A stretch of DNA of 64,000 nt, from the NCBI RefSeq assembly GCF_017352195.1, contig NZ_CP071445.1, forward strand, positions 248,001 to 312,000, written 5' to 3'. The position numbers and the translations under genes are program-made. Under the pieces are notes generated by a model. It had not been told where the DNA came from. It saw only the letters and a program-made list of their open reading frames with translations, and ran no database searches. Below, piece after piece: positions 1-64,000 of the stretch (its first letter is position 1; each line of letters begins with the position of its first letter). Source of the DNA: Sedimentibacter sp. zth1. GTDB taxonomy: Bacteria > Bacillota > Clostridia > Tissierellales > Sedimentibacteraceae.

Positions 1-48
1 AAAAGTGTAGCATTGGAATTTTTAAAATCAAAAGGAATGATTCCATAA
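1..48 (+). CDS. 3' end of an unidentified gene (partial)
   Basis: Frame 1 is open from the window edge and reads KSVALEFLKSKGMIP followed by TAA. Only 15 residues are visible, so no family can be assigned safely. The ending resembles the C-terminus of substrate-binding proteins of osmoprotectant ABC transporters, but this is a guess from wording alone. A strong hairpin follows 15 bases after the stop. Confidence 0.45.
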   Translation, partial: KSVALEFLKSKGMIP

Positions 49-63
49 TATTTTAATAAAAAA

Positions 64-103
64 ACAGTAGCCCTGATGATTTTAGTATCATCAGGGCTAC
101 TGT
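64..103 (-). terminator. 17-bp perfect hairpin, intrinsic terminator
   Basis: The arms at 64-80 and 87-103 are perfect reverse complements around a 6-base loop. Read on the minus strand the hairpin is followed directly by seven T residues, so it should end transcription of the minus-strand Cys-rich gene at 158-433. On the plus strand there is no T-run, but the hairpin could still form the 3' end of the upstream partial gene. Confidence 0.8.
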
Positions 104-157
104 CATAAATGAATTACAAACTTTTCTATTACATTACTTAATGCTGTCTATTTTTAT

Positions 158-433
158 TTAACAGCACATATCTTTGTCGCAATATTTGTTCATTAATACA
201 ACTAACAATAGGAAGAAGCATAATAAAGTGTCACAGCTAATACAACAATCAGAATTTTTAAATATGCAAACTAAAATTAAAAAGAAGAATAGAAGTGAAC
301 TATCAATATTAAAACAATTGTTACAACATAAATCTTCTATTATAGGGTTGCATTCAGGGTTGCATGCAGTTGCTTTTACAGTTTCATCTTGGGTTTCGTT
401 GGATATGTTTCTATCACAAGGATTATATTTCAT
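158..433 (-). CDS. Small Cys-rich two-helix membrane protein, unknown function
   Basis: This 91-residue protein starts at ATG with a perfect AGGAGG (443-448) nine bases upstream, so it is very likely real. About ten cysteines are spread through it, including CNPECNP near residue 24 and a CCNNC cluster. Two similar hydrophobic units follow one another, each led by a short polar stretch: SSLLFFFLILVCIF and DTLLCFFLLLVVLM. That suggests an internal duplication. It ends in CDKDMCC. I do not recognise a characterised family; small clostridial proteins with LLFFLLLV-type segments are known as hypotheticals. It is transcribed divergently from the DUF378 gene and ends at a strong hairpin. Confidence 0.7.
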   Translation of the reverse strand: MKYNPCDRNISNETQDETVKATACNPECNPIIEDLCCNNCFNIDSSLLFFFLILVCIFKNSDCCISCDTLLCFFLLLVVLMNKYCDKDMCC

Positions 434-609
434 ATGAATTTACCTCCTTAACCTTGCTTTTAAATTAGTATATTCAGTTATTTGTATTATGACACGATAA
501 AAAATTAATCATTAAGTGAGTAAATAGAAAATAATTAATAAAAAATATGAATAATATAGTAAAAATTTGAAATAATAACTTTAGTTAATATGTATAGGAG
601 GAATATTGA

Positions 610-807
610 ATGGATAAATTTGCACTTGTTCTAGTTATTATAGGAGCAATAAATTGGGGTCTTATTTCACTATTTCAATTTGATTTAGTGGCAGCTATAT
701 TTGGAGGTTCTGCAATGCTTTTGAGTAGAATTGTATATGGCGTAATTGGATTAGCAGGTTTATATTGTATAACACTTTTGTTTAATGAGTACGAAAAAAC
801 AAATTAG
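610..807 (+). CDS. DUF378 family small membrane protein
   Basis: This 65-residue protein has the typical DUF378 layout: helix one with VIIGAINWGLISLF, a short acidic turn, and a second helix with VYGVIGLAGLYCI. Length and motifs match the family, which includes Bacillus YuzA; its function is unknown. An AGGAGG-like site (598-604) precedes the ATG. The gene is monocistronic, running from a divergent intergenic region to a hairpin at 837-862. Confidence 0.85.
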   Translation: MDKFALVLVIIGAINWGLISLFQFDLVAAIFGGSAMLLSRIVYGVIGLAGLYCITLLFNEYEKTN

Positions 808-836
808 TTATTATCAAATTAAGTTTTCAAATCAAA

Positions 837-862
837 CGAGCACATAAATTATTATGTGCTCG
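837..862. terminator. Bidirectional terminator between convergent genes
   Basis: Arms 837-847 and 852-862 form a perfect 11-bp stem with a 4-base loop. It sits between the plus-strand DUF378 gene and the minus-strand tldE-like gene. T-rich stretches lie on both sides, though neither is a continuous run, so moderate termination in both directions is likely. Confidence 0.7.
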
Positions 863-902
863 TGGTTTATACTTTATTAACTATTTATGTTGTTTGTTAC
901 TA

Positions 903-2240
903 TTATTCACCAGCAACAGCTAAACCTTTAAATTTGATAGAAGGACTTCCAATGTATGATTCACCAGGTAAACCAAATTTTAAATCATTAGCTATGTCTT
1001 CAATGCTTTTTATCATCTCAAAGAAATTGCCAGCAACAGTAATTTGTTCTACTGGATGCTTAATTGTACCATTTTCAATCAAATATCCAGATGCAGATAA
1101 AGAAAAATCTCCCGATATTGCATTAAGTCCAGCATGTAATCCATCAAGTCCAGTTATCAGCAAGCCTTCTTTAACACTATTCATTATATTTTCCAATGAA
1201 TTATTACCATTTTCAATATAGAAATTAGAAGGACCTATCCTAGAACTACCAAGAGAGTTACCTGTTGTTTCAACATTATCTTTTTTAGCAGTTTTTAAAT
1301 TATATAGATAGCTTTTTAATATTCCTTTGTCTATTAGTTTTTTATACGTACAAGCTGCACCTTCAGAGTCATATGATCTTGATGCAAGGCCACATTCCAT
1401 AAATGGATCATCAACTATTGTTAACATGGAAGAAGCTATTTTTTTATTTAACTTGTCTTTAAGCAATGATAGATTTTTTTGAACATTTTCAGCTGAGAAA
1501 ATAGATGTAAGTGAACTAAGCAAATCACCCATAGTTTCATTTTTAATGATAATTGGATAATTACCTGATTTAATACTTTTAGCACCAAGCATCGATAAAG
1601 CTTTTTTAACAGCTTCAGTAGCCATTTCTTCTGGGTCTAATTTTGAAAAATCTCTACCGCATGCAAAAGAATAGCTAGATTTTATTTGTTTTCCATCATT
1701 TGCAACAACACCTATGTAAGATAACACATAGTTACTTTTATTTTGTAAATTCAAACCTTTTGTGTTGGCAAGGATAGATTCTTCAGTCCCATCAATATAC
1801 ATACAATCTTGAACTTGAACAATTCTTTTGTCTAATGAGTATGCAATTTCTTCTGCTTTTTTTGCAAAGTTAATCTTGTCTATATCGGATACTTTTTCTG
1901 AATTTTCGTTATATGTATTAACACTTGTATAATTTTTGGAGCCTGCAAATATTTCAACCTCATCGCTTGAACTTATGATTTTTGCATTTTCTATAGCTTC
2001 ATTTACAAGCATTTCAATAGATGTTTCATCAATTTTTTCTGTATATGAGTTACCTAATTTACCATTATATATTACTTTAAGAGATAGCTTGTTATTATCA
2101 CTTAAACTGTAGTTATCAATTTCTTGCTTAAATATTCCTATGTCAAAAGAGGTATCACTATTATAGGATATTTCCATATCCTGAAGACCAAGTTGTTTTC
2201 CATATTGAAAAATTTTATCGATTAATATTTTCTTTTCCAT
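903..2240 (-). CDS. TldE/PmbA-family subunit, first copy
   Basis: This 445-residue protein aligns over its length with the TldE/PmbA family, the non-catalytic partner of the TldD metalloprotease. Family landmarks are SARS-like GLASRSYDSEGAAC near residue 285, GLDGLHAGLNAISGDFSLSASGYLIENG, and the C-terminal VAGNFFEMIKSI. It has no HExxxH zinc motif, as expected for TldE. In E. coli the TldD/TldE heterodimer degrades unfolded peptides and matures microcin B17 and antitoxin CcdA. The start lies two bases after the stop of the TldD gene, behind a GAGG ribosome site, so the pair is translationally coupled. A second TldD/TldE pair lies at 60106-62813. Confidence 0.9.
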   Translation of the reverse strand: MEKKILIDKIFQYGKQLGLQDMEISYNSDTSFDIGIFKQEIDNYSLSDNNKLSLKVIYNGKLGNSYTEKIDETSIEMLVNEAIENAKIISSSDEVEIFAGSKNYTSVNTYNENSEKVSDIDKINFAKKAEEIAYSLDKRIVQVQDCMYIDGTEESILANTKGLNLQNKSNYVLSYIGVVANDGKQIKSSYSFACGRDFSKLDPEEMATEAVKKALSMLGAKSIKSGNYPIIIKNETMGDLLSSLTSIFSAENVQKNLSLLKDKLNKKIASSMLTIVDDPFMECGLASRSYDSEGAACTYKKLIDKGILKSYLYNLKTAKKDNVETTGNSLGSSRIGPSNFYIENGNNSLENIMNSVKEGLLITGLDGLHAGLNAISGDFSLSASGYLIENGTIKHPVEQITVAGNFFEMIKSIEDIANDLKFGLPGESYIGSPSIKFKGLAVAGE

Positions 2241-2242
2241 AA

Positions 2243-3628
2243 TTATTCCTCTCTTCCTCCTACAGTTATTTCTGAAACTCTAATAAGCGGCTGTCCAACA
2301 TTTGTTGGTACACTACCACTTGATGAACCACACATACCTTGTCCATATGATAAATTATCAGATATCATATCTATTTTTTTAAGTATTTCGGTTCCTTTGC
2401 CAATAAGTGTAGCACCACGAACTGGAGTAGTTATTTTGCCATTTTCTACTAGATATCCTTCTAGTACTGAAAAGTTAAATTCACCTGTACTTGGGTTAAC
2501 ACTACCACCACCCATGTAACGAGCATAAATACCACGTTCAGTATTTGCAAACATATCTTCACGCTTAGAATTACCAGAAGCAATATATGTGTTAGTCATT
2601 CTAGAAGTAGGGGCAAACTTGTATGATTGTCTTCTTCCAGAACCAGTAGAGGCATGTCCCATACGTCTACCATTCAATCTATCAATCATATATCCTTTAA
2701 GTATACCGTTTTCTATTAATACATTTTTTTGAGAAGGAGTTCCTTCATCGTCTATATTTATTGAACCCCATTCATTTGGTAAAGTACCATCATCTATTGC
2801 AGTTACAACGTCTGATGCTATTTTTTCTCCAACTTTACCTGCAAATACAGATGTTCCTTTTGCAACACTTGTTGCTTCAAGGCTATGACCACATGCTTCA
2901 TGGAATATTACTCCACCAAAACCGTTGTCTATAAGTACAGGAAATTTACCACTAGGACAGTAGGAAGCATTAACCATAGTTTTAGCTATACGTGATGCTT
3001 CTTTTCCTAATGCTTCTAAGTCATAATTTTCAATAAATTCAAATCCTCTCATAGCACCAGGTGCAAGATATCCGGTTTGCATTTCACCGTTTTTACTGGC
3101 TACTGAACTGACAACAATTCTATTTCTAACTCTTGTGTCTTCCTTCCATAATCCTTCAGAGTTTGCAACCATAATATGTTGGTTGTGGTCAAGGTGAGTT
3201 ACAGAAACTTGGCTAATTACGTCATCATAATTTTTAGCAGCGTCATATACCTTTCTCATAGCTTCAACTTTTTTTAACTTAGAAACTTTATCTGGATATT
3301 TAAGGATTTTGTGATTGTTAATTACATCTGATTTTATTAAATTCAATGTTAAATCATTGTGGCAACCAATCATTGCTTGAGCGGCTTTTTTAGCTGTCTT
3401 AATAAGTGTTTCTCTATCAGATTTGTTCGTAAAAGCGTATACACTATTAAATCCTTTGTATATTCTAATACCTACACCATAATCTCTTCCTGAAATTGTA
3501 TTTTCAACAATTCCACCAATTAGTGTTATTTGACTGTTTGTCCTATCTTCAACAAAAATTTCAGCGAAATCTCCGCTAGTAGACAATGCAGCGTTTAACA
3601 CATCTTCAATAAGTTGTTTGCTTAACAT
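2243..3628 (-). CDS. tldD: TldD-family zinc metalloprotease subunit, first copy
   Basis: This 461-residue protein carries the TldD signature GVIFHEACGHSLEA, with the zinc motif HEACGH, and a C-terminal QGMCGSSSG. Its Cys matches the third zinc ligand known from E. coli TldD. TGSGRRQSYKFAPTSRMTNT and GSVNPSTGEFNF are further family blocks. The start ATG has AAGGAG upstream. It heads a two-gene operon with the TldE-type gene. No cognate peptide substrate gene is obvious nearby, although a small Cys-rich protein is encoded about 2 kb beyond the operon end. Confidence 0.93.
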   Translation of the reverse strand: MLSKQLIEDVLNAALSTSGDFAEIFVEDRTNSQITLIGGIVENTISGRDYGVGIRIYKGFNSVYAFTNKSDRETLIKTAKKAAQAMIGCHNDLTLNLIKSDVINNHKILKYPDKVSKLKKVEAMRKVYDAAKNYDDVISQVSVTHLDHNQHIMVANSEGLWKEDTRVRNRIVVSSVASKNGEMQTGYLAPGAMRGFEFIENYDLEALGKEASRIAKTMVNASYCPSGKFPVLIDNGFGGVIFHEACGHSLEATSVAKGTSVFAGKVGEKIASDVVTAIDDGTLPNEWGSINIDDEGTPSQKNVLIENGILKGYMIDRLNGRRMGHASTGSGRRQSYKFAPTSRMTNTYIASGNSKREDMFANTERGIYARYMGGGSVNPSTGEFNFSVLEGYLVENGKITTPVRGATLIGKGTEILKKIDMISDNLSYGQGMCGSSSGSVPTNVGQPLIRVSEITVGGREE

Positions 3629-3685
3629 AATTTTGCTCCTTTTGAATAATTTATGTAAAGTTTTATTACATACTAAATTATAAAG

Positions 3686-3979
3686 TTAGTTAGATTTTTT
3701 ATGCTTTTTATCCGTTCCATCATCAACTAATTCTATTTCTAATTTATCAAAAAATACTTCGTCTACGAAATCATCTTTTTTAAAAGTTATTCTTTTAAAC
3801 TCATCAAATTCTTGTGCATGCTTAGTAAGCCAAATAGGTGCACTAATGTCAAGTTTATAGTAAATTTGATTAAAGCATTTTTTTCTTTTTTCATTTAAGC
3901 TTATATTTTCATTGTTTTGTATATCTATTGAATCAATCATTTTATTATTTATGATTGTTTTAGCCCATAACCTATACAT
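3686..3979 (-). CDS. Conserved-looking hypothetical, 97 residues
   Basis: The protein begins MYRLWAKTIINNKM and contains a central Lys/Tyr-rich section, then PIWLTKHAQEFDEF, an acidic patch around residues 68-88, and a Lys-rich tail. No signal peptide or membrane segment is visible. It starts at ATG behind a GGTGG site and sits 10 bases downstream of the DUF3343 gene, so the two are co-transcribed. I do not recognise a characterised family; small cytosolic proteins with this start occur as hypotheticals in Clostridia. Confidence 0.6.
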   Translation of the reverse strand: MYRLWAKTIINNKMIDSIDIQNNENISLNEKRKKCFNQIYYKLDISAPIWLTKHAQEFDEFKRITFKKDDFVDEVFFDKLEIELVDDGTDKKHKKSN

Positions 3980-3989
3980 ACATTACCAC

Positions 3990-4214
3990 CTAATTATATT
4001 CGTAAACATTATCATAATTTACATTGTTATTTCTACATATTTTCATTATATTGTTTTTTATACTCATATCAAATTTTCCACACATGCCACAGCTTGTGCT
4101 TATTGACCTTGGTACAGGTATAATTTTTACTTCCATATTGTTTGTTTTCATAAGTTTTTCAAATTGCATAACAAACGTTATGGATTTAAATGTCATTAGA
4201 CAATAGTTGTTCAT
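3990..4214 (-). CDS. DUF3343 (putative Se/S carrier-like) protein
   Basis: The 74-residue protein starts MNNYCLMTFKSITFVMQFEK and contains IPVPRSISTSCGMCGKF. This matches the DUF3343 pattern, where a Cys-containing loop follows the IPxPRxISxSCG motif. The Pfam label is putative Se/S carrier-like; no activity has been proven for this branch. Here the loop has two cysteines (CGMC), which would suit redox or sulfur chemistry. TAGGAGAAATA precedes the ATG. It is co-directional and nearly contiguous with the 97-residue hypothetical gene. Confidence 0.8.
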   Translation of the reverse strand: MNNYCLMTFKSITFVMQFEKLMKTNNMEVKIIPVPRSISTSCGMCGKFDMSIKNNIMKICRNNNVNYDNVYEYN

Positions 4215-4241
4215 TTATTTCTCCTAAGCTAAATATTAAAA

Positions 4242-4748
4242 TTATTTCGTAACTATATAAGAACCTCTAACCATTAATATAGCATCGGTTTGTGCTAAAA
4301 CACCACGACCGTCGTTACGTGGAACGATTATTAAGTGATTTTTTTGTATTTCTACGTCTTGTTTGATGTCTGAAGCCAATGTAACATCTGATAAACCACC
4401 AAGATCACTTGCAATTGCAGTTACTGTTCCAGCTCTAAGAATAATTTCAACTCCGGCACCAGCAATTAGCTTCTCACCAGCAGCTAAATTAACTACTTCC
4501 AATGTAGTAGTACTTTCATCAGAATTTTCTAATTTTTTATTAAGTTCATCAATTGTTGCTTGGTTTTCTTCAGTAGTCTTTTGTATTTCTTCAATTTTAT
4601 CTAATTTGTACTGACTAACTAATTCATTAATTCTTTGATTTAAATAGCTTAAAACAATTATTGGATCGGTGTTATCTCCAGGGTCCGCACTTATTGGTAA
4701 ACACAAAACTAAAGCAATTACAAGAACTAATAATATTATTTTTTTCAA
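4242..4748 (-). CDS. Secreted protein of unknown function
   Basis: A TTG start behind GGAGGA (4754-4759) gives 168 residues. Residues 1-21 form a signal peptide (KKIILLVLVIALVLCLPISA). A coiled-coil-like Glu/Lys-rich segment spans about residues 35-80. A Gly-rich C-terminal domain follows, with AGEKLIAGAGVEIILRAG, SDLGGLSDVT and LIIVPRNDGRGV, ending in ILMVRGSYIVTK. Similar secreted proteins recur in Clostridia, but I know of no assigned function. It lies 71 bases downstream of the metal ATPase gene, separated by a short tandem repeat, so it could be read from that operon or from its own promoter. Confidence 0.75.
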   Translation of the reverse strand: MKKIILLVLVIALVLCLPISADPGDNTDPIIVLSYLNQRINELVSQYKLDKIEEIQKTTEENQATIDELNKKLENSDESTTTLEVVNLAAGEKLIAGAGVEIILRAGTVTAIASDLGGLSDVTLASDIKQDVEIQKNHLIIVPRNDGRGVLAQTDAILMVRGSYIVTK

Positions 4749-4764
4749 ATCTTTCCTCCAACTA

Positions 4765-4792
4765 ATCTATTTTATAATATCTATTTTATAAT
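4765..4792. repeat. Tandem 14-bp repeat (two copies)
   Basis: The sequence ATCTATTTTATAAT occurs twice in immediate succession at 4765-4778 and 4779-4792. It sits in the spacer between the metal ATPase gene and the secreted-protein gene, just upstream of the latter's ribosome site. Each copy contains a TATAAT-like core on the plus strand and ATTATA on the minus strand. It may overlap a promoter of the minus-strand secreted-protein gene. Confidence 0.6.
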
Positions 4793-4819
4793 AGAGCGTT
4801 CGTAAAAACAACATATAAA

Positions 4820-6721
4820 TTATTTTATATCATTATCATTAATTATTCTACTACTATTTATTAGTACAATAAAAGCCCCTATATTGTGTAAAAATGCTCC
4901 GAAAATTGGTGTAACTATTCCTGCTCCAGCTAAAAAAATCATAATTAAACTGGTGGTAAAAGATAAAATAATATTTTGATAAATAATATTTTTAGTTTTT
5001 CTTGATAACTTTATTATAAAGGGTATATTATTTAAATTATTGTTCATTAAAGCTATATCTGAACTTTGAATGGCTGTATCTGAACCCATTGCACCCATAG
5101 CAATGCCAATATGTGCCTCAGACAATGCAAGAGCATCGTTTATACCATCACCAACTACTCCTACAATATAATTTTCCTTAGCTTCTTTTACAATAGATAA
5201 TTTCTCCTCCGGCAATAGTTCACTATACATAATATCTGCACCAACTGCATTTTGGATTTTTTCTGCTGCTAGGTTATTATCGCCAGTTAATATACATGTC
5301 TTTTTTATTTCCAATTTTTTTAATTCTTGTATAGCTTCACTTGCTTCGTCTCTAGGAGTATCTTTAAATATGATACAACCTATTATATTTTTGTTTTTTA
5401 TAACCCAATTTGTAGTTCCAGTAGATTCATATTCATCAGTTAAATCATAGCCCAATGACTTAATCCATCTATAATTGCCCAAAATAATTTCATTGTTGTT
5501 TTTAGTACCAATAACACCTTTCCCGATTATTTCATTGACTGTATAATCTTTATCAAAGTTTATATTTTTGCAAAGTTTAACAATAGATTTTGACACGGGA
5601 TGCAATGAATTGTGTGCTACGCACGCTGCAATTGAAATAAGTTCATCAAATGTTTTTGCAGTTTGAAGATAATAACTATTTGCAAGCATGTCTCCATTTG
5701 TTATAGTACCTGTTTTGTCAAATACTATATAATTTACTTTTGATAAATACTCTACAAAAGATGAATTTTTTATTAGGATACCTTTTTTTGTGGCATTTGA
5801 CAATGCAGCTATCATTGGAGCAGAGCTAATTAGCATATGACCACATGGACAGCTAACAACTAAAACTGCTATTGCTCTAGAAATATTTTGAGAAAAAATC
5901 CATACAATGATTGATACAACAATTGCTAGTGGAATATAGTATTTCATGAATTTATCAACTATGTGCGTTTCTGGTAATTTAATATTTTCACCATCTTCAA
6001 GTAGTTTAACTATCTTTTGAAACGAGGTATCTTCAAATTGTTTATTTACTTTTACTCTTATTACTCCTTGTATGTTTGTAGTACCTGCATAAACCTTATC
6101 TCCTACTACAACAGTTTTGGCAAGTGGTTCACCTGTTAAAGATTTTTCATCAATACTTGAAATTCCGTTAACAACTTCACCATCTATAGGCAAAGCCATA
6201 CCTGGCATAATAACTATTACATCATCAATTTTCAATGATTTTGCATCAACATTATTTGTTTTACCATCTGTAAATAGTATAGCAGTAGATGATTGCATCT
6301 TTTTCAAACCTTCAATTGCTTCTCTGCCACCCATAATACTCTTTTCTTCTAAAAAGTGTACAAATGTCAATATTACAGGTATTAGTATTGCAACTGTATA
6401 TTGATTATCTAAAATGGCAACAATTATGGCGATTGAAACAAGTATTTCCATTGAATGTTTCAGTTCTTTATCAATCAGTCCTTTGATTGCAGTAACAAAA
6501 ATAGGTACACTTATAACTATTATTCCTAATATGTATATGAAACTTGTTACAACAGTTTGATCTTTAAATAATTTTGAATAAATTATTCCAGAAACTAAAA
6601 ACATTAGGGCAAATAGCATACCGAGTATATCTTTCTTAAATTTTCTAATTTCTTTATTTGTCATATAATGTTTATCATAGTTTTTTAAAGAATCTCCAAC
6701 CATGTTTTCTATATCTTTCAT
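4820..6721 (-). CDS. P1B-type metal-transporting ATPase with CPCGH motif
   Basis: The 633-residue protein has all P-type ATPase hallmarks: SLTGEP near residue 195, the phosphorylation loop DKTGT at Asp335, the P1B-specific HP dipeptide at 374-375, TGDN, and GDGINDALAL. The metal-binding transmembrane motif reads SCPCGHMLISSAP (Cys291-Pro-Cys293-Gly-His295), instead of the common CPCA of zinc, cadmium and copper pumps. The last helix reads HNIGAFIVLINSSRI. There is no N-terminal heavy-metal-associated domain. Metal specificity cannot be read from this; a divalent soft metal such as zinc is an inference. It is the last gene of an operon with three SPFH proteins, starting 8 bases after the previous stop behind a perfect AGGAGG. 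Confidence 0.92.
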   Translation of the reverse strand: MKDIENMVGDSLKNYDKHYMTNKEIRKFKKDILGMLFALMFLVSGIIYSKLFKDQTVVTSFIYILGIIVISVPIFVTAIKGLIDKELKHSMEILVSIAIIVAILDNQYTVAILIPVILTFVHFLEEKSIMGGREAIEGLKKMQSSTAILFTDGKTNNVDAKSLKIDDVIVIMPGMALPIDGEVVNGISSIDEKSLTGEPLAKTVVVGDKVYAGTTNIQGVIRVKVNKQFEDTSFQKIVKLLEDGENIKLPETHIVDKFMKYYIPLAIVVSIIVWIFSQNISRAIAVLVVSCPCGHMLISSAPMIAALSNATKKGILIKNSSFVEYLSKVNYIVFDKTGTITNGDMLANSYYLQTAKTFDELISIAACVAHNSLHPVSKSIVKLCKNINFDKDYTVNEIIGKGVIGTKNNNEIILGNYRWIKSLGYDLTDEYESTGTTNWVIKNKNIIGCIIFKDTPRDEASEAIQELKKLEIKKTCILTGDNNLAAEKIQNAVGADIMYSELLPEEKLSIVKEAKENYIVGVVGDGINDALALSEAHIGIAMGAMGSDTAIQSSDIALMNNNLNNIPFIIKLSRKTKNIIYQNIILSFTTSLIMIFLAGAGIVTPIFGAFLHNIGAFIVLINSSRIINDNDIK

Positions 6722-6729
6722 AACTCCTC

Positions 6730-7683
6730 CTAAGGCAATACTATAACTGGGGATTTACCATCTGGAACTATTATAGAAGTACCCATCTTGTCAAGTATTT
6801 TAATTACCCTTTGCCTGAAAACACTATTAATTACCGAGCTTTCATTTTTGGTATATTGTTGATATAATCCATTGAATTCTGCTATTTCTTTCTTTGCTTG
6901 TGATATTTTTTCAAATTGATTTGTTTTAGCTGTTTGTAAATAATTATTAGCATCTGCTTCAGATTTTAATATTGTAACCTCTCTATATTCCTTAGCATTT
7001 TGAATTAGAGTTTCTTTTTTAACTGAAGCATTATTTACTTGTTCAAAATACTCTTTTGCTTCAGCAGGAGGTATGATTTCAGTCAATTCAATATTTGTAA
7101 CTGAAACTCCACAATCTAATTGGTGTAAAATCCTTTGCGTATTGTTGATTAAATCAGAAGACATTTGCGATTTGCCACTTGTCAAAACACTATCAATATC
7201 TAAGGATGATATTATTGATGTTAATTCACCACTTACAACGCCATCAATTAATTTATCTATATACTTATAATACAATGCATATCTAATTGGTTCATCTATA
7301 ACATATTTTAATTTAGCATTTATAAATACGATATTTGAATCACCAGTTATTAAGTATCCATTACTTTTTATATCATCAGATATAGTTGCTCCATAAGAAT
7401 AATGCGTTTTAATATTTTTTTCTTGTACAGTTTTAACTGGTACTTTTATTACTTCATCAATAAAAAAAGGTAAGGCAAAATGTAAACCTGGTTGTTTTAT
7501 TTGTTGTTGTTGCGTTACACCTACTAATTTACCAAATCTTAAAACAACTGCTACTTCATTACTTTCAACTCTAAAAATACCTGAAAGCAAGATAAGCAAA
7601 CATGCACCTGCTATAATCCATTTAAAATACTTTATTATATATACTATTATATTAGTAAAATTATCAAAATTTTTATTATCCAT
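6730..7683 (-). CDS. SPFH-domain membrane protein (HflK-like)
   Basis: This 317-residue protein has one N-terminal helix (about 20-40: KWIIAGACLLILLSGIF). The SPFH domain begins with SNEVAVVLRFGKLVG and includes PGLHFALPFFIDEVIKVP. The block YLITGDSNIVFINAKLKYVI is typical of HflK rather than HflC. An alanine, lysine and glutamate-rich helix follows (about 215-270). HflK/HflC assemble into membrane cages that organise membrane proteins such as FtsH. The gene lies between an HflC-like gene and the metal ATPase, with 8-base spacings on both sides, suggesting one functional unit. Confidence 0.88.
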   Translation of the reverse strand: MDNKNFDNFTNIIVYIIKYFKWIIAGACLLILLSGIFRVESNEVAVVLRFGKLVGVTQQQQIKQPGLHFALPFFIDEVIKVPVKTVQEKNIKTHYSYGATISDDIKSNGYLITGDSNIVFINAKLKYVIDEPIRYALYYKYIDKLIDGVVSGELTSIISSLDIDSVLTSGKSQMSSDLINNTQRILHQLDCGVSVTNIELTEIIPPAEAKEYFEQVNNASVKKETLIQNAKEYREVTILKSEADANNYLQTAKTNQFEKISQAKKEIAEFNGLYQQYTKNESSVINSVFRQRVIKILDKMGTSIIVPDGKSPVIVLP

Positions 7684-7691
7684 AACATCAC

Positions 7692-8570
7692 CTAATTTAA
7701 ATTTTCAATTATATCAAATGGAGAATCCTCTTGCCTCATTATGATAACTGTATTTGGATTCACTGAATTTTCAAGTGCTATCAGTTTTTTTAAGAATATA
7801 AATAGCTCTGAATTTTTATCATATGCTTCACCATAAAGTTGGGCAATTTGTTTCTCTGTTTCAGCATCTATTTGTGCTGCTTCTATTTGACCATTTGACA
7901 ATATTTCTGCAGCATCAGCATTTGCTTGACCTTCTATTATAGCTGCATCTCTATTTCCTTCTGAAATAAATTTAGAAACATATTTTTGTCTATCGGCTAT
8001 CATTTGGTCAAATACACTTTGAATATTTGCAGACGGTAATGCTAACCTTTTTATTTTTAATGTACTTATATTTATTCCATAGTTTTCTAATGCAGCAGTA
8101 GAAACTTGCTTTTCTATTTGCTTTGATATTTCATTTATTTTTATGCTTTCCAAATCTGTAGAAACCAAAGCAGATAATTTATAGTTTCCAAGTACACTGT
8201 TTTTTATATTTGCAACTAAATCATTCAAATGCTTTTGAGCGACAAAAGTATTTTCTACACTAGTATAATATTTTTCTGTATCACTAATATTCCATACTAA
8301 ATATGTTTGTAAAATAATATTTATTTTATCATTAGTCAATGTTTCAGTAAATCCTGAATCCATATATTGATTTCTCTTGTCATATACAATAACTTTATCA
8401 ATAGGTGCTGGTAATTTAAAATGCAATCCTGATTCTATATATATATCCTTTATTTCTCCAAATCTTGTTACAATCGCACATGAACCTTCTCTTACTGTAA
8501 ATGTAAAACCAGTAACTATAACTATTAATATAAATAGAATTAAAAATATCCATTTTAGTTGTTTTTTCAT
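7692..8570 (-). CDS. SPFH-domain membrane protein (HflC-like)
   Basis: The 292-residue protein begins with a single membrane helix (residues 7-27), followed at once by FTVREGSCAIVTRFGEI, the start of an SPFH domain. It continues with SGLHFKLPAPIDKVIVYDKR and a region in the style of HflC (TNDKINIILQTYLVWNI). An Ala/Glu/Gln-rich helix at about 200-245 should mediate oligomerisation. AAGGAG precedes its ATG. It is the second gene of the SPFH-ATPase operon. A role as scaffold for the ATPase or as protease modulator is inferred from family knowledge, not shown by the sequence. Confidence 0.9.
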   Translation of the reverse strand: MKKQLKWIFLILFILIVIVTGFTFTVREGSCAIVTRFGEIKDIYIESGLHFKLPAPIDKVIVYDKRNQYMDSGFTETLTNDKINIILQTYLVWNISDTEKYYTSVENTFVAQKHLNDLVANIKNSVLGNYKLSALVSTDLESIKINEISKQIEKQVSTAALENYGINISTLKIKRLALPSANIQSVFDQMIADRQKYVSKFISEGNRDAAIIEGQANADAAEILSNGQIEAAQIDAETEKQIAQLYGEAYDKNSELFIFLKKLIALENSVNPNTVIIMRQEDSPFDIIENLN

Positions 8571-8589
8571 TTTTATCTCCTTTTACATG

Positions 8590-10722
8590 TTATTCATTAA
8601 GTATAATTGGATTTTGTGAACCATATATATATCTGGACAAATCATCTCCTATATTGGGAGAAAACACATATACTTTTTTATTCTTAATAATTTTCTCATA
8701 AGTATTTAGATATTTGTTTAGCCTAAAGCTAGAAGGATTAATTTTGTACGCTTCTAATGCTGCATAGTACACAGCCATTTCTGTTGAGGCTTCTGTTACT
8801 CTTTCTTTTTGTTTTTTTTGTGCGTTAATAATTGATGTTTCACTAGCTTGTTTAGCCTCTATTATTATTTTTTCTGCTTCAGTTTCTGCTTTTGTTATAA
8901 TTGCTTGTTTATCAATACTTGCATTGACAACTTTTTGGTATACATCAGCAATTTGAACTGGTGGATGTATACTTTCTATTATTACTTCATTAACTTTTAA
9001 ACCAAGTTTGCTTTCTTTACTAAATTCAGACAATTCTTTCTGTAGAGACATTGATAAATTACTTCTATCTATAGTTAAAAATGTATCTAAAGTAGTATTA
9101 ATAGTTCTATTCATTAATATTTCATATGCTTTTGCGTTTAACATTTCTTCAGGTTTTGAAAAATTTGTTAAATATGTGTATAAATCATCTATATAGTACA
9201 TTAATTTAACATTGATGGATATTAACTCATTTCCGTTTCCCAAAAGCAAACTATATTCTCCTCCGTCATGTTGCTGTGTCCATAGAAAATCTGTTGATTC
9301 TGAGGATTCATATCCAATTTGCATGTTTTTAATTCGTTTCACATCGTAAATTTCCACTTTTTCTATGGGCCAAGGAAATTTAAAATGTAAACCCTCGTTT
9401 ACAACAGAATCTTGTGAAATTTGTCCAAATCTATATACTATAGCATTTTGATATGGTTTTACGATAAACAATGATGTGGCTAATAAAATAGTTATGCATA
9501 TGCCTATTGCAAATACTGGAATTGTTTTTGCTATGTACTTTAAGCTCCAAAGTGATTTTAGTGATATACTAGTGTAGCTTTGTATAACATCAAAGATATT
9601 TTCTTGAGTTTTTGAATTATTTGTTTGCAAGTTAATATCATGTCTATGTAAGAATGGTAAAATATTATAATTAAATTCTACCAATACATTTTTCTTTATT
9701 ACTGATAAAACAAGTGATACAGTGAAAGAAAGTGTCAAATATGTTGCTATAATTGTAAAAATATAGGGTAATGCTTTTATAAAACTAATTTTCAACATAA
9801 TATTTAATGATATTGTGACTGCTGTAATTAAACACATTACTCCGGAAATAAGCAATATATTTGAAATAAATGTATGTGCTTGCTCATCTTTTTTCTGAAT
9901 AAAAATTTTTCTAATTACTAGCAATGCACAAGAAGAAATTAGTATAATAGAAACATGTGTGTATGAGTATGTAAAGTAACTTATGCTCCATTTTAACGGA
10001 TAATCTATATAAAAATTTTTTATAAAATTCAAACTAACAAAAAATAATATTAACAAATATGCTATTACAATAATATTTTCTGCTTTTGATTTCTTGTCTG
10101 TATCAATATTTTGTTGCGTATCATCTTTTTCATATTGTATATTGTGCAAATTTGTAGCTACATCTTTAGCGTCGTTTTCGGTTTTAGTATCAATTGTTTT
10201 GGTTTTTTCTTCTATTTTTTCATCTGCAAAAATATCTTTCTCTTGTTTAGTAGCTTCGGTTTTTAATCTTGTAATTCTATCGATAAACTTAGTTATAATA
10301 TTGTTAGTTTTATCTGTTTCATTAAAATTTTCTTCTTCGAATATACTACAATTATTTTTCTTTGCTTGTTCTTTACTCATATTGTCATGTGTATCTTTAG
10401 TTTTTATAGTCTCATAGTATTTTTTTTGATCTTTGCTATCTACATTAATTTTATTTTTACTATATTCATCATTTTTGTCATCTTCATCACCAAATAGTAT
10501 TATATTTTTTAAATAAATGAAAAATGCTATTAATAAAAGCAATTTAAACATATAAAATAAAATACTTGATAATTGACTTAAAATTATTGATGTTCCACCA
10601 TACAATGATATTATTTTAATAGTAGAAATAACAAAAGCTAAAATTATTATTGGAAGAAAATTAAGATTTCTAATTTTTTTATCTTTAGTTATTTCATTTT
10701 TATTATCATTTTCATTCTTCAT
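8590..10722 (-). CDS. HflK-like SPFH protein with long polytopic N-terminal extension
   Basis: At 710 residues this is about twice the usual HflK length. Residues 20-77 hold two hydrophobic helices. Residues 78-213 form a highly charged, low-complexity linker rich in Lys, Asp and Glu. Residues 214-342 hold about four more membrane helices, and a further helix at 400-420 leads into the SPFH domain (YQNAIVYRFGQI at 424-435, GLHFKFPWPIEKVEIYD at 444-460). The block LLLGNGNELISINVKLMYYI is HflK-like. A coiled-coil region with KAETEAEKIIIEAKQA follows. It is the first gene of the operon, behind a recognisable promoter. What the extra membrane domain does is unknown. Confidence 0.85.
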   Translation of the reverse strand: MKNENDNKNEITKDKKIRNLNFLPIIILAFVISTIKIISLYGGTSIILSQLSSILFYMFKLLLLIAFFIYLKNIILFGDEDDKNDEYSKNKINVDSKDQKKYYETIKTKDTHDNMSKEQAKKNNCSIFEEENFNETDKTNNIITKFIDRITRLKTEATKQEKDIFADEKIEEKTKTIDTKTENDAKDVATNLHNIQYEKDDTQQNIDTDKKSKAENIIVIAYLLILFFVSLNFIKNFYIDYPLKWSISYFTYSYTHVSIILISSCALLVIRKIFIQKKDEQAHTFISNILLISGVMCLITAVTISLNIMLKISFIKALPYIFTIIATYLTLSFTVSLVLSVIKKNVLVEFNYNILPFLHRHDINLQTNNSKTQENIFDVIQSYTSISLKSLWSLKYIAKTIPVFAIGICITILLATSLFIVKPYQNAIVYRFGQISQDSVVNEGLHFKFPWPIEKVEIYDVKRIKNMQIGYESSESTDFLWTQQHDGGEYSLLLGNGNELISINVKLMYYIDDLYTYLTNFSKPEEMLNAKAYEILMNRTINTTLDTFLTIDRSNLSMSLQKELSEFSKESKLGLKVNEVIIESIHPPVQIADVYQKVVNASIDKQAIITKAETEAEKIIIEAKQASETSIINAQKKQKERVTEASTEMAVYYAALEAYKINPSSFRLNKYLNTYEKIIKNKKVYVFSPNIGDDLSRYIYGSQNPIILNE

Positions 10723-10779
10723 AATTTATACCTTCACACCTTCTTTAAATATGTAAATATTATTGCTAGAATCATTGGG

Positions 10780-10829
10780 TTAGTACTCTCTAACTAAAAT
10801 AATATAACATTATATAATATAAATGTCAA
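10780..10829 (-). promoter_or_regulatory. Promoter and operator-like inverted repeat of the SPFH-ATPase operon
   Basis: On the minus strand, TTGACA (10824-10829) and TATATT (10801-10806) are separated by exactly 17 bases. Just downstream of the -10 lies an 18-bp imperfect palindrome (10780-10797) with half-sites TTAGT-N8-ACTAA. Its position between -10 and the ribosome site is that of a repressor operator; half-sites of this kind are used by several winged-helix (for example MarR-type) repressors. The regulator itself is not encoded next to it. Confidence 0.65.
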
Positions 10830-11259
10830 TATAACTGATATATGCAAAAAAATTTTTAGTTAATAATATTCAGTTTTATATATCTAGATGTAATAAAACA
10901 AAAAATGTAGAATATTAGGGAAGATAGAATATGCTAAATGCAAAAGTAATAAAGATATGTATATATTGTTTAGCAGAGTAATGATATAATAGTATAAAAA
11001 TATAAGTGTTAAGGTTACTAAAAAACAAAAATCTATCCATGCCCATAATATATATATATATAAATTAATTAGCTGAGGTATTTATAAAAATTAAATAAAA
11101 CAAAAGTTTTTTTAATTGATTAAATCATTAGATTTATTAAAATCAATAATAATTCAACAAATAAATTTATTGATTTTTTAATGTTCGTATGGTAATGTAT
11201 ACTGTGTATATTTAGATATATTTACAAAAAAAGATGAATTCGAATGATTGGAGCGGGAT
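10830..11259. other. AT-rich intergenic region without a recognised gene
   Basis: No convincing coding sequence is seen here. It contains an AT dinucleotide run at about 11048-11062 and an 8-bp inverted repeat (11141-11148 with 11168-11175). A weak promoter-like pair, TTGATT (11170) and TAATGT (11193) with 17-base spacing, could serve the LtaS-like gene. The rest is unassigned. Confidence 0.5.
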
Positions 11260-13158
11260 ATGAAAAAATTTAAACAGTTTATGATTAATAATAATTCTAT
11301 TATTATAGATATTCTATATTATATTTACTTTATAATTTCAATTTGTGTAAAGGTATTTTATTTGCAATTTACTACAGGCTTAAGTATTAATAGTTCTTAT
11401 TACCACGATATAAATGTAAATGCTATACGCGCAGCGATGTGTATTGTACTTATAATTTTTTCTTTGTTTTTCTTGATATTTAAGAAGAAAAGAAATGGTG
11501 CATTATTTGTAGTTAATATTATACTAAGTGTGTTGTTTTTAGCAGATACGTTGTATTTTAGATATTATCAATTACCTTTAAGTGTATCACTTCTATATCA
11601 ACTAAAACTAATTAGTGATATTGGAGGTAGCACAGGAAGCTTATTTAAAATTAAAGATATTATATTTTTTATAGATTTACCTGTATATATAATTTTTGCA
11701 TTAACAAAAAGAAAATTCAAGAAAAATTATCCTGTAAAAGTTATAAAAAGAAGATATGCCTTTGTAGCATCTATTATTATTTTTGCCGCTGCATCACTTA
11801 TGTTTAATAATATTTATAAAAATGTTAATGTTTCATTGCATGCGTATGATAGAAACTATGCAGCAAAGGATTTAAGTATATTATATTATCATTACTATGA
11901 TTTTAAAACATTTATGGATGATGAGATACAAAGAAAGAAGGCTGTGACTGATGAAGAAAAAGAAACAGTCACAAGTTATTTTAAAAATAAAAACAATGAA
12001 AAAATTAAAAATCCGTTGTACAATGGTATAGCAAAAGATAGAAATTTGATAATTGTTCAAGTTGAGGCATTGCAGAATTTTGTTATTGAAAAAACAATCA
12101 ATGACCAAGAAATTACTCCATTTTTAAATGCTATGATAAACGATAAGGATACTATATATATGGATAATATTTACCATCAGGTTGCAGGTGGTAACACAGC
12201 AGATGCAGAGTTTTTGGTAAATAACTCCTTATATCCAGTTGGTTCGGGTGCTGTATACTTTAGATATCCAAATAATTTATATAATTCTTTACCAAAAGCC
12301 ATGATAAAAAATGGTTACAAAACATATGCAGCACATGCTTATAAACCATCATTTTGGAACAGACAAAAATTCTATAGCAATGTTGGATTCGAAACGTTCT
12401 ACCATTTATATTCATATGATTTAGATGAAATAATTGGTTGGGCTGTAAGTGATGAATCGTTTTTTAGACAAACACTAAATAAAATTAATATAGATGACAA
12501 GTTTTACTCTTTTAATGTAACACTAAGTAGCCATCATCCTTATGATGCTTTTATTGGTATGGATAACTTAGATGTTGGAGAATATCAAGGCAAACAGGTA
12601 GGAAATTATCTAAAGGGTGCAAGATATGATGATTATGCACTAGAAAAATTATTTGATATGTTAAAGGAAAAAGGATTATATGACAATTCTGTCATTGTAA
12701 TTTACGGAGACCATTCAGCTATATTTGAAGATCAAGCTAGTGATTTAACTAAATTCTTAGATATAGAGTATAACGATTATAATTGGAAGAAAATTCAGCA
12801 AATACCTGTATTTATTCATGTTCCAGATAGTGATATAAACCAAAGAATATCTAATATTGGAGGTCAAATTGATATATTGCCAACAGTAAGCAATCTTTTA
12901 GGTATAGATATGCCTTATGCTTTAGGTAAGGATATGTTAAACCTACCAAATGGAGAGGGATACGCAGTATTGAGATATAGCTCAGTTATGACTGATAAAT
13001 ATATGTATTTGAACGAAACATCTACTGTTTATGATATGGAAACAGGAAAAGAGTTAAATAAAGACGAATATATTAATGATATTCGTAAAAAGTTAATTGA
13101 CTTAAAGGTTTCAGACATAATAATTAATAAGGATTATTTTAGAAAAATTAACAAATAA
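11260..13158 (+). CDS. LtaS-like sulfatase-fold phosphoglycerol transferase
   Basis: Five hydrophobic helices occupy roughly residues 10-190, followed by an extracellular sulfatase-type domain. Its motifs include IIVQVEALQNFV, GGNTADAEFLVNNS (with the Thr that forms the glycerolphosphate intermediate in LtaS), HAYKPSFWNRQKFY, SSHHPYDAF and VIYGDHSAIF. This domain order is that of lipoteichoic acid synthases and related enzymes that polymerise or transfer phosphoglycerol. The ATG at 11260 has GGAG six bases upstream; a TTG four codons earlier lacks such a site. It precedes DUF5693, csaB and a TagA-family gene, which suggests wall-linked polymer synthesis. Confidence 0.85.
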   Translation: MKKFKQFMINNNSIIIDILYYIYFIISICVKVFYLQFTTGLSINSSYYHDINVNAIRAAMCIVLIIFSLFFLIFKKKRNGALFVVNIILSVLFLADTLYFRYYQLPLSVSLLYQLKLISDIGGSTGSLFKIKDIIFFIDLPVYIIFALTKRKFKKNYPVKVIKRRYAFVASIIIFAAASLMFNNIYKNVNVSLHAYDRNYAAKDLSILYYHYYDFKTFMDDEIQRKKAVTDEEKETVTSYFKNKNNEKIKNPLYNGIAKDRNLIIVQVEALQNFVIEKTINDQEITPFLNAMINDKDTIYMDNIYHQVAGGNTADAEFLVNNSLYPVGSGAVYFRYPNNLYNSLPKAMIKNGYKTYAAHAYKPSFWNRQKFYSNVGFETFYHLYSYDLDEIIGWAVSDESFFRQTLNKINIDDKFYSFNVTLSSHHPYDAFIGMDNLDVGEYQGKQVGNYLKGARYDDYALEKLFDMLKEKGLYDNSVIVIYGDHSAIFEDQASDLTKFLDIEYNDYNWKKIQQIPVFIHVPDSDINQRISNIGGQIDILPTVSNLLGIDMPYALGKDMLNLPNGEGYAVLRYSSVMTDKYMYLNETSTVYDMETGKELNKDEYINDIRKKLIDLKVSDIIINKDYFRKINK

Positions 13159-13197
13159 CAATTGACATTTTTTAAACATCGGTACTAAGGAGATATT

Positions 13198-15357
13198 ATG
13201 AAGAAAATATTTAATTACAATAATTTTAATAAAGTTGCTATCATATTGATAGTTCTTAGCTTGGTAGTAGGTTTTTATACAGCTTTTCAAAGAATTTCTT
13301 TTGAAAGCAATTATAAAACTGTTGAAATTTCTATGGATTTTGAAGAAACGGAGAAGTTTGCAAATCAAACTGATTCAGACATAAAGTTTTGGTTAGACAA
13401 ATTTAGTGAATTAGGGACAGAGTCAGTTGTTATTCAAGAGGAAACAATTAACTCACTTATAAAAGATGGAAAAAAAATTAAAACATATTTTGTGAGTGAA
13501 TTGTCAAAAGATTTGAATTGGGAAGCTGATATGCCAACTAGACTAGTTCATGATATAGAAAATAATAAATTATCTGCTAATGATGTTATTGTTACTACAA
13601 AAGATAAAGAAGTTTTCGATTATATTGTAAAGGGATTGAAGTTGAGATATACATCGGAAATTTATGATGTTTATGAAGATAATGGTGTTAAATTTATTGT
13701 TCTTAAAGGAATTGTTGATGATGTATATTATAGTTCATCTGCAACTATATACAATGTTTTTGGTAAATCTGTTGCAAGTATTAAAAAAGTTGTAGATTCA
13801 AGACTTTTAAATATAGGTATTGGATATTCAGAAGAAAAAATTAATTTAGCAAAAGATAGTAACTTAGATGTTATTTTAAGACCGATAAATTATCCGAGAT
13901 TTACTGGAAATCTAGTAGAGGCTTATCAATCGGAAAATGAAAAATACGGAATTATCCCAAGAGTATACTTAGCTTATGGTAAAGAAATTTTGGGATATCC
14001 TGAAAACACTGATGAATTTAAAGAATTTGTTAAAGAAAACAATATTAGCTCTGTTTTAGTTGAAACTGGAACTCAAAGAGAAAACTTAAAGCAAAAAGGG
14101 TTGAATGAGTTAGTTGAAGATACTAATTATGAAACTGTTAGAGCATTTACTATGTGGGACTGGATAAGACAAAAATATCAAGTCTATGGGTATAATGGAG
14201 CAGAAGAAATAGAAAATTCTCTTTACAGAGCTGTGACAGAAAGAAATATTAGATTTATATTGTTTAAACCGTTCTTTGAAGGTAGTAATAAGTATTTAAC
14301 TGATGTTGATGAGTACGAAAGAACATTTAATTCATTATCAGATAGATTAGATGCTCATGACATGTCTTTTGGTAAAGCTAACCCTATAACTGATTTCCAC
14401 GTTGGTAATTTAAGACTTGGAATATTGTGTGTCGGTGTTGCTTTAGCAAGTGTGTTCTTGTTTAATAGTGTTTTTAAAATCAAAAATTTATTTGGCAAAA
14501 TATTATATTTACTAGCATTATGTTCTTTCTTTGCACCTTTTGTTTCAAGAAATTTATCATCAACTTTATTTGCTTTATTGGCAGCTATTGCATTTTCAGG
14601 GCTTGCAATATACTATTTTATGTCAATGATTAAAAAAATTAAAACAAGTAATAAAAACTTAGGCACTTTACAGGTTATACTAAAGTCTACTATTATTTTA
14701 GTTGTGACAAGTTTATTAAGTTTATTTGGTGCAATATTTATAGTTTCAATTTTAGCAGATGTAAAATATATGTTAGAGCTAGATATATTTAGAGGTGTAA
14801 AAGCGGCTCAATTGATGCCAATATTGATATTCTTATTGATTTTAATTATACAATTTATCAATAATAATTCTAAAAATAATAACTTAAGAAAAACACTAAG
14901 TCCAATTAAAAAGTTATTAGATGCTAATATAAAAGTCTATTATATCATATTGGCTGGAATATTGATGGTTATTGGTTATGTATACATTGCTAGAACAGGT
15001 CATGAAACTAATGTGCAACCATCTGAACTTGAGTTAATTATAAGAAACTTTTTAGAGAATGTGCTTATAGCAAGACCTAGAACCAAGGAATTTTTAATAG
15101 CATTTCCCGCTTTATTTGCTGCAGTATTTGCAGCGAACAAGAAAATTCCGTTTTTGACTGAAGTAAGTATGCTTTTAGCAGTTATTGGAACATCTTCAAT
15201 AATTAATACATTCTGCCACATTAGAACGCCTTTATATCTTTCTATTGATAGAACATTTATTTCAATAGGTTTTGGTATAATTATTGGCTGTATTGCAATA
15301 ATTATATTAAATGGTATTTATAAAATTTATACAAAGGTACAGGAGCGATTAAATTGA
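13198..15357 (+). CDS. DUF5693 family large membrane protein
   Basis: This 719-residue protein has an N-terminal helix (about 12-30), then an extracytoplasmic domain of about 370 residues, and then around eight membrane helices to the C-terminus. The organisation matches DUF5693 proteins, which in Clostridia and Bacilli commonly sit directly before csaB. The external domain has a TIM-barrel-like feel (repeated short hydrophobic strands, NISSVLVETG), but no catalytic motif is evident. AAGGAG precedes the ATG. Its last four bases overlap the TTG start of csaB, so the two are translationally coupled. A role in secondary wall polymer export or assembly is an inference from context. Confidence 0.8.
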   Translation: MKKIFNYNNFNKVAIILIVLSLVVGFYTAFQRISFESNYKTVEISMDFEETEKFANQTDSDIKFWLDKFSELGTESVVIQEETINSLIKDGKKIKTYFVSELSKDLNWEADMPTRLVHDIENNKLSANDVIVTTKDKEVFDYIVKGLKLRYTSEIYDVYEDNGVKFIVLKGIVDDVYYSSSATIYNVFGKSVASIKKVVDSRLLNIGIGYSEEKINLAKDSNLDVILRPINYPRFTGNLVEAYQSENEKYGIIPRVYLAYGKEILGYPENTDEFKEFVKENNISSVLVETGTQRENLKQKGLNELVEDTNYETVRAFTMWDWIRQKYQVYGYNGAEEIENSLYRAVTERNIRFILFKPFFEGSNKYLTDVDEYERTFNSLSDRLDAHDMSFGKANPITDFHVGNLRLGILCVGVALASVFLFNSVFKIKNLFGKILYLLALCSFFAPFVSRNLSSTLFALLAAIAFSGLAIYYFMSMIKKIKTSNKNLGTLQVILKSTIILVVTSLLSLFGAIFIVSILADVKYMLELDIFRGVKAAQLMPILIFLLILIIQFINNNSKNNNLRKTLSPIKKLLDANIKVYYIILAGILMVIGYVYIARTGHETNVQPSELELIIRNFLENVLIARPRTKEFLIAFPALFAAVFAANKKIPFLTEVSMLLAVIGTSSIINTFCHIRTPLYLSIDRTFISIGFGIIIGCIAIIILNGIYKIYTKVQERLN

Positions 15358-16409
15358 AAAATATACTGTTAGCAGGATATTATGGTTTTGGAAACTTAGG
15401 GGATGAAGCAATACTTGAAATGTTTTTAGAATTATTTAAGAATAGCAAAAACATTGATAAAGTTACCGTTTTATCTGGAAATGCAACAGAAACAAAAGAT
15501 AAATATAACGTAAATGCAATTGGTAGATATGATATTGCTAGTGTGTTTTCAAATTTATTGAAATCAGATGTTCTAGTTTTTGGTGGCGGCAGTTTGCTGC
15601 AAGATGTAACTAGCAAAAGAAGTATCTATTATTACTTATCATTGATTGTTTTAGCTAAAATGCTAAGAAAAAAAGTTATATTGTTAAGTCAGGGAATTGG
15701 ACCTATTCATGAGTCTAATTTCAAAAATGTTGGAAGAGTGTTAAAAAAGGCAGATATAATTACAGTTCGTGATTATAAATCTATAGAGATATTGGAAAGC
15801 ATGAATGTTAAAAAAGAAAGAATAAAGTTTTCGGCAGACCCAGTTATTGATTTATGCTCTGAAAGTAAAATTTTTAAAACAAGTGGTAAGAAAAAGGTTT
15901 GTTTTTCACTTAGAAACTGGAAAGACCTAGATTTAAAAAATGATGTTTGCAATGTAGTTGAAAGATTATATAAAAATGATATCGAATGTACTTTTATATG
16001 TTTTCATCATAATATAGACTCTAAGCTTTTAGAGGAGTTAGAAGAAATATTAGGAGAAAAGGCAATATTTATTAAAAATAGATTATCCACAAAAAATGTA
16101 TTAGATATAATTAAAAACATGGATGTACTTGTTGGAGTAAGATTGCATGCTTTGATATTAGCGGCATCAGCATTTGTACCATTTATTGCATTATCATACG
16201 ATCCAAAGATTGATGAGTTCTTAAAATGCTTGGATTTAGAATCATTTACTGATATGAATCATGTAAACTCAATTGATAGCGATGCATTGTATGGTGAAAT
16301 TATCAATAAAATTAACAATAAAGACGAAGAACAATTAAAGCTTGAAAAAAGTGTTAACGAATTAAGAAAAACATTGGATGTAAATGTTAAAATAATAGAA
16401 GATATTTAG
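15354..16409 (+). CDS. csaB: CsaB polysaccharide pyruvyl transferase
   Basis: This 351-residue protein starts with the family hallmark LLAGYYGFGNLGDEAIL and carries VFGGGSLLQDVTS, SQGIGP and GVRLHALILAA. CsaB adds ketal-linked pyruvate to the wall polysaccharide that holds S-layer-homology (SLH) domain proteins. A TTG start is supported by AGGAG (15341-15345), and the start overlaps the DUF5693 stop. Its presence predicts SLH-domain surface proteins elsewhere in the genome; none is in this window. Confidence 0.93.
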   Translation: MKNILLAGYYGFGNLGDEAILEMFLELFKNSKNIDKVTVLSGNATETKDKYNVNAIGRYDIASVFSNLLKSDVLVFGGGSLLQDVTSKRSIYYYLSLIVLAKMLRKKVILLSQGIGPIHESNFKNVGRVLKKADIITVRDYKSIEILESMNVKKERIKFSADPVIDLCSESKIFKTSGKKKVCFSLRNWKDLDLKNDVCNVVERLYKNDIECTFICFHHNIDSKLLEELEEILGEKAIFIKNRLSTKNVLDIIKNMDVLVGVRLHALILAASAFVPFIALSYDPKIDEFLKCLDLESFTDMNHVNSIDSDALYGEIINKINNKDEEQLKLEKSVNELRKTLDVNVKIIEDI

Positions 16410-16419
16410 TGGTGATGAG

Positions 16420-17187
16420 ATGGATAAAATTAATATTATGGGTACTAGAATAAATAATATCAATATGGAAGAAGCAGTAAAAATGTGTGATGATACGATT
16501 GACAATAACGAGAAATTTATCATATATACACCGAATTCTGAAATTATAATGATTGCAAAAGATGATGATGAGTTTAGAAATTTACTAAATAATTCTGATA
16601 TAAATATACCTGATGGTATAGGACTTATATATGCTTCTAAAATAAAAAAAATGCCTCTAAAAGAAAAAGTGGCAGGATATGATTTATCTTTTAACCTTAT
16701 AAAATTAGCAAATAAGAAAAAATTAAAATTATATATAGTTGGTGGTAAACCAGGTGTAGCACAAAAGGCTGCTCAAAAGATAAATGAAAAGTACCCGAAT
16801 GTTAATGTGGCTGGTACAAATGATGGATACTTTAAAGGAACACACTTAGGTATGCCAGGCCACGAAGAGGAAAAAAAAGTAATACAAGATATAAATTCTA
16901 AATCGCCAGATATATTATTTGTTGGATTCGGAGCTAAAAAGCAAGAGCAATGGATTGAGACAAATAAAGATAAAATAGATTGCAAAGTTTTTATAGGTAA
17001 TGGTGGTACTATTGATGGTATAGCAGGAAATGTTAAAAGAGCACCTGATATTTTCATTAAGCTTGGTTTGGAATGGTTTTATAGATTAATGAAAGATCCA
17101 TCTAGGATTAAAAGACAGATACTTTTACCTAAATTTATGTTAGCGGTTATGTTTGGCGGCAAAAATGTTGTAAAAGAATCAAAATAA
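16420..17187 (+). CDS. WecG/TagA/CpsF family glycosyltransferase
   Basis: The 255-residue protein has the family blocks IIYTPNSEIIMIAK, IPDGIGLIYASK, YIVGGKPGVAQKAA, GYFKG, ILFVGFGAKKQEQWI and GNGGTIDGIAG. Enzymes of this family transfer N-acetylmannosaminuronic acid or N-acetylmannosamine to a lipid-linked GlcNAc early in teichoic acid or enterobacterial antigen synthesis. Placed 10 bases after csaB, it probably makes the linkage unit of the secondary wall polymer that CsaB pyruvylates. The length is normal and no defect was seen. Confidence 0.92.
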   Translation: MDKINIMGTRINNINMEEAVKMCDDTIDNNEKFIIYTPNSEIIMIAKDDDEFRNLLNNSDINIPDGIGLIYASKIKKMPLKEKVAGYDLSFNLIKLANKKKLKLYIVGGKPGVAQKAAQKINEKYPNVNVAGTNDGYFKGTHLGMPGHEEEKKVIQDINSKSPDILFVGFGAKKQEQWIETNKDKIDCKVFIGNGGTIDGIAGNVKRAPDIFIKLGLEWFYRLMKDPSRIKRQILLPKFMLAVMFGGKNVVKESK

Positions 17188-17216
17188 ATTAATTATAAAT
17201 TATATTGGAGGACTTT

Positions 17217-17864
17217 ATGAAACTATTTATTGATACAGCAAATATAGAAGATATTATAAAAGCAAATGATATGGGTATAATATGTGGAGTAACTACAAAT
17301 CCTACGCTAATTGCAAAAGAGGGAAGAAATTTTCACGAAACAATAAAGGAAATAGCATCAATAGTAGATGGACCAATTAGTGCTGAGGTAATAGCTACTG
17401 AATCAGACAAAATGGTAGAAGAAGCGTTAGTATTAGCAGCGCTTCATAAAAATGTTATTGTAAAAATACCTATGACAGATGAAGGACTTAAAGCAGTAAA
17501 AATTCTTTCAGCTAAAAATATTAAAACAAATGTTACTCTTATATTTTCAGCAGCACAAGCTTTACTTGCAGCTAAAGCTGGAGCAACTTATGTTAGTCCA
17601 TTTGCAGGACGTTTAGATGATATAGGATTTGATGGTATTAAATTAATTGAAGAAATAGTAAGTATATTTGAAAACTATAATGCTATTAATACTCAAATCA
17701 TTGCTGCTAGTATCAGAAACCCTATACATGTAACACGTGCAGCTGAAGTTGGCTGTCATATAGCAACAGTACCATTTAAAATATTAAATCAAATGTTAAT
17801 GCATCCTTTAACTGACAAGGGAATTCAACAATTTTTATCTGACTGGGAAAATAAATTTAATTAA
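17217..17864 (+). CDS. Transaldolase-like fructose-6-phosphate aldolase
   Basis: Starting at ATG 17217 with GGAGGA just upstream, the product has 215 residues, the length of the short TalC/FSA transaldolases. It begins [12 protein letters not shown] and has [14 protein letters not shown], the Schiff-base lysine segment [28 protein letters not shown] and [11 protein letters not shown]. It can act as transaldolase or as fructose-6-phosphate aldolase; sequence reading does not separate the two. It is directly followed by split transketolase genes, so a non-oxidative pentose phosphate role is most likely. Confidence 0.92.
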
Positions 17865-17888
17865 ATAAATACTATTTTGGAGGAAATT

Positions 17889-18701
17889 ATGAGTTATACA
17901 CAATTAGAAAACATAGCTACTAGTATTAGAAGAAGTATAGTTCAAATGGTACATGATGCATCAAGTGGACATCCAGGTGGTTCATTATCAGCTGTTGAAA
18001 TTGTAACATATCTATACTTTAAAGAAATGAATATCAATACACCTGATGATGAAAACAGAGATAGATTTATACTATCAAAGGGTCATGCAGCACCTGTATT
18101 GTATTCGACGTTAGCTGAAAAAGGGTTTATAGATAAAGAATCTTTAAAAACACTTAGAAGAATTAATTCTAAGATGCAAGGTCACCCTGATATGAGAAAA
18201 GTTAGTGGAGTTGAAGTTTCAACAGGTTCATTAGGTCAAGGATTGTCAATTGGAAATGGTATGGCAATGGGATTTAAAATGGACAAAAAGCCTAACAGAG
18301 TATTTGTATTATTAGGTGATGGAGAGATACAAGAAGGCATGGTTTGGGAAGCAGCAATGTTTGCTGGACATAATAAACTAAACAATGTTACAGCTATTTT
18401 AGACCACAATGGTCTACAAATTGATGGTAAAAATGAAGATGTAGTAACTGTAGAGCCTTTAGATAAAAAATTTGAAGCTTTTGGATGGCATGTAATAAAA
18501 GTAGATGGACATGATTTTGTAGCTATTGAAAATGCTTTTGAAGAAAGAAAAAAAATAACTGATAAGCCTGTAATGATAATTGCACAAACAGTTAAAGGAA
18601 AAGGCGTATCATTTATGGAAAACAATCCAGGATGGCATGGTAAGGCTCCTAGTGATGAAGAATTACAAATTGCTTTAAATGAATTAGGAGGTACTAAATA
18701 A
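17889..18701 (+). CDS. Transketolase, N-terminal subunit
   Basis: The 270-residue subunit carries the thiamine-diphosphate-binding half of transketolase: SSGHPGGSLSAVE, ILSKGHAAPVLY, STGSLGQGLSIGNGMA, and the GDGEIQEGMVWEAA to DHNGLQIDG block (GDG...N motif). The start chosen is ATG 17889, ten bases after GGAGGAA; an earlier TTG overlaps that site. The stop overlaps the start of the C-terminal subunit by one base. Split transketolases are usual in Clostridia and archaea. Confidence 0.95.
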   Translation: MSYTQLENIATSIRRSIVQMVHDASSGHPGGSLSAVEIVTYLYFKEMNINTPDDENRDRFILSKGHAAPVLYSTLAEKGFIDKESLKTLRRINSKMQGHPDMRKVSGVEVSTGSLGQGLSIGNGMAMGFKMDKKPNRVFVLLGDGEIQEGMVWEAAMFAGHNKLNNVTAILDHNGLQIDGKNEDVVTVEPLDKKFEAFGWHVIKVDGHDFVAIENAFEERKKITDKPVMIIAQTVKGKGVSFMENNPGWHGKAPSDEELQIALNELGGTK

Positions 18702-19630
18702 TGGCTAAAGTAGCAACTAGACAAGCATATGGTGAAGCTCTGAAAATATTGGCAGAAAAAAATCCTAATATAGTAGTATTAGATGCTGACCTTTCAAAAT
18801 CAACTAAGACAGCTGAATTTAAAAAGGTAGCACCTGAAAGATTTATAAATGTAGGTATTGCTGAACAAAATTTAATTGGTACAGCAGCCGGATTATCATT
18901 AAGTGGAAAAATACCTTTTGCAAGCTCATTTGCAATGTTTGCAGCTGGTAGAGCTTTTGAAATAGTTCGAAATACTGTTGCATATCCGAAATTAAATGTT
19001 AAAATTGCGGCTACACACGCAGGACTTACTGTTGGTGAAGACGGCGCGTCTCATCAAGCATTAGAGGATATAAGTATAATGAGAAGTATACCAAACATGG
19101 TAGTGTTAAATCCTGCTGATGGAGTTGAAGCTAAAAAAGCAGTTATTGCTGCAGCCGAATACCAAGGACCTGTTTATATAAGACTTGGTAGAGCTGCAGT
19201 TGAAGAAATATTTGATGATAGCTATGATTTCCAAATTGGCAAAGGTGTTGAATTAGTTAAAGGTGATGATGTAAGTATCATTGCTACAGGTATACTGCTT
19301 GAAAAAGCATTGAAAGCATCTGAAATATTAAAATTAGAAGGTATCAATGCAAGAGTAATTAATATTTCTACAATTAAGCCTATAGATGCACAATTAATAA
19401 TCGATGCAGCAAAGGCAACAAAAAAAATAGTAACTTGTGAAGAACATAGTATTATAGGTGGACTAGGAAGTGCTGTTTTAGAAACTATTTCAGAAGAGTG
19501 TCCAGTTCCTGTTATTAGAGTAGGCGTGAAAGATACTTTTGGTGAATCTGGAAAGCCAAATGAATTATTAGAAAAATATGGTCTAACAGAAAATGATATA
19601 GTTAATGCAGTTAAGAAGTTATGTAAGTAA
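18701..19630 (+). CDS. Transketolase, C-terminal subunit
   Basis: The 309-residue partner holds the pyrimidine-binding and C-terminal domains. Motifs include VLDADLSKSTKT, NVGIAEQNLIGTAAGL with the catalytic Glu, HAGLTVGEDGASHQALEDI and YIRLGRAAV. Its ATG overlaps the stop of the N-terminal subunit (TAATG), with AGGAGG inside the upstream gene, which favours equimolar translation. Together with the aldolase it forms a three-gene module ending at a strong terminator. Confidence 0.95.
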   Translation: MAKVATRQAYGEALKILAEKNPNIVVLDADLSKSTKTAEFKKVAPERFINVGIAEQNLIGTAAGLSLSGKIPFASSFAMFAAGRAFEIVRNTVAYPKLNVKIAATHAGLTVGEDGASHQALEDISIMRSIPNMVVLNPADGVEAKKAVIAAAEYQGPVYIRLGRAAVEEIFDDSYDFQIGKGVELVKGDDVSIIATGILLEKALKASEILKLEGINARVINISTIKPIDAQLIIDAAKATKKIVTCEEHSIIGGLGSAVLETISEECPVPVIRVGVKDTFGESGKPNELLEKYGLTENDIVNAVKKLCK

Positions 19631-19644
19631 TAAGAAGTATAAAG

Positions 19645-19686
19645 CTCATATACAAATTGAAAAACTTTGTATATGAGTTTTTTATT
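19645..19686 (+). terminator. Intrinsic terminator of the transketolase operon
   Basis: A perfect 12-bp stem (19645-19656 with 19666-19677) and a 9-base loop are followed by TTTTTTATTTTT. Confidence 0.92.
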
Positions 19687-19776
19687 TTTGAAAATTGTAC
19701 ATAAATACCTTTAAATCGAATATAGATATTACTAGAATGTTAGTAGCATTACAAATAAATATTCGAGGGAGGATTT

Positions 19777-20211
19777 ATGAAAAAAACTATTGGGATAGTT
19801 ATAGTAATTGTTATAGTGATAGCACTCGTTTACTTCTTTATATTTTCAAAGGATAGACCGAAATCTATCGAATTTACACCTGTAGAAGAGGAAGATATTC
19901 CAGCACAAATAGCTGAGATACTTCCAAACTATAGAATGAAGGAAAAAGCTTTAGTATGTAAAGTAAATGATGAAATATATGTTGTAGTAACTAGGGGAGA
20001 AAAAGCTTCAGCAGGTTATGAAGTTGAAATTAAAAAAATATATTTAGAAAATGTTGATAATGAGATGACAGTTAGAGTTGTTGCAGAGTTTACTGACCCA
20101 AAACCAGGTGAAGTCCAGGCTCAAATATTGACATATCCTTATACAATTGTAAAGACAGAACTAGAAGAGTTACCAACAAAAGTTGTACTTGATAAGGAAT
20201 ACAAAAAATAG
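19777..20211 (+). CDS. Membrane-anchored PrcB C-terminal-domain protein
   Basis: Residues 5-24 are a membrane anchor (IGIVIVIVIVIALVYFFIF). The rest is a beta-rich extracytoplasmic domain with VVTRGEKASAGYEVEI and a later block FTDPKPGEVQAQILTYPYTIV. Both match the PrcB C-terminal domain, first described in the Treponema dentilisin protease complex. In Firmicutes such single-domain proteins are uncharacterised. GAGGGAGG precedes the ATG. The gene stands alone between two terminators. Confidence 0.75.
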   Translation: MKKTIGIVIVIVIVIALVYFFIFSKDRPKSIEFTPVEEEDIPAQIAEILPNYRMKEKALVCKVNDEIYVVVTRGEKASAGYEVEIKKIYLENVDNEMTVRVVAEFTDPKPGEVQAQILTYPYTIVKTELEELPTKVVLDKEYKK

Positions 20212-20232
20212 TGTACTTAATTCTTACAGAAA

Positions 20233-20271
20233 AATAAAACTATAGCTGTTTTAATATAGTTTTATTTTTTT
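20233..20271 (+). terminator. Intrinsic terminator after the PrcB-like gene
   Basis: A perfect 12-bp stem (20233-20244 with 20255-20266) around a 10-base loop is followed by a run of T residues to 20271. Confidence 0.85.
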
Positions 20272-20415
20272 GTAATTATATAAAATATTACTTTTTAATA
20301 TATTTTTACGTTTTTTTTAATAATAAGGTAGAAAAAAATATTAAAATAAGGTAAAATAAATATAAAAGTAGAAAAAGTATTAATAATAAGTTTAAAAATG
20401 ATATTAAGTAAAATT

Positions 20416-20445
20416 TTGGTGGTTGGTAAATTAATAATATATAAT
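20416..20445 (+). promoter_or_regulatory. Candidate promoter of ftsEX
   Basis: TTGGTG (20416-20421) and TATAAT (20440-20445) are 18 bases apart. Initiation here would leave a leader of only about 15 bases before ftsE. The surrounding region is so AT-rich that chance -10 boxes are frequent. Confidence 0.4.
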
Positions 20446-20465
20446 ATTATAAGATGAGGTGTGGA

Positions 20466-21152
20466 ATGTTTGAATTTATTGATGTTAGTAAGATATTTAA
20501 AAAAGAATTTCTTGCTATAAATAAGATAAATCTTAAAATTGAGCAAGGTGAATTTGTTTTTTTAGTTGGAAAGAGTGGAGCAGGAAAAAGTACATTAGTT
20601 AAATTGTTGTTGAAGGAAGAAAATCCAACAATGGGAACTATATTATATAAAAATGAGGATATAACGAAAATTAGAAGAAGAAACATATCAACGTATAGAA
20701 GAAACATAGGTTTTGTTTTTCAAGATTACAGATTGTTGCCCAAAATGACAGTTTATGAAAATGTTGCATTTGCAATGGAGATAATAGGTACAAGCCATAA
20801 AACAATTAGAAGAGAAATACCAACAGTTTTAAGCATGGTTGGACTTAGTGATAAATCCAAATCATATCCAGATGAATTGTCAGGTGGAGAAAAACAAAGA
20901 GTTGCAATTGCAAGAGCTGTAGTAAACAGACCAGAAATAATTATCGCAGATGAACCTACAGGAAATCTTGACCCTGAAACATCGCAGGAAATTATGAAGA
21001 TATTTACAGAAATAAATAGAAGAGGAACGACTCTTATAATGGCAACACATGACAAAGATATTGTCAATAGGCTTCACAAGAGAGTTGTTGAGCTAAAGAA
21101 AGGTGCAATAATAAGAGATATCAAATCAGGAGGGTATGCAAATGAAGGCTAA
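20466..21152 (+). CDS. ftsE: FtsE, ATP-binding subunit of the FtsEX complex
   Basis: The 228-residue ABC ATPase begins MFEFIDVSKIF, has Walker A GKSGAGKST, Q-loop VFQDYRLLPKMTVYENVAF, signature LSGGEKQRVAIARA and Walker B IIADEPTGNLDP. The wording VFQDYRLLP is characteristic of FtsE. ATG 20466 is preferred over 20454, because GAGGTG lies between them and family members start at this point. It overlaps ftsX by 11 bases. FtsEX does not transport; it passes ATP-driven conformational change to an external wall hydrolase, here probably the M23 protein encoded next. Confidence 0.95.
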   Translation: MFEFIDVSKIFKKEFLAINKINLKIEQGEFVFLVGKSGAGKSTLVKLLLKEENPTMGTILYKNEDITKIRRRNISTYRRNIGFVFQDYRLLPKMTVYENVAFAMEIIGTSHKTIRREIPTVLSMVGLSDKSKSYPDELSGGEKQRVAIARAVVNRPEIIIADEPTGNLDPETSQEIMKIFTEINRRGTTLIMATHDKDIVNRLHKRVVELKKGAIIRDIKSGGYANEG

Positions 21153-22044
21153 AAAATTTAAATATATTATGAGACAAACCTTCCAAAGTATATGGAGAAA
21201 CAAGCTTATGGGCATTGCATCAATAGGTTCGGTAACAGCTGTTTTGATAATACTTGGCTACATACTTATGATTGTATTAAATGTTAATAATGTTGCAATG
21301 GTTACAAAAGAGGAATTTGACCAAATTGTTGTATATATTAAAGATGAATCTACCGAAGATGAGATTAAAAAACTTGGAGAAGAACTAGAAAAAATAGATG
21401 GAGTCCTAACTACAGTATATAAGCCAAAGGAAGAAGCATTAGAAGAATTAAAGGGTGAATGGGGAGATGAGGCATCCCTTTTAGAGGATTTGAGAAGAAA
21501 TCCCTTGCCAAATTCTTATATCATTCAAGTTAAGGATGTAATATATTCTGATTCTGTTATTTCAAAAGTTAAGCAGTTAGAAGGTATTGAGAGTACAAGA
21601 TATTATCAAGAAGCAGTAAAAAGCTTAATATCTATTTCTAATATTCTTAAAAAAATAGGTGTTATTGTTACTTTAATACTTATTTTGATTAGTATATTTA
21701 TTATTTCGAATACAGTCAAAATTACGGTTGTATTTAGAAGAAAAGAAATTGAGCTAATGCAATATATAGGAGCTACCAATGGGTATGTAAGAGGACCATT
21801 CTTAATTGAGGGTATAATATTAGGAATTCTAGGTTCTTTAATTGCAATAGGTATAATTGCTTTTAGTTACAATTACTTTACTGACTATATGACAAACTAT
21901 TTCGCATTAGTATCAGGTTTTTCAAATTACATTATTAACTTTAATATGATTTTAAAAGATATTGTAATTATATTTTTGACTATTGGAACTGGCATAGGAA
22001 CACTTGGCAGCTTGATATCACTTAAAAAATTCTTAAATGCATAG
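21142..22044 (+). CDS. ftsX: FtsX, membrane subunit of the FtsEX complex
   Basis: The 300-residue protein has one N-terminal helix, an extracytoplasmic domain of about 110 residues (EEFDQIVVYIKDES onward), and three C-terminal helices, the FtsX topology. Typical blocks are RQTFQSIWRNKLMGIASIGSV and VKITVVFRRKEIELMQYIGAT. The ATG at 21142 is chosen because AGGAGG (21128-21133) lies eight bases upstream; the ATG at 21136 is only two bases from it. The external domain is the usual binding site for the coiled-coil hydrolase. Confidence 0.95.
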   Translation: MKAKKFKYIMRQTFQSIWRNKLMGIASIGSVTAVLIILGYILMIVLNVNNVAMVTKEEFDQIVVYIKDESTEDEIKKLGEELEKIDGVLTTVYKPKEEALEELKGEWGDEASLLEDLRRNPLPNSYIIQVKDVIYSDSVISKVKQLEGIESTRYYQEAVKSLISISNILKKIGVIVTLILILISIFIISNTVKITVVFRRKEIELMQYIGATNGYVRGPFLIEGIILGILGSLIAIGIIAFSYNYFTDYMTNYFALVSGFSNYIINFNMILKDIVIIFLTIGTGIGTLGSLISLKKFLNA

Positions 22045-22053
22045 AGGTGGAAA

Positions 22054-23187
22054 ATGAGATTTAAAAGAGCAGTTTCTTTAGCTTTAATTTCTGTATTTGT
22101 ATTACTGTTATTCAATCCAATAGATGCAAATGCAAGTATTTCAAGCTTAGAACAGCAAATAAGAGAAAACAACCAAAAGAAACAAGAATTAGAGAAACAA
22201 AAGAAAGAGCTTAAAAATGAAAAAAATGAGACATTAAAAGAGATTAGGTCATTAGATATAGAAATTGACGGCCTAAATCTAGAGGTTGAAGGCTTGCAGC
22301 TTGAAATAGACGATTTAAGTAAAAAAATAGAAGATAATGGAGCATCTGTTATACAGCTTGGCAAAGAGATAGATGCTAATAACATAATATTGGAAAAGAG
22401 GCTTAGAGCTACATACAAGCAAGGCGGTACGGGATATTTAGAGCTTATATTAAAATCAGATAGCTTATCTGAAGCACTTACCAGAATTGATATGATACAA
22501 TTAATTCTAAAAGATGATGTTGAGCTTCTAAAAAGCATTGAAGTGCAAAAAAGTAATGTAACCGCATTAAAGCTTCAACAAGAGGAAGAAAGAAAAGAAA
22601 TTGAAACTATTAAACAAAATCTGTTGACTAAGCGAAATGAAATTTCTTCAGCACAAAACAAAAAAGAAAGTTATATGGTTAGTTTGGAGAGTAACATAAA
22701 GGAAATGGAAGCTCAAGAAGCAAGACTTGAACAGGTAAATGCAAAGTTTGAAAAACAAATTCAGAAACTTCAGCTTGAAATGGAGTATGCTGGTGGTGAA
22801 ATGAGTTGGCCAGTACCTGGTCATTATAGAATTACATCACCTTTTGGAGGAAGACGTCACCCTTTATATGGCTATTGGTCTTTTCATAGAGGTATTGATA
22901 TAGCTTGCTATTATAAGACAAATGTTGTAGCTGCTAACTCTGGAGTGGTAATGGTTGCTGGTTGGCACTATTCATATGGTAATTATGTAATCATAGACCA
23001 TGGTGGTAAAATTTCTACTGTTTATGGTCATAACACAAAGCTTCTAGTTAAAGCTGGACAAAAGGTTACAAAAGGTCAGGTTATTGCACTTAGCGGTTCA
23101 ACTGGAGAGTCAACAGGACCACATGTACACTTTGAGGTAAGAAAAAATGGAGCTGTAGTTGATCCAATGCCATATGTAAAAAAATAA
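22054..23187 (+). CDS. Secreted coiled-coil M23 peptidoglycan hydrolase
   Basis: A signal peptide (residues 1-28, ending ANAS) is followed by a long coiled coil (about 30-245), interrupted by a helical hairpin region (GTGYLELILKSDSLSEAL). A C-terminal LytM/M23 domain follows: FGGRRHPLYGYWSFHRGIDIA with the zinc His/Asp, and GPHVHFEVRKNG with the HxH pair. All zinc ligands are present, so it should be an active endopeptidase, unlike degenerate EnvC. The position 9 bases after ftsX is the classic arrangement for the hydrolase gated by FtsEX. Confidence 0.93.
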   Translation: MRFKRAVSLALISVFVLLLFNPIDANASISSLEQQIRENNQKKQELEKQKKELKNEKNETLKEIRSLDIEIDGLNLEVEGLQLEIDDLSKKIEDNGASVIQLGKEIDANNIILEKRLRATYKQGGTGYLELILKSDSLSEALTRIDMIQLILKDDVELLKSIEVQKSNVTALKLQQEEERKEIETIKQNLLTKRNEISSAQNKKESYMVSLESNIKEMEAQEARLEQVNAKFEKQIQKLQLEMEYAGGEMSWPVPGHYRITSPFGGRRHPLYGYWSFHRGIDIACYYKTNVVAANSGVVMVAGWHYSYGNYVIIDHGGKISTVYGHNTKLLVKAGQKVTKGQVIALSGSTGESTGPHVHFEVRKNGAVVDPMPYVKK

Positions 23188-23204
23188 ACTATATAATAAA
23201 TAAT

Positions 23205-23244
23205 ATAGCACACTATTGTTATGAAATAACAATTAGTGTGCTAT
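23205..23244. terminator. Bidirectional terminator between convergent genes
   Basis: Arms 23205-23222 and 23226-23244 pair over 18 bp with one bulged base and a 3-base loop. It separates the M23 hydrolase (plus) from the FtsH-like gene (minus). T-rich sequence follows on both sides. Confidence 0.85.
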
Positions 23245-23261
23245 TTAAATGTACTTATATT

Positions 23262-24812
23262 TTAATTTGCTTGTGCTTTGTGATTGAATTGGTCAAATAT
23301 AGTATCTAACATTTTAGAATCAATTGTTTCATGTTTAAGTAAGTAGTTCGCTATATACTCTATTAGTGATTTATTGTTTTTTATTAAAATTAATGCTCTT
23401 GCATATAATTCTTTAGATAATTCAGTTGCTTCTTTTTTTATTGGTTCTGCAAAATATTTGAAAAGTTGTTCATCAACAAATACATTTTCTAATTCCTTGC
23501 TCATACCATAGCTGCAAATAATTTCATAGGTTATATTGGTTGCTTCTTTTAAATCACTTGAAGCGCCTGATGATATTTCCCCAATAAAAACTTCTTCAGA
23601 TGCTCTGCCTGCCAAAAGTATAATAATTCTATTGTATAGTTCGTTTTTAGTGTATAAATATTTATCCTCAATAGGAAACTTTATAACATAACCTAATGCT
23701 TTATCTCTTGGAATAATTGATACTTTTTGAATTTTATCTATATCTAGTATTTTAGCTGCAATTGCATGACCAGCTTCATGGTATGCAACGGTTTTCTTCT
23801 CTATCTTGCTAATAGTTGGGTTTTTAATTTCTAACCCTGCTGCAATTTTTTCAATTGCAAACTCAAAATTTCCCTGTATAATTTTTTTGCTTTTATCTCT
23901 TATTGCTTTAAGAGCAGCTTCGTTTGCTATATTTGCAAGTTGTGCACCAGAAAATCCATGGGTTTTGTTGGCTATATCTGATAATGATACGTCTTTATCA
24001 AGTGGCTTGTTTTTAGTGTGAACTTCTAATATTTTTAATCTAGTGTTAAAATTTGGATTTCCAACATAAATTTTTCTGTCAAATCTTCCTGGTCTTAAAA
24101 GTGCTTCATCCAATAAGTCTAGTCTATTGGTTGCAGCTATAACTATTACATTATTTGAGTTATTAAATCCATCTAGTTCAACTAGAAGCTGATTCAAAGT
24201 TTGGTCTTTTTCATTGTTGCTTTCAGAGTTGCGCTTGCTGCCTAGAGCATCTATTTCATCAACAAAAATGATACTTGGAGATTCTTTTTTTGCCTTCTCA
24301 AATAGTGTTCTAACTCTTTTAGCTCCAACGCCTACGTATTTCTCAACAAACTCAGAACCACTTGCGTATATAAATGTAGCTTTTGCTTCACCTGCTATAG
24401 CTTTAGCAAGTATAGTTTTTCCAGTACCAGGCGGACCATGTAGTATAACACCACGAGGTACTTTTGCATCCATTGCTGTGTATTTTTTGTCGTCATTTAG
24501 GTAGTCAATTATGTCGTCAAAGTCTTCTTTTATTTCTTCCAACCCTGCAATATCATCAAAAGTAAATTTAGAAACTTCAATATCAGTTTTTTTCTTTTCG
24601 AAGTTATTGATAGAGACTGGTTGCTGATCAGAAATGTCGGTGTAATTATCATTACCTTTTTTTGATTTAAAGTAGTAACCTATCAGCATTATAGAATATA
24701 CTAATAATGGTATAAATAATATTAGTGGTAATTCAAAAAATTTCGATAAAATAAATAAGATAATATTGTAGCAAACAAATATAAAAGATAGAAGGTAAAA
24801 TCCTTTTTTCAT
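23262..24812 (-). CDS. FtsH-like AAA+ zinc protease without extracytoplasmic domain
   Basis: The 516-residue protein contains the FtsH AAA module: Walker A GPPGTGKT at 126-133, Walker B IIFVDEIDALG, and the arginine-finger region LLRPGRFDR. The M41 peptidase follows, with HEAGH at 345-349 and the third ligand region GASSDLKEAT. Two membrane helices (about 5-22 and 27-48) are separated by only a few residues, so the roughly 70-residue extracytoplasmic domain of standard FtsH is absent. That explains the short length. It may be a paralogue of a full-length FtsH encoded elsewhere. AAGGAG precedes the ATG; the gene is monocistronic. Confidence 0.92.
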   Translation of the reverse strand: MKKGFYLLSFIFVCYNIILFILSKFFELPLILFIPLLVYSIMLIGYYFKSKKGNDNYTDISDQQPVSINNFEKKKTDIEVSKFTFDDIAGLEEIKEDFDDIIDYLNDDKKYTAMDAKVPRGVILHGPPGTGKTILAKAIAGEAKATFIYASGSEFVEKYVGVGAKRVRTLFEKAKKESPSIIFVDEIDALGSKRNSESNNEKDQTLNQLLVELDGFNNSNNVIVIAATNRLDLLDEALLRPGRFDRKIYVGNPNFNTRLKILEVHTKNKPLDKDVSLSDIANKTHGFSGAQLANIANEAALKAIRDKSKKIIQGNFEFAIEKIAAGLEIKNPTISKIEKKTVAYHEAGHAIAAKILDIDKIQKVSIIPRDKALGYVIKFPIEDKYLYTKNELYNRIIILLAGRASEEVFIGEISSGASSDLKEATNITYEIICSYGMSKELENVFVDEQLFKYFAEPIKKEATELSKELYARALILIKNNKSLIEYIANYLLKHETIDSKMLDTIFDQFNHKAQAN

Positions 24813-24938
24813 TTTAGCTCCTTTTGATAATTATAGTATAATATTCTTTTATTTATAGAGTAAACAAAAATTGTTTAAATATTCTGTGTTTATTTTTACC
24901 GTTAAATGAAAAACTATTACAAAAATTAAAAATAATTA

Positions 24939-24967
24939 TTGACAAGATAATATTGTTGCTATATAAT
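24939..24967 (+). promoter_or_regulatory. Promoter of infC-rpmI-rplT
   Basis: TTGACA (24939-24944) and TATAAT (24962-24967) with 17-base spacing form a consensus vegetative promoter. Transcription would begin about 135 bases before infC and include the attenuator leader. Confidence 0.85.
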
Positions 24968-25112
24968 TTAGTAGAGCAAGAAGAAGTGACCGCTTCTCAC
25001 CTTACGACGTATTTATACTGTTAGTATGGTTATTCATAAAAGATACAAAAAAATTGTATGTTTGAGATAGCGGTGATAAGCTATCTTTTTTAATTATAGG
25101 AGGTGTATCTTT
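24968..25112 (+). promoter_or_regulatory. infC/L20-type ribosomal protein leader
   Basis: The untranslated leader between promoter and infC contains a GTGACCGCTTCTCACCTTA element near 24986-25004, resembling leaders found before infC-rpmI-rplT in Firmicutes. It ends in a terminator hairpin just before the infC ribosome site. In Bacillus, ribosomal protein L20 binds such a leader and causes premature termination. That mechanism is inferred here from position and the terminator. Confidence 0.7.
25065..25092 (+). terminator. Leader attenuator terminator before infC
   Basis: A 7-bp stem (25065-25071 with 25080-25086) is followed by a T-run. It ends only about six bases before the AGGAGG of infC, so folding should stop the transcript just ahead of the operon. 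Confidence 0.8.
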
Positions 25113-25619
25113 ATTAAAGAACTTCAAATTAACGAACAGATTCGTGAAAAGGAAGTAAGAGTCATTGACTCGGAAGGAAATCAGTTAGGCGTGTTAAGTA
25201 TTGATGAAGCATTAGACTTAGCTGATAAACAAAAGTTAGATTTAGTTAATATTTCACCTAATGCTAAACCACCTGTTTGTAGGATAATGAGCTATGGAAA
25301 ATATAAATATGAATTAACTAAGAAAGAAAAAGAATCTAAAAAGAAACAAAAGGTAATTAATGTAAAAGAGATTAGATTAACTCCTAATATTGAAGAGCAT
25401 GATTTATCAGTTAAAGCCAAGAATGCAACTAAGTTTTTAAAAGGCGGAAACAGAGTTAAAGTTTCTGTAAGATTTAGAGGAAGAGAAATGGGTTATTCAG
25501 AAATTGGTAGGAAAGTCTTAAAGAAATTTGCTGAAATAACAAGCGAGGTTTCAACTATAGATAAAATGCCTAAAATTGAAGGAAGAAATATGATAATGTT
25601 TTTAAATCCTAAAAATTAA
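25113..25619 (+). CDS. infC: Translation initiation factor IF-3, ATT start
   Basis: The reading frame of IF-3 extends upstream of the first ATG/GTG-type codon to ATT at 25113, nine bases after a perfect AGGAGG (25098-25103). The product begins (M)KELQINEQIREKEVRVIDS, the conserved IF-3 start, and has 168 residues, the normal length. The later GTG at 25191 would delete the first 26 residues. A rare AUU start is known for infC in E. coli and bacilli and lets IF-3 limit its own translation. Conserved blocks include ISPNAKPPVCRIMSYGKYKYE and VKVSVRFRGREMGY. It is the first gene of the infC-rpmI-rplT operon. Confidence 0.95.
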   Translation: MKELQINEQIREKEVRVIDSEGNQLGVLSIDEALDLADKQKLDLVNISPNAKPPVCRIMSYGKYKYELTKKEKESKKKQKVINVKEIRLTPNIEEHDLSVKAKNATKFLKGGNRVKVSVRFRGREMGYSEIGRKVLKKFAEITSEVSTIDKMPKIEGRNMIMFLNPKN

Positions 25620-25639
25620 CACAATAAGGAGGAAGTGTA

Positions 25640-25834
25640 ATGCCAAAGGTTAAAACTAACAGATCAGCAGCTAAAAGATTTACAAAAACAGGAAGTGGAA
25701 AATTCAAAAGATCTAAGTCAGGCTCAAATCACTTTACTGGAAAAAAAGAAAGTAACAGAATAAGAAATTTAAGAAAAAGTACTTTAGTATCTGATGCAGA
25801 TACTCCAAAAATTAGAAAAATACTACCATACTAG
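25640..25834 (+). CDS. rpmI: Ribosomal protein bL35
   Basis: The 64-residue basic protein begins MPKVKTNRSAAKRFTKTGSG and has GSNHFTGKKESNRIRNLRKS, the bL35 pattern, at the usual length. A strong AAGGAGG precedes its ATG. It lies between infC and rplT, 20 bases after infC. Confidence 0.97.
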   Translation: MPKVKTNRSAAKRFTKTGSGKFKRSKSGSNHFTGKKESNRIRNLRKSTLVSDADTPKIRKILPY

Positions 25835-25861
25835 TAGTTACCATAAAGGAGGAAATTAAAA

Positions 25862-26206
25862 ATGGCAAGAGTAAAAAGAGCCGTTAACGCTAAAAAGAAT
25901 CACCGTAAAATCCTAAAACTTGCTAAAGGATACTATGGTGCTAAAAGTAAACATTTTAAAATGGCAAATCAAGCTGTTATGAAATCATTAACTTATGCAT
26001 ATGTAGGAAGAAAATTAAAGAAGAGAGAATACAGACAATTGTGGATAGCAAGAATTAATGCTGCTACAAGAGCAAATGGTATTTCATATAGTAAATTCAT
26101 ATATGGATTAAAGCAAAATAATATAGAAATTAACAGAAAAATGCTTTCTGAAATGGCTATATATGATCCAGCAGGATTTACACAATTAGTAGAATTAGTA
26201 AAATAG
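25862..26206 (+). CDS. rplT: Ribosomal protein bL20
   Basis: The 114-residue protein begins [20 protein letters not shown] and has [20 protein letters not shown] and [17 protein letters not shown], matching bL20. It is a primary 23S rRNA-binding assembly protein and the likely repressor acting on the leader at 24968-25112. AAAGGAGG precedes the ATG; a terminator follows about 35 bases after the stop. Confidence 0.97.
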
Positions 26207-26240
26207 ATTTTTGATAAATTATTGAACAAGTAAACAAATG

Positions 26241-26268
26241 AAAGGCTGTAACTGAACAGTCTTTTTTT
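26241..26268 (+). terminator. Intrinsic terminator of infC-rpmI-rplT
   Basis: AAAGGCTGT (26241-26249) pairs with ACAGTCTTT (26256-26264) with one G-U pair and a short loop, followed by more T residues. Confidence 0.8.
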
Positions 26269-26547
26269 ATTTTAGGGGCTATCACTCCTCTATATTTTGT
26301 TAATATATGTTTAGTAGCATAACAATATTACAGCTTTTTTGCTAAAATAAACATTAATTTAGTTTAATATTATTACAGTTTTAAAAAATATATTGAAAAT
26401 TTTTTATAATATTGTATAATTGTATACATTAACATAAATTTTATATAAATTATATGTGTTTTGAATTGTTTACAATAAATATTAGGTAGTATAATATTTT
26501 GAATTAAATAAATATTATATTTCATTGATAAAAGTAGGTGAGTTAAT
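26269..26547 (+). promoter_or_regulatory. AT-rich ktrB upstream region with candidate promoter
   Basis: No gene is seen. TTGAAA (26393-26398) and TATAAT (26415-26420) are 16 bases apart and would give a leader of about 120 bases. A second TTTACA/TATAAT pair (26469 and 26490) has a short 15-base spacer. The conserved pieces of a c-di-AMP (ydaO) riboswitch, often found before potassium uptake genes, were looked for and not found. Confidence 0.5.
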
Positions 26548-27909
26548 ATGAAAGTTAATAACGTTAATGGTAATCCTCTAAAAAATAATCCATCATTAAT
26601 ATTTATTATAGGTTTTATTGGGGTGGTTTTTATTGGAACAACCTTGTTAAATTTTCCATTTTCAAGTTTGAATGGTAGAAGTATAGGATTTACAGATGCT
26701 TTATTTACAGCAACGTCAGCTGTATGTGTTACAGGATTGACAGTTGTTACTACTGCAACACAATGGACAATTATTGGTAAGATAATTATTTTGTGTCTTA
26801 TTCAAATAGGTGGGTTAGGTGTTATGACCTTATCAACACTTATAGCGTTTTTTTTAGGTAAAAAGATATCACTTAAAACGCGTTTGTTGATAAAAGAAGA
26901 AAGAAATACATATGAGCTTCAGGGTGTAGTTAGAGTAACTAAAAATGTTTTAATATATACATTTATCGTAGAATTTATTGGTGCTATATTGTTTTCATTT
27001 GTATTTTGTAAAGAATATGGGTTTATAAAAGGTATATGGTTTTCAATATTTCACTCAATATCATCATTCTGCAATGCTGGATTTGATATAGTTGGTAATA
27101 CTAGCTTTATGAAATACGTAACTAATCCATTAATAAATTTTACAACTATTATCCTTATAGTTGTTGGAGGGTTAGGATTTTTCGTTTTTATAGAGATTAT
27201 TAAAGTTAGAAAATTCAAGAAATTTAGTTTGCACTCGAAAATTGTTTTAATAATGACTGGTATATTGCTTTTATCTGGAACAATTTTGATTATGGTTTTA
27301 GAATATAACAATGCTAATACTATTGGCAATTTAGGATTTTTTGGCAAGTTACAGGCATCTCTATTCCAAAGTGTTGCAACAAGAACTGCAGGATACAGTA
27401 CAATAGACATATCAGGTTTAAAGGATTCAACCTCGGTTATTATGTGTATATTGATGTTTATTGGGGGTTCTTCGGGTTCAACTGCAGGTGGTGTAAAGGT
27501 AACAACTATTGCAGTCGCTATTTTAGCAATGCATAGCACAATATATGGTAAAAAACATATAGATATATTTCAAAAACGCATTTCAAATTCTGTTATAATG
27601 AAAGCAATAGCAGTTATAGGTATAGCTTTTGGTGTAGTTACCGTTGTTTCCATAATACTTAGCATCACACAACATATACCCGCTATGTCCTATGTTGATG
27701 TATTGTTTGAATCTGTATCAGCATTTGGTACTGTTGGATTAACTAGAAATGTAACTCCTTATTTAAACTTTATAGGTAAAATACTTATAAGTGGTACAAT
27801 GTTTATAGGTCGTTTAGGACCTTTAACAATAGCACTTGCAGTTGCATCTCGTCAAAATAGATTTGTTGGAAATATAGGTTACCCAGAAGGTAAAATAATA
27901 ATAGGTTAG
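26548..27909 (+). CDS. ktrB: KtrB-type potassium uptake channel subunit
   Basis: The 453-residue membrane protein has the four pore-loop repeats of the Trk/Ktr/HKT family. Each has the selectivity-filter glycine: AVCVTGLTVV, SFCNAGFDI, ATRTAGYST and SAFGTVGLT. KtrB partners with a cytosolic RCK protein, here encoded 13 bases downstream. The length is closer to Bacillus KtrB than to the longer TrkH. GTAGGTGAG serves as ribosome site. Confidence 0.92.
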   Translation: MKVNNVNGNPLKNNPSLIFIIGFIGVVFIGTTLLNFPFSSLNGRSIGFTDALFTATSAVCVTGLTVVTTATQWTIIGKIIILCLIQIGGLGVMTLSTLIAFFLGKKISLKTRLLIKEERNTYELQGVVRVTKNVLIYTFIVEFIGAILFSFVFCKEYGFIKGIWFSIFHSISSFCNAGFDIVGNTSFMKYVTNPLINFTTIILIVVGGLGFFVFIEIIKVRKFKKFSLHSKIVLIMTGILLLSGTILIMVLEYNNANTIGNLGFFGKLQASLFQSVATRTAGYSTIDISGLKDSTSVIMCILMFIGGSSGSTAGGVKVTTIAVAILAMHSTIYGKKHIDIFQKRISNSVIMKAIAVIGIAFGVVTVVSIILSITQHIPAMSYVDVLFESVSAFGTVGLTRNVTPYLNFIGKILISGTMFIGRLGPLTIALAVASRQNRFVGNIGYPEGKIIIG

Positions 27910-27922
27910 TGGAGGAAATTAT

Positions 27923-28582
27923 ATGAGACAATTTGTAGTTATTGGTTGCGGAAGATTTGGTGCTTCGGTTGCTAAAACATTATATAAATTAGGATATGAT
28001 GTAATGGTGGTAGATAGTGACATAAATATTATACAAGAGATGTCAGAATACGTAACTCATGCTATTCAAGCAGATGCAGAAGATGAAAATTCTTTGAGAG
28101 CACTTGGTATTAGAAATTTTGATGTAGCTGTTATAACGATTGGTTCTAATGTTCAAGCATCTATTATGGCTACTCTGATCGTAAAAGAATTAGGAGTAAA
28201 AAAGGTAATTGCTAAAGCACAAAGTGAAATACATGGCAAGGTTTTATACAAAATAGGAGCTGATAAAGTAGTTTTTCCAGAAAGAGATATGGGTATAAGA
28301 GTAGCTCATAATTTAATTTCATCTAATATATTAGATGTTATAGAATTAATGCCAGATTACAGTATAATTGAAGTAATTGCATTGCAGGAATGGGAAGATA
28401 AAGCATTGATAGAATTAAAATTGCCTAATAGAATGGGTATAAGCATTATGGCTATAAAGACAGGCGATAAAATAAATGTAACACCATATGCAGAAGATGT
28501 TATTAAAAAAGGTGATGTATTAGTTTTACTCGGACATAATGATAATCTTAAGAAAATAGAGCAAAGTGAGACTAAAGAATAA
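27923..28582 (+). CDS. ktrA: KtrA-type RCK regulatory subunit
   Basis: The 219-residue protein begins MRQFVVIGCGRFGASVAKTL, a Rossmann nucleotide-binding glycine motif, ending its first strand pair at VDSD. An RCK-N domain (1-135) is followed by an RCK-C domain (about 140-217), with LPNRMGISIMAIKTG. KtrA rings bind ATP/ADP or c-di-AMP and gate KtrB. GTGGAGG precedes the ATG. The stop directly abuts the ATG of the methyltransferase gene. Confidence 0.93.
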   Translation: MRQFVVIGCGRFGASVAKTLYKLGYDVMVVDSDINIIQEMSEYVTHAIQADAEDENSLRALGIRNFDVAVITIGSNVQASIMATLIVKELGVKKVIAKAQSEIHGKVLYKIGADKVVFPERDMGIRVAHNLISSNILDVIELMPDYSIIEVIALQEWEDKALIELKLPNRMGISIMAIKTGDKINVTPYAEDVIKKGDVLVLLGHNDNLKKIEQSETKE

Positions 28583-29371
28583 ATGTTAATAAAAAGCAGT
28601 TCTAATCAAAAAATAAAACTGATAAGAAGCTTGGAAACAAAAAAAAACAGAGATATCAATAGTGCTTATATTGTTGAAAGTATAAAGCTTATTAAAGAAG
28701 CAATAAATGAAAAAGTATTGTTTAAATTTGTACTTATCTCTGATAGTATAAAAGAAAAAAAAGATATAAAATATGTTGTGAATATATTAGAAAAAAGTAA
28801 TATAGAATATTATTATGTTAAAAGTGATGTATTTAAAGATATTTCAAATACTGTTACATCTCAGGGCATAGTAGCTGTTGTAGATAAAAAGAAAATTGAT
28901 ATAAAAGATATACTCACAACAAACTTTTTAGTTTTTTGTGATAAGCTTCAGGATCCAGGAAACCTTGGTACTATAGTTAGAACTGCAGATGCCTTTGGAC
29001 CATGTAGTGTTGTATTGTCACCATGCTGTGTTGATGCATATAATGCTAAAACAGTTAGAGCATGTGCAGGTGCAATTTATAGAGCAAATGTTTTTGAAAT
29101 AAAGGACAGTGTTGAATTTTTAACAAAAATGAAAGCTAGTGGATATAAGGTCATTTCTACTGTAGTAGATTCTAATTTAGATTTTGATAATATAAAAGAA
29201 TTAGAAAAGATTTGTCTTGTTATTGGGAATGAAGGCAATGGGGTATCAGATGAGGTTAAGCAATTGTCAGATTTAAAAATAACAATCAAAATGACTGGAA
29301 ATACGGAATCTTTAAATGCTTCAATAGCAGCAGGTATTAGTATTTATGAAATAAGAAAAAAACTCTTGTAA
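28583..29371 (+). CDS. TrmH/SpoU-family rRNA 2'-O-methyltransferase
   Basis: The 262-residue protein has an N-terminal substrate-binding domain (KSSSNQKIKLIRSLETKKNR) and a C-terminal SPOUT domain. Its three motifs are present: LQDPGNLGTIVRTADAFG, LVIGNEGNGVSDEV and NTESLNASIAAGISIYEI. It likely methylates rRNA, like RlmB or the Bacillus YsgA type; the precise target is unknown. Its ATG begins at the base after the ktrA stop with only a weak ribosome site, so coupling to ktrA is likely. Genes of this kind commonly sit just before pheS, as here. Confidence 0.9.
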   Translation: MLIKSSSNQKIKLIRSLETKKNRDINSAYIVESIKLIKEAINEKVLFKFVLISDSIKEKKDIKYVVNILEKSNIEYYYVKSDVFKDISNTVTSQGIVAVVDKKKIDIKDILTTNFLVFCDKLQDPGNLGTIVRTADAFGPCSVVLSPCCVDAYNAKTVRACAGAIYRANVFEIKDSVEFLTKMKASGYKVISTVVDSNLDFDNIKELEKICLVIGNEGNGVSDEVKQLSDLKITIKMTGNTESLNASIAAGISIYEIRKKLL

Positions 29372-29460
29372 AATTTATACACGTTTGATATAATATTTTT
29401 TATATATTAAACAAATAATTTTTTTGCGTAAATTTATATAAATATATATAACTAAAATAT

Positions 29461-29700
29461 AATAAAGGCAATGAAAGAGAAAAGTAGATATTCCTATGCT
29501 TGTAGAGAGATTGTGTAATAGCTGAAAGCACTTTTAAGCTAATAATATCGAAGTTCACTCTTGAGCTGGTAGATTGAATTAGCAGTAAATTTACACGGTT
29601 AATATCGTTAATTAAATTGAGATTATCAATGAAATATTGTTGATAAATAAGAGTGGTACCGCGGACTTCGTCTCTTTACAGAGACGAAGTCATTTTATTT
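29461..29700 (+). promoter_or_regulatory. T-box leader specific for phenylalanine
   Basis: The 391-base gap before pheS holds a T-box riboswitch. The antiterminator T-box sequence AGAGTGGTACCGCGG is at 29650-29664. Upstream, the Stem I region carries TTC at 29554-29556 within GAAGTTCACTC, which fits a specifier loop reading Phe. Uncharged tRNA-Phe should pair with the T-box and allow read-through into pheST. A competing terminator is present at 29664-29699. Confidence 0.93.
29664..29699 (+). terminator. T-box regulated terminator before pheS
   Basis: Perfect 11-bp arms (29664-29674 with 29681-29691) enclose a 6-base loop and are followed by ATTTTATTTTTA. The 5' arm begins at the last G of the T-box, so terminator and antiterminator are mutually exclusive. 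Confidence 0.92.
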
Positions 29701-29762
29701 TTAGATATTATTTTGAATAGATAGCTATTCGTTATTTTAAATATTATAAAGGAGTTGTTAAT

Positions 29763-30785
29763 ATGAAAGAGAAATTATTGCAAGTAAAAAATGATGCTCT
29801 AGAGCAAATAAATAAGATTACAAACAATGATGATATTGAGAAAATTAGAGTTAAATTTTTAGGAAAAAAAGGTGAATTAACTTTGATTTTACGTTCTATG
29901 GGTGCTTTGTCAAAAGAGGAAAAACCTGTAGTGGGTAAATTGGCAAATGATGTTAGAAATATTATTGAAGAAAACATAGCAAAAATTAAAACTGATATAA
30001 ACAACAAAATTAAGGAAGAAAAATTAAACAATGAAAAAGTTGATGTTACAATGCCTTCTAATTATTATCAAATAGGTAGAAGACACCCTTTGATGCAAAC
30101 AAAAGAAGAATTGGAAAATTTATTCTTAAGTATGGGTTATGATGTTGTTGAAGGACCAGAAGTTGATACAGTGAAAAATAACTTCGATGATTTAAATGCA
30201 CCTGAGGATCATCCATCAAGGGATATGTCAGATACTTTTTATTTAGCAGATGGGATAGTTTTGAGAACCCAAACATCTCCTGTACAAATAAGAATTATGA
30301 AAACGCAAAAACCACCTATTAAAATGGTTTCAGCTGGTAGAACATTTAGATTTGATGAGGTTGATGATACACATTCGCCTATGTTCCATCAAATGGAGTG
30401 CCTTGTTATAGATAAAGGAATTACAATGGCTAATCTTATAGATGCCATCAATCAATTCGTTAGGGAAATGTTTGGTGAAGAAATGAAAACTAGATTTAGA
30501 CCTCATAATTTTCCGTTTACTGAGCCAAGTGCTGAGGTTGATGTATCTTGCTTAAAATGTAAAGGTAAAGGCTGTGAAGCTTGTAACGGAACGGGTTGGA
30601 GTATGGAATTGTTAGGCTGTGGTATGGTACACCCAAATGTGCTTAAAAATTGTGGTATAGATCCTGAAGTGTACAGTGGATTTGCATTTGGAATGGGTAT
30701 TGATAGAGTTACAATGGTTAAATATGGATTGAACAACATTAGGCTTTTATATGAAAATGACGAAAGATTTTTAAAACAATTTTAG
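29763..30785 (+). CDS. pheS: Phenylalanine-tRNA ligase alpha subunit
   Basis: The 340-residue subunit has an N-terminal coiled coil (1-95) and the class II catalytic core. Motifs include GRRHPLMQTKEELENLF, QTSPVQIRIM, RTFRFDEVDDTHSPMFHQME and GFAFGMGIDRVTMVKYG. It also contains a CLKCKGKGCEACNGTGW cysteine cluster, a known variation in some PheS proteins. It works as an alpha2-beta2 enzyme with PheT. AAAGGAG precedes the ATG. Confidence 0.97.
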   Translation: MKEKLLQVKNDALEQINKITNNDDIEKIRVKFLGKKGELTLILRSMGALSKEEKPVVGKLANDVRNIIEENIAKIKTDINNKIKEEKLNNEKVDVTMPSNYYQIGRRHPLMQTKEELENLFLSMGYDVVEGPEVDTVKNNFDDLNAPEDHPSRDMSDTFYLADGIVLRTQTSPVQIRIMKTQKPPIKMVSAGRTFRFDEVDDTHSPMFHQMECLVIDKGITMANLIDAINQFVREMFGEEMKTRFRPHNFPFTEPSAEVDVSCLKCKGKGCEACNGTGWSMELLGCGMVHPNVLKNCGIDPEVYSGFAFGMGIDRVTMVKYGLNNIRLLYENDERFLKQF

Positions 30786-30797
30786 GAGGTAGAAATT

Positions 30798-33188
30798 ATG
30801 TTAGCACCAATTAAGTGGATGAAAAATTATGTAAATATTGATTTAGATGCTAAGGATTTAGCGGATAAGATTACTTTAACAGGTTCTCATGTGGATTCAA
30901 TAATTGATATAGAAAAAGATATAACAAATGTAGTAACAGGTAGAATAATTGATATTCAACAACACCCAAATGCAGATAAACTAATTGTAACAAAAATAGA
31001 TATAGGTACTGAAATTGTACAAATAGTTACAGGAGCTAAAAATGTTAGTGTTGGTGACATAATTCCTGTATCTTTGATTGGAGCACATTTGCCAATTGGA
31101 TTAAATATCAAACTTTCTAAATTAAGAGGTATTGAATCTCAAGGTATGATGTGTTCGTATGAAGAACTTGGGTTCGACGAGAAAGTTACGCCAAAAGGTG
31201 GAAACGATGGTATTATGATACTTGAAGAAAATACACCGATCGGTAAAGATATAAAAGATGTGCTTGGCATAAATGGTAAGGTTTTAGATATAGAAATAAC
31301 ATACAATAGACCTGACTGTTTAAATGTTACAGGTATGGCACGAGAAGTAGCTGCAACACTAAATGAAGAATTCCGTTTTCCAGAAATTAAAATACAAAAT
31401 GAAGTTGATAATATTAATGACTATTTTGATAATGTAAAAATTGAAGCTGAAGAGTTGTGCGATAAATTTTGTGTTAGAGTTATTAAAAATATTAAAATAG
31501 GAAAATCCCCAATGTGGATGCAAAGGGCATTGATGGATGCAGGAATGAGACCTGTAAACAATATTGTAGATGTTACAAATTATGTAATGCTAGAATTAGG
31601 TCAACCATTGCATGCTTATGACTTAAATAAATTTGATGATAAAACAATAATTGCAAGGCGTGCTGAAAATGGTGAGATTTTGACAACACTTGATAATGTT
31701 AATAGAAAGCTTGACGAAAATATTTTGGTTATATCTAATACTAAAAGGCCAGTAGGTATTGCAGGAGTTATGGGTGGATTTGATACTGAAATAGATGAGA
31801 ATACAACTATGATACTTTTAGAAAGTGCTTGCTTTAACAATAAATCAATTAGAGAGACTTCTAGAAAAATTGGTCTTCGTTCAGAAGCTAGTGCAAGAAA
31901 CGAAAAAGTATTGCATTATAAAAATGCTGAAATAGCAAGTGTTAGAGCATGTCAATTAATTGAAATGATTGGTGCTGGAACTGTAGTTAAGGGATACTTA
32001 AATGCAGGAAAAGAAGAATATACACCAAGTAAGGTTTCTTTAAGACCAAGTAGAGTAAAAGAGATTCTTGGTGTTGAAATACCTGTGGATAAAATGATTG
32101 AAAGCTTAAATAAATTAGAATTGACAAGTTCATTTGATGGAGAAAAAATTGAAACATTAGTTCCATACTTCAGATGTGATATACTTCAAGAAATTGATTT
32201 GATTGAAGAAATAGGAAGAATGTATGGATTTGAAAATATTATTGCAAAACCAATAGTAAGTACACTTGTAAAGGGTAAAAAATCAAAAAAAAGAGTTACA
32301 GAGGATTATATTAAAAGTATAATGGTTTCGCTTGGACTTGTAGAAATAATGACTTATTCATTTATCAGCCCAAAATCTTTAGATAAACTTTGTATAAAAG
32401 ATGATTCAGAAATTAAAAATTATATTAAGCTTATAAATCCACTTGGAGAAGATTTTAGTGTTATGAGAACTACACTTATGTCAAATATGCTTGATGCTAT
32501 GAGTAGAAATAATAACAGAGGAATTAGTAGCGTTAAATTTTTTGAGGTTGGAAACACATTTTTTCCTAAACAAATACCTGTTGTTGAGTTACCAATAGAG
32601 AAAAGTAAGCTATGTATTGGTATGTATGGAGAATATGATTTCTTTAATTTAAAAGGAATTATAGAGCAAACCTTAGAGAGATTTGGAATTAAACTAGTTG
32701 TAAAAGCAGTAAAAGATAATCCAACATTTCACGGTGGTATATGTGCAGGAATATTTGTAAATAATGAACAAATAGGTGTGTTTGGAGAATTACATCCTGA
32801 GGTTGAAGAAAACTATAGCATAAATAAAAAAGTTTTAATCGCTGAAATAGACGTTGAAAAAATTGTAGAGTATAAAAATATAGTTAGAAAATTCAAAGCA
32901 TTGCCAAAATATCCAGCCATGCAAAGAGATATTGCGGTAACTGTAAAAGAAGATATTTTAGTTGGAGATATGCAGGATGTAATATTAAAAGTAAATCCTC
33001 GTATCATTGAAGATGTTAAATTATTTGATGTTTACCAAGGTGAACATATTGAAAAAGGTTTCAAAAGTACAGCATTTTCAATAACTTATAGAAATAAAGA
33101 GCGTACCTTGAAGGACAAAGAGGTTGATAAGATTCACAATCGTATATTACAAAAGCTTAATGAAAATTTTGATGCTGTATTAAGATAA
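30798..33188 (+). CDS. pheT: Phenylalanine-tRNA ligase beta subunit
   Basis: The 796-residue protein has the full bacterial PheT layout. An N-terminal tRNA-binding domain (about 40-150, HPNADKLIVTKIDIG) is followed by the B3/B4 editing domain and B5 domain (RPSRVKEILGVEI). A catalytic-like core and a C-terminal anticodon-binding domain (YPAMQRDIAVTVKEDI) complete it. TAGGAGG precedes the ATG 12 bases after pheS. The stop overlaps the upstream bases of the lgt ribosome site, suggesting read-through into lgt. Confidence 0.97.
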   Translation: MLAPIKWMKNYVNIDLDAKDLADKITLTGSHVDSIIDIEKDITNVVTGRIIDIQQHPNADKLIVTKIDIGTEIVQIVTGAKNVSVGDIIPVSLIGAHLPIGLNIKLSKLRGIESQGMMCSYEELGFDEKVTPKGGNDGIMILEENTPIGKDIKDVLGINGKVLDIEITYNRPDCLNVTGMAREVAATLNEEFRFPEIKIQNEVDNINDYFDNVKIEAEELCDKFCVRVIKNIKIGKSPMWMQRALMDAGMRPVNNIVDVTNYVMLELGQPLHAYDLNKFDDKTIIARRAENGEILTTLDNVNRKLDENILVISNTKRPVGIAGVMGGFDTEIDENTTMILLESACFNNKSIRETSRKIGLRSEASARNEKVLHYKNAEIASVRACQLIEMIGAGTVVKGYLNAGKEEYTPSKVSLRPSRVKEILGVEIPVDKMIESLNKLELTSSFDGEKIETLVPYFRCDILQEIDLIEEIGRMYGFENIIAKPIVSTLVKGKKSKKRVTEDYIKSIMVSLGLVEIMTYSFISPKSLDKLCIKDDSEIKNYIKLINPLGEDFSVMRTTLMSNMLDAMSRNNNRGISSVKFFEVGNTFFPKQIPVVELPIEKSKLCIGMYGEYDFFNLKGIIEQTLERFGIKLVVKAVKDNPTFHGGICAGIFVNNEQIGVFGELHPEVEENYSINKKVLIAEIDVEKIVEYKNIVRKFKALPKYPAMQRDIAVTVKEDILVGDMQDVILKVNPRIIEDVKLFDVYQGEHIEKGFKSTAFSITYRNKERTLKDKEVDKIHNRILQKLNENFDAVLR

Positions 33189-33199
33189 TGGAGGTATTT

Positions 33200-33952
33200 A
33201 TGGATAAAAATGCATTTACACTTTTAGGTATTGATATAAAGTGGTATGGTGTTATTATAGCTTCGGCATTTTTGATAGGAGTATTTTTATCTATCAAAGA
33301 GTGCAGAAGGATAGGCTTTAAAGAAGATACGTTGATTGACTTTTTACTAGTAATTGTTCCAGTAGGAATAATATGCGCAAGATTATATTATGTAGCATTT
33401 GAGTGGAGACAATATATTAATGACCCAATTCAAATATTAAATTTTAGAGCTGGTGGATTAGCTATACATGGAGGTATCATTGGCGGCGCAATAGCTGGTA
33501 TGATTTTTTGCAAGGTTAAAAAGATTAGGTTTTTTCAAATAATTGATATTATAACTCCAGCAGTAGTGCTTGGGCAAGGATTAGGTAGATGGGGTAATTT
33601 TATAAATGAAGAAGCACATGGCGGTCCTACTGATTTACCATGGGGTATATTAGTAAATGGACAAAAAGTTCATCCAACATTCTTATATGAATCTATTGCA
33701 GATGTACTTATATTTTTATTTTTGATATGGTATAGAAAGCATAAACGTAAAAATGAAGGTGAAGTTTTAGCTCTTTATTTTATACTATATTCAGCAGTTA
33801 GATTCTTTATAGAAAGCCTAAGAACAGATTCTTTAATGTTTCTAGGATTGAAAACGGCACAACTTGTTAGTATAGGATTAATAATTATAGGTATAGGATT
33901 ATTTATCTTTGTTAGAGTAAATGGAAAAACAAAAACCGATAGATTACAATAA
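33200..33952 (+). CDS. lgt: Prolipoprotein diacylglyceryl transferase
   Basis: The 250-residue membrane enzyme transfers diacylglycerol from phosphatidylglycerol to the lipobox cysteine of lipoproteins. Motifs are IKWYGVIIA, RLYYVAFEW, GGLAIHGGIIGG with the essential His, and GQGLGRWGNFINEEAHGG, the Lgt signature. ATG 33200 is chosen because GGAGG (33190-33194) precedes it; the ATG at 33188 overlaps the pheT stop and lacks a site. Substrates in this window include the OppA protein and the beta-lactamase-fold lipoprotein. Confidence 0.96.
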   Translation: MDKNAFTLLGIDIKWYGVIIASAFLIGVFLSIKECRRIGFKEDTLIDFLLVIVPVGIICARLYYVAFEWRQYINDPIQILNFRAGGLAIHGGIIGGAIAGMIFCKVKKIRFFQIIDIITPAVVLGQGLGRWGNFINEEAHGGPTDLPWGILVNGQKVHPTFLYESIADVLIFLFLIWYRKHKRKNEGEVLALYFILYSAVRFFIESLRTDSLMFLGLKTAQLVSIGLIIIGIGLFIFVRVNGKTKTDRLQ

Positions 33953-33961
33953 ATTAAAATT

Positions 33962-34000
33962 AAAAATGCACTTATTTCGATGAAATAAGTGCATTTTTAA
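33962..34000 (+). terminator. Intrinsic terminator after lgt
   Basis: A perfect 16-bp stem (33962-33977 with 33983-33998) has a 5-base loop and an A-tract/T-tract at its base, so it could act in both directions. It separates pheST-lgt from the dcw cluster. Confidence 0.92.
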
Positions 34001-34059
34001 TTTATAAATATAATTTTTATAAATTATTTCAAAAAAAGTGGTGCATTTATCCCACGATG

Positions 34060-34068
34060 TGGTATAAT
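34060..34068 (+). promoter_or_regulatory. Extended -10 promoter of the dcw cluster with GTGG boxes
   Basis: TGGTATAAT (34060-34068) is an extended -10 box; no good -35 is seen. GTGG occurs at 34038-34041, 34059-34062 and 34080-34083, at a regular 21-base period. An inverted copy (CCCAC) starts at 34051. Repeated GTGG elements near the start are the known type of MraZ binding site, so autorepression by MraZ is plausible. Confidence 0.7.
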
Positions 34069-34089
34069 ATACCCAGAAGGTGGTAGAAA

Positions 34090-34527
34090 ATGTTTACTGG
34101 TGAGTATATTCACTCATTCGATATGAAGGGTAGAGTAATTATTCCTTCAAAATACAGAGATGAGTTAGGAGAAGTTTTTTACATAGGAAAAGGATTGGAT
34201 AGATGTTTATATGTTTATCCTATTCAAACATGGGAAGAATTCATTGGTAAGCTAAAAAATTTATCAACTTTCAATAAAGAAGAAAGATTTTTTTTAAGAC
34301 AATTTATTTCAGGTTTTACTGAATGTAGTTTCGATAAACAGGGAAGACTATTAGTCCCACCTAATTTAAGAGAGTTTAGTAATTTAGTAGATGAAGTTGT
34401 AATAATTGGAGTTATAGATAAAATAGAAATATGGAATAAACAAAGCTGGGAAGCTTATTCTAATAACGAAGAGTTTGACTTTGATGGCATTGCAGAAAAA
34501 ATGTCTGAATTAGGTATAGGGTTATAG
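34090..34527 (+). CDS. mraZ: MraZ transcriptional regulator of the dcw cluster
   Basis: The 145-residue protein has two AbrB-like SpoVT half-domains: MFTGEYIHSFDMKGRVIIPSKYRDELG near the start in shorter conserved pieces, and CSFDKQGRLLVPPNLREF in the second half. MraZ rings bind DNA repeats upstream of their own gene. It opens the dcw cluster behind the extended -10 promoter, with an AAGGTGG ribosome site. Confidence 0.96.
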   Translation: MFTGEYIHSFDMKGRVIIPSKYRDELGEVFYIGKGLDRCLYVYPIQTWEEFIGKLKNLSTFNKEERFFLRQFISGFTECSFDKQGRLLVPPNLREFSNLVDEVVIIGVIDKIEIWNKQSWEAYSNNEEFDFDGIAEKMSELGIGL

Positions 34528-34536
34528 GAGGAAAAA

Positions 34537-35466
34537 ATGGAGTATATTCATAAATCAGTTCTTTTAGATGAATCGATTGAAGGACTAAAAATAAAAAAAG
34601 ATGGAATATATGTGGATGCTACACTTGGTGGTGGTGGACACACATATCAAATACTAAAACGTGCAACTAAAGGAAAAGTGATTGGAATAGATCAAGATGA
34701 TTTTGCTATTAATACAGCAAAAGAAAAGCTAAAAGAATTCGATAATTTTATTGCATATAAAAGTAATTTTAGCAACATAAGTGATGTATTAGATGATTTA
34801 GGTATAGACAAAATAGATGGAATAATGTTCGACTTGGGTGTTTCTTCATATCAACTAGATATGCCTGAAAGAGGTTTTAGTTATAACTATGATGCCCCAC
34901 TTGATATGAGAATGGATAAGTCTCAAAAAACAAGTGCTTGGCATGTTGTGAATGGATATGATGAAAAGGAACTATCAAAGGTTATTTCTCAATATGGAGA
35001 AGAAAATTGGGCAGCAAGAATTGCTAAATTCATAATTGAAGAGAGAGAAAAAGAGTTTATTGAAACAACCGGTCAATTAGTAAGAATTATAAAAAAGGCA
35101 ATTCCGGCAGGAGCAAGGCACGATGGACCTCATCCGGCAAGAAGAACATTTCAAGCAATAAGAATAGAAGTTAACAAAGAATTGGAAATACTAGAAAAAA
35201 CAATTAGAGATGCAGTAGATAGACTTAATAAAGGCGGAAGAATATGTGTTATTTCTTTCCATTCTTTAGAAGATAGAATTATAAAGAGTACTTTTGTAGA
35301 TTTAAATAAAGACTGTATATGTCCTAAAGAATTTCCTAAATGTGTTTGTGATCATAGAAGAAAGCTAAAATTGATAAACAAAAAACCTATAATTCCAAAT
35401 AATGAAGAATTAGGAGAAAATATTAGAGCAAGAAGTTCTAAATTAAGAATAGGAGAAAAGGTGTAG
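34537..35466 (+). CDS. rsmH: 16S rRNA m4C1402 methyltransferase RsmH
   Basis: The 309-residue enzyme begins with [13 protein letters not shown] and has the SAM-binding motif [34 protein letters not shown] and [12 protein letters not shown]. It also has C-terminal cysteines ([14 protein letters not shown]). It methylates C1402 of 16S rRNA and is nearly always encoded after mraZ. A perfect AGGAGG precedes the ATG. Confidence 0.97.
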
Positions 35467-35475
35467 GTGATTTAA

Positions 35476-35940
35476 ATGTCAGCATTAACAAAGAGAAAGT
35501 ATAATTATGATTATGAAGATGATAATAATTTTCAGCCAGTTAAGAAAAAAAGAGTTATAAAGAAGAAAAAGAACAATAAAATAACTTTAGGGGTAGTAAA
35601 AAACTGGATGCTTGTTTTTGTGATGTTTGGACTTGGTATAACTATAGTTTACAACTACGCAACTATTACTGAAAAGAAAATGGACATAAAAAATTTTGAA
35701 AATGAGATTTTGACTCTAAATAATGAAATAGACCAATATAATATATCGTTAGAAAGTCTATTAAACAATACAAATAAAATTGAAAATATGGCGAAAAGTT
35801 ATTTAGGAATGAATTATCCTACAAGAAAACAAACAGTTTTTTTGGATGTAACATATGATGATACTAATAGCTCGACACAGAGTAACTCAAAAGACGAAAC
35901 TCTAGGATTTTTGGAGAGAGTATTTAGATTATTTCGATAG
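35476..35940 (+). CDS. ftsL: FtsL-like septum formation protein
   Basis: The 154-residue protein has a basic cytoplasmic stretch (VKKKRVIKKKKNNK, about 22-36), one membrane helix (about 43-62) and a coiled coil (about 65-110). A short acidic and serine-rich region follows. This architecture and its location between rsmH and the transpeptidase gene identify FtsL, although FtsL sequences are poorly conserved. It should form the FtsQLB-like complex with DivIB, encoded at 45714, and a DivIC not found here. Confidence 0.85.
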   Translation: MSALTKRKYNYDYEDDNNFQPVKKKRVIKKKKNNKITLGVVKNWMLVFVMFGLGITIVYNYATITEKKMDIKNFENEILTLNNEIDQYNISLESLLNNTNKIENMAKSYLGMNYPTRKQTVFLDVTYDDTNSSTQSNSKDETLGFLERVFRLFR

Positions 35941-35949
35941 GGTGGTTTT

Positions 35950-38082
35950 ATGAAATTCAAGAATGATGGTACTGCTAATTTGCAAAACAAAAGAAGAATG
36001 CTAGTTTTTTTACTAGTTTTTTTTGCTATAACACTTGCCTTGATTGCTAAGTTAGGCTATATACAATTAGTAAAAGGTAATGAATACAAAAAAGGTGCTT
36101 ATGAACAATGGTCCAAGGACGTTGTAATTAATGCCAAACGTGGAACTATATATGATTCAAAAGGTAAAAAACTCGCTGTTAGTGTTAACGCAAATACAGT
36201 TGTTTGTTATCCTCAAGATGTTAGAAAAGGTTCATCAGATAGACTTACAATAGAAGAAGAAACAAACGATGATGAAGGTAATTTTATAACTAATTTTTTC
36301 AACAATTTAAATAAAAAAATTACTAAGGGTAAACAAGAAGAATTACTCCAAGCCCAATTAGAAGATTTGAAGTCACTGGATGAAATAGCTCAAACATTAT
36401 CTGAAATATTGGAAATGGATAAAGATGCTGTTTATAAAAAAATAACAGAAAAAAGTAAGTATAATTTGCTTAAAAAGTGGATTACCAAAGAACAAGTTGA
36501 AAAAATTAGAGAAGCAAATATAATAGGCATTAGCATAATTGATGATAATAAAAGAGTATATCCTTATGGCAATTTTGCACCTTATATATTAGGGTTTACT
36601 GACATAGACCAACACGGATTATATGGGGTAGAAGCAACATTTGATAGCTATTTAACAGGTGTACCTGGAAGAGTAGTAGTAAATACTGATGGTAAGGGTA
36701 GAGATCTTCCATATGGTTATAATGAATATTTTGAATCTGAAGATGGATATGGAATAGTTTTAACAATTGATGAAACTATTCAGCACTTTGCTGATAAAGC
36801 TGCAGAAGAAGCACTTGCCAATACTCAGAGTAAAAGAGTAAACATAGTTTTAATGGAACCTGAGACAGGCGATATAATTGCTATGGCAAGCAAACCAGAT
36901 TATGATCCTAATAATCCGAAAGAAAATATAAATCCAGAAATACAAAAACAGTGGGATAACCTACCACAAGATGAGCTTATACAAAATTGGTATGATATGT
37001 GGAGAAATTCGATAGTTAATGATATATATGAGCCTGGTTCTACATTTAAACCACTGGTTGTTGCAATAGCACTTCAGGAAAATAAAACATCACCAGAAAG
37101 AACGTATTTTTGTGATGGTTATGCTAGACAAATTAAAAGTGCTAATATAAAATGTTGGAGATATTATAATCCACATGGACAACAAACATTAGCGGAGGTT
37201 TTACAACATTCTTGCAATGATGCTATGGTGGAAATAGGATTAGATATTGGAGCAGAAACTTTCTACAATTACTTAAGAGCATTAGGGTTTGGTGAAAAAT
37301 CAGGTATAATGCTTAATGGTGAGGAAATAGGTATTGTAAATCATTATAAATATATGAAAGACGTTAATGTGGCTACTCAATCATTCGGTCAAGGTGTTTC
37401 AGTTACACCGCTGCAGTTAGTAACAGCTATATCTTGTTTGGCTAATGATGGAAATCTTATGGAGCCAAGAATTGTTAAACAATTGATAGATAGTGAAGGA
37501 AATATTATAAAAAACTATGAACCAGTTATGAGACGAAATGTTTTCACCGAGGAAGTAGCTAATATGGTTATAGATATGATGGGAACAGTTGTTGAAAAAG
37601 GTGGAGCAAAGGCAGCAGCTATATCAGGTTATAGGGTTGGTGGAAAAACTGGTACAGCACAGAAAGCTATTCCTGGTGGATATGCTCCCGCCGGAACATA
37701 CATAAGTTCTTTTGTTGGTGTTGCACCTACCGATGATCCAAAGGTTGTATGCTTAATGACTTTAGATGAGCCTCAAGGAACATATTATGGCAGTATTATA
37801 GCTGCTCCAGTTGTAGGTCAACTAATCGAAGAAACACTGAAATATATGGAAATCGAACCGAAATATTCAGAACAGGAAATAGGTGCTATGAAAGCTGCAT
37901 CTATTGAAGTCCCAGATGTTACAAATATGACAATAGCAGAAGCAAGTAAAACATTGCAAAAGTTAAAATTACAACACAATGTCACTATTGATGTTGAGGA
38001 AGATGCAATAGTAAAAGACCAGTTTCCACAACCTGGTACAAAAGTAACGAAAAATTCAATTATAACGCTAATATTAAATTAA
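35950..38082 (+). CDS. Class B penicillin-binding transpeptidase with PASTA domain
   Basis: The 710-residue protein has one N-terminal helix (about 17-37), a dimerisation domain (RGTIYDSKGKKLAVSVN), and a transpeptidase domain. The latter has SxxK in EPGSTFKPL, SxN in HSCNDAM, and KTG in VGGKTGTAQKA. One C-terminal PASTA domain (about 650-710: VPDVTNMTIAEASKTL) follows. It is the division or spore-cortex cross-linking enzyme (FtsI/SpoVD type). The PASTA domain and clostridial context resemble SpoVD, but a single gene here probably serves division. It follows ftsL by 9 bases. Confidence 0.93.
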   Translation: MKFKNDGTANLQNKRRMLVFLLVFFAITLALIAKLGYIQLVKGNEYKKGAYEQWSKDVVINAKRGTIYDSKGKKLAVSVNANTVVCYPQDVRKGSSDRLTIEEETNDDEGNFITNFFNNLNKKITKGKQEELLQAQLEDLKSLDEIAQTLSEILEMDKDAVYKKITEKSKYNLLKKWITKEQVEKIREANIIGISIIDDNKRVYPYGNFAPYILGFTDIDQHGLYGVEATFDSYLTGVPGRVVVNTDGKGRDLPYGYNEYFESEDGYGIVLTIDETIQHFADKAAEEALANTQSKRVNIVLMEPETGDIIAMASKPDYDPNNPKENINPEIQKQWDNLPQDELIQNWYDMWRNSIVNDIYEPGSTFKPLVVAIALQENKTSPERTYFCDGYARQIKSANIKCWRYYNPHGQQTLAEVLQHSCNDAMVEIGLDIGAETFYNYLRALGFGEKSGIMLNGEEIGIVNHYKYMKDVNVATQSFGQGVSVTPLQLVTAISCLANDGNLMEPRIVKQLIDSEGNIIKNYEPVMRRNVFTEEVANMVIDMMGTVVEKGGAKAAAISGYRVGGKTGTAQKAIPGGYAPAGTYISSFVGVAPTDDPKVVCLMTLDEPQGTYYGSIIAAPVVGQLIEETLKYMEIEPKYSEQEIGAMKAASIEVPDVTNMTIAEASKTLQKLKLQHNVTIDVEEDAIVKDQFPQPGTKVTKNSIITLILN

Positions 38083-38152
38083 CACATAATGCAACTCATT
38101 ATACTAATAAACTAAATAACATCATGTGTGTTATTTGATATAGTAGTATTTA

Positions 38153-38181
38153 TTGAAGTTGCATTTTAAATATGATAAAAT
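38153..38181 (+). promoter_or_regulatory. Candidate internal promoter before murE
   Basis: TTGAAG (38153-38158) and TAAAAT (38176-38181) are 17 bases apart in the 130-base gap between the transpeptidase gene and murE, the largest gap inside the dcw cluster. A weak long-loop inverted repeat (ACACAT near 38083 with ATGTGT near 38125) precedes it and could be a leaky terminator. Confidence 0.45.
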
Positions 38182-38212
38182 GAACAACGTAAACTATTTA
38201 AAGGAGATTGGC

Positions 38213-39697
38213 ATGAATATATCAAGTGTTTTAAGTCAAATTGAGTATAAAAATTTTTCGGGCAATAAAGATACTATCATTGATAATATAACCTATGATT
38301 CTAGAAAGGTTTCAGATGGTTTTGTATTTGTAGCTGTGAAAGGTTTTATAGATGATGGGCATAAATATATCAAAAATGCTATAACTAATGGTGCTTCTGC
38401 AATTTTATGCGAAGAAATTCCAGAAGATTGTAAGGCATTATGCAATTTTATAGTTGTAGAAAATGCTAGAAAGTCTATGGCACACTTAGCAAGTGTAATT
38501 TATGATAATCCATCAGCTAACTTAGATGTTATTGGTGTTACTGGTACCAATGGTAAAACAAGTATAACATATTTATTAAATGCAATATTTGAACATGTAA
38601 ATAAAAAATCAGCGACAATAGGTACATTGGGTGTAGTCATTGATAAGGAACATGTAAAAACTGAGCATACAACTCCAGAATCATCGGACATACAGTATTT
38701 GATGAATAAAATGTTGCAAAAGTCAATAGAATTATGTATGATGGAAGTTTCATCTCATGCTTTAGAATTAGATAGAGTTAGTGGAACAAATTTTAATATA
38801 GGTATATTTAGTAACTTAACTAGAGATCATTTAGATTTCCATAAAACTATGGAAAATTATTATCAAGCAAAGAAAAAGCTATTTTATTTGACATCAAATA
38901 ACAATATAGTTAATGTTGACGATGAGTATGGAAATAGATTATATAAAGAGTTAAAACGGGACAATGTTAATGTATACTCATATGGTATAGACAGTGATGC
39001 AGATATAAGGGCTAGTAACTTGCGCACTACAATTAAAGGAACCAAATTTGATTTAAATATAAGTGGAATAAAAAAAGAAGTTTATGTAAAAACACCAGGT
39101 AAGTTTTCAGTATTAAACTCTCTTGCGGCTATTGGTTCTGCGTATTGTATTGGTATAGATATTGATTTAATCATTGAAGCTTTAGGGTTATACAAAGGAG
39201 TAGATGGAAGATTTGAAATTATTCATTCAAACCTTGATTCTACCGTTATACTAGATTTTGCACATACACCTGATGGCTTGGAAAAAATAATGGAAACTGT
39301 CAGTGAGTTTGCAACAAAAAGAAAGATTGTTATGTTCGGTGCAGGTGGGGACAGAGATATTTCAAGACGTGCGCCAATGGGAGAAATTGCAGGTAAATAT
39401 TGTGATTTAACAATTCTAACATCAGATAACCCAAGATTTGAGAATCCTTATGATATATGTGAAGAAATTGCTAAGGGTGTTAAAAAGTATTCAAATAATT
39501 ACAAAATTATAGTTGAAAGAGATGAAGCAATATATTATGCTATTAAGGAAGCAAAATTTGGTGATATAATAATTTTAGCTGGAAAATCAACTGAGCCTTA
39601 TCAAGATTTAGGTATTGAAAAGGTACCATATGATGAAAAAAGCATTGCTATAAAAATGATTAAAAAGATAGAACATGAGTTAGAAAAAGATAAATAG
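38213..39697 (+). CDS. murE: UDP-MurNAc-tripeptide ligase MurE (meso-DAP type)
   Basis: ATG 38213 with AAGGAG six bases upstream gives 494 residues. The earlier TTG of the open frame is rejected for lack of a ribosome site. Motifs are DSRKVSDGFVFVA, the ATP loop GVTGTNGKTSI, TTPESSDIQ and SSHALELDRV. TSDNPRFENP contains the DNPR motif that recognises meso-diaminopimelate in other MurE enzymes. It therefore predicts DAP-type peptidoglycan. The next gene is mraY; the usual murF between them is missing. Confidence 0.95.
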   Translation: MNISSVLSQIEYKNFSGNKDTIIDNITYDSRKVSDGFVFVAVKGFIDDGHKYIKNAITNGASAILCEEIPEDCKALCNFIVVENARKSMAHLASVIYDNPSANLDVIGVTGTNGKTSITYLLNAIFEHVNKKSATIGTLGVVIDKEHVKTEHTTPESSDIQYLMNKMLQKSIELCMMEVSSHALELDRVSGTNFNIGIFSNLTRDHLDFHKTMENYYQAKKKLFYLTSNNNIVNVDDEYGNRLYKELKRDNVNVYSYGIDSDADIRASNLRTTIKGTKFDLNISGIKKEVYVKTPGKFSVLNSLAAIGSAYCIGIDIDLIIEALGLYKGVDGRFEIIHSNLDSTVILDFAHTPDGLEKIMETVSEFATKRKIVMFGAGGDRDISRRAPMGEIAGKYCDLTILTSDNPRFENPYDICEEIAKGVKKYSNNYKIIVERDEAIYYAIKEAKFGDIIILAGKSTEPYQDLGIEKVPYDEKSIAIKMIKKIEHELEKDK

Positions 39698-39716
39698 TAG
39701 GTTATAGGAGATAAAA

Positions 39717-40694
39717 ATGCATATAGATTTTCATATTTTAAGGATAATATTAGTATCATTTTTGGTTGTAGTATTGCTAGGACCAATAGTTATACCATTT
39801 TTAAAGAAGCTAAAGGTTGGTCAAAGTATTAGAGAAGAAGGTCCTAAATCTCATATAGCTACGAAATCAGGCACGCCAACGATGGGTGGTATAATAATAG
39901 TTTTGGGTATTTTTATTGCAACTCTTACGAGTGGCAATTATACAAAAGAAGTTGGTGCCTGTTTATTTGCAATAATAGGTTTTGGATTAGTAGGATTTTG
40001 GGATGATTATATAAAAGTAGTTCTTAAAAGAAATTTAGGATTTACTGCTTTGCAAAAAATTATTGTTCAACTTGTATTTGCACTTTTACTTTCTTTTTAC
40101 GGTGCAAAGTATAGCATTGATGGGACAAAATTAGTTATACCATTTACATCTATTTACATAGATTTAGGAATATTTTATATACCTTTTACTACATTTGTTA
40201 TTTTAGGTATAGTTAATGGAGTTAATTTAACTGATGGCTTGGATGGATTAAATTCAGGAGTTACACTTATAGTTATGGCTGCATTTGCACTTATTGCTAA
40301 TAGTTTTAGCAAATTGAATTCTGAATATTATGGAGTCGTTGTTGTAAGTAGTGCGGTATCAGGTGCTTGCTTAGGATTTTTGAGGTATAATGCACATCCT
40401 GCAAAAATATTTATGGGAGACACAGGTTCGTTGGCATTGGGAGGAGCAGTAGCCGCTGTCTCAGTTGTAACAAGCTTGACACTTGTCGTTCCAATAATAG
40501 GTGGAGTATACTTAGCAGAAGTGTTATCAGATATCATACAAGTTTCACATTATAAAAGAACAAAGAAAAGAATATTTAAAATGGCGCCACTTCATCATCA
40601 TTTTGAAATGTGTGGATGGAAAGAAACAAAAATAGTAGCTGTATTTTGGTTTGCAACAGTTATACTTGCCTTTATAGGTATATACTCAATATAA
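39717..40694 (+). CDS. mraY: Phospho-MurNAc-pentapeptide transferase MraY
   Basis: The 325-residue integral membrane enzyme starts lipid I synthesis by moving phospho-MurNAc-pentapeptide to undecaprenyl phosphate. Motifs are KSGTPTMGGIIIV, GFWDDYIKVV with the Asp pair, VNLTDGLDGLNSG and APLHHHFEMCGWKE. About ten helices are visible. AGGAGA precedes the ATG, 19 bases after murE. Confidence 0.97.
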   Translation: MHIDFHILRIILVSFLVVVLLGPIVIPFLKKLKVGQSIREEGPKSHIATKSGTPTMGGIIIVLGIFIATLTSGNYTKEVGACLFAIIGFGLVGFWDDYIKVVLKRNLGFTALQKIIVQLVFALLLSFYGAKYSIDGTKLVIPFTSIYIDLGIFYIPFTTFVILGIVNGVNLTDGLDGLNSGVTLIVMAAFALIANSFSKLNSEYYGVVVVSSAVSGACLGFLRYNAHPAKIFMGDTGSLALGGAVAAVSVVTSLTLVVPIIGGVYLAEVLSDIIQVSHYKRTKKRIFKMAPLHHHFEMCGWKETKIVAVFWFATVILAFIGIYSI

Positions 40695-40753
40695 TTTTCA
40701 TATTATTATATTATGGATATATAAAAAACAGATGAGTTACATGGAGGAAAAAA

Positions 40754-42115
40754 TTGAAAAGTAAAAGAGTTTTTGTAGTTGGATTAGGTATGTCAGGTAT
40801 AGCATCCGTCAAAGCTTTAGATAAACTAGGGAAAAAAGTATCTGCATATGACTCAAAGGAAAAAGAAAGTATGGGCAATGTTCTTGAAGAGTTGAAGGGT
40901 ATAGATGTAAATTATTATTTCAATTCTCTAGACTTTGATACGGAAAATATTGAATATGCGATAAAAAGCCCAGGTATTAAATATGAAACTCCAGTAATTC
41001 AAAAGCTAATAGAAAATAACGTAAAAATAATTGGTGATTTGGAAGCTGGTTTTATGGTAACAAAAAATGAATTCGTTGCAATTACGGGAACTAATGGTAA
41101 AACAACAATAACAACCCTTATTGGGCAACTAGCGCATGATGCAAATAAAAATGCTATGGTTACCGGAAATATAGGTTCAGGAGTATTTTTTGACGCTTTT
41201 AATGCTAAAAATAGTGAAATACTTATAGTAGAGGCAAGTAGCTTCCAACTTGATAGTACATTTACATTTAAGCCACACATAAGCATTATAACAAACCTTA
41301 CACCAGATCATTTGGATTGGCACAAGACCGAAGAAAATTATTATAATGCAAAATTGAAGGTAGCAATAAATCAAAACGAAGAAGATTATTGTATTTTAAA
41401 TTATGATGATGAGTTGTTGAAACAATATGCTAAAAAGCTACATACAAACATTTGTTATTTCAGCTCAACTAAGATTTTAGAAAGCGGAATATATGTGGAA
41501 AATGATATGATTACCTATAATTTTGCAGGTGAGAAATCAACTATTATGAATGTAAAAGAAATTTTTATTCCTGGTAAACATAATCTAGAAAATATTTTAG
41601 CAGCATGTGCAGCAGCAAAATTGATGAAAATTGACAATACTACAATTAAAAAAACAATAAAGAATTTTAGAGGCGTTGAACATAGATTAGAATATGTTGA
41701 AACTTATAATGGAGTTAAGTTTTATAATGACTCAAAGGGTACGAATCCAGACTCTTCTATAAAGGCTATACAAGGTATACAAGGACCTATAATTATTATA
41801 GCTGGTGGATATGATAAAAATTCTGATTATGATGGCTTTATTAATTCTTTTGATAACAAAGTAAAAGCAATGATTTTACTTGGTCAAACAAAAGAAAATA
41901 TTAAAAATTGTGCATTAAATCACGGCTTTAACAAAATATATATGGTTGAAACTATGGATGAGGCAGTAAGAAAATCATATGAACTGTCAGAAAAAGGCGA
42001 TACAGTATTATTGTCACCAGCATGTGCAAGCTGGGGCATGTATCTGAATTATGAAGTAAGAGGTAAGGATTTTAAAGAAAGAGTGAAATTCTATGGAGAA
42101 AATACAAACATCTAG
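40754..42115 (+). CDS. murD: UDP-MurNAc-alanine:D-glutamate ligase MurD
   Basis: A TTG start, six bases after GGAGG (40743-40747), gives 453 residues beginning KSKRVFVVGLGMSG. The ATP loop GTNGKTTITTLI, the block SSFQLDSTFTFKPHIS, DHLDWHKTEENY and ACASWGMYLNYEVRG identify MurD. A neighbouring ATG at 40741 is out of frame. The 3' end overlaps the ftsW start by 23 bases. Confidence 0.95.
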   Translation: MKSKRVFVVGLGMSGIASVKALDKLGKKVSAYDSKEKESMGNVLEELKGIDVNYYFNSLDFDTENIEYAIKSPGIKYETPVIQKLIENNVKIIGDLEAGFMVTKNEFVAITGTNGKTTITTLIGQLAHDANKNAMVTGNIGSGVFFDAFNAKNSEILIVEASSFQLDSTFTFKPHISIITNLTPDHLDWHKTEENYYNAKLKVAINQNEEDYCILNYDDELLKQYAKKLHTNICYFSSTKILESGIYVENDMITYNFAGEKSTIMNVKEIFIPGKHNLENILAACAAAKLMKIDNTTIKKTIKNFRGVEHRLEYVETYNGVKFYNDSKGTNPDSSIKAIQGIQGPIIIIAGGYDKNSDYDGFINSFDNKVKAMILLGQTKENIKNCALNHGFNKIYMVETMDEAVRKSYELSEKGDTVLLSPACASWGMYLNYEVRGKDFKERVKFYGENTNI

Positions 42116-43208
42116 AAAAAAAACTTGTGATTTAATTTTAGTGTTTATAGTTTTGATACTTTTATTAGTCGGTTTTTTTATGGTATACAGTTCTAGTTAT
42201 CCTGATGGGTATTATAATTATGGTGATTCAATATTCTTTTTGAAAAAGCAAGTTATGGCCGGGCTGGCTGGAATTTTATTGATGATAATTACATCTTATA
42301 TTCCTTATGTATTGTATAGAAAGTTATCAAAAATTATGCTTGCTGTATGTGTAATTTTGTCACTATTGACAGTTTTACTAGGTGTAGAGGGTAATGGTGC
42401 TACCAGATGGTTAATGATAGCGGGAATCAGTATTCAGCCTTCTGAAATCATCAAGATAGCAGCAGTATTATGTATGGCGGATTTTTTTGATAAAAGAAGA
42501 AACAAACTAACAAAGTTTGTAGAAGGTTACATATATTCAATTCTTGCAATAGTTGGTTTTGTTGCACTTATAATAATACAAAAGGACTTGAGTACATCTA
42601 TTGTATTGACAATTGTTTTATTGATAATGTTTTTTTGTGCAGGTGCTAAATTTATACATTTGTTTTTAACTGCAATTTTAGGATGTTTGGCTGTTATACC
42701 ATTAGTAGCAAAACATGCATATAGGATTGAAAGAATAGTGGTATTTTTAGATCCTTTTAAATATATAACAGGCAAAGGATGGCAACTGGTACAATCTTTA
42801 TATGCGTTAGGTACTGGTGGACTATTTGGTCTTGGATTAGGTAAAAGCAGGCAAAAGTTTTTCTATTTACCTGAGGCATATAATGATTTTATTTTTTCTA
42901 TTATTGGTGAAGAATTAGGCTTTATTGGTTGTTTAGGTGTTATAGTACTATTTATATTGTTTGCTTGGAGAGGACTAAGAATTGCTATGAATGCAAAGGA
43001 TTTTTATGGCAGTTTGGTAACTATAGGAATTACTTCATTGGTGCTTGTGCAATTTTTAGTACACGTTGCAGTTGCAACATCATCAATACCACCTACTGGA
43101 AGAGCACTTCCTTTTATAAGTGCTGGCGGAACGTCTGTACTGTTTTTGTTAGCTTCCATGGGTATAATATTGAATATATCAAAAAGCGCTGATATATATA
43201 GAAATTAA
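42093..43208 (+). CDS. ftsW: FtsW/SpoVE SEDS glycosyltransferase
   Basis: The 371-residue membrane protein has around ten helices and SEDS motifs. These include GVEGNGATRWLMIAGISIQPSE, KDLSTSIVLTIVLL, ALGTGGLFGLGLGKSRQKFFYLPEAYNDFIFSIIGEELGF in several adjacent blocks, and PPTGRALPFISAGGTS. SEDS proteins polymerise glycan strands with a partner transpeptidase, here the PASTA protein at 35950. The gene overlaps murD. Whether it serves division (FtsW) or sporulation (SpoVE) cannot be told from sequence alone. Confidence 0.94.
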   Translation: MEKIQTSRKKTCDLILVFIVLILLLVGFFMVYSSSYPDGYYNYGDSIFFLKKQVMAGLAGILLMIITSYIPYVLYRKLSKIMLAVCVILSLLTVLLGVEGNGATRWLMIAGISIQPSEIIKIAAVLCMADFFDKRRNKLTKFVEGYIYSILAIVGFVALIIIQKDLSTSIVLTIVLLIMFFCAGAKFIHLFLTAILGCLAVIPLVAKHAYRIERIVVFLDPFKYITGKGWQLVQSLYALGTGGLFGLGLGKSRQKFFYLPEAYNDFIFSIIGEELGFIGCLGVIVLFILFAWRGLRIAMNAKDFYGSLVTIGITSLVLVQFLVHVAVATSSIPPTGRALPFISAGGTSVLFLLASMGIILNISKSADIYRN

Positions 43209-43231
43209 TAAATGGGTTAATCGGAGGAAAT

Positions 43232-44344
43232 ATGAGGGTTTTAATTACAGGTGGTGGAACAGGAGGACATATAAATCCAGCCTTAGCCATTGCACAAAAG
43301 ATAGTAGAGGTTGATGATAAAAATTCAATTCTTTATGTAGGAACTAAGAGTGGTATGGAAAGTGATTTAGTTCCAAAGCAGGGTTTTGAATTTGAAACTA
43401 TAAGTGCAAAATACTTAGAAAGAAAGATAAGCTTAGAAAATTTAAAAACTGTTGCAATATCAATTAAAGGTGTGGTACAGTCTATGAAGATTATAAAACA
43501 ATATAAGCCTGATGTAGTAGTTGGAACTGGTGGTTATGTATGTGGACCAGTTGTTTTAGCTGCATCACTAAAGAAAATACCTACTATGATTCATGAACAA
43601 AATGTATTTCCTGGAATAACTAATAAATTGCTTTCAAGAGTTGTAAATAAAATAGCAATAAGCTTTGAGGAAGCATCAAAATATTTTAAATACAAAAATA
43701 AATTAACAGTTGTTGGTAATCCTGTAAGAAAAGAAGTTATAAATTCAAACAGATATGAATCAAGAAAAAAATTTAAACTAAAAACGAATGATGTTTTTAT
43801 ATATTCATTCGGAGGTAGCGGTGGTCAAAAAAGTCTTAATGATGCAATAATTAGATATATTAATACAATAAAAAATAGTCAAAATATAAGATTACTACAT
43901 GTAACAGGGAAAAGATTATACAAAGATTTTTATGAAACACTAGAAAAAGAAAATGTTGTTATACCGTCTAATGTAACAGTAGTTGATTATATGTATGATT
44001 CGCCTAGTGCATTGAGTGCTAGTGATTTAGTTATTGGAAGTGCGGGAGCTATAACAATAGCTGAAATAACAAAAATTGGAGTTCCATCAATACTGATACC
44101 TAAGGCGTATACAGCAGAAAATCATCAAGAATATAATGCAAGAGCATTAGAAAATAAAGGAGCGTCAGTAGTTGTTTTAGAAAGAGAATTATCTGGAAAT
44201 AAATTATCAGAAACAATTGATAAAATTGTAAACAATGAAAAACAGTTGAAAGCTATGTCATTAAACTCAAAAAAAATAGGAGTACTTAATTCAGAAGAAG
44301 AGATATTTAAAATTATATTATCGTTATACCAAAACAAAAAATAG
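43232..44344 (+). CDS. murG: Lipid II synthase MurG
   Basis: The 370-residue GT28 glycosyltransferase starts RVLITGGGTGGHINPALAIA, and has VVGTGGYVCGPVVLAA, IHEQNVFPGITNKLLS, FGGSGGQKSLND and GSAGAITIAEI. The usual family E-rich tail region is present too (IPKAYTAENHQEYNA). It adds GlcNAc to lipid I on the cytoplasmic face. GGAGGAAAT precedes the ATG. Confidence 0.96.
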   Translation: MRVLITGGGTGGHINPALAIAQKIVEVDDKNSILYVGTKSGMESDLVPKQGFEFETISAKYLERKISLENLKTVAISIKGVVQSMKIIKQYKPDVVVGTGGYVCGPVVLAASLKKIPTMIHEQNVFPGITNKLLSRVVNKIAISFEEASKYFKYKNKLTVVGNPVRKEVINSNRYESRKKFKLKTNDVFIYSFGGSGGQKSLNDAIIRYINTIKNSQNIRLLHVTGKRLYKDFYETLEKENVVIPSNVTVVDYMYDSPSALSASDLVIGSAGAITIAEITKIGVPSILIPKAYTAENHQEYNARALENKGASVVVLERELSGNKLSETIDKIVNNEKQLKAMSLNSKKIGVLNSEEEIFKIILSLYQNKK

Positions 44345-44413
44345 CTCTGTAACAAGTACGATTATGTTGCATAAGATGTAGTTATATATACGTAACTTGT
44401 TCGGAGGGGTAAA

Positions 44414-45676
44414 ATGGGAAGCCTAATTATAAATGGAGATAATAAGCTCGAAGGAGTAGTGAAAGTCAGTGGATCTAAAAACTCTGCTTTACCAATATTA
44501 GCTAGCACTATTTTAACAGGTAGAGAATATATAATTAAAAATGTACCAGATATTGATGATGTGAGAAGAATGCTTGAAATCTTAACTTTGCTTGGATGTA
44601 AGGCGAATTATGATAATGGTATATGTTATATCAATACTAAAGGTCTAGATACATACGATATAACAGATGAGTTATCTAAAAAATTAAGATCATCAATAAT
44701 TTTTTTAGGACCAATGCTTTGTAGAAATAATATTGCAAAAATTACTTATCCAGGTGGATGTGATATCGGTTCAAGACCTATAGATTTACATTTGAGTGGA
44801 TTAAGGCAACTAGGAGTTGATGTTAAAGAGGAAGGAGACTTTGTGTTATGCAAAGCTAATAATCCTCATAGCGGAGATGTGAAACTAAATTATCCTAGCG
44901 TTGGAGCAACTGAAAATTTGATGCTTTTTGCAGTAGGATTATGTGGTAAGACTAGAATATTAAATGCAGCCAAAGAGCCAGAAATCATAGATTTGCAAAA
45001 TTATTTAAATAGTTGTGGATATAATTTGATAGGAGCTGGTACAGAGATAATAACAATATATGGCAACGATAATGAAGTTCCTGACAATGTTGAAGAGTAT
45101 AGTATAATGAGTGACAGGATTGAAGCAGGGACTTATTTGGCAATTGCAGCAGCAACGAAAAGTAAAATTTGTTTAAAGAGTATTGAAAAAGAGCACATGA
45201 AATGTATTATAAATCTTTATAAAAAAGTAGGATGCTTGATAGATGATGTAGGAGATTATATTTATATCATAAATAACGGTAGAATTAATGCAATTGATAA
45301 GGTTGTTACAAGTCCTTATCCTGGTTTTCCAACAGATTTGCAGGCTCAGGTTATGTCTTCTTTATGCATAGCAAAAGGTATATCTATCATTGATGAAACA
45401 GTATTTGAGAATAGATTTAAACATGTGAAAGAGTTAAATAAAATGGGTGCTAATATTAAAGTAGATGGTACATTAGCAATAATTAAAGGGGTAAACAAAC
45501 TACATGGAGCAAACGTTAATATAAGAGATCTTAGAGGAGGAGCAGCTTTGATTATAGCGGCTTTATCAGCAGAAGGAATATCAACTTTAACTAATATACA
45601 TCATGTGTTCAGAGGGTATGAACACTTAATTGATAAGCTTACTGAAATTGGAGCAGATGTAAAAATAAGCGAATAA
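44414..45676 (+). CDS. murA: UDP-GlcNAc 1-carboxyvinyltransferase MurA
   Basis: The 420-residue enzyme has KVSGSKNSALPILAST at its start, with the catalytic-site Lys-Asn pair. Its reactive cysteine lies in YPGGCDIGSRPIDLH, the residue alkylated by fosfomycin, so no Cys-to-Asp resistance change is present. PGFPTDLQAQ and NRFKHVKELNKMGA are further landmarks. It commits UDP-GlcNAc to peptidoglycan. CGGAGGGG precedes the ATG. Confidence 0.96.
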   Translation: MGSLIINGDNKLEGVVKVSGSKNSALPILASTILTGREYIIKNVPDIDDVRRMLEILTLLGCKANYDNGICYINTKGLDTYDITDELSKKLRSSIIFLGPMLCRNNIAKITYPGGCDIGSRPIDLHLSGLRQLGVDVKEEGDFVLCKANNPHSGDVKLNYPSVGATENLMLFAVGLCGKTRILNAAKEPEIIDLQNYLNSCGYNLIGAGTEIITIYGNDNEVPDNVEEYSIMSDRIEAGTYLAIAAATKSKICLKSIEKEHMKCIINLYKKVGCLIDDVGDYIYIINNGRINAIDKVVTSPYPGFPTDLQAQVMSSLCIAKGISIIDETVFENRFKHVKELNKMGANIKVDGTLAIIKGVNKLHGANVNIRDLRGGAALIIAALSAEGISTLTNIHHVFRGYEHLIDKLTEIGADVKISE

Positions 45677-45713
45677 CAACACTAATAACTAAAATAAATT
45701 TACGGGTAAAAAT

Positions 45714-46502
45714 ATGGGAAGAAAACGAAGGAAAAAAAAAGTCAAGAGAAAAGTTAATAAGCTATATATAAGTACAGTAGCTATCTTATTAGCTACTGTT
45801 ACAGTTGTTTTTTGCACTAATTATATTAAAAATAGAACCGATATATTTAATATAGAGGCGATTAGTATAATAAACAATACGATTTATTCAGATGATTATA
45901 TTATCAGTAAAGCATCAATTCAATTAGGCAAGAAAATATTTGATATTGATAGAGATAAAATTGAAGAAACTATTGAAAAAGAAATTTATGTAAAAAAATG
46001 CAAGGTAGTATATCAAATACCAAATAAAGTATGCATAAATATAGAAGAAAGAGAAGAAAAATATCTAATTTCATATAATGATGATATATTAATTACGGAT
46101 TCTACAGGAACTGTGTTAGACGGAAATAAACAAAATAATGAACTTTTTCCTATTGAAAGTAAAGTGAATATAATATACAATATAGGAGACAAAGTAAATA
46201 TTGAAGGACTTATAAATTTTGAAGCAATAAATGGATTGTTAGAATTTTCTGAAAAATTAGATGACATAGATAAAACACAAAAACTGTGTATATATGAAGA
46301 CAATGTGATAGGTATTGATACAAAATATGGATTACATGTAAAAATGAAATTAGATGATGAAATACAATATAATTACTATTTTGCGTTAGCACTCATAAAA
46401 GACAGATTACAAAAAAATCAAGAGGTTATCGGTTGTAATTTAGATTTTACTAAAGGTGATAGCCCAGTATTTACTTTTGGATTAAAAAGGGAAGGAAATT
46501 AA
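45714..46502 (+). CDS. divIB: DivIB/FtsQ-type division protein
   Basis: The 262-residue protein has a very basic N-terminus (GRKRRKKKVKRKVNK), one membrane helix (about 18-36), and an extracytoplasmic POTRA domain (FNIEAISIINNTIYSDDYI onward). A beta domain follows (VCINIEEREEKYLISYN). This is the DivIB/FtsQ layout, and the position between murA and the DUF881 pair is typical of Firmicutes dcw clusters. The ribosome site is weak (ACGGGTAA), suggesting modest expression. Confidence 0.9.
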   Translation: MGRKRRKKKVKRKVNKLYISTVAILLATVTVVFCTNYIKNRTDIFNIEAISIINNTIYSDDYIISKASIQLGKKIFDIDRDKIEETIEKEIYVKKCKVVYQIPNKVCINIEEREEKYLISYNDDILITDSTGTVLDGNKQNNELFPIESKVNIIYNIGDKVNIEGLINFEAINGLLEFSEKLDDIDKTQKLCIYEDNVIGIDTKYGLHVKMKLDDEIQYNYYFALALIKDRLQKNQEVIGCNLDFTKGDSPVFTFGLKREGN

Positions 46503-46503
46503 C

Positions 46504-47235
46504 ATGAAAAATAAAAAAATAAATATTTTTATATTTTTTTTAAGCTTGATTTTAGCATTTTTAGGTATAATTCAATTTACGAGTGCATCTGTAATACTTG
46601 AAAATAATAATTATTCAGATAAAAATATCGCTACATTAAAAATGCAACTAGATAAACTAGAGAATGATAGAAAAGAATTAATTGCAACAGTCTCATCTTT
46701 AAACCAACAAGTTGATTCTTTTAATGAAACTAATGAAAAGATTAAAGAGAATAATGACAAATTGCAAGAAGAATTAAATAAATACAAGATAATGTCAGGT
46801 GGATTCGATGTCAAAGGAGAAGGAATTGTAATAACAATACAAGACCCAAGCGAAGAAAATACTGAGCTTTTTCAAAATTATACTATAGCAAACCATTATT
46901 ATTTAATTCTATCGCTTATAAGTAATTTAAATTCTGCTGGTGCAGAAGCTATATCAATAAATGATCAAAGATATACATCATATACCGAAATAGTGCCTGT
47001 ATCTAATTTTCTAAATATTAATGGTAAACATATTGTAGCACCAATAGAGGTAAAGGTTATTGGGGATAAGAGAACACTTGAATCAGCAATTAATTTTATT
47101 GGTGGTGTAGTGGATCAAATGAAATCCTTAGGTTTTCAAATTGATATTGAACATAATAATGAAATAATTATTCATGGGTTAACTAAATTGAAGACGTTTA
47201 AATATTTAGAGCCATTTGAAGATGAATTTGAGTAG
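46504..47235 (+). CDS. DUF881 family protein, first of a tandem pair
   Basis: The 243-residue protein has a membrane helix (about 9-28), a coiled coil (about 40-95), and a C-terminal domain. The domain has the DUF881 pattern GFDVKGEGIVITIQDP, LISNLNSAGAEAISIND and ITVPIEVKVIG-like HIVAPIEVKVIGD. DUF881 proteins are linked to division in Firmicutes and Actinobacteria, but their exact function is unknown. It follows divIB by one base and is followed by a paralogue. Confidence 0.9.
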   Translation: MKNKKINIFIFFLSLILAFLGIIQFTSASVILENNNYSDKNIATLKMQLDKLENDRKELIATVSSLNQQVDSFNETNEKIKENNDKLQEELNKYKIMSGGFDVKGEGIVITIQDPSEENTELFQNYTIANHYYLILSLISNLNSAGAEAISINDQRYTSYTEIVPVSNFLNINGKHIVAPIEVKVIGDKRTLESAINFIGGVVDQMKSLGFQIDIEHNNEIIIHGLTKLKTFKYLEPFEDEFE

Positions 47236-47243
47236 GTGTATGT

Positions 47244-47987
47244 ATGGTAAAAACTTATTTATTAAAATTTTTTTTTATGATATTTGTGTTTACACTTATA
47301 GTTTTATCAATGAACTATTTTGACATAGATGTAAATTTAGATAATTTATTTAAAGTTAAGGCTATTGATTCTTTAACAAATTCAATTAAGAAGGTTGAAT
47401 TTGAAATTCAAGACATAAAGGAACAAATTATTTCTGATGAAAATAATTTGTTAAGTTGTCAAGCATTGCAAACTGATTATTATAATCAACGAATATCGCT
47501 TGTAGCAGGCATTGAGGATCTCAAAATGATTTGTGGGAATACTGATGTAAAAGGACCAGGTGTAACCCTGAGAATTGCCGATAACCTAACAGATGATAAT
47601 TTTAGCTATAATGACAAAATAGTTCATGATCTGGACGTAAGGTTAATAGTAAATGATTTAAATAATTTAGGAGCTGAAGCAGTAGCTATAAATGGAAAAA
47701 GGATAGTTAACACTACAGAAATAATATGCAGTGGACCTGTTATTAGTATCAATGGAGAAGTTGTAGCAGCACCTTTTTTTGTAAAAGCAATTGGTGACCC
47801 AGACAAACTTATTGAAGCAGTGAATTTAGAAAATTCTTATGCTTATACAATTAAGAGAGATTATGGAATTGATATTACTGCAATGAAAAATTACATTATA
47901 TCAATCTCAGGTAAAAAAGATAATCCTGACATTCAATACTCCGAATGTATTAAATGTGAAGAAAATGAAGATGAAGAAGGTGAGTAA
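47244..47987 (+). CDS. DUF881 family protein, second of a tandem pair
   Basis: The 247-residue paralogue has one N-terminal helix (about 7-24), a shorter coiled coil, and the same domain core: NTDVKGPGVTLRIAD, NDLNNLGAEAVAING and VVAAPFFVKAIGDP. It ends in a strongly acidic tail (CEENEDEEGE). Tandem DUF881 genes in front of sbp are common in Clostridia. The stop abuts the GTG start of sbp. Confidence 0.9.
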   Translation: MVKTYLLKFFFMIFVFTLIVLSMNYFDIDVNLDNLFKVKAIDSLTNSIKKVEFEIQDIKEQIISDENNLLSCQALQTDYYNQRISLVAGIEDLKMICGNTDVKGPGVTLRIADNLTDDNFSYNDKIVHDLDVRLIVNDLNNLGAEAVAINGKRIVNTTEIICSGPVISINGEVVAAPFFVKAIGDPDKLIEAVNLENSYAYTIKRDYGIDITAMKNYIISISGKKDNPDIQYSECIKCEENEDEEGE

Positions 47988-48332
47988 GTGTTATATGTAA
48001 TAACTGGTGGTTTGAGTGGTCTAGTATTAGGATTATCTGTACACAATATTTTTTTCTTTGATCCAATTTATTCAATTTATATTTATTTGTTAATTTTAGC
48101 AATAATAAATTCATTAGTAACTATAATAAGTAAAAAAAATATGGAAGATTTTCAAATTAAACATTGCTTTATATACGTATTTGTTGATATAATAATAGCG
48201 TTAATATTGGGATTCTTGGGAGAATATTTAGGACTTCCGTTATATCTTGTTGCAATATTTGCATTTGGAAATAATATATATAAAAATCTATACTTGCACA
48301 TAAATAACTTTATTAAGAAAAAAAGAGTATAA
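47988..48332 (+). CDS. sbp: Small basic protein Sbp (DUF1290)
   Basis: A GTG start directly after the upstream stop, with GAAGGTGAG as ribosome site, gives 114 residues. At least three hydrophobic helices and a Lys-rich end (NNFIKKKRV) are seen. ITGGLSGLVLGLSV and LGFLGEYLGLPLYLVAIFAFGN fit the DUF1290 family, called small basic protein in Bacillus, located just upstream of the ftsA-ftsZ region. Function is unproven. ftsA is absent here and ftsZ follows directly. Confidence 0.85.
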   Translation: MLYVITGGLSGLVLGLSVHNIFFFDPIYSIYIYLLILAIINSLVTIISKKNMEDFQIKHCFIYVFVDIIIALILGFLGEYLGLPLYLVAIFAFGNNIYKNLYLHINNFIKKKRV

Positions 48333-48401
48333 ATTTATTATAATATATGTTATACTATTTTATAAAATAACGAAAATAACTCTTGAGTAGGAGGTTAATA
48401 T

Positions 48402-49481
48402 ATGTTTGAATTCGACGCAAAAAATGAAGGACTAGCTAATATTAAAGTTATTGGTGTAGGCGGTGGGGGTAACAACGCAGTAGATAGAATGATTGAAGCT
48501 GGTGTAAAAGGTGTTACTTTTGTAGCTATCAATACTGATAAACAACAGTTAGAACGTTCAAAAGCAGAAGTAAAATTTCAAATTGGAGAGAAATTAACAA
48601 ATGGACTTGGAGCAGGTGCTAAGCCTGAAATAGGTGAAAAAGCAGCTGAAGAAAATAAGTCTGATATAGTAGATTTAGTTACTGGAGCCGATATGGTTTT
48701 CATTACCGCTGGAATGGGTGGAGGAACTGGAACAGGTGCTGCTCCATTCATAGCTAATGTAGCGAAAGCACAAGGTATATTGACAGTAGCTGTTGTAACA
48801 AAACCATTTATGTTTGAAGGCATGAAGAGATCTAAAAATGCTGAAATTGGACTAAAAAAATTGAAAGATAATATTGATTCTTTAGTTATAATTCCAAATG
48901 ATAAGTTACTTGAGATTTCTGATAAAAAAACAACTATGACTGAAGCCTTTAATTTTGCTGATGAAGTTTTGAGACAAGGTATATCTGGAATTTCAGACCT
49001 TATCGCAATTCCAGCAATGTTAAATTTAGACTTTGCCGATGTTAAATCTATTATGCAAGGTCAAGGTCTAGCGCATATGGGTATAGGTTTTTCTAGTGGA
49101 GAAAACAGAGCGGTTACTGCAGCTAAACAAGCAGTACAAAGTCCTCTTCTTGAAACTTCAATTAATGGTGCTAGAGGTGTTATACTTAACATCACTGGTG
49201 GCCTAAGCATGGGTATACATGAAGTTAATGAAGCTGCTAGGCTAATACAAGAAGCTGCAGATCCTGAAGCAGAGATTATTTTTGGTGCTAACGTAGAAGA
49301 AGAAATGGGAGACTCAATAAAAGTAACAGTTATCGCTACTGGATTTGGGCATGAGCAAGAAGATAAAGTTGTATTCAATGTAGATAATAAGGAAGATACA
49401 AAACAACAAAATCAGGATAGAAATGTTTCTAATGATAAAGATCCTTTTGATTTTGAGTTACCTGTATTTTTAAAAAAATAG
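48402..49481 (+). CDS. ftsZ: Cell division GTPase FtsZ
   Basis: The 359-residue protein has [18 protein letters not shown], the tubulin signature [33 protein letters not shown] and the linker after about residue 320. The C-terminal peptide [13 protein letters not shown] is the expected binding site for membrane tethers. Since ftsA is not in the cluster, the tether (FtsA elsewhere, or SepF) must be encoded outside this window. AGGAGG precedes the ATG; a terminator follows. Confidence 0.97.
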
Positions 49482-49545
49482 AAATTAAATTTAAGTGTAA
49501 AGAAGTATAATATAGAAATAAATTATTATATTAATATATAATATG

Positions 49546-49575
49546 GGATACAATATGTTTATGTATCCTTTTATT
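49546..49575 (+). terminator. Intrinsic terminator after ftsZ
   Basis: GGATACA (49546-49552) pairs with TGTATCC (49562-49568) across a 9-base loop and is followed by TTTTATT. The stem is short, so efficiency may be moderate. Confidence 0.7.
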
Positions 49576-49623
49576 ATGAAAAAGAAAAATTACAATAAAG
49601 TACAAGATAAAGGATGAAAAATA

Positions 49624-51222
49624 ATGATAACAGTAACAGAATTGAGCTTGCAGTTTGGCGGAAGTAAATTGTTTAGTGATGTAAACTTAAAATTTACAAC
49701 AGGCAATTGTTATGGAATTATCGGTGCGAATGGAGCTGGTAAATCAACTTTCTTAAGAATATTATCAGGAGAAATTGAGAGTTATACAGGAGATATTTCA
49801 ATACAAAAAAATATAAGAATGTCTGTTTTAAAGCAGGACCATTATCAATTTGATGAAAAACAAGTGCTTGAAACGGTTATTATGGGAAATGCAAGATTAT
49901 ATGAAATAATGAAAGAAAAAGATGCTCTTTATGCAAAAGAAGATTTTACAGAAGAAGATGGGATTAAAGCTTCTGAGCTTGAAGGTGAGTTTGCAGAAAT
50001 GAATGGTTGGGAATCTGAAACAGAAGCAGCACAAATACTACAAGGATTAGGTATAGGTTCAAATTCACACTATTCGTACATGAAAGATCTAAATGGTGGA
50101 GAAAAAGTAAAGGTGTTATTAGCTCAAGCTCTTTTTGGCCAACCAGGGATAATTTTATTAGATGAGCCTACTAATAACCTTGATATTCAATCAATAATGT
50201 GGTTAGAGGATTTTCTATTTAATTTTAGTGGAACAGTTATAGTTGTATCGCATGATAGACACTTTTTAAATAATGTATGTACTCACATTGTAGACATAGA
50301 TTATAAAAAAATCAAAATGTATGTTGGAAACTATGATTTTTGGTATGAATCAAGTCAGTTAGTGCAAAGACTTATCAAAGACCAAAATAGGAAAAATGAA
50401 GATAAAATAAAAGAACTACAAAACTTTATCCAAAGATTTTCTGCTAATAAATCTAAATCTAAACAAGCAACTGCGAGAAGAAAGATGTTGGATAAATTAT
50501 CAGTAGAAGAAATGCCTTCTTCATCAAGAAGATATCCATTTGTTGGATTCAAACCTGATAGAGAGGTTGGTAACGAAATACTAACAGTAGAAGGATTGTC
50601 TAAAACAATAGATGGTATAAAAATAATAAATAATATTTCATTTAGAGTTAATAAGGGTGATAAAATTGCTTTTGTATGTGATACTGAACTTGCTCAAACA
50701 ACATTGTTTAAAATTTTAGCAGGTGAGATTGAACCAGATGAAGGAAAATATAAATGGGGAACTACAACAACTACATCATATTTTCCTAAGGACAACTCAG
50801 CGTATTTTAATGAATGTGATCTGAATTTAGTTGATTGGATGAGACAGTATTCTGAAGAACAATCAGAAAGCTTTTTAAGAGGTTTCTTAGGTAGAATGCT
50901 TTTCTCTGGAGATGATGTATTTAAACATGCTAAAGTTCTTTCTGGTGGAGAAAAAGTACGTTGTATGCTTTCCAGAATGATGCTTTCAGGTTCAAATGTG
51001 TTAATGCTTGATCAACCTACTAATCATTTAGATTTGGAGTCAATAACAGCTTTAAATAATGGATTGCTTGATTTTAAAGAGATTATATTATTCTCTTCAC
51101 ATGACCATCAGTTAATACAAACAATTTCAAACAGAATTATAGAAATTACAAAAGAAGGTATTATTGATAGATTGATGTCATACGATGATTACTTAGAAAG
51201 AAAAGAAACAAATAGCTTATAA
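49624..51222 (+). CDS. ABC-F family ATPase, YkpA/YbiT-like
   Basis: The 532-residue soluble protein has two ABC domains and no membrane segment. NBD1 has an intact Walker A (GANGAGKST), signature LNGGEKVKVLLAQAL and Walker B LLDEPTNNLD. The interdomain linker is charged (about 255-300). NBD2 is degenerate: the Walker A region reads CDTELAQTTLFKI without the lysine, and the catalytic Glu is Gln (LMLDQPTNHLDL), while its signature LSGGEKVRCML is kept. ABC-F proteins act on the ribosome in translation control or antibiotic protection. Which of these applies is unknown. The gene stands alone between terminators. Confidence 0.92.
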   Translation: MITVTELSLQFGGSKLFSDVNLKFTTGNCYGIIGANGAGKSTFLRILSGEIESYTGDISIQKNIRMSVLKQDHYQFDEKQVLETVIMGNARLYEIMKEKDALYAKEDFTEEDGIKASELEGEFAEMNGWESETEAAQILQGLGIGSNSHYSYMKDLNGGEKVKVLLAQALFGQPGIILLDEPTNNLDIQSIMWLEDFLFNFSGTVIVVSHDRHFLNNVCTHIVDIDYKKIKMYVGNYDFWYESSQLVQRLIKDQNRKNEDKIKELQNFIQRFSANKSKSKQATARRKMLDKLSVEEMPSSSRRYPFVGFKPDREVGNEILTVEGLSKTIDGIKIINNISFRVNKGDKIAFVCDTELAQTTLFKILAGEIEPDEGKYKWGTTTTTSYFPKDNSAYFNECDLNLVDWMRQYSEEQSESFLRGFLGRMLFSGDDVFKHAKVLSGGEKVRCMLSRMMLSGSNVLMLDQPTNHLDLESITALNNGLLDFKEIILFSSHDHQLIQTISNRIIEITKEGIIDRLMSYDDYLERKETNSL

Positions 51223-51230
51223 ATATAATA

Positions 51231-51263
51231 AAAAACACAGATATAAATTCTGTGTTTTTATTG
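51231..51263 (+). terminator. Intrinsic terminator after the ABC-F gene
   Basis: AAAAACACAGA (51231-51241) and its 11-base complement (51249-51259) form a stem with a 7-base loop, ending in a T-run. Confidence 0.85.
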
Positions 51264-51289
51264 ATTTTATTATCTTCATGGAGTAGAAT
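51261..51289 (+). promoter_or_regulatory. Promoter of the XRE-cupin gene
   Basis: TTGATT (51261-51266) and TAGAAT (51284-51289) have 17-base spacing, immediately downstream of the terminator and about 30 bases before the start codon. Confidence 0.6.
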
Positions 51290-51320
51290 TAATAAATAAG
51301 ATATATAAAGGAAATTTTTT

Positions 51321-51872
51321 ATGAATGGAAATAAATTACGTAATCTAAGAAAAGAAAAAGAATATACGATTGAGTATTTAGCAAATCTTTCAGGATTTAC
51401 AGCTAGCTATATTTCACAAATTGAAAGAAATAAGATAGAGCCTTCTCTTAGTGCTTTAAATAAAATTTGTGACATTTTAAATGTGTCTTTATATTATTTT
51501 ATAGAAGATGATAGTAAAAAAACTAATATTATAAGAAGTGAACAAAGAAAAGTTATTACTTCAAAAGATAAAAAAAGTTTTAGCTTTTTAACACCTTTAG
51601 GAGGTGAAGGTGGATTTAATCCCAAATTTTATGTTTATGAAATTAAGCTAAGTCAAAACGAGTGGGATAGTGAAACTGAACATATCTTAAGTTGTCATAA
51701 ATGCATAATAGCGAAAAAAGGAACTGTTCTTATAGAATTTAGTGATCATAATGAATTGATTATTACTGGAGATAGTATTTATATTAATTCTAATATTCCA
51801 CATAGGTGTTATAATCCTACTGATCAAGAAATAGAAGTTATGTGCATATTATCTGAATTAGATTTATCATAA
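51321..51872 (+). CDS. XRE-family regulator with C-terminal cupin domain
   Basis: Residues 5-60 form an XRE helix-turn-helix (LRKEKEYTIEYLANLSGFTASYISQIERN in shorter conserved pieces). Residues about 100-183 form a cupin beta-barrel with GDSIYINSNIPHRCYNP, the typical effector-binding half. Regulators of this class often control amino-acid, polyamine or peptide metabolism genes. No ligand can be assigned. The gene has its own promoter and is followed 71 bases later by a 57-residue gene, probably in the same transcript. Confidence 0.9.
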   Translation: MNGNKLRNLRKEKEYTIEYLANLSGFTASYISQIERNKIEPSLSALNKICDILNVSLYYFIEDDSKKTNIIRSEQRKVITSKDKKSFSFLTPLGGEGGFNPKFYVYEIKLSQNEWDSETEHILSCHKCIIAKKGTVLIEFSDHNELIITGDSIYINSNIPHRCYNPTDQEIEVMCILSELDLS

Positions 51873-51943
51873 TATTAATGTATAAATATATTTTAAATAT
51901 TAATAATAATAGATATAAACAATCTTTTAGAAGGAGAAATAAC

Positions 51944-52117
51944 ATGGTAAAAACCTTTGAAGAAATAAAAAATAATTTTATTAATGCTACACTTGATGAA
52001 AAAATAAAAATTTATACAACAACTGAGAACTTATCTGTCGAACAATTTAAGGAATTGCTTGGATACTACCCTTTAAAACATCTTGATAAATTAGAAAGAG
52101 CAGTGAATGGTAATTAA
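51944..52117 (+). CDS. Small hypothetical protein, 57 residues
   Basis: ATG 51944 with AAGGAG (51931-51936) upstream gives MVKTFEEIKNNFINATLDEK and then a mainly helical, soluble protein ending LDKLERAVNGN. The upstream 22 codons of the open frame are rejected because they have no ribosome site. It shares the transcript of the XRE-cupin gene and ends at a terminator. I do not recognise the family. Confidence 0.65.
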   Translation: MVKTFEEIKNNFINATLDEKIKIYTTTENLSVEQFKELLGYYPLKHLDKLERAVNGN

Positions 52118-52123
52118 AATTAG

Positions 52124-52154
52124 ACCGTATCATAAAAATTGATACGGTTTTTTG
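52124..52154 (+). terminator. Intrinsic terminator after the small gene
   Basis: ACCGTATCA (52124-52132) and TGATACGGT (52140-52148) form a perfect 9-bp stem followed by TTTTTTG. Confidence 0.9.
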
Positions 52155-52224
52155 TTGTTTGAAAATAATTTTTTAGGGTATTAATTTAATGTAGCGCCTT
52201 GAAAATCAACACATAGCAGTGTAT

Positions 52225-52246
52225 TGTAAATTGTTAACAATTTACA
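52225..52246. repeat. 22-bp perfect palindrome upstream of gntR-like gene
   Basis: Positions 52225-52246 read identically on both strands, with the centre GTTAAC flanked by TGTAAATT and AATTTACA. It ends 15 bases before the -35 box of the GntR-family gene. The symmetry without a spacer suits a dimeric protein site or an AT-rich repeat remnant; autoregulation by the GntR protein is a guess. Confidence 0.6.
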
Positions 52247-52261
52247 GATAACAATTAACTA

Positions 52262-52289
52262 TTGACAACTCTTAATTATAAAGTATAAT
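52262..52289 (+). promoter_or_regulatory. Promoter of the GntR-family gene
   Basis: TTGACA (52262-52267) and TATAAT (52284-52289), both consensus, are 16 bases apart, about 50 bases before the TTG start. Confidence 0.75.
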
Positions 52290-52339
52290 ATGTATATAAG
52301 TTAAATATTTCTTTAACAAACTTTGTTGGGGGTGGATTA

Positions 52340-53002
52340 TTGAAAATTCAAAACACATATAAAACTATAAGAGAAGAAGTTGCTATAGTTCTTAGGAACA
52401 AAATCTTAAGAGGTGATATACAACAAGGTGATCATATTATTGAATCTGATATTGCAGATGAGTTGGGTATAAGTCGTGGACCAGTTAGAGAAGCATTAAG
52501 ACAATTAGAGCAAGAAGGATTAATATCTTATTCTGCACGAAGAGGATGTACTGTGAAAACTATTTCAGCGAAAGATGCAGAAGAATTATACATAATAAGA
52601 GCAGCTTTAGAAGTGCTTGCAGTAGAAAAGTGTTCTTGTAAATACAGTGAAGAAACACTAAAAAAAATGGAGCATTTGGTTAGTAAAATGGGTGAATATG
52701 CTAAAACAAATGATTTGATACATATAGTTGAGTGTGATCAACTATTTCATGAATGTATAGTTCTAGAAGCTAAAATGAGCAAATTACATGAAATGTGGTG
52801 TTCCCTTAATAGTTCTAATGCAATAATTTTTTATGCATTATATCATACCAAGTATTCACCAAATGAAAAACTACCGGACAATCATTCAATTATAATTGAT
52901 TCTCTTAGAAGTGGTGATACTTATAAAGCAAGTAGAGATATTGAGGATAACTATATGGTGGTTTCAAAAAACCTTTATAAGAATGAAAAAGGTTTAGAAT
53001 AA
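52340..53002 (+). CDS. GntR-family regulator with FCD domain
   Basis: A TTG start with GGGGGTGG just upstream gives 220 residues. Residues 10-75 are the winged helix (RNKILRGDIQQGDHIIESDIA, ELGISRGPVREALRQLEQEG in separate blocks). Residues 85-210 are an all-helical FCD ligand domain. Part of the FCD metal site is seen (CDQLFHECIVLEA, NHSIII), but the last His usually near the C-terminus reads DNYM. FCD regulators sense organic acids or sugar acids. Being just upstream of oppA and co-directional, it is a candidate regulator of the peptide transporter. Confidence 0.9.
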   Translation: MKIQNTYKTIREEVAIVLRNKILRGDIQQGDHIIESDIADELGISRGPVREALRQLEQEGLISYSARRGCTVKTISAKDAEELYIIRAALEVLAVEKCSCKYSEETLKKMEHLVSKMGEYAKTNDLIHIVECDQLFHECIVLEAKMSKLHEMWCSLNSSNAIIFYALYHTKYSPNEKLPDNHSIIIDSLRSGDTYKASRDIEDNYMVVSKNLYKNEKGLE

Positions 53003-53171
53003 TAATGAATTAAGAATTAAATTAATTTTTAAAAACCTTTACATTAAAAATATGAAATGAAAAAGGTTTGTTTAGTTGCGCCTGTGAAGTTAAAAAAATA
53101 ACAAACAGGAAAAACATGGTTATAATATTAAATTATAATATAAATAGTAAAAAAATTCTTGGAGGCAGAAA

Positions 53172-54908
53172 ATGAAAGCAAAGAAAATTTTAGCTGTTTT
53201 ATTGGCAGTAGCAATGACATTTAGTATTGCTGGATGTGGTAAATCAGACAAAAATGACGAAAACAGTACAAACAATGATTCAAGTAACAATGTAGTCAAT
53301 GAAGGAAATGATTCGAATGCAGGTGAAAAAACAACAGATCTTGATGGCAATCAATACTATAATACATATTTAGCTTCAGATCCTACATCACTTGATGTAT
53401 CACTTCGTTCTGATTCTTACTCTAGTACAATTATATCTAACGTTAATGAAGGTTTAGTAAGATTAGAAGACAGAGATGGTGATTACTTTATGGCACCAGG
53501 AGATGCACAAACTTGGGAAACAAGTGAAGATGGCAAAGTTTGGACTTTCCACTTAGGTGATAATAAATGGTCAGATGGAGAACCAGTTACTGCACAACAA
53601 TATGTGTATTCATTACAACGTAGTGCAAAACCTGAAACAGGATGTCCAAATGGTTGGTTCTTAACACCAGTTTTAAATTATGATGAAATTAGTAAGGGTG
53701 AAAAGGATGTATCAGAGTTAGGTGTAAAAGCTATTGATGAAAAAACACTAGAAATTACTTTATCAAATGTAACACCAGCTTTCTTGGAAATGTGTAATGG
53801 TACAATTTATTACCCACAAAGAGAAGATAAAGTAAAAGAGTGGGGAGAAAAATATGGTTCAGAAGCTGAATTTACCGTTTACAATGGACCATTCGTTCTT
53901 GATAGCTGGACACATAACAGTGCTTTAGTTCTTAAGAAAAATCCTAATTATTGGAACGCTGATGCTGTTAAACTAGATACTGTTAATTTAGCTGTCATGC
54001 AAGATACTACTACTATAATTAACGCATATAAAAGTGGTGATTTAGACGAAGTAGGTGTTAGTACTCAAGAGTGGTTAGAAGAGTTTAAAGGTGATGAAAA
54101 TTCTAAATATAGTAACTATACAACTCAAGGATTAACATTTAACTTCTATAATACTAAAGATAAGTTATTTAAAAATGAAAACATACGTAAAGCATTTACA
54201 TTAAGTATTAATCATGAAGATATAAACGAGATGTGTTTTGGTGGTTTAAGGGTTCCTACATATGGATGGGTTGTACCAACAATATCAGTTGGTGAAACTA
54301 ACTTCCGTAAAGCTGCAGGTGATCCAATATTAGATCAAAAAGCAAAATTAGAAGCTGATGGAGAAACTCCAAAAGACTTATTAATAAAAGGTATGGAAGA
54401 ATTAGGCTTAGGTGACGATCCTTCAACATTAGACGTAACATTATCTCTTGCTGGAACAAGTGATTGGTTCCGTACTTATGGTGAATATTTACAACAAGTA
54501 TATGCTGAAGAGTTAGGTGTAAATATGAAAATCAGTTTTTCTGAGTGGGCAATATTTGAACCTAACATAAAAAATGGTAATTATCAAATTGCTTATATGA
54601 GTTGGGGTGCATATTACAATGACCCATATGATGTTTTAAGTGTATTTAAATCTAAATGGGACCAAGTTGGTACTGGTTGGGTAAATGAAAAGTATGACGA
54701 ACTAATAGATCAGGGTGCTATTGAAATGGATGCTCAAAAAAGATTACAAAATTATATAGACGCTGAAAAAATTCTTATGGATGAAGCAATTGTTTGTCCA
54801 TTAGCAGCAGGAACAGTAAACTCATTCTATCAAAACTATGTATATGGATATTCAAGCTTAGGATTTAGTAGCAATGGATTTAAAGATATGTATACAATGG
54901 GTAGATAA
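53172..54908 (+). CDS. oppA: Oligopeptide ABC transporter substrate-binding lipoprotein
   Basis: The 578-residue protein has a lipoprotein signal peptide with lipobox SIAGC (Cys22). An Asn/Ser-rich linker (about 27-60) is followed by an SBP_bac_5 domain: YLASDPTSLDVSLRS, GLVRLEDRDGDYFMAP, TWTFHLGDNKWSDG-like VWTFHLGDNKWSDGEPV, and NEKYDELIDQG near the end. It captures peptides outside the membrane for OppBCDF. TTGGAGGCAG precedes the ATG. A hairpin between oppA and oppB could raise oppA over the rest of the operon. Confidence 0.93.
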   Translation: MKAKKILAVLLAVAMTFSIAGCGKSDKNDENSTNNDSSNNVVNEGNDSNAGEKTTDLDGNQYYNTYLASDPTSLDVSLRSDSYSSTIISNVNEGLVRLEDRDGDYFMAPGDAQTWETSEDGKVWTFHLGDNKWSDGEPVTAQQYVYSLQRSAKPETGCPNGWFLTPVLNYDEISKGEKDVSELGVKAIDEKTLEITLSNVTPAFLEMCNGTIYYPQREDKVKEWGEKYGSEAEFTVYNGPFVLDSWTHNSALVLKKNPNYWNADAVKLDTVNLAVMQDTTTIINAYKSGDLDEVGVSTQEWLEEFKGDENSKYSNYTTQGLTFNFYNTKDKLFKNENIRKAFTLSINHEDINEMCFGGLRVPTYGWVVPTISVGETNFRKAAGDPILDQKAKLEADGETPKDLLIKGMEELGLGDDPSTLDVTLSLAGTSDWFRTYGEYLQQVYAEELGVNMKISFSEWAIFEPNIKNGNYQIAYMSWGAYYNDPYDVLSVFKSKWDQVGTGWVNEKYDELIDQGAIEMDAQKRLQNYIDAEKILMDEAIVCPLAAGTVNSFYQNYVYGYSSLGFSSNGFKDMYTMGR

Positions 54909-54948
54909 TTAAGTATACAATGAGCAGATAATATAGTATTTAATAATT

Positions 54949-54972
54949 GGGCAACCTAATCGTTGCCCTTTT
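54949..54972 (+). terminator. Intercistronic hairpin between oppA and oppB
   Basis: GGGCAAC (54949-54955) and GTTGCCC (54962-54968) form a 7-bp GC-rich stem with a 6-base loop, followed by TTTTC. It looks like a partial terminator or an mRNA 3'-end stabiliser giving more oppA than oppBCDF transcript. Confidence 0.65.
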
Positions 54973-55015
54973 CATAACATTGGTTAGATTACGTAATTTT
55001 GAAGGGAGATTTAAG

Positions 55016-55954
55016 TTGAAAAAATATATATTCAAAAGAATTGCGTATATGATTTTGACTTTGTTTGTTATTATAACTTTAACATTTTTTTTAATGAGAA
55101 GTATGCCAGGTGATCCTCTTGCCAATATGGCACAGATGTTACCTGAGCAAACAAAAGCAAATTTCTATGCGAAGTATGGGTTGGATAAGCCTTTGATTGA
55201 GCAATATTTTATGTATATGAAAGGACTTCTAAAACTTGATTTAGGTGAAAGTTTAGTTTATGCAGGTAGATCAATAAGCCAAACAATTGCAACAACCTCT
55301 CCAGTTTCTGGTATTGTAGGTGGGATAGCTCTTGTTATAGGTGTCACCATAGGTGTTGTATTGGGTATTGTAGCAGCTTTAAATAAAAACAGATGGCCTG
55401 ATTACATCGTTATGTTTATAGCGATATTAGGTGTTACAATTCCAGTATTTGTGCTTGCATCTTTAGTTCAGTTTGTGTTTGCAGTTAAATTAGATTGGTT
55501 TCCGGCTTCGGGCTGGGGAAAGGCTAAAAATTTGGTTCTTCCGGTATTAGTTTTATGCTTTGGACCTATAGCAAGTTATGCAAGATATTTAAAATCAAGT
55601 ATGCTTGATACACTTGAACAAGATTATGTTCTTACAGCTAGAGCTAAGGGATTGTCTGAAGCAAAAGTTATAAAAAGACACGTGCTTAGAAATTCTATGT
55701 TACCTGCAGTAACAATGCTTGCAGGTAGTGTTGTAGGTATTTTTACAGGTGCTTTTATCACAGAAAAAATGTTTTCTATACCTGGCATAGGATTTTATTA
55801 TATAAATTCAATAAATATTAATGATTATACAATGATTCTTGGTACAACAATTTTCTATGCAGTTTTATTCGTTGTAATGCAACTTATAGTCGATATTGTT
55901 TACGTATTGGTAGACCCTAGAATTAGAATATCAAGCGATAGTGTGAAGGAGTGA
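55016..55954 (+). CDS. oppB: Oligopeptide ABC transporter permease OppB
   Basis: A TTG start behind AGGGAGA (55003-55009) gives 312 residues; the open frame upstream overlaps the hairpin and is not used. Six membrane helices, RSMPGDPLANMAQMLPEQ, and the EAA loop EQDYVLTARAKGLSEAKVIKRHVLRNSMLP in adjacent pieces identify the DppB/OppB permease. It pairs with OppC. Confidence 0.94.
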   Translation: MKKYIFKRIAYMILTLFVIITLTFFLMRSMPGDPLANMAQMLPEQTKANFYAKYGLDKPLIEQYFMYMKGLLKLDLGESLVYAGRSISQTIATTSPVSGIVGGIALVIGVTIGVVLGIVAALNKNRWPDYIVMFIAILGVTIPVFVLASLVQFVFAVKLDWFPASGWGKAKNLVLPVLVLCFGPIASYARYLKSSMLDTLEQDYVLTARAKGLSEAKVIKRHVLRNSMLPAVTMLAGSVVGIFTGAFITEKMFSIPGIGFYYINSININDYTMILGTTIFYAVLFVVMQLIVDIVYVLVDPRIRISSDSVKE

Positions 55955-55958
55955 TAAC

Positions 55959-56888
55959 ATGGCAAATAACGAAAATATAGACGTATCATCATTTGAGATA
56001 ATTGGCATAGATGAAAATGAAGGAGAAGTTATTTCTCGTCCTAGAGTAAGCTATTTCAAAGATGCTTGGAGAAGATTTAAGCAAAATAAAGTCGCACTTC
56101 TAGCTTTATGCATATTGGTATTATTGATAGTTATGGTAGTGATAGGACCTGCTTTAAGTGGGTATTCATATCAAGCAGTTGATAAAACAGCTCGTAATGT
56201 ATCTCCTAGCTTATCACATTGGTTTGGCACAGATAAACTTGGACGTGATTTATTTGCAAGAGTTTGGGTTGGTGGTAGAGTTTCTATAATTATAGGAATA
56301 GTAGGTGCATTAATTTCTACAGTTATAGGATGTATTTATGGAGGAGTAGCTGCTTATTTCGGTGGTAAGGTTGATATTATAATGATGAGAATACTTGAGG
56401 TATTGATTAGTATTCCTTATTTGATAGTAGTTATCTTGATGTCTATCATATTCAAAAGCAAAAGTTTAGCTATACTTATACTCGCTATGACAATTACTGG
56501 TTGGTGTGGTATGGCAAGACTTGTAAGAGGACAAATGCTTCAAATCAAAAATGAAGATTATATACTAGCTACTAAAGCAATGGGAGTTAGTCCTTGGAAA
56601 ATAGTAACTAAATATATGATACCTAATACAATTAGTGTTGTTATAGTTTCAATAACATTTGATATCCCTGGTTATATATTCTCAGAAGCGTTTTTAAGCT
56701 ATATTGGATTGGGTATTCAACCACCAGGAACAAGTTGGGGTGCTTTAGCTTCAGCGGCACAAGCGCAATTTACTCATTATCCATTTCAATTGTTTTATCC
56801 ATCACTAATGATCGCATTAACTATGTTGTCATTTACTCTTATGGGTGATGGTTTACGTGATGCTCTTGATCCACGTTTAAGAAAGTAG
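55959..56888 (+). CDS. oppC: Oligopeptide ABC transporter permease OppC
   Basis: The 309-residue permease has an N-terminal cytoplasmic segment with RVSYFKDAWRRFKQNKVA, WFGTDKLGRDLFARVWVGG typical of OppC/DppC, and the EAA loop NEDYILATKAMGVSPWKI. Its C-terminus is MGDGLRDALDPRLRK. About six helices are visible. It starts four bases after the oppB stop behind AAGGAG within the oppB end. Confidence 0.95.
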   Translation: MANNENIDVSSFEIIGIDENEGEVISRPRVSYFKDAWRRFKQNKVALLALCILVLLIVMVVIGPALSGYSYQAVDKTARNVSPSLSHWFGTDKLGRDLFARVWVGGRVSIIIGIVGALISTVIGCIYGGVAAYFGGKVDIIMMRILEVLISIPYLIVVILMSIIFKSKSLAILILAMTITGWCGMARLVRGQMLQIKNEDYILATKAMGVSPWKIVTKYMIPNTISVVIVSITFDIPGYIFSEAFLSYIGLGIQPPGTSWGALASAAQAQFTHYPFQLFYPSLMIALTMLSFTLMGDGLRDALDPRLRK

Positions 56889-56895
56889 GTGTAGT

Positions 56896-57915
56896 ATGAA
56901 CGAAAAAATATTAGAGGTAAAAGATCTTAAAGTTTCTTTTAACACTTATGCTGGAGAAGTAAAAGCTGTTAGAGGAGTTGACTTTGATTTAAATAGAGGA
57001 GAAACACTTGCATTCGTTGGTGAATCAGGTTGTGGAAAAACAGTTACTGCAAAAGCTGTTATGAGATTATTAAAGGATTCTATTGCAGAAGTTAAAGAAG
57101 GTTCAGTAATTTCATATAATGGTGAAAATGTATTAACAATGAATAAGAAAAGACTACAGGAATATAGAGGAAATGAAGTAAGCATGATTTTCCAAAATCC
57201 TATGAGTTCTTTAAATCCTACAATGACTTGTGGAAAGCAAGTTATGGAAAGTTTAATTTTGCATAGAGGATTAAAAAAGGATGAAGCTAGAAAAGAAGCT
57301 CTTAAAATGTTTGAGTTAGTGCGTATACCGGATGCTAAAAAAAGACTAGATTCATATCCTCATCAACTTTCAGGTGGAATGAGACAAAGAGTTATGATAG
57401 CTATAGCTTTAGCATGTAATCCTAGTATACTTATTGCTGATGAACCTACAACTGCACTTGATGTTACTATACAAGCGCAAATCATGGATTTATTAGCAGA
57501 TTTAAAGAAAGAGCTTAATGCAGCTATTATACTTGTTACACATGATTTAGGTGTAGTGGCTAAATTTGCAGATAGAATTCAAGTAATGTATGCTGGACAA
57601 GTTGTAGAAAGAGGAACAGCTGAAGAAATATTTTATGATTCAAAACATCCATACACTTGGGCTTTACTAAGTTCAGTACCAAAACTTGCTAAAACTAATA
57701 AACAGCAATTATATGCTTTAAAAGGAACTCCGCCTGATTTGATTTTACCATTAAATCATTGCCCATTTGCGGATAGATGTCAGTATTGTATGAAAATATG
57801 TAAGGAAAGAATGCCATCAGAGGTTGAAATAACAGGTTCACATAAATTATCATGTTGGTTAATGCATCCTTCTGCACCACAAGTTGAACCATTATATAAG
57901 AGGGAGGACAATTAA
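56896..57915 (+). CDS. oppD: Oligopeptide ABC transporter ATPase OppD
   Basis: The 339-residue ATPase has Walker A GESGCGKT, Q-loop FQNPMSSLNPTM, signature LSGGMRQRVMIAIALA and Walker B LIADEPTTALD. Its C-terminal oligopeptide-specific extension carries cysteines (CPFADRCQYCMKIC), the arrangement that binds an iron-sulfur cluster in some DppD/OppD proteins. It forms a heterodimer with OppF. Confidence 0.95.
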   Translation: MNEKILEVKDLKVSFNTYAGEVKAVRGVDFDLNRGETLAFVGESGCGKTVTAKAVMRLLKDSIAEVKEGSVISYNGENVLTMNKKRLQEYRGNEVSMIFQNPMSSLNPTMTCGKQVMESLILHRGLKKDEARKEALKMFELVRIPDAKKRLDSYPHQLSGGMRQRVMIAIALACNPSILIADEPTTALDVTIQAQIMDLLADLKKELNAAIILVTHDLGVVAKFADRIQVMYAGQVVERGTAEEIFYDSKHPYTWALLSSVPKLAKTNKQQLYALKGTPPDLILPLNHCPFADRCQYCMKICKERMPSEVEITGSHKLSCWLMHPSAPQVEPLYKREDN

Positions 57916-57916
57916 T

Positions 57917-58882
57917 ATGTCTGAAAATATACTTGAGGTTAAAAACCTTAGCAAATATTTTAATGTTGGCAAAAATGCTACACTTAAAGCTGTAGATAAT
58001 GTAAGTTTTAATATTAAACGTGGTGAAACACTAGGTCTTGTAGGTGAGTCAGGCTGTGGAAAAACTACTTGTGGAAGAACTGTGCTAAGATTATATGATC
58101 CTACTCACGGAGAAATAATATTTAATGGTGAAAAAATTAGCAATTATAATAAAAGAAATTTTTTGAAATTTAAAAAGAATGCTCAAATGATTTTTCAAGA
58201 TCCTTATTCTTCTTTAAATCCAAGAATGACAATTTTTGAAATAGTATCAGAGGGTTTAAATGTTCACTACAATTTATCGAAAGAAGAAAAAAGTAAAAAG
58301 GTAAATGAAATATTATATGCAGTTGGTTTAACTGAAAGTTTTGGAAATAGATTTCCTCATGAATTATCAGGTGGACAATGTCAACGTATTGGTATAGCTA
58401 GATCGTTAATAGTTGAACCAGAATTTATAGTTTGTGACGAACCAATCTCAGCACTTGATGTTTCTATACAAGCTCAAATTGTAAACTTATTAATTAAGTT
58501 ACAACAAGAACGCAAATTAACATACTTATTTATATCACATGATTTGTCTATGGTTAAACATATTTCAGATAGAATTGGAGTTATGTATTTAGGTAGTATG
58601 GTTGAATTAACAACAAGTGAGAGACTATTTGAACATACATTACATCCTTATACACAGGTTTTATTATCTGCAATTCCAGATGCAGAACCAGATCAGGAAA
58701 AGCAGAAAAACAGTATTAAGATTGAAGGCGAAGTTCCAAGTCCTATCAATCCACCGAAAGGATGCAAGTTTTCAACAAGATGTTGTTATGCTAATGATTT
58801 ATGCAAAGCTGAACGTCCTGTCCTTAAAGAGGTTGAAAAAGGTCATTTTGTTGCATGTCATCAATATGAAAAATTTATGTAG
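57917..58882 (+). CDS. oppF: Oligopeptide ABC transporter ATPase OppF
   Basis: ATG 57917, nine bases after AGGGAGG, gives 321 residues beginning SENILEVKNLSKYF. It has Walker A GESGCGKTT, FQDPYSSLNPRM, signature LSGGQCQRIGIARSL and CDEPISALDVSIQAQ. The C-terminal extension has GCKFSTRCCYANDLC, again with cysteines. The open frame extends 11 codons upstream into oppD, but no ribosome site supports that. A terminator follows. Confidence 0.95.
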   Translation: MSENILEVKNLSKYFNVGKNATLKAVDNVSFNIKRGETLGLVGESGCGKTTCGRTVLRLYDPTHGEIIFNGEKISNYNKRNFLKFKKNAQMIFQDPYSSLNPRMTIFEIVSEGLNVHYNLSKEEKSKKVNEILYAVGLTESFGNRFPHELSGGQCQRIGIARSLIVEPEFIVCDEPISALDVSIQAQIVNLLIKLQQERKLTYLFISHDLSMVKHISDRIGVMYLGSMVELTTSERLFEHTLHPYTQVLLSAIPDAEPDQEKQKNSIKIEGEVPSPINPPKGCKFSTRCCYANDLCKAERPVLKEVEKGHFVACHQYEKFM

Positions 58883-58923
58883 CAATTAATTTGTACATTT
58901 AATATATTAAATAAAGTGTTTTC

Positions 58924-58956
58924 ATAAGCCACGGGTAAACGCTCGTGGCTTTAGTT
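58924..58956 (+). terminator. Intrinsic terminator of the opp operon
   Basis: AAGCCACG (58926-58933) pairs with CGTGGCTT (58944-58951) and can be extended inward; TTAGTT follows. The T-run is poor, so read-through into the serine hydrolase gene is possible. Confidence 0.7.
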
Positions 58957-58971
58957 ATAGGAGGAAATTAA

Positions 58972-60075
58972 ATGAAACTATATAATAAATATTTTATTTT
59001 TAGCATTGTTATGGTTATGATGATTTTTGCTATGACAGGATGCCAAAATAATAATGAACTAGGTGAATTAAAAGAAAATGATTTATTAAAAACAGTTGAT
59101 GGAATATGTGATGACTATTATATGCAAAAAGAGTTCGTTGGAATGTCAGTTGCTGTTATTAAGGATGGGAAAGTATCATATTTAAATTATGGTAATGTTA
59201 AAGAAGATGGTGAAGAAACAACTGAAAATACGATATATGAAATAGCTTCTATATCAAAAACATTTGCAGGGACTTTGCTTGCACAAGAAACAATTAAAGG
59301 TAAAGTTGCTTTGGATGATCCAGTTCAAAACTATATAAAGTATCCTATATCTAATGAATATAATGGAAAAACAATGACATTAGAAAATTTAGCTACACAC
59401 ACATCTGGTTTTCCAAGAATGCCGAATAATTGGAGAACAGGACCAAATCCATACAAAAACTATGATAGAGAAAAATTAGATAAGTATTTGAAAAAATTTG
59501 TGTTAGAAAGAAAACCTGGAGCATATTATGAATATTCTAATTTATCATTTGGACTATTAGGATGTATATTAGAAGATGTGGAAAATAAAACATATGAAGA
59601 ACTTTTACAAGAAAATATAACCAATCAACTTGATATGAAAAGCACAAAAATATTTTTAGACGAGGAGCTTCAAGCTAAAAAAGCATTTCCGTATGCTACC
59701 AAGGATATAGAAGGATATGAGTGGGATTTTGATGCGTTACAAGCATGTGCAGGTATGAAGAGTACAACAAGAGATTTATCACGTTATATAGCAGCAAATA
59801 TGAATCAATTAGAATGTAGTGATGAGTTAAAACAATCATTCGATATTGCACAAGATATTCATTATAAAGGAAATATGACAATTGGTCTTGCATGGAGATT
59901 TGTTAATGTAGGAAATAAAACTATACTAGAGCATGATGGTCTTGCTGCTGGATACACAAGTTATGCTGCATTTAACAAGGATGAAGGTGTAGGTGTAGTC
60001 GTTTTATGTAATAGCACTGATGGAGTAATTCCATTAGGACAGACAATTATGGATAAATTATTAAAAAGCAAATAA
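58972..60075 (+). CDS. Lipoprotein of the class C beta-lactamase/DD-peptidase fold
   Basis: The 367-residue protein has a lipoprotein signal with lipobox AMTGC (Cys24). A serine beta-lactamase-family domain follows, with the nucleophile motif SISK in EIASISKTFAGT, the YxN-type YSN in YYEYSNLSFGLLG, and the third-motif equivalent HDG in LEHDGLAAGY. Such proteins include D-aminopeptidases, DD-carboxypeptidases, esterases and true class C enzymes; sequence alone does not decide. AGGAGG precedes the ATG, right after the opp terminator. Its neighbours suggest extracellular peptide or wall-peptide hydrolysis. Confidence 0.9.
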   Translation: MKLYNKYFIFSIVMVMMIFAMTGCQNNNELGELKENDLLKTVDGICDDYYMQKEFVGMSVAVIKDGKVSYLNYGNVKEDGEETTENTIYEIASISKTFAGTLLAQETIKGKVALDDPVQNYIKYPISNEYNGKTMTLENLATHTSGFPRMPNNWRTGPNPYKNYDREKLDKYLKKFVLERKPGAYYEYSNLSFGLLGCILEDVENKTYEELLQENITNQLDMKSTKIFLDEELQAKKAFPYATKDIEGYEWDFDALQACAGMKSTTRDLSRYIAANMNQLECSDELKQSFDIAQDIHYKGNMTIGLAWRFVNVGNKTILEHDGLAAGYTSYAAFNKDEGVGVVVLCNSTDGVIPLGQTIMDKLLKSK

Positions 60076-60105
60076 ATTTTCGTAAATAAGAAAGTGGGCT
60101 ATATT

Positions 60106-61485
60106 ATGATTACTACTAATATAATAAATAAAATATTACAAACTGCCATTAAATATGGTGGGGATTTTGCTGAAGTTTTTGTAGAGGATAAATTTAATAC
60201 TAATATTTCTGTTAGCAATTCTAATGTTGAAAAAGGAATAGTTGCAAACGATTACGGTATTGGTATTAGAGTTTTTTTTGGTAAAACTTTTGCATATACA
60301 TATACAAATAATGATTCTGAAGAAAATTTGATTAAGATAACTAGAGAACTATGCTCTATTTATAAAAAAAATGGTACAACATTTGTTAAGCCAGTATTAG
60401 AGCCATTAAGTTATATTAAAGAAGCTAAGAAATACTTTAGTAAGACATCTTATAATCAAAAGATTGATGTTATTAATCAAGTTATATCATCAGGAAAATC
60501 ATATGATAAAGCTATTGATAGAATGCTGGTAAGATATTTAGATGAAGAACAAAACGTTTTAATTGCAAATACGGATGGTGTTTTTGTTCAAGATAAAAGG
60601 AACAAAACTAGATTGTTAATAAGTGCATATGCCAATAAAAATGGAGTTGTTCAAAATGGTTATATAGGACCAGGCGCTATGATGGGATTTGAATTTTATG
60701 ATACAATTGATTTAGATTATTTTGGTAGAGAAGCAGCACGTTCTGCATGTGATATGGTTGATGCAGATTATTGTGAGGCAGGTCAAATGAGTGTTGTTGT
60801 TGACAATGGTTTCGGTGGATTATTGTTTCATGAAGCATGCGGTCACAGTTTAGAGGCTAGTAGTGTCGCAAAGGGAAATTCAGAATTTTCAGGTAAATTA
60901 GGACAAAAGGTTGCATCTGATATAGTTACATTAGTTGATGATGGAAGTATAGAAAACGCTTGGGGTTCTTTAAATGTCGATGACGAAGGTACAAAAACCA
61001 AAAAGAATATATTGATTAAAAATGGTATACTAAATGGTTATATGATTGATAAGCTAAACAGCAGAATAATGAATATGGACGAAACTGGTTCAGGAAGAAG
61101 AGAATCATATAAATATGCCCCAACATCAAGGATGACAAATACATATATAGAGGCAGGGAAAAGCACAAGAGATGAAATTATTCAAAATACCGAAAGAGGA
61201 TTATTTGTAAAAAATATCAATGCAGGTTCTGTAAATCCTGTTACAGGTGAATTTAATTTTTCAGTAGCTGAGTCTTATATGATTGAAAATGGTAAGTTAA
61301 CAAAACCAGTAAAAGGAGCTACACTTATCGGTACTGGAGGAAGTATATTGAAATTAGTTGATATGGTTGGAGATAATTTAAGTATTGGACAAGGATATTG
61401 CTATTCAGCAAGTGGTGCTATATATATAGGTGCAGGACAACCTACGGTTAGAATATCAAATATGACGGTAGGAGGAATGAAATAA
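60106..61485 (+). CDS. TldD-family zinc metalloprotease subunit, second copy
   Basis: Start ATG 60106 is chosen because the following residues align with the first-copy start (GDFAEVFVEDK against GDFAEIFVEDR) without offset; GTG 60094 is an alternative. The 459-residue product keeps the zinc motif HEACGH in GLLFHEACGHSLEAS and the Cys ligand in QGYCYSASG. It is a paralogue of the protein at 2243-3628, with long identical stretches such as YAPTSRMTNTYIEAG. The ribosome site is weak. Its stop overlaps the TldE-type start by one base. Confidence 0.92.
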   Translation: MITTNIINKILQTAIKYGGDFAEVFVEDKFNTNISVSNSNVEKGIVANDYGIGIRVFFGKTFAYTYTNNDSEENLIKITRELCSIYKKNGTTFVKPVLEPLSYIKEAKKYFSKTSYNQKIDVINQVISSGKSYDKAIDRMLVRYLDEEQNVLIANTDGVFVQDKRNKTRLLISAYANKNGVVQNGYIGPGAMMGFEFYDTIDLDYFGREAARSACDMVDADYCEAGQMSVVVDNGFGGLLFHEACGHSLEASSVAKGNSEFSGKLGQKVASDIVTLVDDGSIENAWGSLNVDDEGTKTKKNILIKNGILNGYMIDKLNSRIMNMDETGSGRRESYKYAPTSRMTNTYIEAGKSTRDEIIQNTERGLFVKNINAGSVNPVTGEFNFSVAESYMIENGKLTKPVKGATLIGTGGSILKLVDMVGDNLSIGQGYCYSASGAIYIGAGQPTVRISNMTVGGMK

Positions 61486-62813
61486 TGATAATAAAAGAAT
61501 ATATAAATAAAGTAATTACAATGTTCAATAAAGAGGGAATTACTAATGTTGAGGTGTATTATAACAATACAATAACTAAACTTGTTAACATAGAAAACAA
61601 TGATATTGAATCATTTAAAACTGCAAATGATAGTGGAATAAATATTAGTGGAAATTATGATGGATATAATAGTTCTACATACATAGAAAAATATGATGAT
61701 AAATCAATATATGACGCAATTAAAAATATAAAAGATACTGCAAAAATTAATAACAAACCATTAAAATTGCAAATGTTTAGTGATATTGCTAAATGTAATA
61801 AGAATAACAATATTGTAAATACAGATTTAGACAATGTAAAGAAAGTATTAATTAATATTGAAAAAAGCGCAAAAAGAATTGATAATAGAGTAATTTCTGT
61901 AACTGATTGTTCTTATTATGAAGTTTTGAATAACATTTTATTAATAAATAACGAAGGTATAGAACTTGAAGATACATATAGCTATTGTATTGGAACAGTT
62001 TCTGTTGTAGTAGGCGAAAATGAAATAAAAAATAATGCTACTTCATCAGTTATAAAAAATAGATTTGATGATATTGATTACGATAAATTAATGCATAATG
62101 CTATAGGAGACGCAATTAATATGCTATCTGCATCACCAATAAAAAGTGGAAAATATAAAGTTGTTTTAAGAAATAATGCCGCAGCTGATATACTAACATG
62201 TTTTATGCCTATATTTAACATAGAAAATATAAACAAGGGTATTAGCAAATTTAAGGATAAGCTAAATACTAATGTAGCAAGCAAATGCTTTAGTTTAATC
62301 GATGATCCTTTGTATGAAAACGGCAAATTAAAACGTAATTTTGATGATGAAGGTACTAAGACGTGTAAAAAATATCTTATTAAAGAAGGCGTTTTAAATA
62401 GTTATTTATCTAAAAATGCAATTGATAACATATCAACAGGCAATGCATTTAGATATAGCTATAGAGAAAATATAGAGATTAGTCAAACAAATTGTTTTGT
62501 AGAAAAAGGTAGTCAAACTACAAAAGAAATTATTGAAAATATAAATGATGGCATAATTATTACAAGCTTTGATGGCTTGAATGCTGGTATTAATACTGTT
62601 ACAGGTGATTTTTCATTAATTTCAAATGGATTTTATATAAAAAATGGTAGAATTGAAAAATCGATAAATCAAATAACTGTAGGCGGTAATATTTATGAAG
62701 TAATAAATGATATTGAATGTGTTTCTTCTGATGTCGAATGTGCTTACAGCTATGGAGATTATTTTGAATCGCCTTCAATATTGATTAACAATTTAATGAT
62801 AGGTGGTTTATAG
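61485..62813 (+). CDS. TldE/PmbA-family subunit, second copy
   Basis: The 442-residue partner starts within the stop of the TldD-type gene (TAATG), with GGAGG upstream, so the pair is translationally coupled. Landmarks are FNIENINKGISKFKDKLNT, IDDPLYENGKLKRNFDDEG, SFDGLNAGINTVTGDFSL and TVGGNIYEVINDIE. It has no zinc motif. It looks more diverged from its first-copy counterpart than the two TldD proteins are from each other. It has high Asn/Lys content, like the DNA around it. Confidence 0.88.
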   Translation: MIIKEYINKVITMFNKEGITNVEVYYNNTITKLVNIENNDIESFKTANDSGINISGNYDGYNSSTYIEKYDDKSIYDAIKNIKDTAKINNKPLKLQMFSDIAKCNKNNNIVNTDLDNVKKVLINIEKSAKRIDNRVISVTDCSYYEVLNNILLINNEGIELEDTYSYCIGTVSVVVGENEIKNNATSSVIKNRFDDIDYDKLMHNAIGDAINMLSASPIKSGKYKVVLRNNAAADILTCFMPIFNIENINKGISKFKDKLNTNVASKCFSLIDDPLYENGKLKRNFDDEGTKTCKKYLIKEGVLNSYLSKNAIDNISTGNAFRYSYRENIEISQTNCFVEKGSQTTKEIIENINDGIIITSFDGLNAGINTVTGDFSLISNGFYIKNGRIEKSINQITVGGNIYEVINDIECVSSDVECAYSYGDYFESPSILINNLMIGGL

Positions 62814-62846
62814 AATAGTTAATTTTTGCTAAGTAATATGTATAAA

Positions 62847-62895
62847 ACATAGTAAAAAAGGAAATACTCCCATTAGGAGGTGTTTTTTACTATGT
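62847..62895 (+). promoter_or_regulatory. Perfect hairpin covering the ribosome site and start of the next gene
   Basis: Arms 62847-62859 and 62883-62895 are perfect 13-bp reverse complements. The 23-base interior contains AGGAGG (62875-62880), with an opposing CTCCC that can pair with it. The 3' arm has a T6 run and contains the ATG at 62892. It may be the terminator of the tldDE transcript, a translational block on the following gene, or both. Confidence 0.75.
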
Positions 62896-63800
62896 TTAAG
62901 TCTCAAAATAGGCATTTTAAAAAAATATATATTGATGAAACTTTAAATAAAAGAAAATATCTTGGATATAGGCTAGATATTGTACTTATAAAGTTTATTA
63001 TCATAACATTTATTGCGCTGGTGGTTTATGTTAATACAGGAGATTTTCTATTTACAAGTATAATAATAATTCAAGTTTTTTGTATAATAACACTCATAAA
63101 TAAGATTATTATAGACAAAAAGGCGTCAAGAGGGAAAGTGAAATTTTTAAAACGTATAAAAAAAGATAAGTTTAAAAAGAAAATTTTTTCCTCTAAATAT
63201 AGTGAAATTGAGAGCTTTATATTTTTATACTTAAACCAAAATAGATATTATCATTTAAAGAAAACTAAAAATTATTGTTATAAAGCTTTGAAAAATGATG
63301 AAACTATACTTATAAATGTTGTAAAGTTTTATCAAGATGCCTTAATTGAGAAAATAGATTTGAGAAACTATATAACTAATGCATTAAATGTTAATATTGA
63401 TAAGCTTATTTTGATTACAATCAATGATTTTAGCGAAGAAGCTAGCAAAATGTTGGAAAAAAGCGAAGAAGTAATAAAATTAGAAATTATTAATTTTGAA
63501 GATTTATATGAATTTGCTGATACAAATTTATTGTTATCATCATCGTATGAAATAATTTCAAATGAAGATATATGTACAAATACTAAAGTCAAAACTAGTG
63601 AAATTTTTAATAATATCTTTAATAGTGAAAAAATAAAAATATATTTAATTGCTTCTGTTACATTCTATATTATTCATAAAATTTTATTAATAAATAAAAT
63701 TGGTGTGTATATTTCATATTATTTTTTATTTTTAACATTTATAAATATCGTGTATAATGTATATAATACATTTATAAAGAAGAAAGTTACAAGTAAATAA
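62892..63800 (+). CDS. Membrane protein with possible Mrr-like nuclease-fold domain
   Basis: From ATG 62892 the product has 302 residues (GTG 62880 would add four). Two helices lie near residues 28-70, a basic segment follows (KVKFLKRIKKDKFKKK), then a soluble domain (about 95-225), then two more helices near the C-terminus (about 245-290). The soluble domain has ILINVVKFYQ, then NVNIDKLILITINDFSEEA and IKLEIINFEDLYEF. That spacing recalls Mrr-type restriction-endonuclease-like domains (QxK strand, ILITT...F, LIDGxxL), but the usual Gln before Lys is not kept, so it may be inactive. Family identity is uncertain. Confidence 0.65.
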   Translation: MFKSQNRHFKKIYIDETLNKRKYLGYRLDIVLIKFIIITFIALVVYVNTGDFLFTSIIIIQVFCIITLINKIIIDKKASRGKVKFLKRIKKDKFKKKIFSSKYSEIESFIFLYLNQNRYYHLKKTKNYCYKALKNDETILINVVKFYQDALIEKIDLRNYITNALNVNIDKLILITINDFSEEASKMLEKSEEVIKLEIINFEDLYEFADTNLLLSSSYEIISNEDICTNTKVKTSEIFNNIFNSEKIKIYLIASVTFYIIHKILLINKIGVYISYYFLFLTFINIVYNVYNTFIKKKVTSK

Positions 63801-63922
63801 TGTTCAATATATTTGTTGTTTTTACTATTTTTACATTTTTATATTGAAATAAATACTAAAGTGTCATATAATTTTATTATTACGTTATATAAATTAGTTT
63901 TTATTTAAAGGAGATATATAAA

Positions 63923-64000
63923 ATGAGCAAAAAAATACCTGTAGGATTATCAAACAAGCATGTACATTTATCACAGGCGCATCTTAATATTCTTTTTGGT
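63923..64000 (+). CDS. PduL-type phosphate propanoyltransferase, 5' end (partial)
   Basis: The last 26 codons of the window start at ATG 63923 behind AAAGGAG and read (M)SKKIPVGLSNKHVHLSQ followed by AHLNILFG. The VxxSNxHVHLSxxxLxxLFG block is the N-terminal signature of PduL phosphotransacylases, including one of the two zinc-binding His pairs (HVH). PduL makes acyl phosphate from acyl-CoA, either in bacterial microcompartments or in cytosolic acetate or propionate formation. No encapsulation peptide precedes the domain. The gene continues beyond the window. Confidence 0.88.
   Translation, partial: MSKKIPVGLSNKHVHLSQAHLNILFG

Follow-up and report, generated by a model that had tools for sequence, protein, structure and literature searches.

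A three-SPFH operon with a P1B metal ATPase as a candidate transition-metal transport complex, probably for uptake

The closest studied counterpart of the locus described here is the hmtA locus of Pseudomonas aeruginosa, PA2435-PA2439, which we matched by locus layout alone and whose SPFH genes are named PaFlo5-7. HmtA is a P-type ATPase that, in the literature sections considered here, is reported to import Zn and Cu. In a znuA mutant, PA2435 is up 5.6-fold and PA2437-PA2439 are up 9.0- to 14.4-fold, and Zur shifts the promoter of the first gene, PA2439, the locus being induced by zinc starvation according to the sections cited (PMC4542158, PMC8531726, PMC11761036). There is conflicting evidence, however, since one of these papers also describes hmtA mRNA as staying low and not being repressed by zinc (PMC8531726), and a review, in the passage considered, treats hmtA as an exception to Zur binding and states that import needs confirmation (PMC10393844). 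The P. aeruginosa SPFH proteins are called largely dispensable in laboratory conditions in the abstract of a further paper (PMC13086221). The sequence-only reading of the present locus had held that no such system was described experimentally. This has to be corrected as far as metal regulation of the hmtA locus is concerned, which was studied in the papers cited above; the sections of these papers considered here propose neither an SPFH-pump complex nor a pseudo-CDF.

Our study concerns a window of 64,000 nucleotides from Sedimentibacter sp. zth1 (NZ_CP071445.1, positions 248,001 to 312,000), in which four minus-strand genes are separated by gaps of 19, 8 and 8 bases. SPFH1 (8590..10722), identified from Pfam and NCBIfam profiles, a structure model and a tree, is a 710-aa HflK-like fusion with an N-terminal module of about residues 1-390 (9553..10722) and a Band_7/SPFH domain at residues 419-616 (8875..9468; Pfam E-value 1.7e-18) that Foldseek relates to HflK/HflC, stomatin and prohibitin. 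SPFH2 (7692..8570; 292 aa, Band_7 E-value 5.1e-26) is HflC-like with one N-terminal TM segment, and SPFH3 (6730..7683; 317 aa, 4.6e-23) is a second HflK-like protein with one TM segment, both by profiles, TM prediction and tree. SPFH2 scores above the NCBIfam HflC equivalog cut-off (146.1 vs 134.4); SPFH1 (119.7) and SPFH3 (146.0) both lie under the HflK equivalog cut-off of 159.4. The fourth gene (4820..6721) encodes a 633-aa ATPase with Pfam E1-E2_ATPase and Hydrolase domains, placed among the P1B metal ATPases by a heavy-metal model above its cut-off, a CPC motif (SCPCGHM) in a membrane segment (5843..5851, minus strand) and a DKTGT phosphorylation motif (5705..5719, minus strand), as well as by its position in the tree. 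It exceeds the NCBIfam cut-offs of TIGR01525 (489.9 vs 346.25) and of the cadmium-family model TIGR01512 (432 vs 313.5), and no N-terminal HMA domain was found in it. Open reading frames and domain profiles thus agree with the four genes and the spacing first proposed for this operon. A gene downstream of the pump (4242-4748) had no family over cut-off and was left outside the operon. The genome also encodes an HflK/HflC pair distinct from the operon, as well as three M41 (FtsH-type) genes, and an FtsH-like gene lies within the window at 23262-24812, about 12.5 kb from the operon.

It is plausible that one promoter serves all four genes. The best minus-strand sigma-70-like site upstream of SPFH1 (TTGACA-17-TATATT, reading 10829-10801) is a consensus match only, at 11/12 positions with a preceding TG, from a scan that gave 67 sigma-70-like sites against 59.5 expected from shuffles. 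The sole minus-strand terminator-like site (8661-8645) lies inside the SPFH1 gene, and an operator search upstream of SPFH1 gave only short palindromes within an AT-rich stretch.

The gene order of P. aeruginosa in the source considered (HflK-family, HflC, HflC-family, PA2436, P-type ATPase) is like that of the window except for PA2436: in the window the pump follows directly on SPFH3, and histidine-rich stretches are lacking. A locus from the order of the L225 genome (L254) has the hmtA-type layout, its pump being preceded by a 150-aa ORF. By this comparison of layouts, the window quartet is likely to be orthologous to the hmtA locus.

The arrangement SPFH1 (long)-SPFH2-SPFH3-P1B on one strand with short gaps, as found in the window, recurs widely. 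Scanning about 85,000 genomes yielded 594 candidate stretches, 497 of them confirmed; the loci used were the best 80, a set that is a lower bound on the distribution and biased toward the query. Within these best 80 of 497, a P1B gene lay within 8 kb in 34 of the 43 loci with a long HflK-like gene and in 0 of the 33 ordinary (canonical-like) HflK/HflC pairs; five of the nine long-SPFH loci without a nearby P1B gene reach a contig edge within 1606 bases. The P1B gene lies upstream, rather than after the SPFH genes, in L186 and L195, and L203, L221 and L179 show none although the sequence continues for at least about 2.8 kb beyond SPFH3. Median gaps were 15, 7 and 26 bases in the 33 loci with three SPFH genes followed by P1B; starts were set at the earliest possible codon, which makes some gaps negative. 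One of these 33, L151, is a CDF variant with an extra gene before the pump and a gap of 2266. Quartets occur in at least the Bacillota, Pseudomonadota, Verrucomicrobiota, Planctomycetota, Lentisphaerota, Riflebacteria and Fermentibacterota, and some are plasmid-borne, the first ones beyond the window having come from a plasmid tblastn search. A Paraburkholderia quartet adjoins ZigA and a zinc/metal ABC importer. Conserved SPFH-P1B linkage, which the sequence-only reading had proposed looking for, was thus found in at least seven phyla, and its absence from related genomes was not borne out. This recurrence of the four-gene order rules out chance neighbours.

In the order of the L225 genome, the ATPase was found (E up to 1e-110) in 9 of 390 genomes, with three SPFH genes preceding it in all nine, and among 274 genomes of the Pluralibacter class it was found (E up to 1e-130) in the centre genome only. 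Klebsiella plasmid quartet DNA had no match among 20,395 E. coli records searched in near mode. With SPFH1 and the ATPase as queries in a 398-genome sample of the window's phylum, the linkage was absent from the loci examined, the ATPase accompanying 0/25 SPFH1-like loci and an SPFH gene 0/11 ATPase loci. As it did not recur in these loci, the linkage is patchy within this phylum. The same two queries gave no second quartet in 100 relatives (1.5-kb flanks, with fuller flanks at ten places); only one of them (G018) had a related three-SPFH set, carrying a CDF fusion.

All four window proteins fall inside quartet clades that are separate from the canonical HflK/HflC and the generic P1B proteins. 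The quartet P1B clade comprises 37 rows (SH-aLRT 100) against 42 generic rows, and the HflC-like SPFH2 clade 43 rows (support 100/98) against 42 canonical ones; those of SPFH1 and SPFH3 hold 35 rows (support 99) and 32 rows (SH-aLRT 96). HflK-type domains are moreover fused directly to transporters in three-SPFH operons, to CDF proteins (L068, L151, L199), to P1B ATPases (L185, L193, L200) and to SO_0444/ArsP_1 Cu/Zn permeases (L235, L241, L242), in at least three loci each, the fused permeases scoring above the cut-off of the SO_0444 Cu/Zn efflux model. An ordinary second HflK/HflC pair is ruled out by the separate clades and these fusions. Histidine-rich stretches (at least 5 His per 20 residues) were present in 35 of 52 dedicated loci vs 0 of 34 canonical ones; no run of 20 residues in the window contains more than 2 His, and the relatives nearest to it (L157-L161) are likewise without such stretches. 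The multi-phylum linkage and the fusions to three kinds of metal transporter argue together that this SPFH set serves metal transport specifically, as had been suggested from the sequence of the window.

The N-terminal module of SPFH1 has six predicted TM segments in 42 of 46 quartet modules, and also in the window. The module of an orthologue (L173), when modelled, has a CDF fold: it aligned with YiiP at VIA Z 19.8 and rmsd 2.8 over 201 residues, and CDF transporters filled the first 19 rows of the structural ranking, with an unrelated protein first appearing at Z 9.7. Profile comparison of the module by hhalign gave 84-90% for CDF and at most 0.3% for five other membrane sets, which rejects homology to the membrane parts of P1B ATPases (0.3%) or ArsP_1 (0.1%) and to ABC-2 permeases, an NhaP-type antiporter or DUF5693 (0.2% each), three of the five controls being single sequences and so a weaker test. 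Because Foldseek alone matched the module to CDF at E 0.017 only, the fold assignment depends on the second aligner together with profile comparison and topology. The window's own module gave a structure model of low confidence, and in a fold search with the whole SPFH1 model the 50 rows shown were all SPFH or vault proteins. Pfam named no family for the module, with weak sub-threshold matches only (e.g. MFS_1 in one), and PF01545 had no match in the window SPFH1.

None of 46 quartet modules, the window included, had the [DH]xxxD metal-site motif in or near predicted TM segments, against 3/3 CDF-HflK fusions; this test by TM prediction is imperfect, as it misses the site in a generic CDF control (L150, n=1). 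In aligned TM2 and TM5, where some divergent rows appear shifted, the motif was present in 0 of 39 modules and at both sites in 3/3 CDF-HflK fusions; a looser pattern allowing E and C occurred in 1/39 modules in TM2 and 9/39 in TM5. The membrane half of SPFH1 thus looks, on the orthologue model, like a CDF zinc transporter that has decayed. Since the metal site is lost, this fold would no longer transport and would still pack in the membrane.

Taken as a whole, the operon probably encodes a dedicated transition-metal transport complex, a three-SPFH cage with a P1B pump, more likely than not working in uptake. That the SPFH proteins and the pump form a dedicated complex is the part we consider quite likely; that it takes metal up rather than exporting it is a more guarded preference, drawn from the P. 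aeruginosa locus. The three HflK/HflC-type proteins may assemble into a cage or ring that is anchored in the cytoplasmic membrane and lies on its outer face, with the ATPase as the enclosed or attached pump, and with SPFH1 as a membrane organiser whose C-terminal half would be an HflK-type cage subunit. In related operons the chassis of three SPFH proteins would be shared, and the place of the pseudo-CDF would be taken by a fused transporter, which is an intact CDF, a P1B ATPase or a Cu/Zn permease of the SO_0444 type. Because of the likely orthology with the hmtA locus, Zn and/or Cu are the most likely cargo, and transport would serve uptake under scarcity. Tentatively, one could go further and see three-SPFH assemblies as an interchangeable chassis for metal transporters, whose dome encloses a private chamber at the pump mouth on the outer side of the membrane and into which transporters of three kinds (CDF, P1B ATPase and Cu/Zn permease) were plugged on separate occasions, the CDF of the quartet having decayed into a pseudo-transporter that docks a separate P1B pump; we consider this somewhat less than probable.

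It is also conceivable, if unlikely in our view, that the same SPFH-pump complex exports excess Zn, Cd or Cu, with the SPFH proteins concentrating and stabilising the pump in a PacL-CtpC-like manner. Such a platform would suit the match of the window ATPase to TIGR01512, the origin of the fused transporters in exporter-named families (SO_0444 Cu/Zn efflux and Cation_efflux/CDF) and the PacL1-CtpC metal efflux platforms described in the sections considered of an earlier report (PMC9374683). The genes and proteins of the P. aeruginosa hmtA locus are, however, raised by zinc starvation, and HmtA is itself a reported importer in the sources considered; the Paraburkholderia quartet, too, lies beside ZigA and the zinc/metal ABC importer.

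Papers on P. aeruginosa interpret the three genes as FtsH modulators, and the HflK/HflC-type domains of the window, together with its FtsH-like gene, would fit a second FtsH-modulating HflK/HflC complex, the pump sharing its promoter through metal stress with no physical link. We consider this very improbable, given that HflK-type domains are fused directly to CDF, P1B and SO_0444 transporters, that the genome already has a canonical HflK/HflC pair and that all four proteins lie in clades of their own. At least as improbable is a trio that acts as a general lipid-ordering scaffold or chaperone, raising pump stability with neither a chamber nor a role for the pseudo-CDF: CtpC levels depend on PacL1, which is compared with flotillin scaffolds in the part of the report considered (PMC9374683), but inheritance with one P1B clade and a conserved transporter-fold module on SPFH1 suggest a specific machine. 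A dedicated SPFH-pump complex, probably for uptake, thus remains our preferred reading.

These observations bear on what SPFH cages other than HflKC-FtsH enclose, and on why HmtA of P. aeruginosa travels with three HflK/HflC-like proteins. The quartet supplies a testable SPFH-cage client and a defined trio for reconstitution, the natural fusions fix a likely cage-transporter geometry, and the pseudo-CDF would exemplify a transporter domain that has taken on a structural role. Should the cage shape how metal is delivered, this would add a new layer to bacterial zinc and copper handling in several phyla, plasmids included.

Compared with known systems, the orthologue's SPFH1 module has the six-TM fold of the CDF transporters YiiP and ZnT; unlike them, quartet modules are without [DH]xxxD in their TM segments and the window is without PF01545. 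The mycobacterial PacL-CtpC effluxosome likewise pairs a P1B ATPase gene with that of a membrane organiser, which carries a metal-binding motif. It differs in that PacL1 is a short DUF1490 protein and not an SPFH protein, that CtpC is an exporter and that PacL1-CtpC foci are independent of flotillin, all according to the sections considered (PMC9374683, PMC13043812); no DUF1490 PacL-type protein was found among the 8 window proteins scanned. With E. coli HflK-HflC-FtsH, the operon has in common membrane-anchored HflK/HflC-type SPFH domains, and Foldseek links the SPFH1 model to HflK/C. In contrast to that system, the window has three SPFH genes rather than two and no FtsH gene in the operon, and it is set apart by the transporter-fold module on SPFH1, the metal-pump partner and the separate clades of its proteins.

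The sequence-only reading had described four minus-strand genes with gaps of 19, 8 and 8 bases, encoding three SPFH proteins and a P1B ATPase, and our ORF, Pfam and NCBIfam analyses bear this out. SPFH1 (8590-10722, minus strand, 710 aa), SPFH2 (7692-8570, minus, 292 aa) and SPFH3 (6730-7683, minus, 317 aa) all match Pfam Band_7, SPFH2 above the NCBIfam cut-off for HflC and the other two below that for HflK. The ATPase (4820-6721, minus, 633 aa) matches E1-E2_ATPase and Hydrolase and passes two NCBIfam heavy-metal P-type ATPase cut-offs; the Pfam scan found no HMA domain in it. A promoter-like consensus match lies at 10829-10801 (minus), such sites showing no enrichment over shuffled sequence (67 observed versus 59.5, sd 8.5). 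The Sedimentibacter sp. zth1 genome (3.13 Mb, one contig) has three Peptidase_M41 (FtsH-type) matches and seven Band_7 matches, the latter including HflK and HflC genes encoded side by side elsewhere, at C1:3051889-3053326; the window operon is therefore an additional set beside the genome's own HflK/HflC rather than its sole HflKC. One of the three M41 matches is a 516-aa FtsH-like AAA-M41 protease gene in the window (23262-24812, minus), about 12.5 kb from the operon. Past the operon's downstream end lies a side-by-side pair of PmbA/TldD-type metallopeptidase genes (903-3628, minus), and a 168-aa protein with a signal-peptide-like start and no family above cut-off is encoded at 4242-4748 (minus), 71 bases 3' of the ATPase gene.

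SPFH and P1B genes are genuinely linked, and the linkage is either ancient or has been widely transferred. Our main tally comes from scanning a genome collection with aligned plasmid quartet proteins as the query: 43 of the best 80 of 497 loci have a long SPFH gene, and in 34 of these 43 a P1B gene lies within 8 kb, truncated at a contig edge in a few cases and upstream rather than downstream in two (L186, L195). Five of the other nine stop within 1606 bases (L160, L163, L169, L171, L226), one is a permease fusion (L235), and at L179, L203 and L221, quartet-clade three-SPFH sets, no P1B gene was found nearby; an ABC ATPase gene follows L221. The rest of the best 80 comprise three P1B-HflK fusions, one CDF-HflK fusion and 33 short HflK/HflC pairs, none of the latter with a P1B gene (34/38 versus 0/33, Fisher's test 5e-16, ignoring kinship of loci). 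A tblastn search with SPFH1 found the quartet order on plasmids of Paraburkholderia sprentiae, Klebsiella aerogenes, Burkholderia ubonensis and Rhizobium tumorigenes, annotated in turn as HflK, HflC or SPFH, HflK or SPFH, and P-type ATPase; a fifth plasmid inspected, from Alkaliphilus, carries an ordinary pair. In the order of the Pseudomonadales MAG locus L225, the ATPase (E up to 1e-110) occurs in 9 of 390 genomes, in all nine with three SPFH genes upstream and in one (L254) with an additional 150-aa ORF ahead of the pump. Among the loci listed, the window's closest relatives are in Oscillospiraceae and Blautia MAGs, with identities of at most 59% (ATPase) and 69% (SPFH2). Samples taken closer to the window yielded little. 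In 398 genomes of its phylum, SPFH1 has matches in 26 (E up to 1e-12), and, own genome excluded, 0/25 show a P-type ATPase in the flanks retrieved, the flank scan giving no matches of any kind at two of them (L117, L146); likewise, 0/11 ATPase loci of this phylum show an SPFH neighbour. Among 100 relatives, one (G018) carries a set of three SPFH genes that opens with a CDF-HflK fusion gene.

The 37 quartet ATPases form one clade (SH-aLRT 100) of the P1B tree (>540 aa), separate from 42 generic ones and with the three HflK-fused P1Bs outside it, and SPFH1 (35 rows, 99) and SPFH3 (32 rows, 96) each form a clade of the HflK tree, which omits 27 loci (near-copies or fragments); both trees were built by a quick method whose outputs flag long branches and uneven composition. 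In the HflC-like tree (>240 aa), 43 quartet rows fall in one clade (100/98) and 42 canonical rows in another. The motif H-x-L-E-E (searched as H-x-[LI]-E-[ED]), present in the window ATPase, occurs in 16/37 quartet versus 0/42 generic ATPases.

The identity of the fusion gene SPFH1 is unexpected. Its N-terminal half has six TM segments ahead of the SPFH anchor, as do 42 of 46 modules (window counted) and both CDF fusions scored (L151, L199). The whole-protein model of window SPFH1 is poor in this half, and we modelled the module of the orthologue L173 with 38 relatives (mean pLDDT 85.6, pTM 0.82). Foldseek ranked ZnT3 and YiiP best, with weak E-values (0.017 and up); VIA-align superposed the model on YiiP with Z 19.8 (rmsd 2.8, 201 residues), above the score of about 13 at which the tool cautions about helical bundles. 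CDF transporters fill its rows 1-19, and TolQ (Z 9.7) is the highest-placed protein outside them. Profile comparison agreed, giving 84-90% against CDF over 88-96 columns and no more than 0.3% against any of five further membrane sets. The [DH]xxxD motif is absent in or near a TM segment (0/46 modules) and, judged from the printed motifs, from aligned TM2 and TM5 (0/39); HxxxD occurs twice in 3/3 CDF-HflK fusions. From this fold, profile match and missing motif, SPFH1 is read as a probable decayed CDF joined to HflK.

Elsewhere, transporters are fused to HflK-type SPFH domains of three-SPFH sets. Single ORFs join CDF (PF01545) to HflK in L068 and L199, and in L151 by a custom HMM and both metal sites; L185, L193 and L200 are P1B ATPase-HflK fusions. 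ArsP_1-HflK fusions, whose permease part exceeds the NCBIfam SO_0444 Cu/Zn efflux cut-off, lie in L241 (6086-8443, minus), L242 (6817-9141, minus) and L235 (6610-8898, plus). In each of the Bryobacterales genomes of L185 and L200, a permease fusion set occurs in addition to the P1B one, and the genomes behind L241 and L242 contain a P1B-HflK fusion set too. A peptidyl-prolyl isomerase gene adjoins two CDF-HflK sets (L068, 3930-6140, plus, PpiC-type; L151, 14053-15747, plus), hinting at extracytoplasmic protein folding.

CDF and P1B transporter units end in the cytoplasm, and this end would run directly into the SPFH anchor, as in the fusions, placing the SPFH trio as a dome above the transporter's outer mouth. 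The window encodes its pump as a chain of its own, for which the putative pseudo-CDF of SPFH1 would be the likely dock. Such a dome over a metal transporter makes a strong candidate mechanism. HflK and HflC combine a single N-terminal TM helix with a large SPFH part in the periplasm, and they cage FtsH (PMC12005517). As a hint of metal, stretches of at least 5 His per 20 residues occur in 35/52 dedicated versus 0/34 canonical loci (pump 20, SPFH2 8, SPFH3 6, first gene 5), with none in the window (at most 2) or in L157-L161. In Paraburkholderia, ZigA and a zinc/metal ABC importer are encoded close to the quartet. Among neighbour ORFs (90 of 174 scanned) there were 11 ABC_tran and 11 ABC2_membrane_2 matches, belonging, where inspected singly, to Verrucomicrobia and Planctomycetes quartets; ABC-2 type permease or ABC ATPase genes there include L170 8577-9806, L171 8142-9107, L182 15288-17909 and L204 15548-16804.

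Metal would enter the cell through the pump, and Zn/Cu uptake is the likely direction because of probable orthology with the P. aeruginosa hmtA locus (PA2435-PA2439). The main rival is that the pump works in efflux. The claim of Zn/Cu import by HmtA (PA2435) reportedly originates with Lewinson in 2009. PMC10393844 and PMC8456098 call HmtA a Zn/Cu importer, which favours uptake; the former treats hmtA as the exception to Zur binding and wants import confirmed.

The sequence-only reading knew of no experimental description of such a system. This holds insofar as none of the matches listed in the open-licence literature, on SPFH or HflK combined with P-type ATPases, CDF proteins, HmtA or metal efflux, proposes such a complex; PacL-CtpC platforms are described in PMC9374683 and PMC13043812. 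It does not hold for the hmtA locus, already described as a metal-regulated set: a znuA mutant raises PA2435 5.6-fold and PA2437, PA2438 and PA2439 (HflC, HflC and HflK families) 14.4-, 10.6- and 9.0-fold, with a weak Zur site noted (PMC4542158); Zur shifts the PA2439 promoter, but hmtA mRNA is low and escapes repression by zinc (PMC8531726); and zinc depletion raises HmtA, HflC and HflK proteins, interpreted via HflB (PMC11761036). PA2437-PA2439 are also PA14_33110, 33080 and 33070, called FtsH modulators in PMC9431628, and PaFlo5-7 of PMC13086221, in whose main text the word "ATPase" was not found. By gene layout, the hmtA locus is of the same type as the window quartet, which is therefore a variant of kinds already known, the SPFH cage and the HmtA locus.
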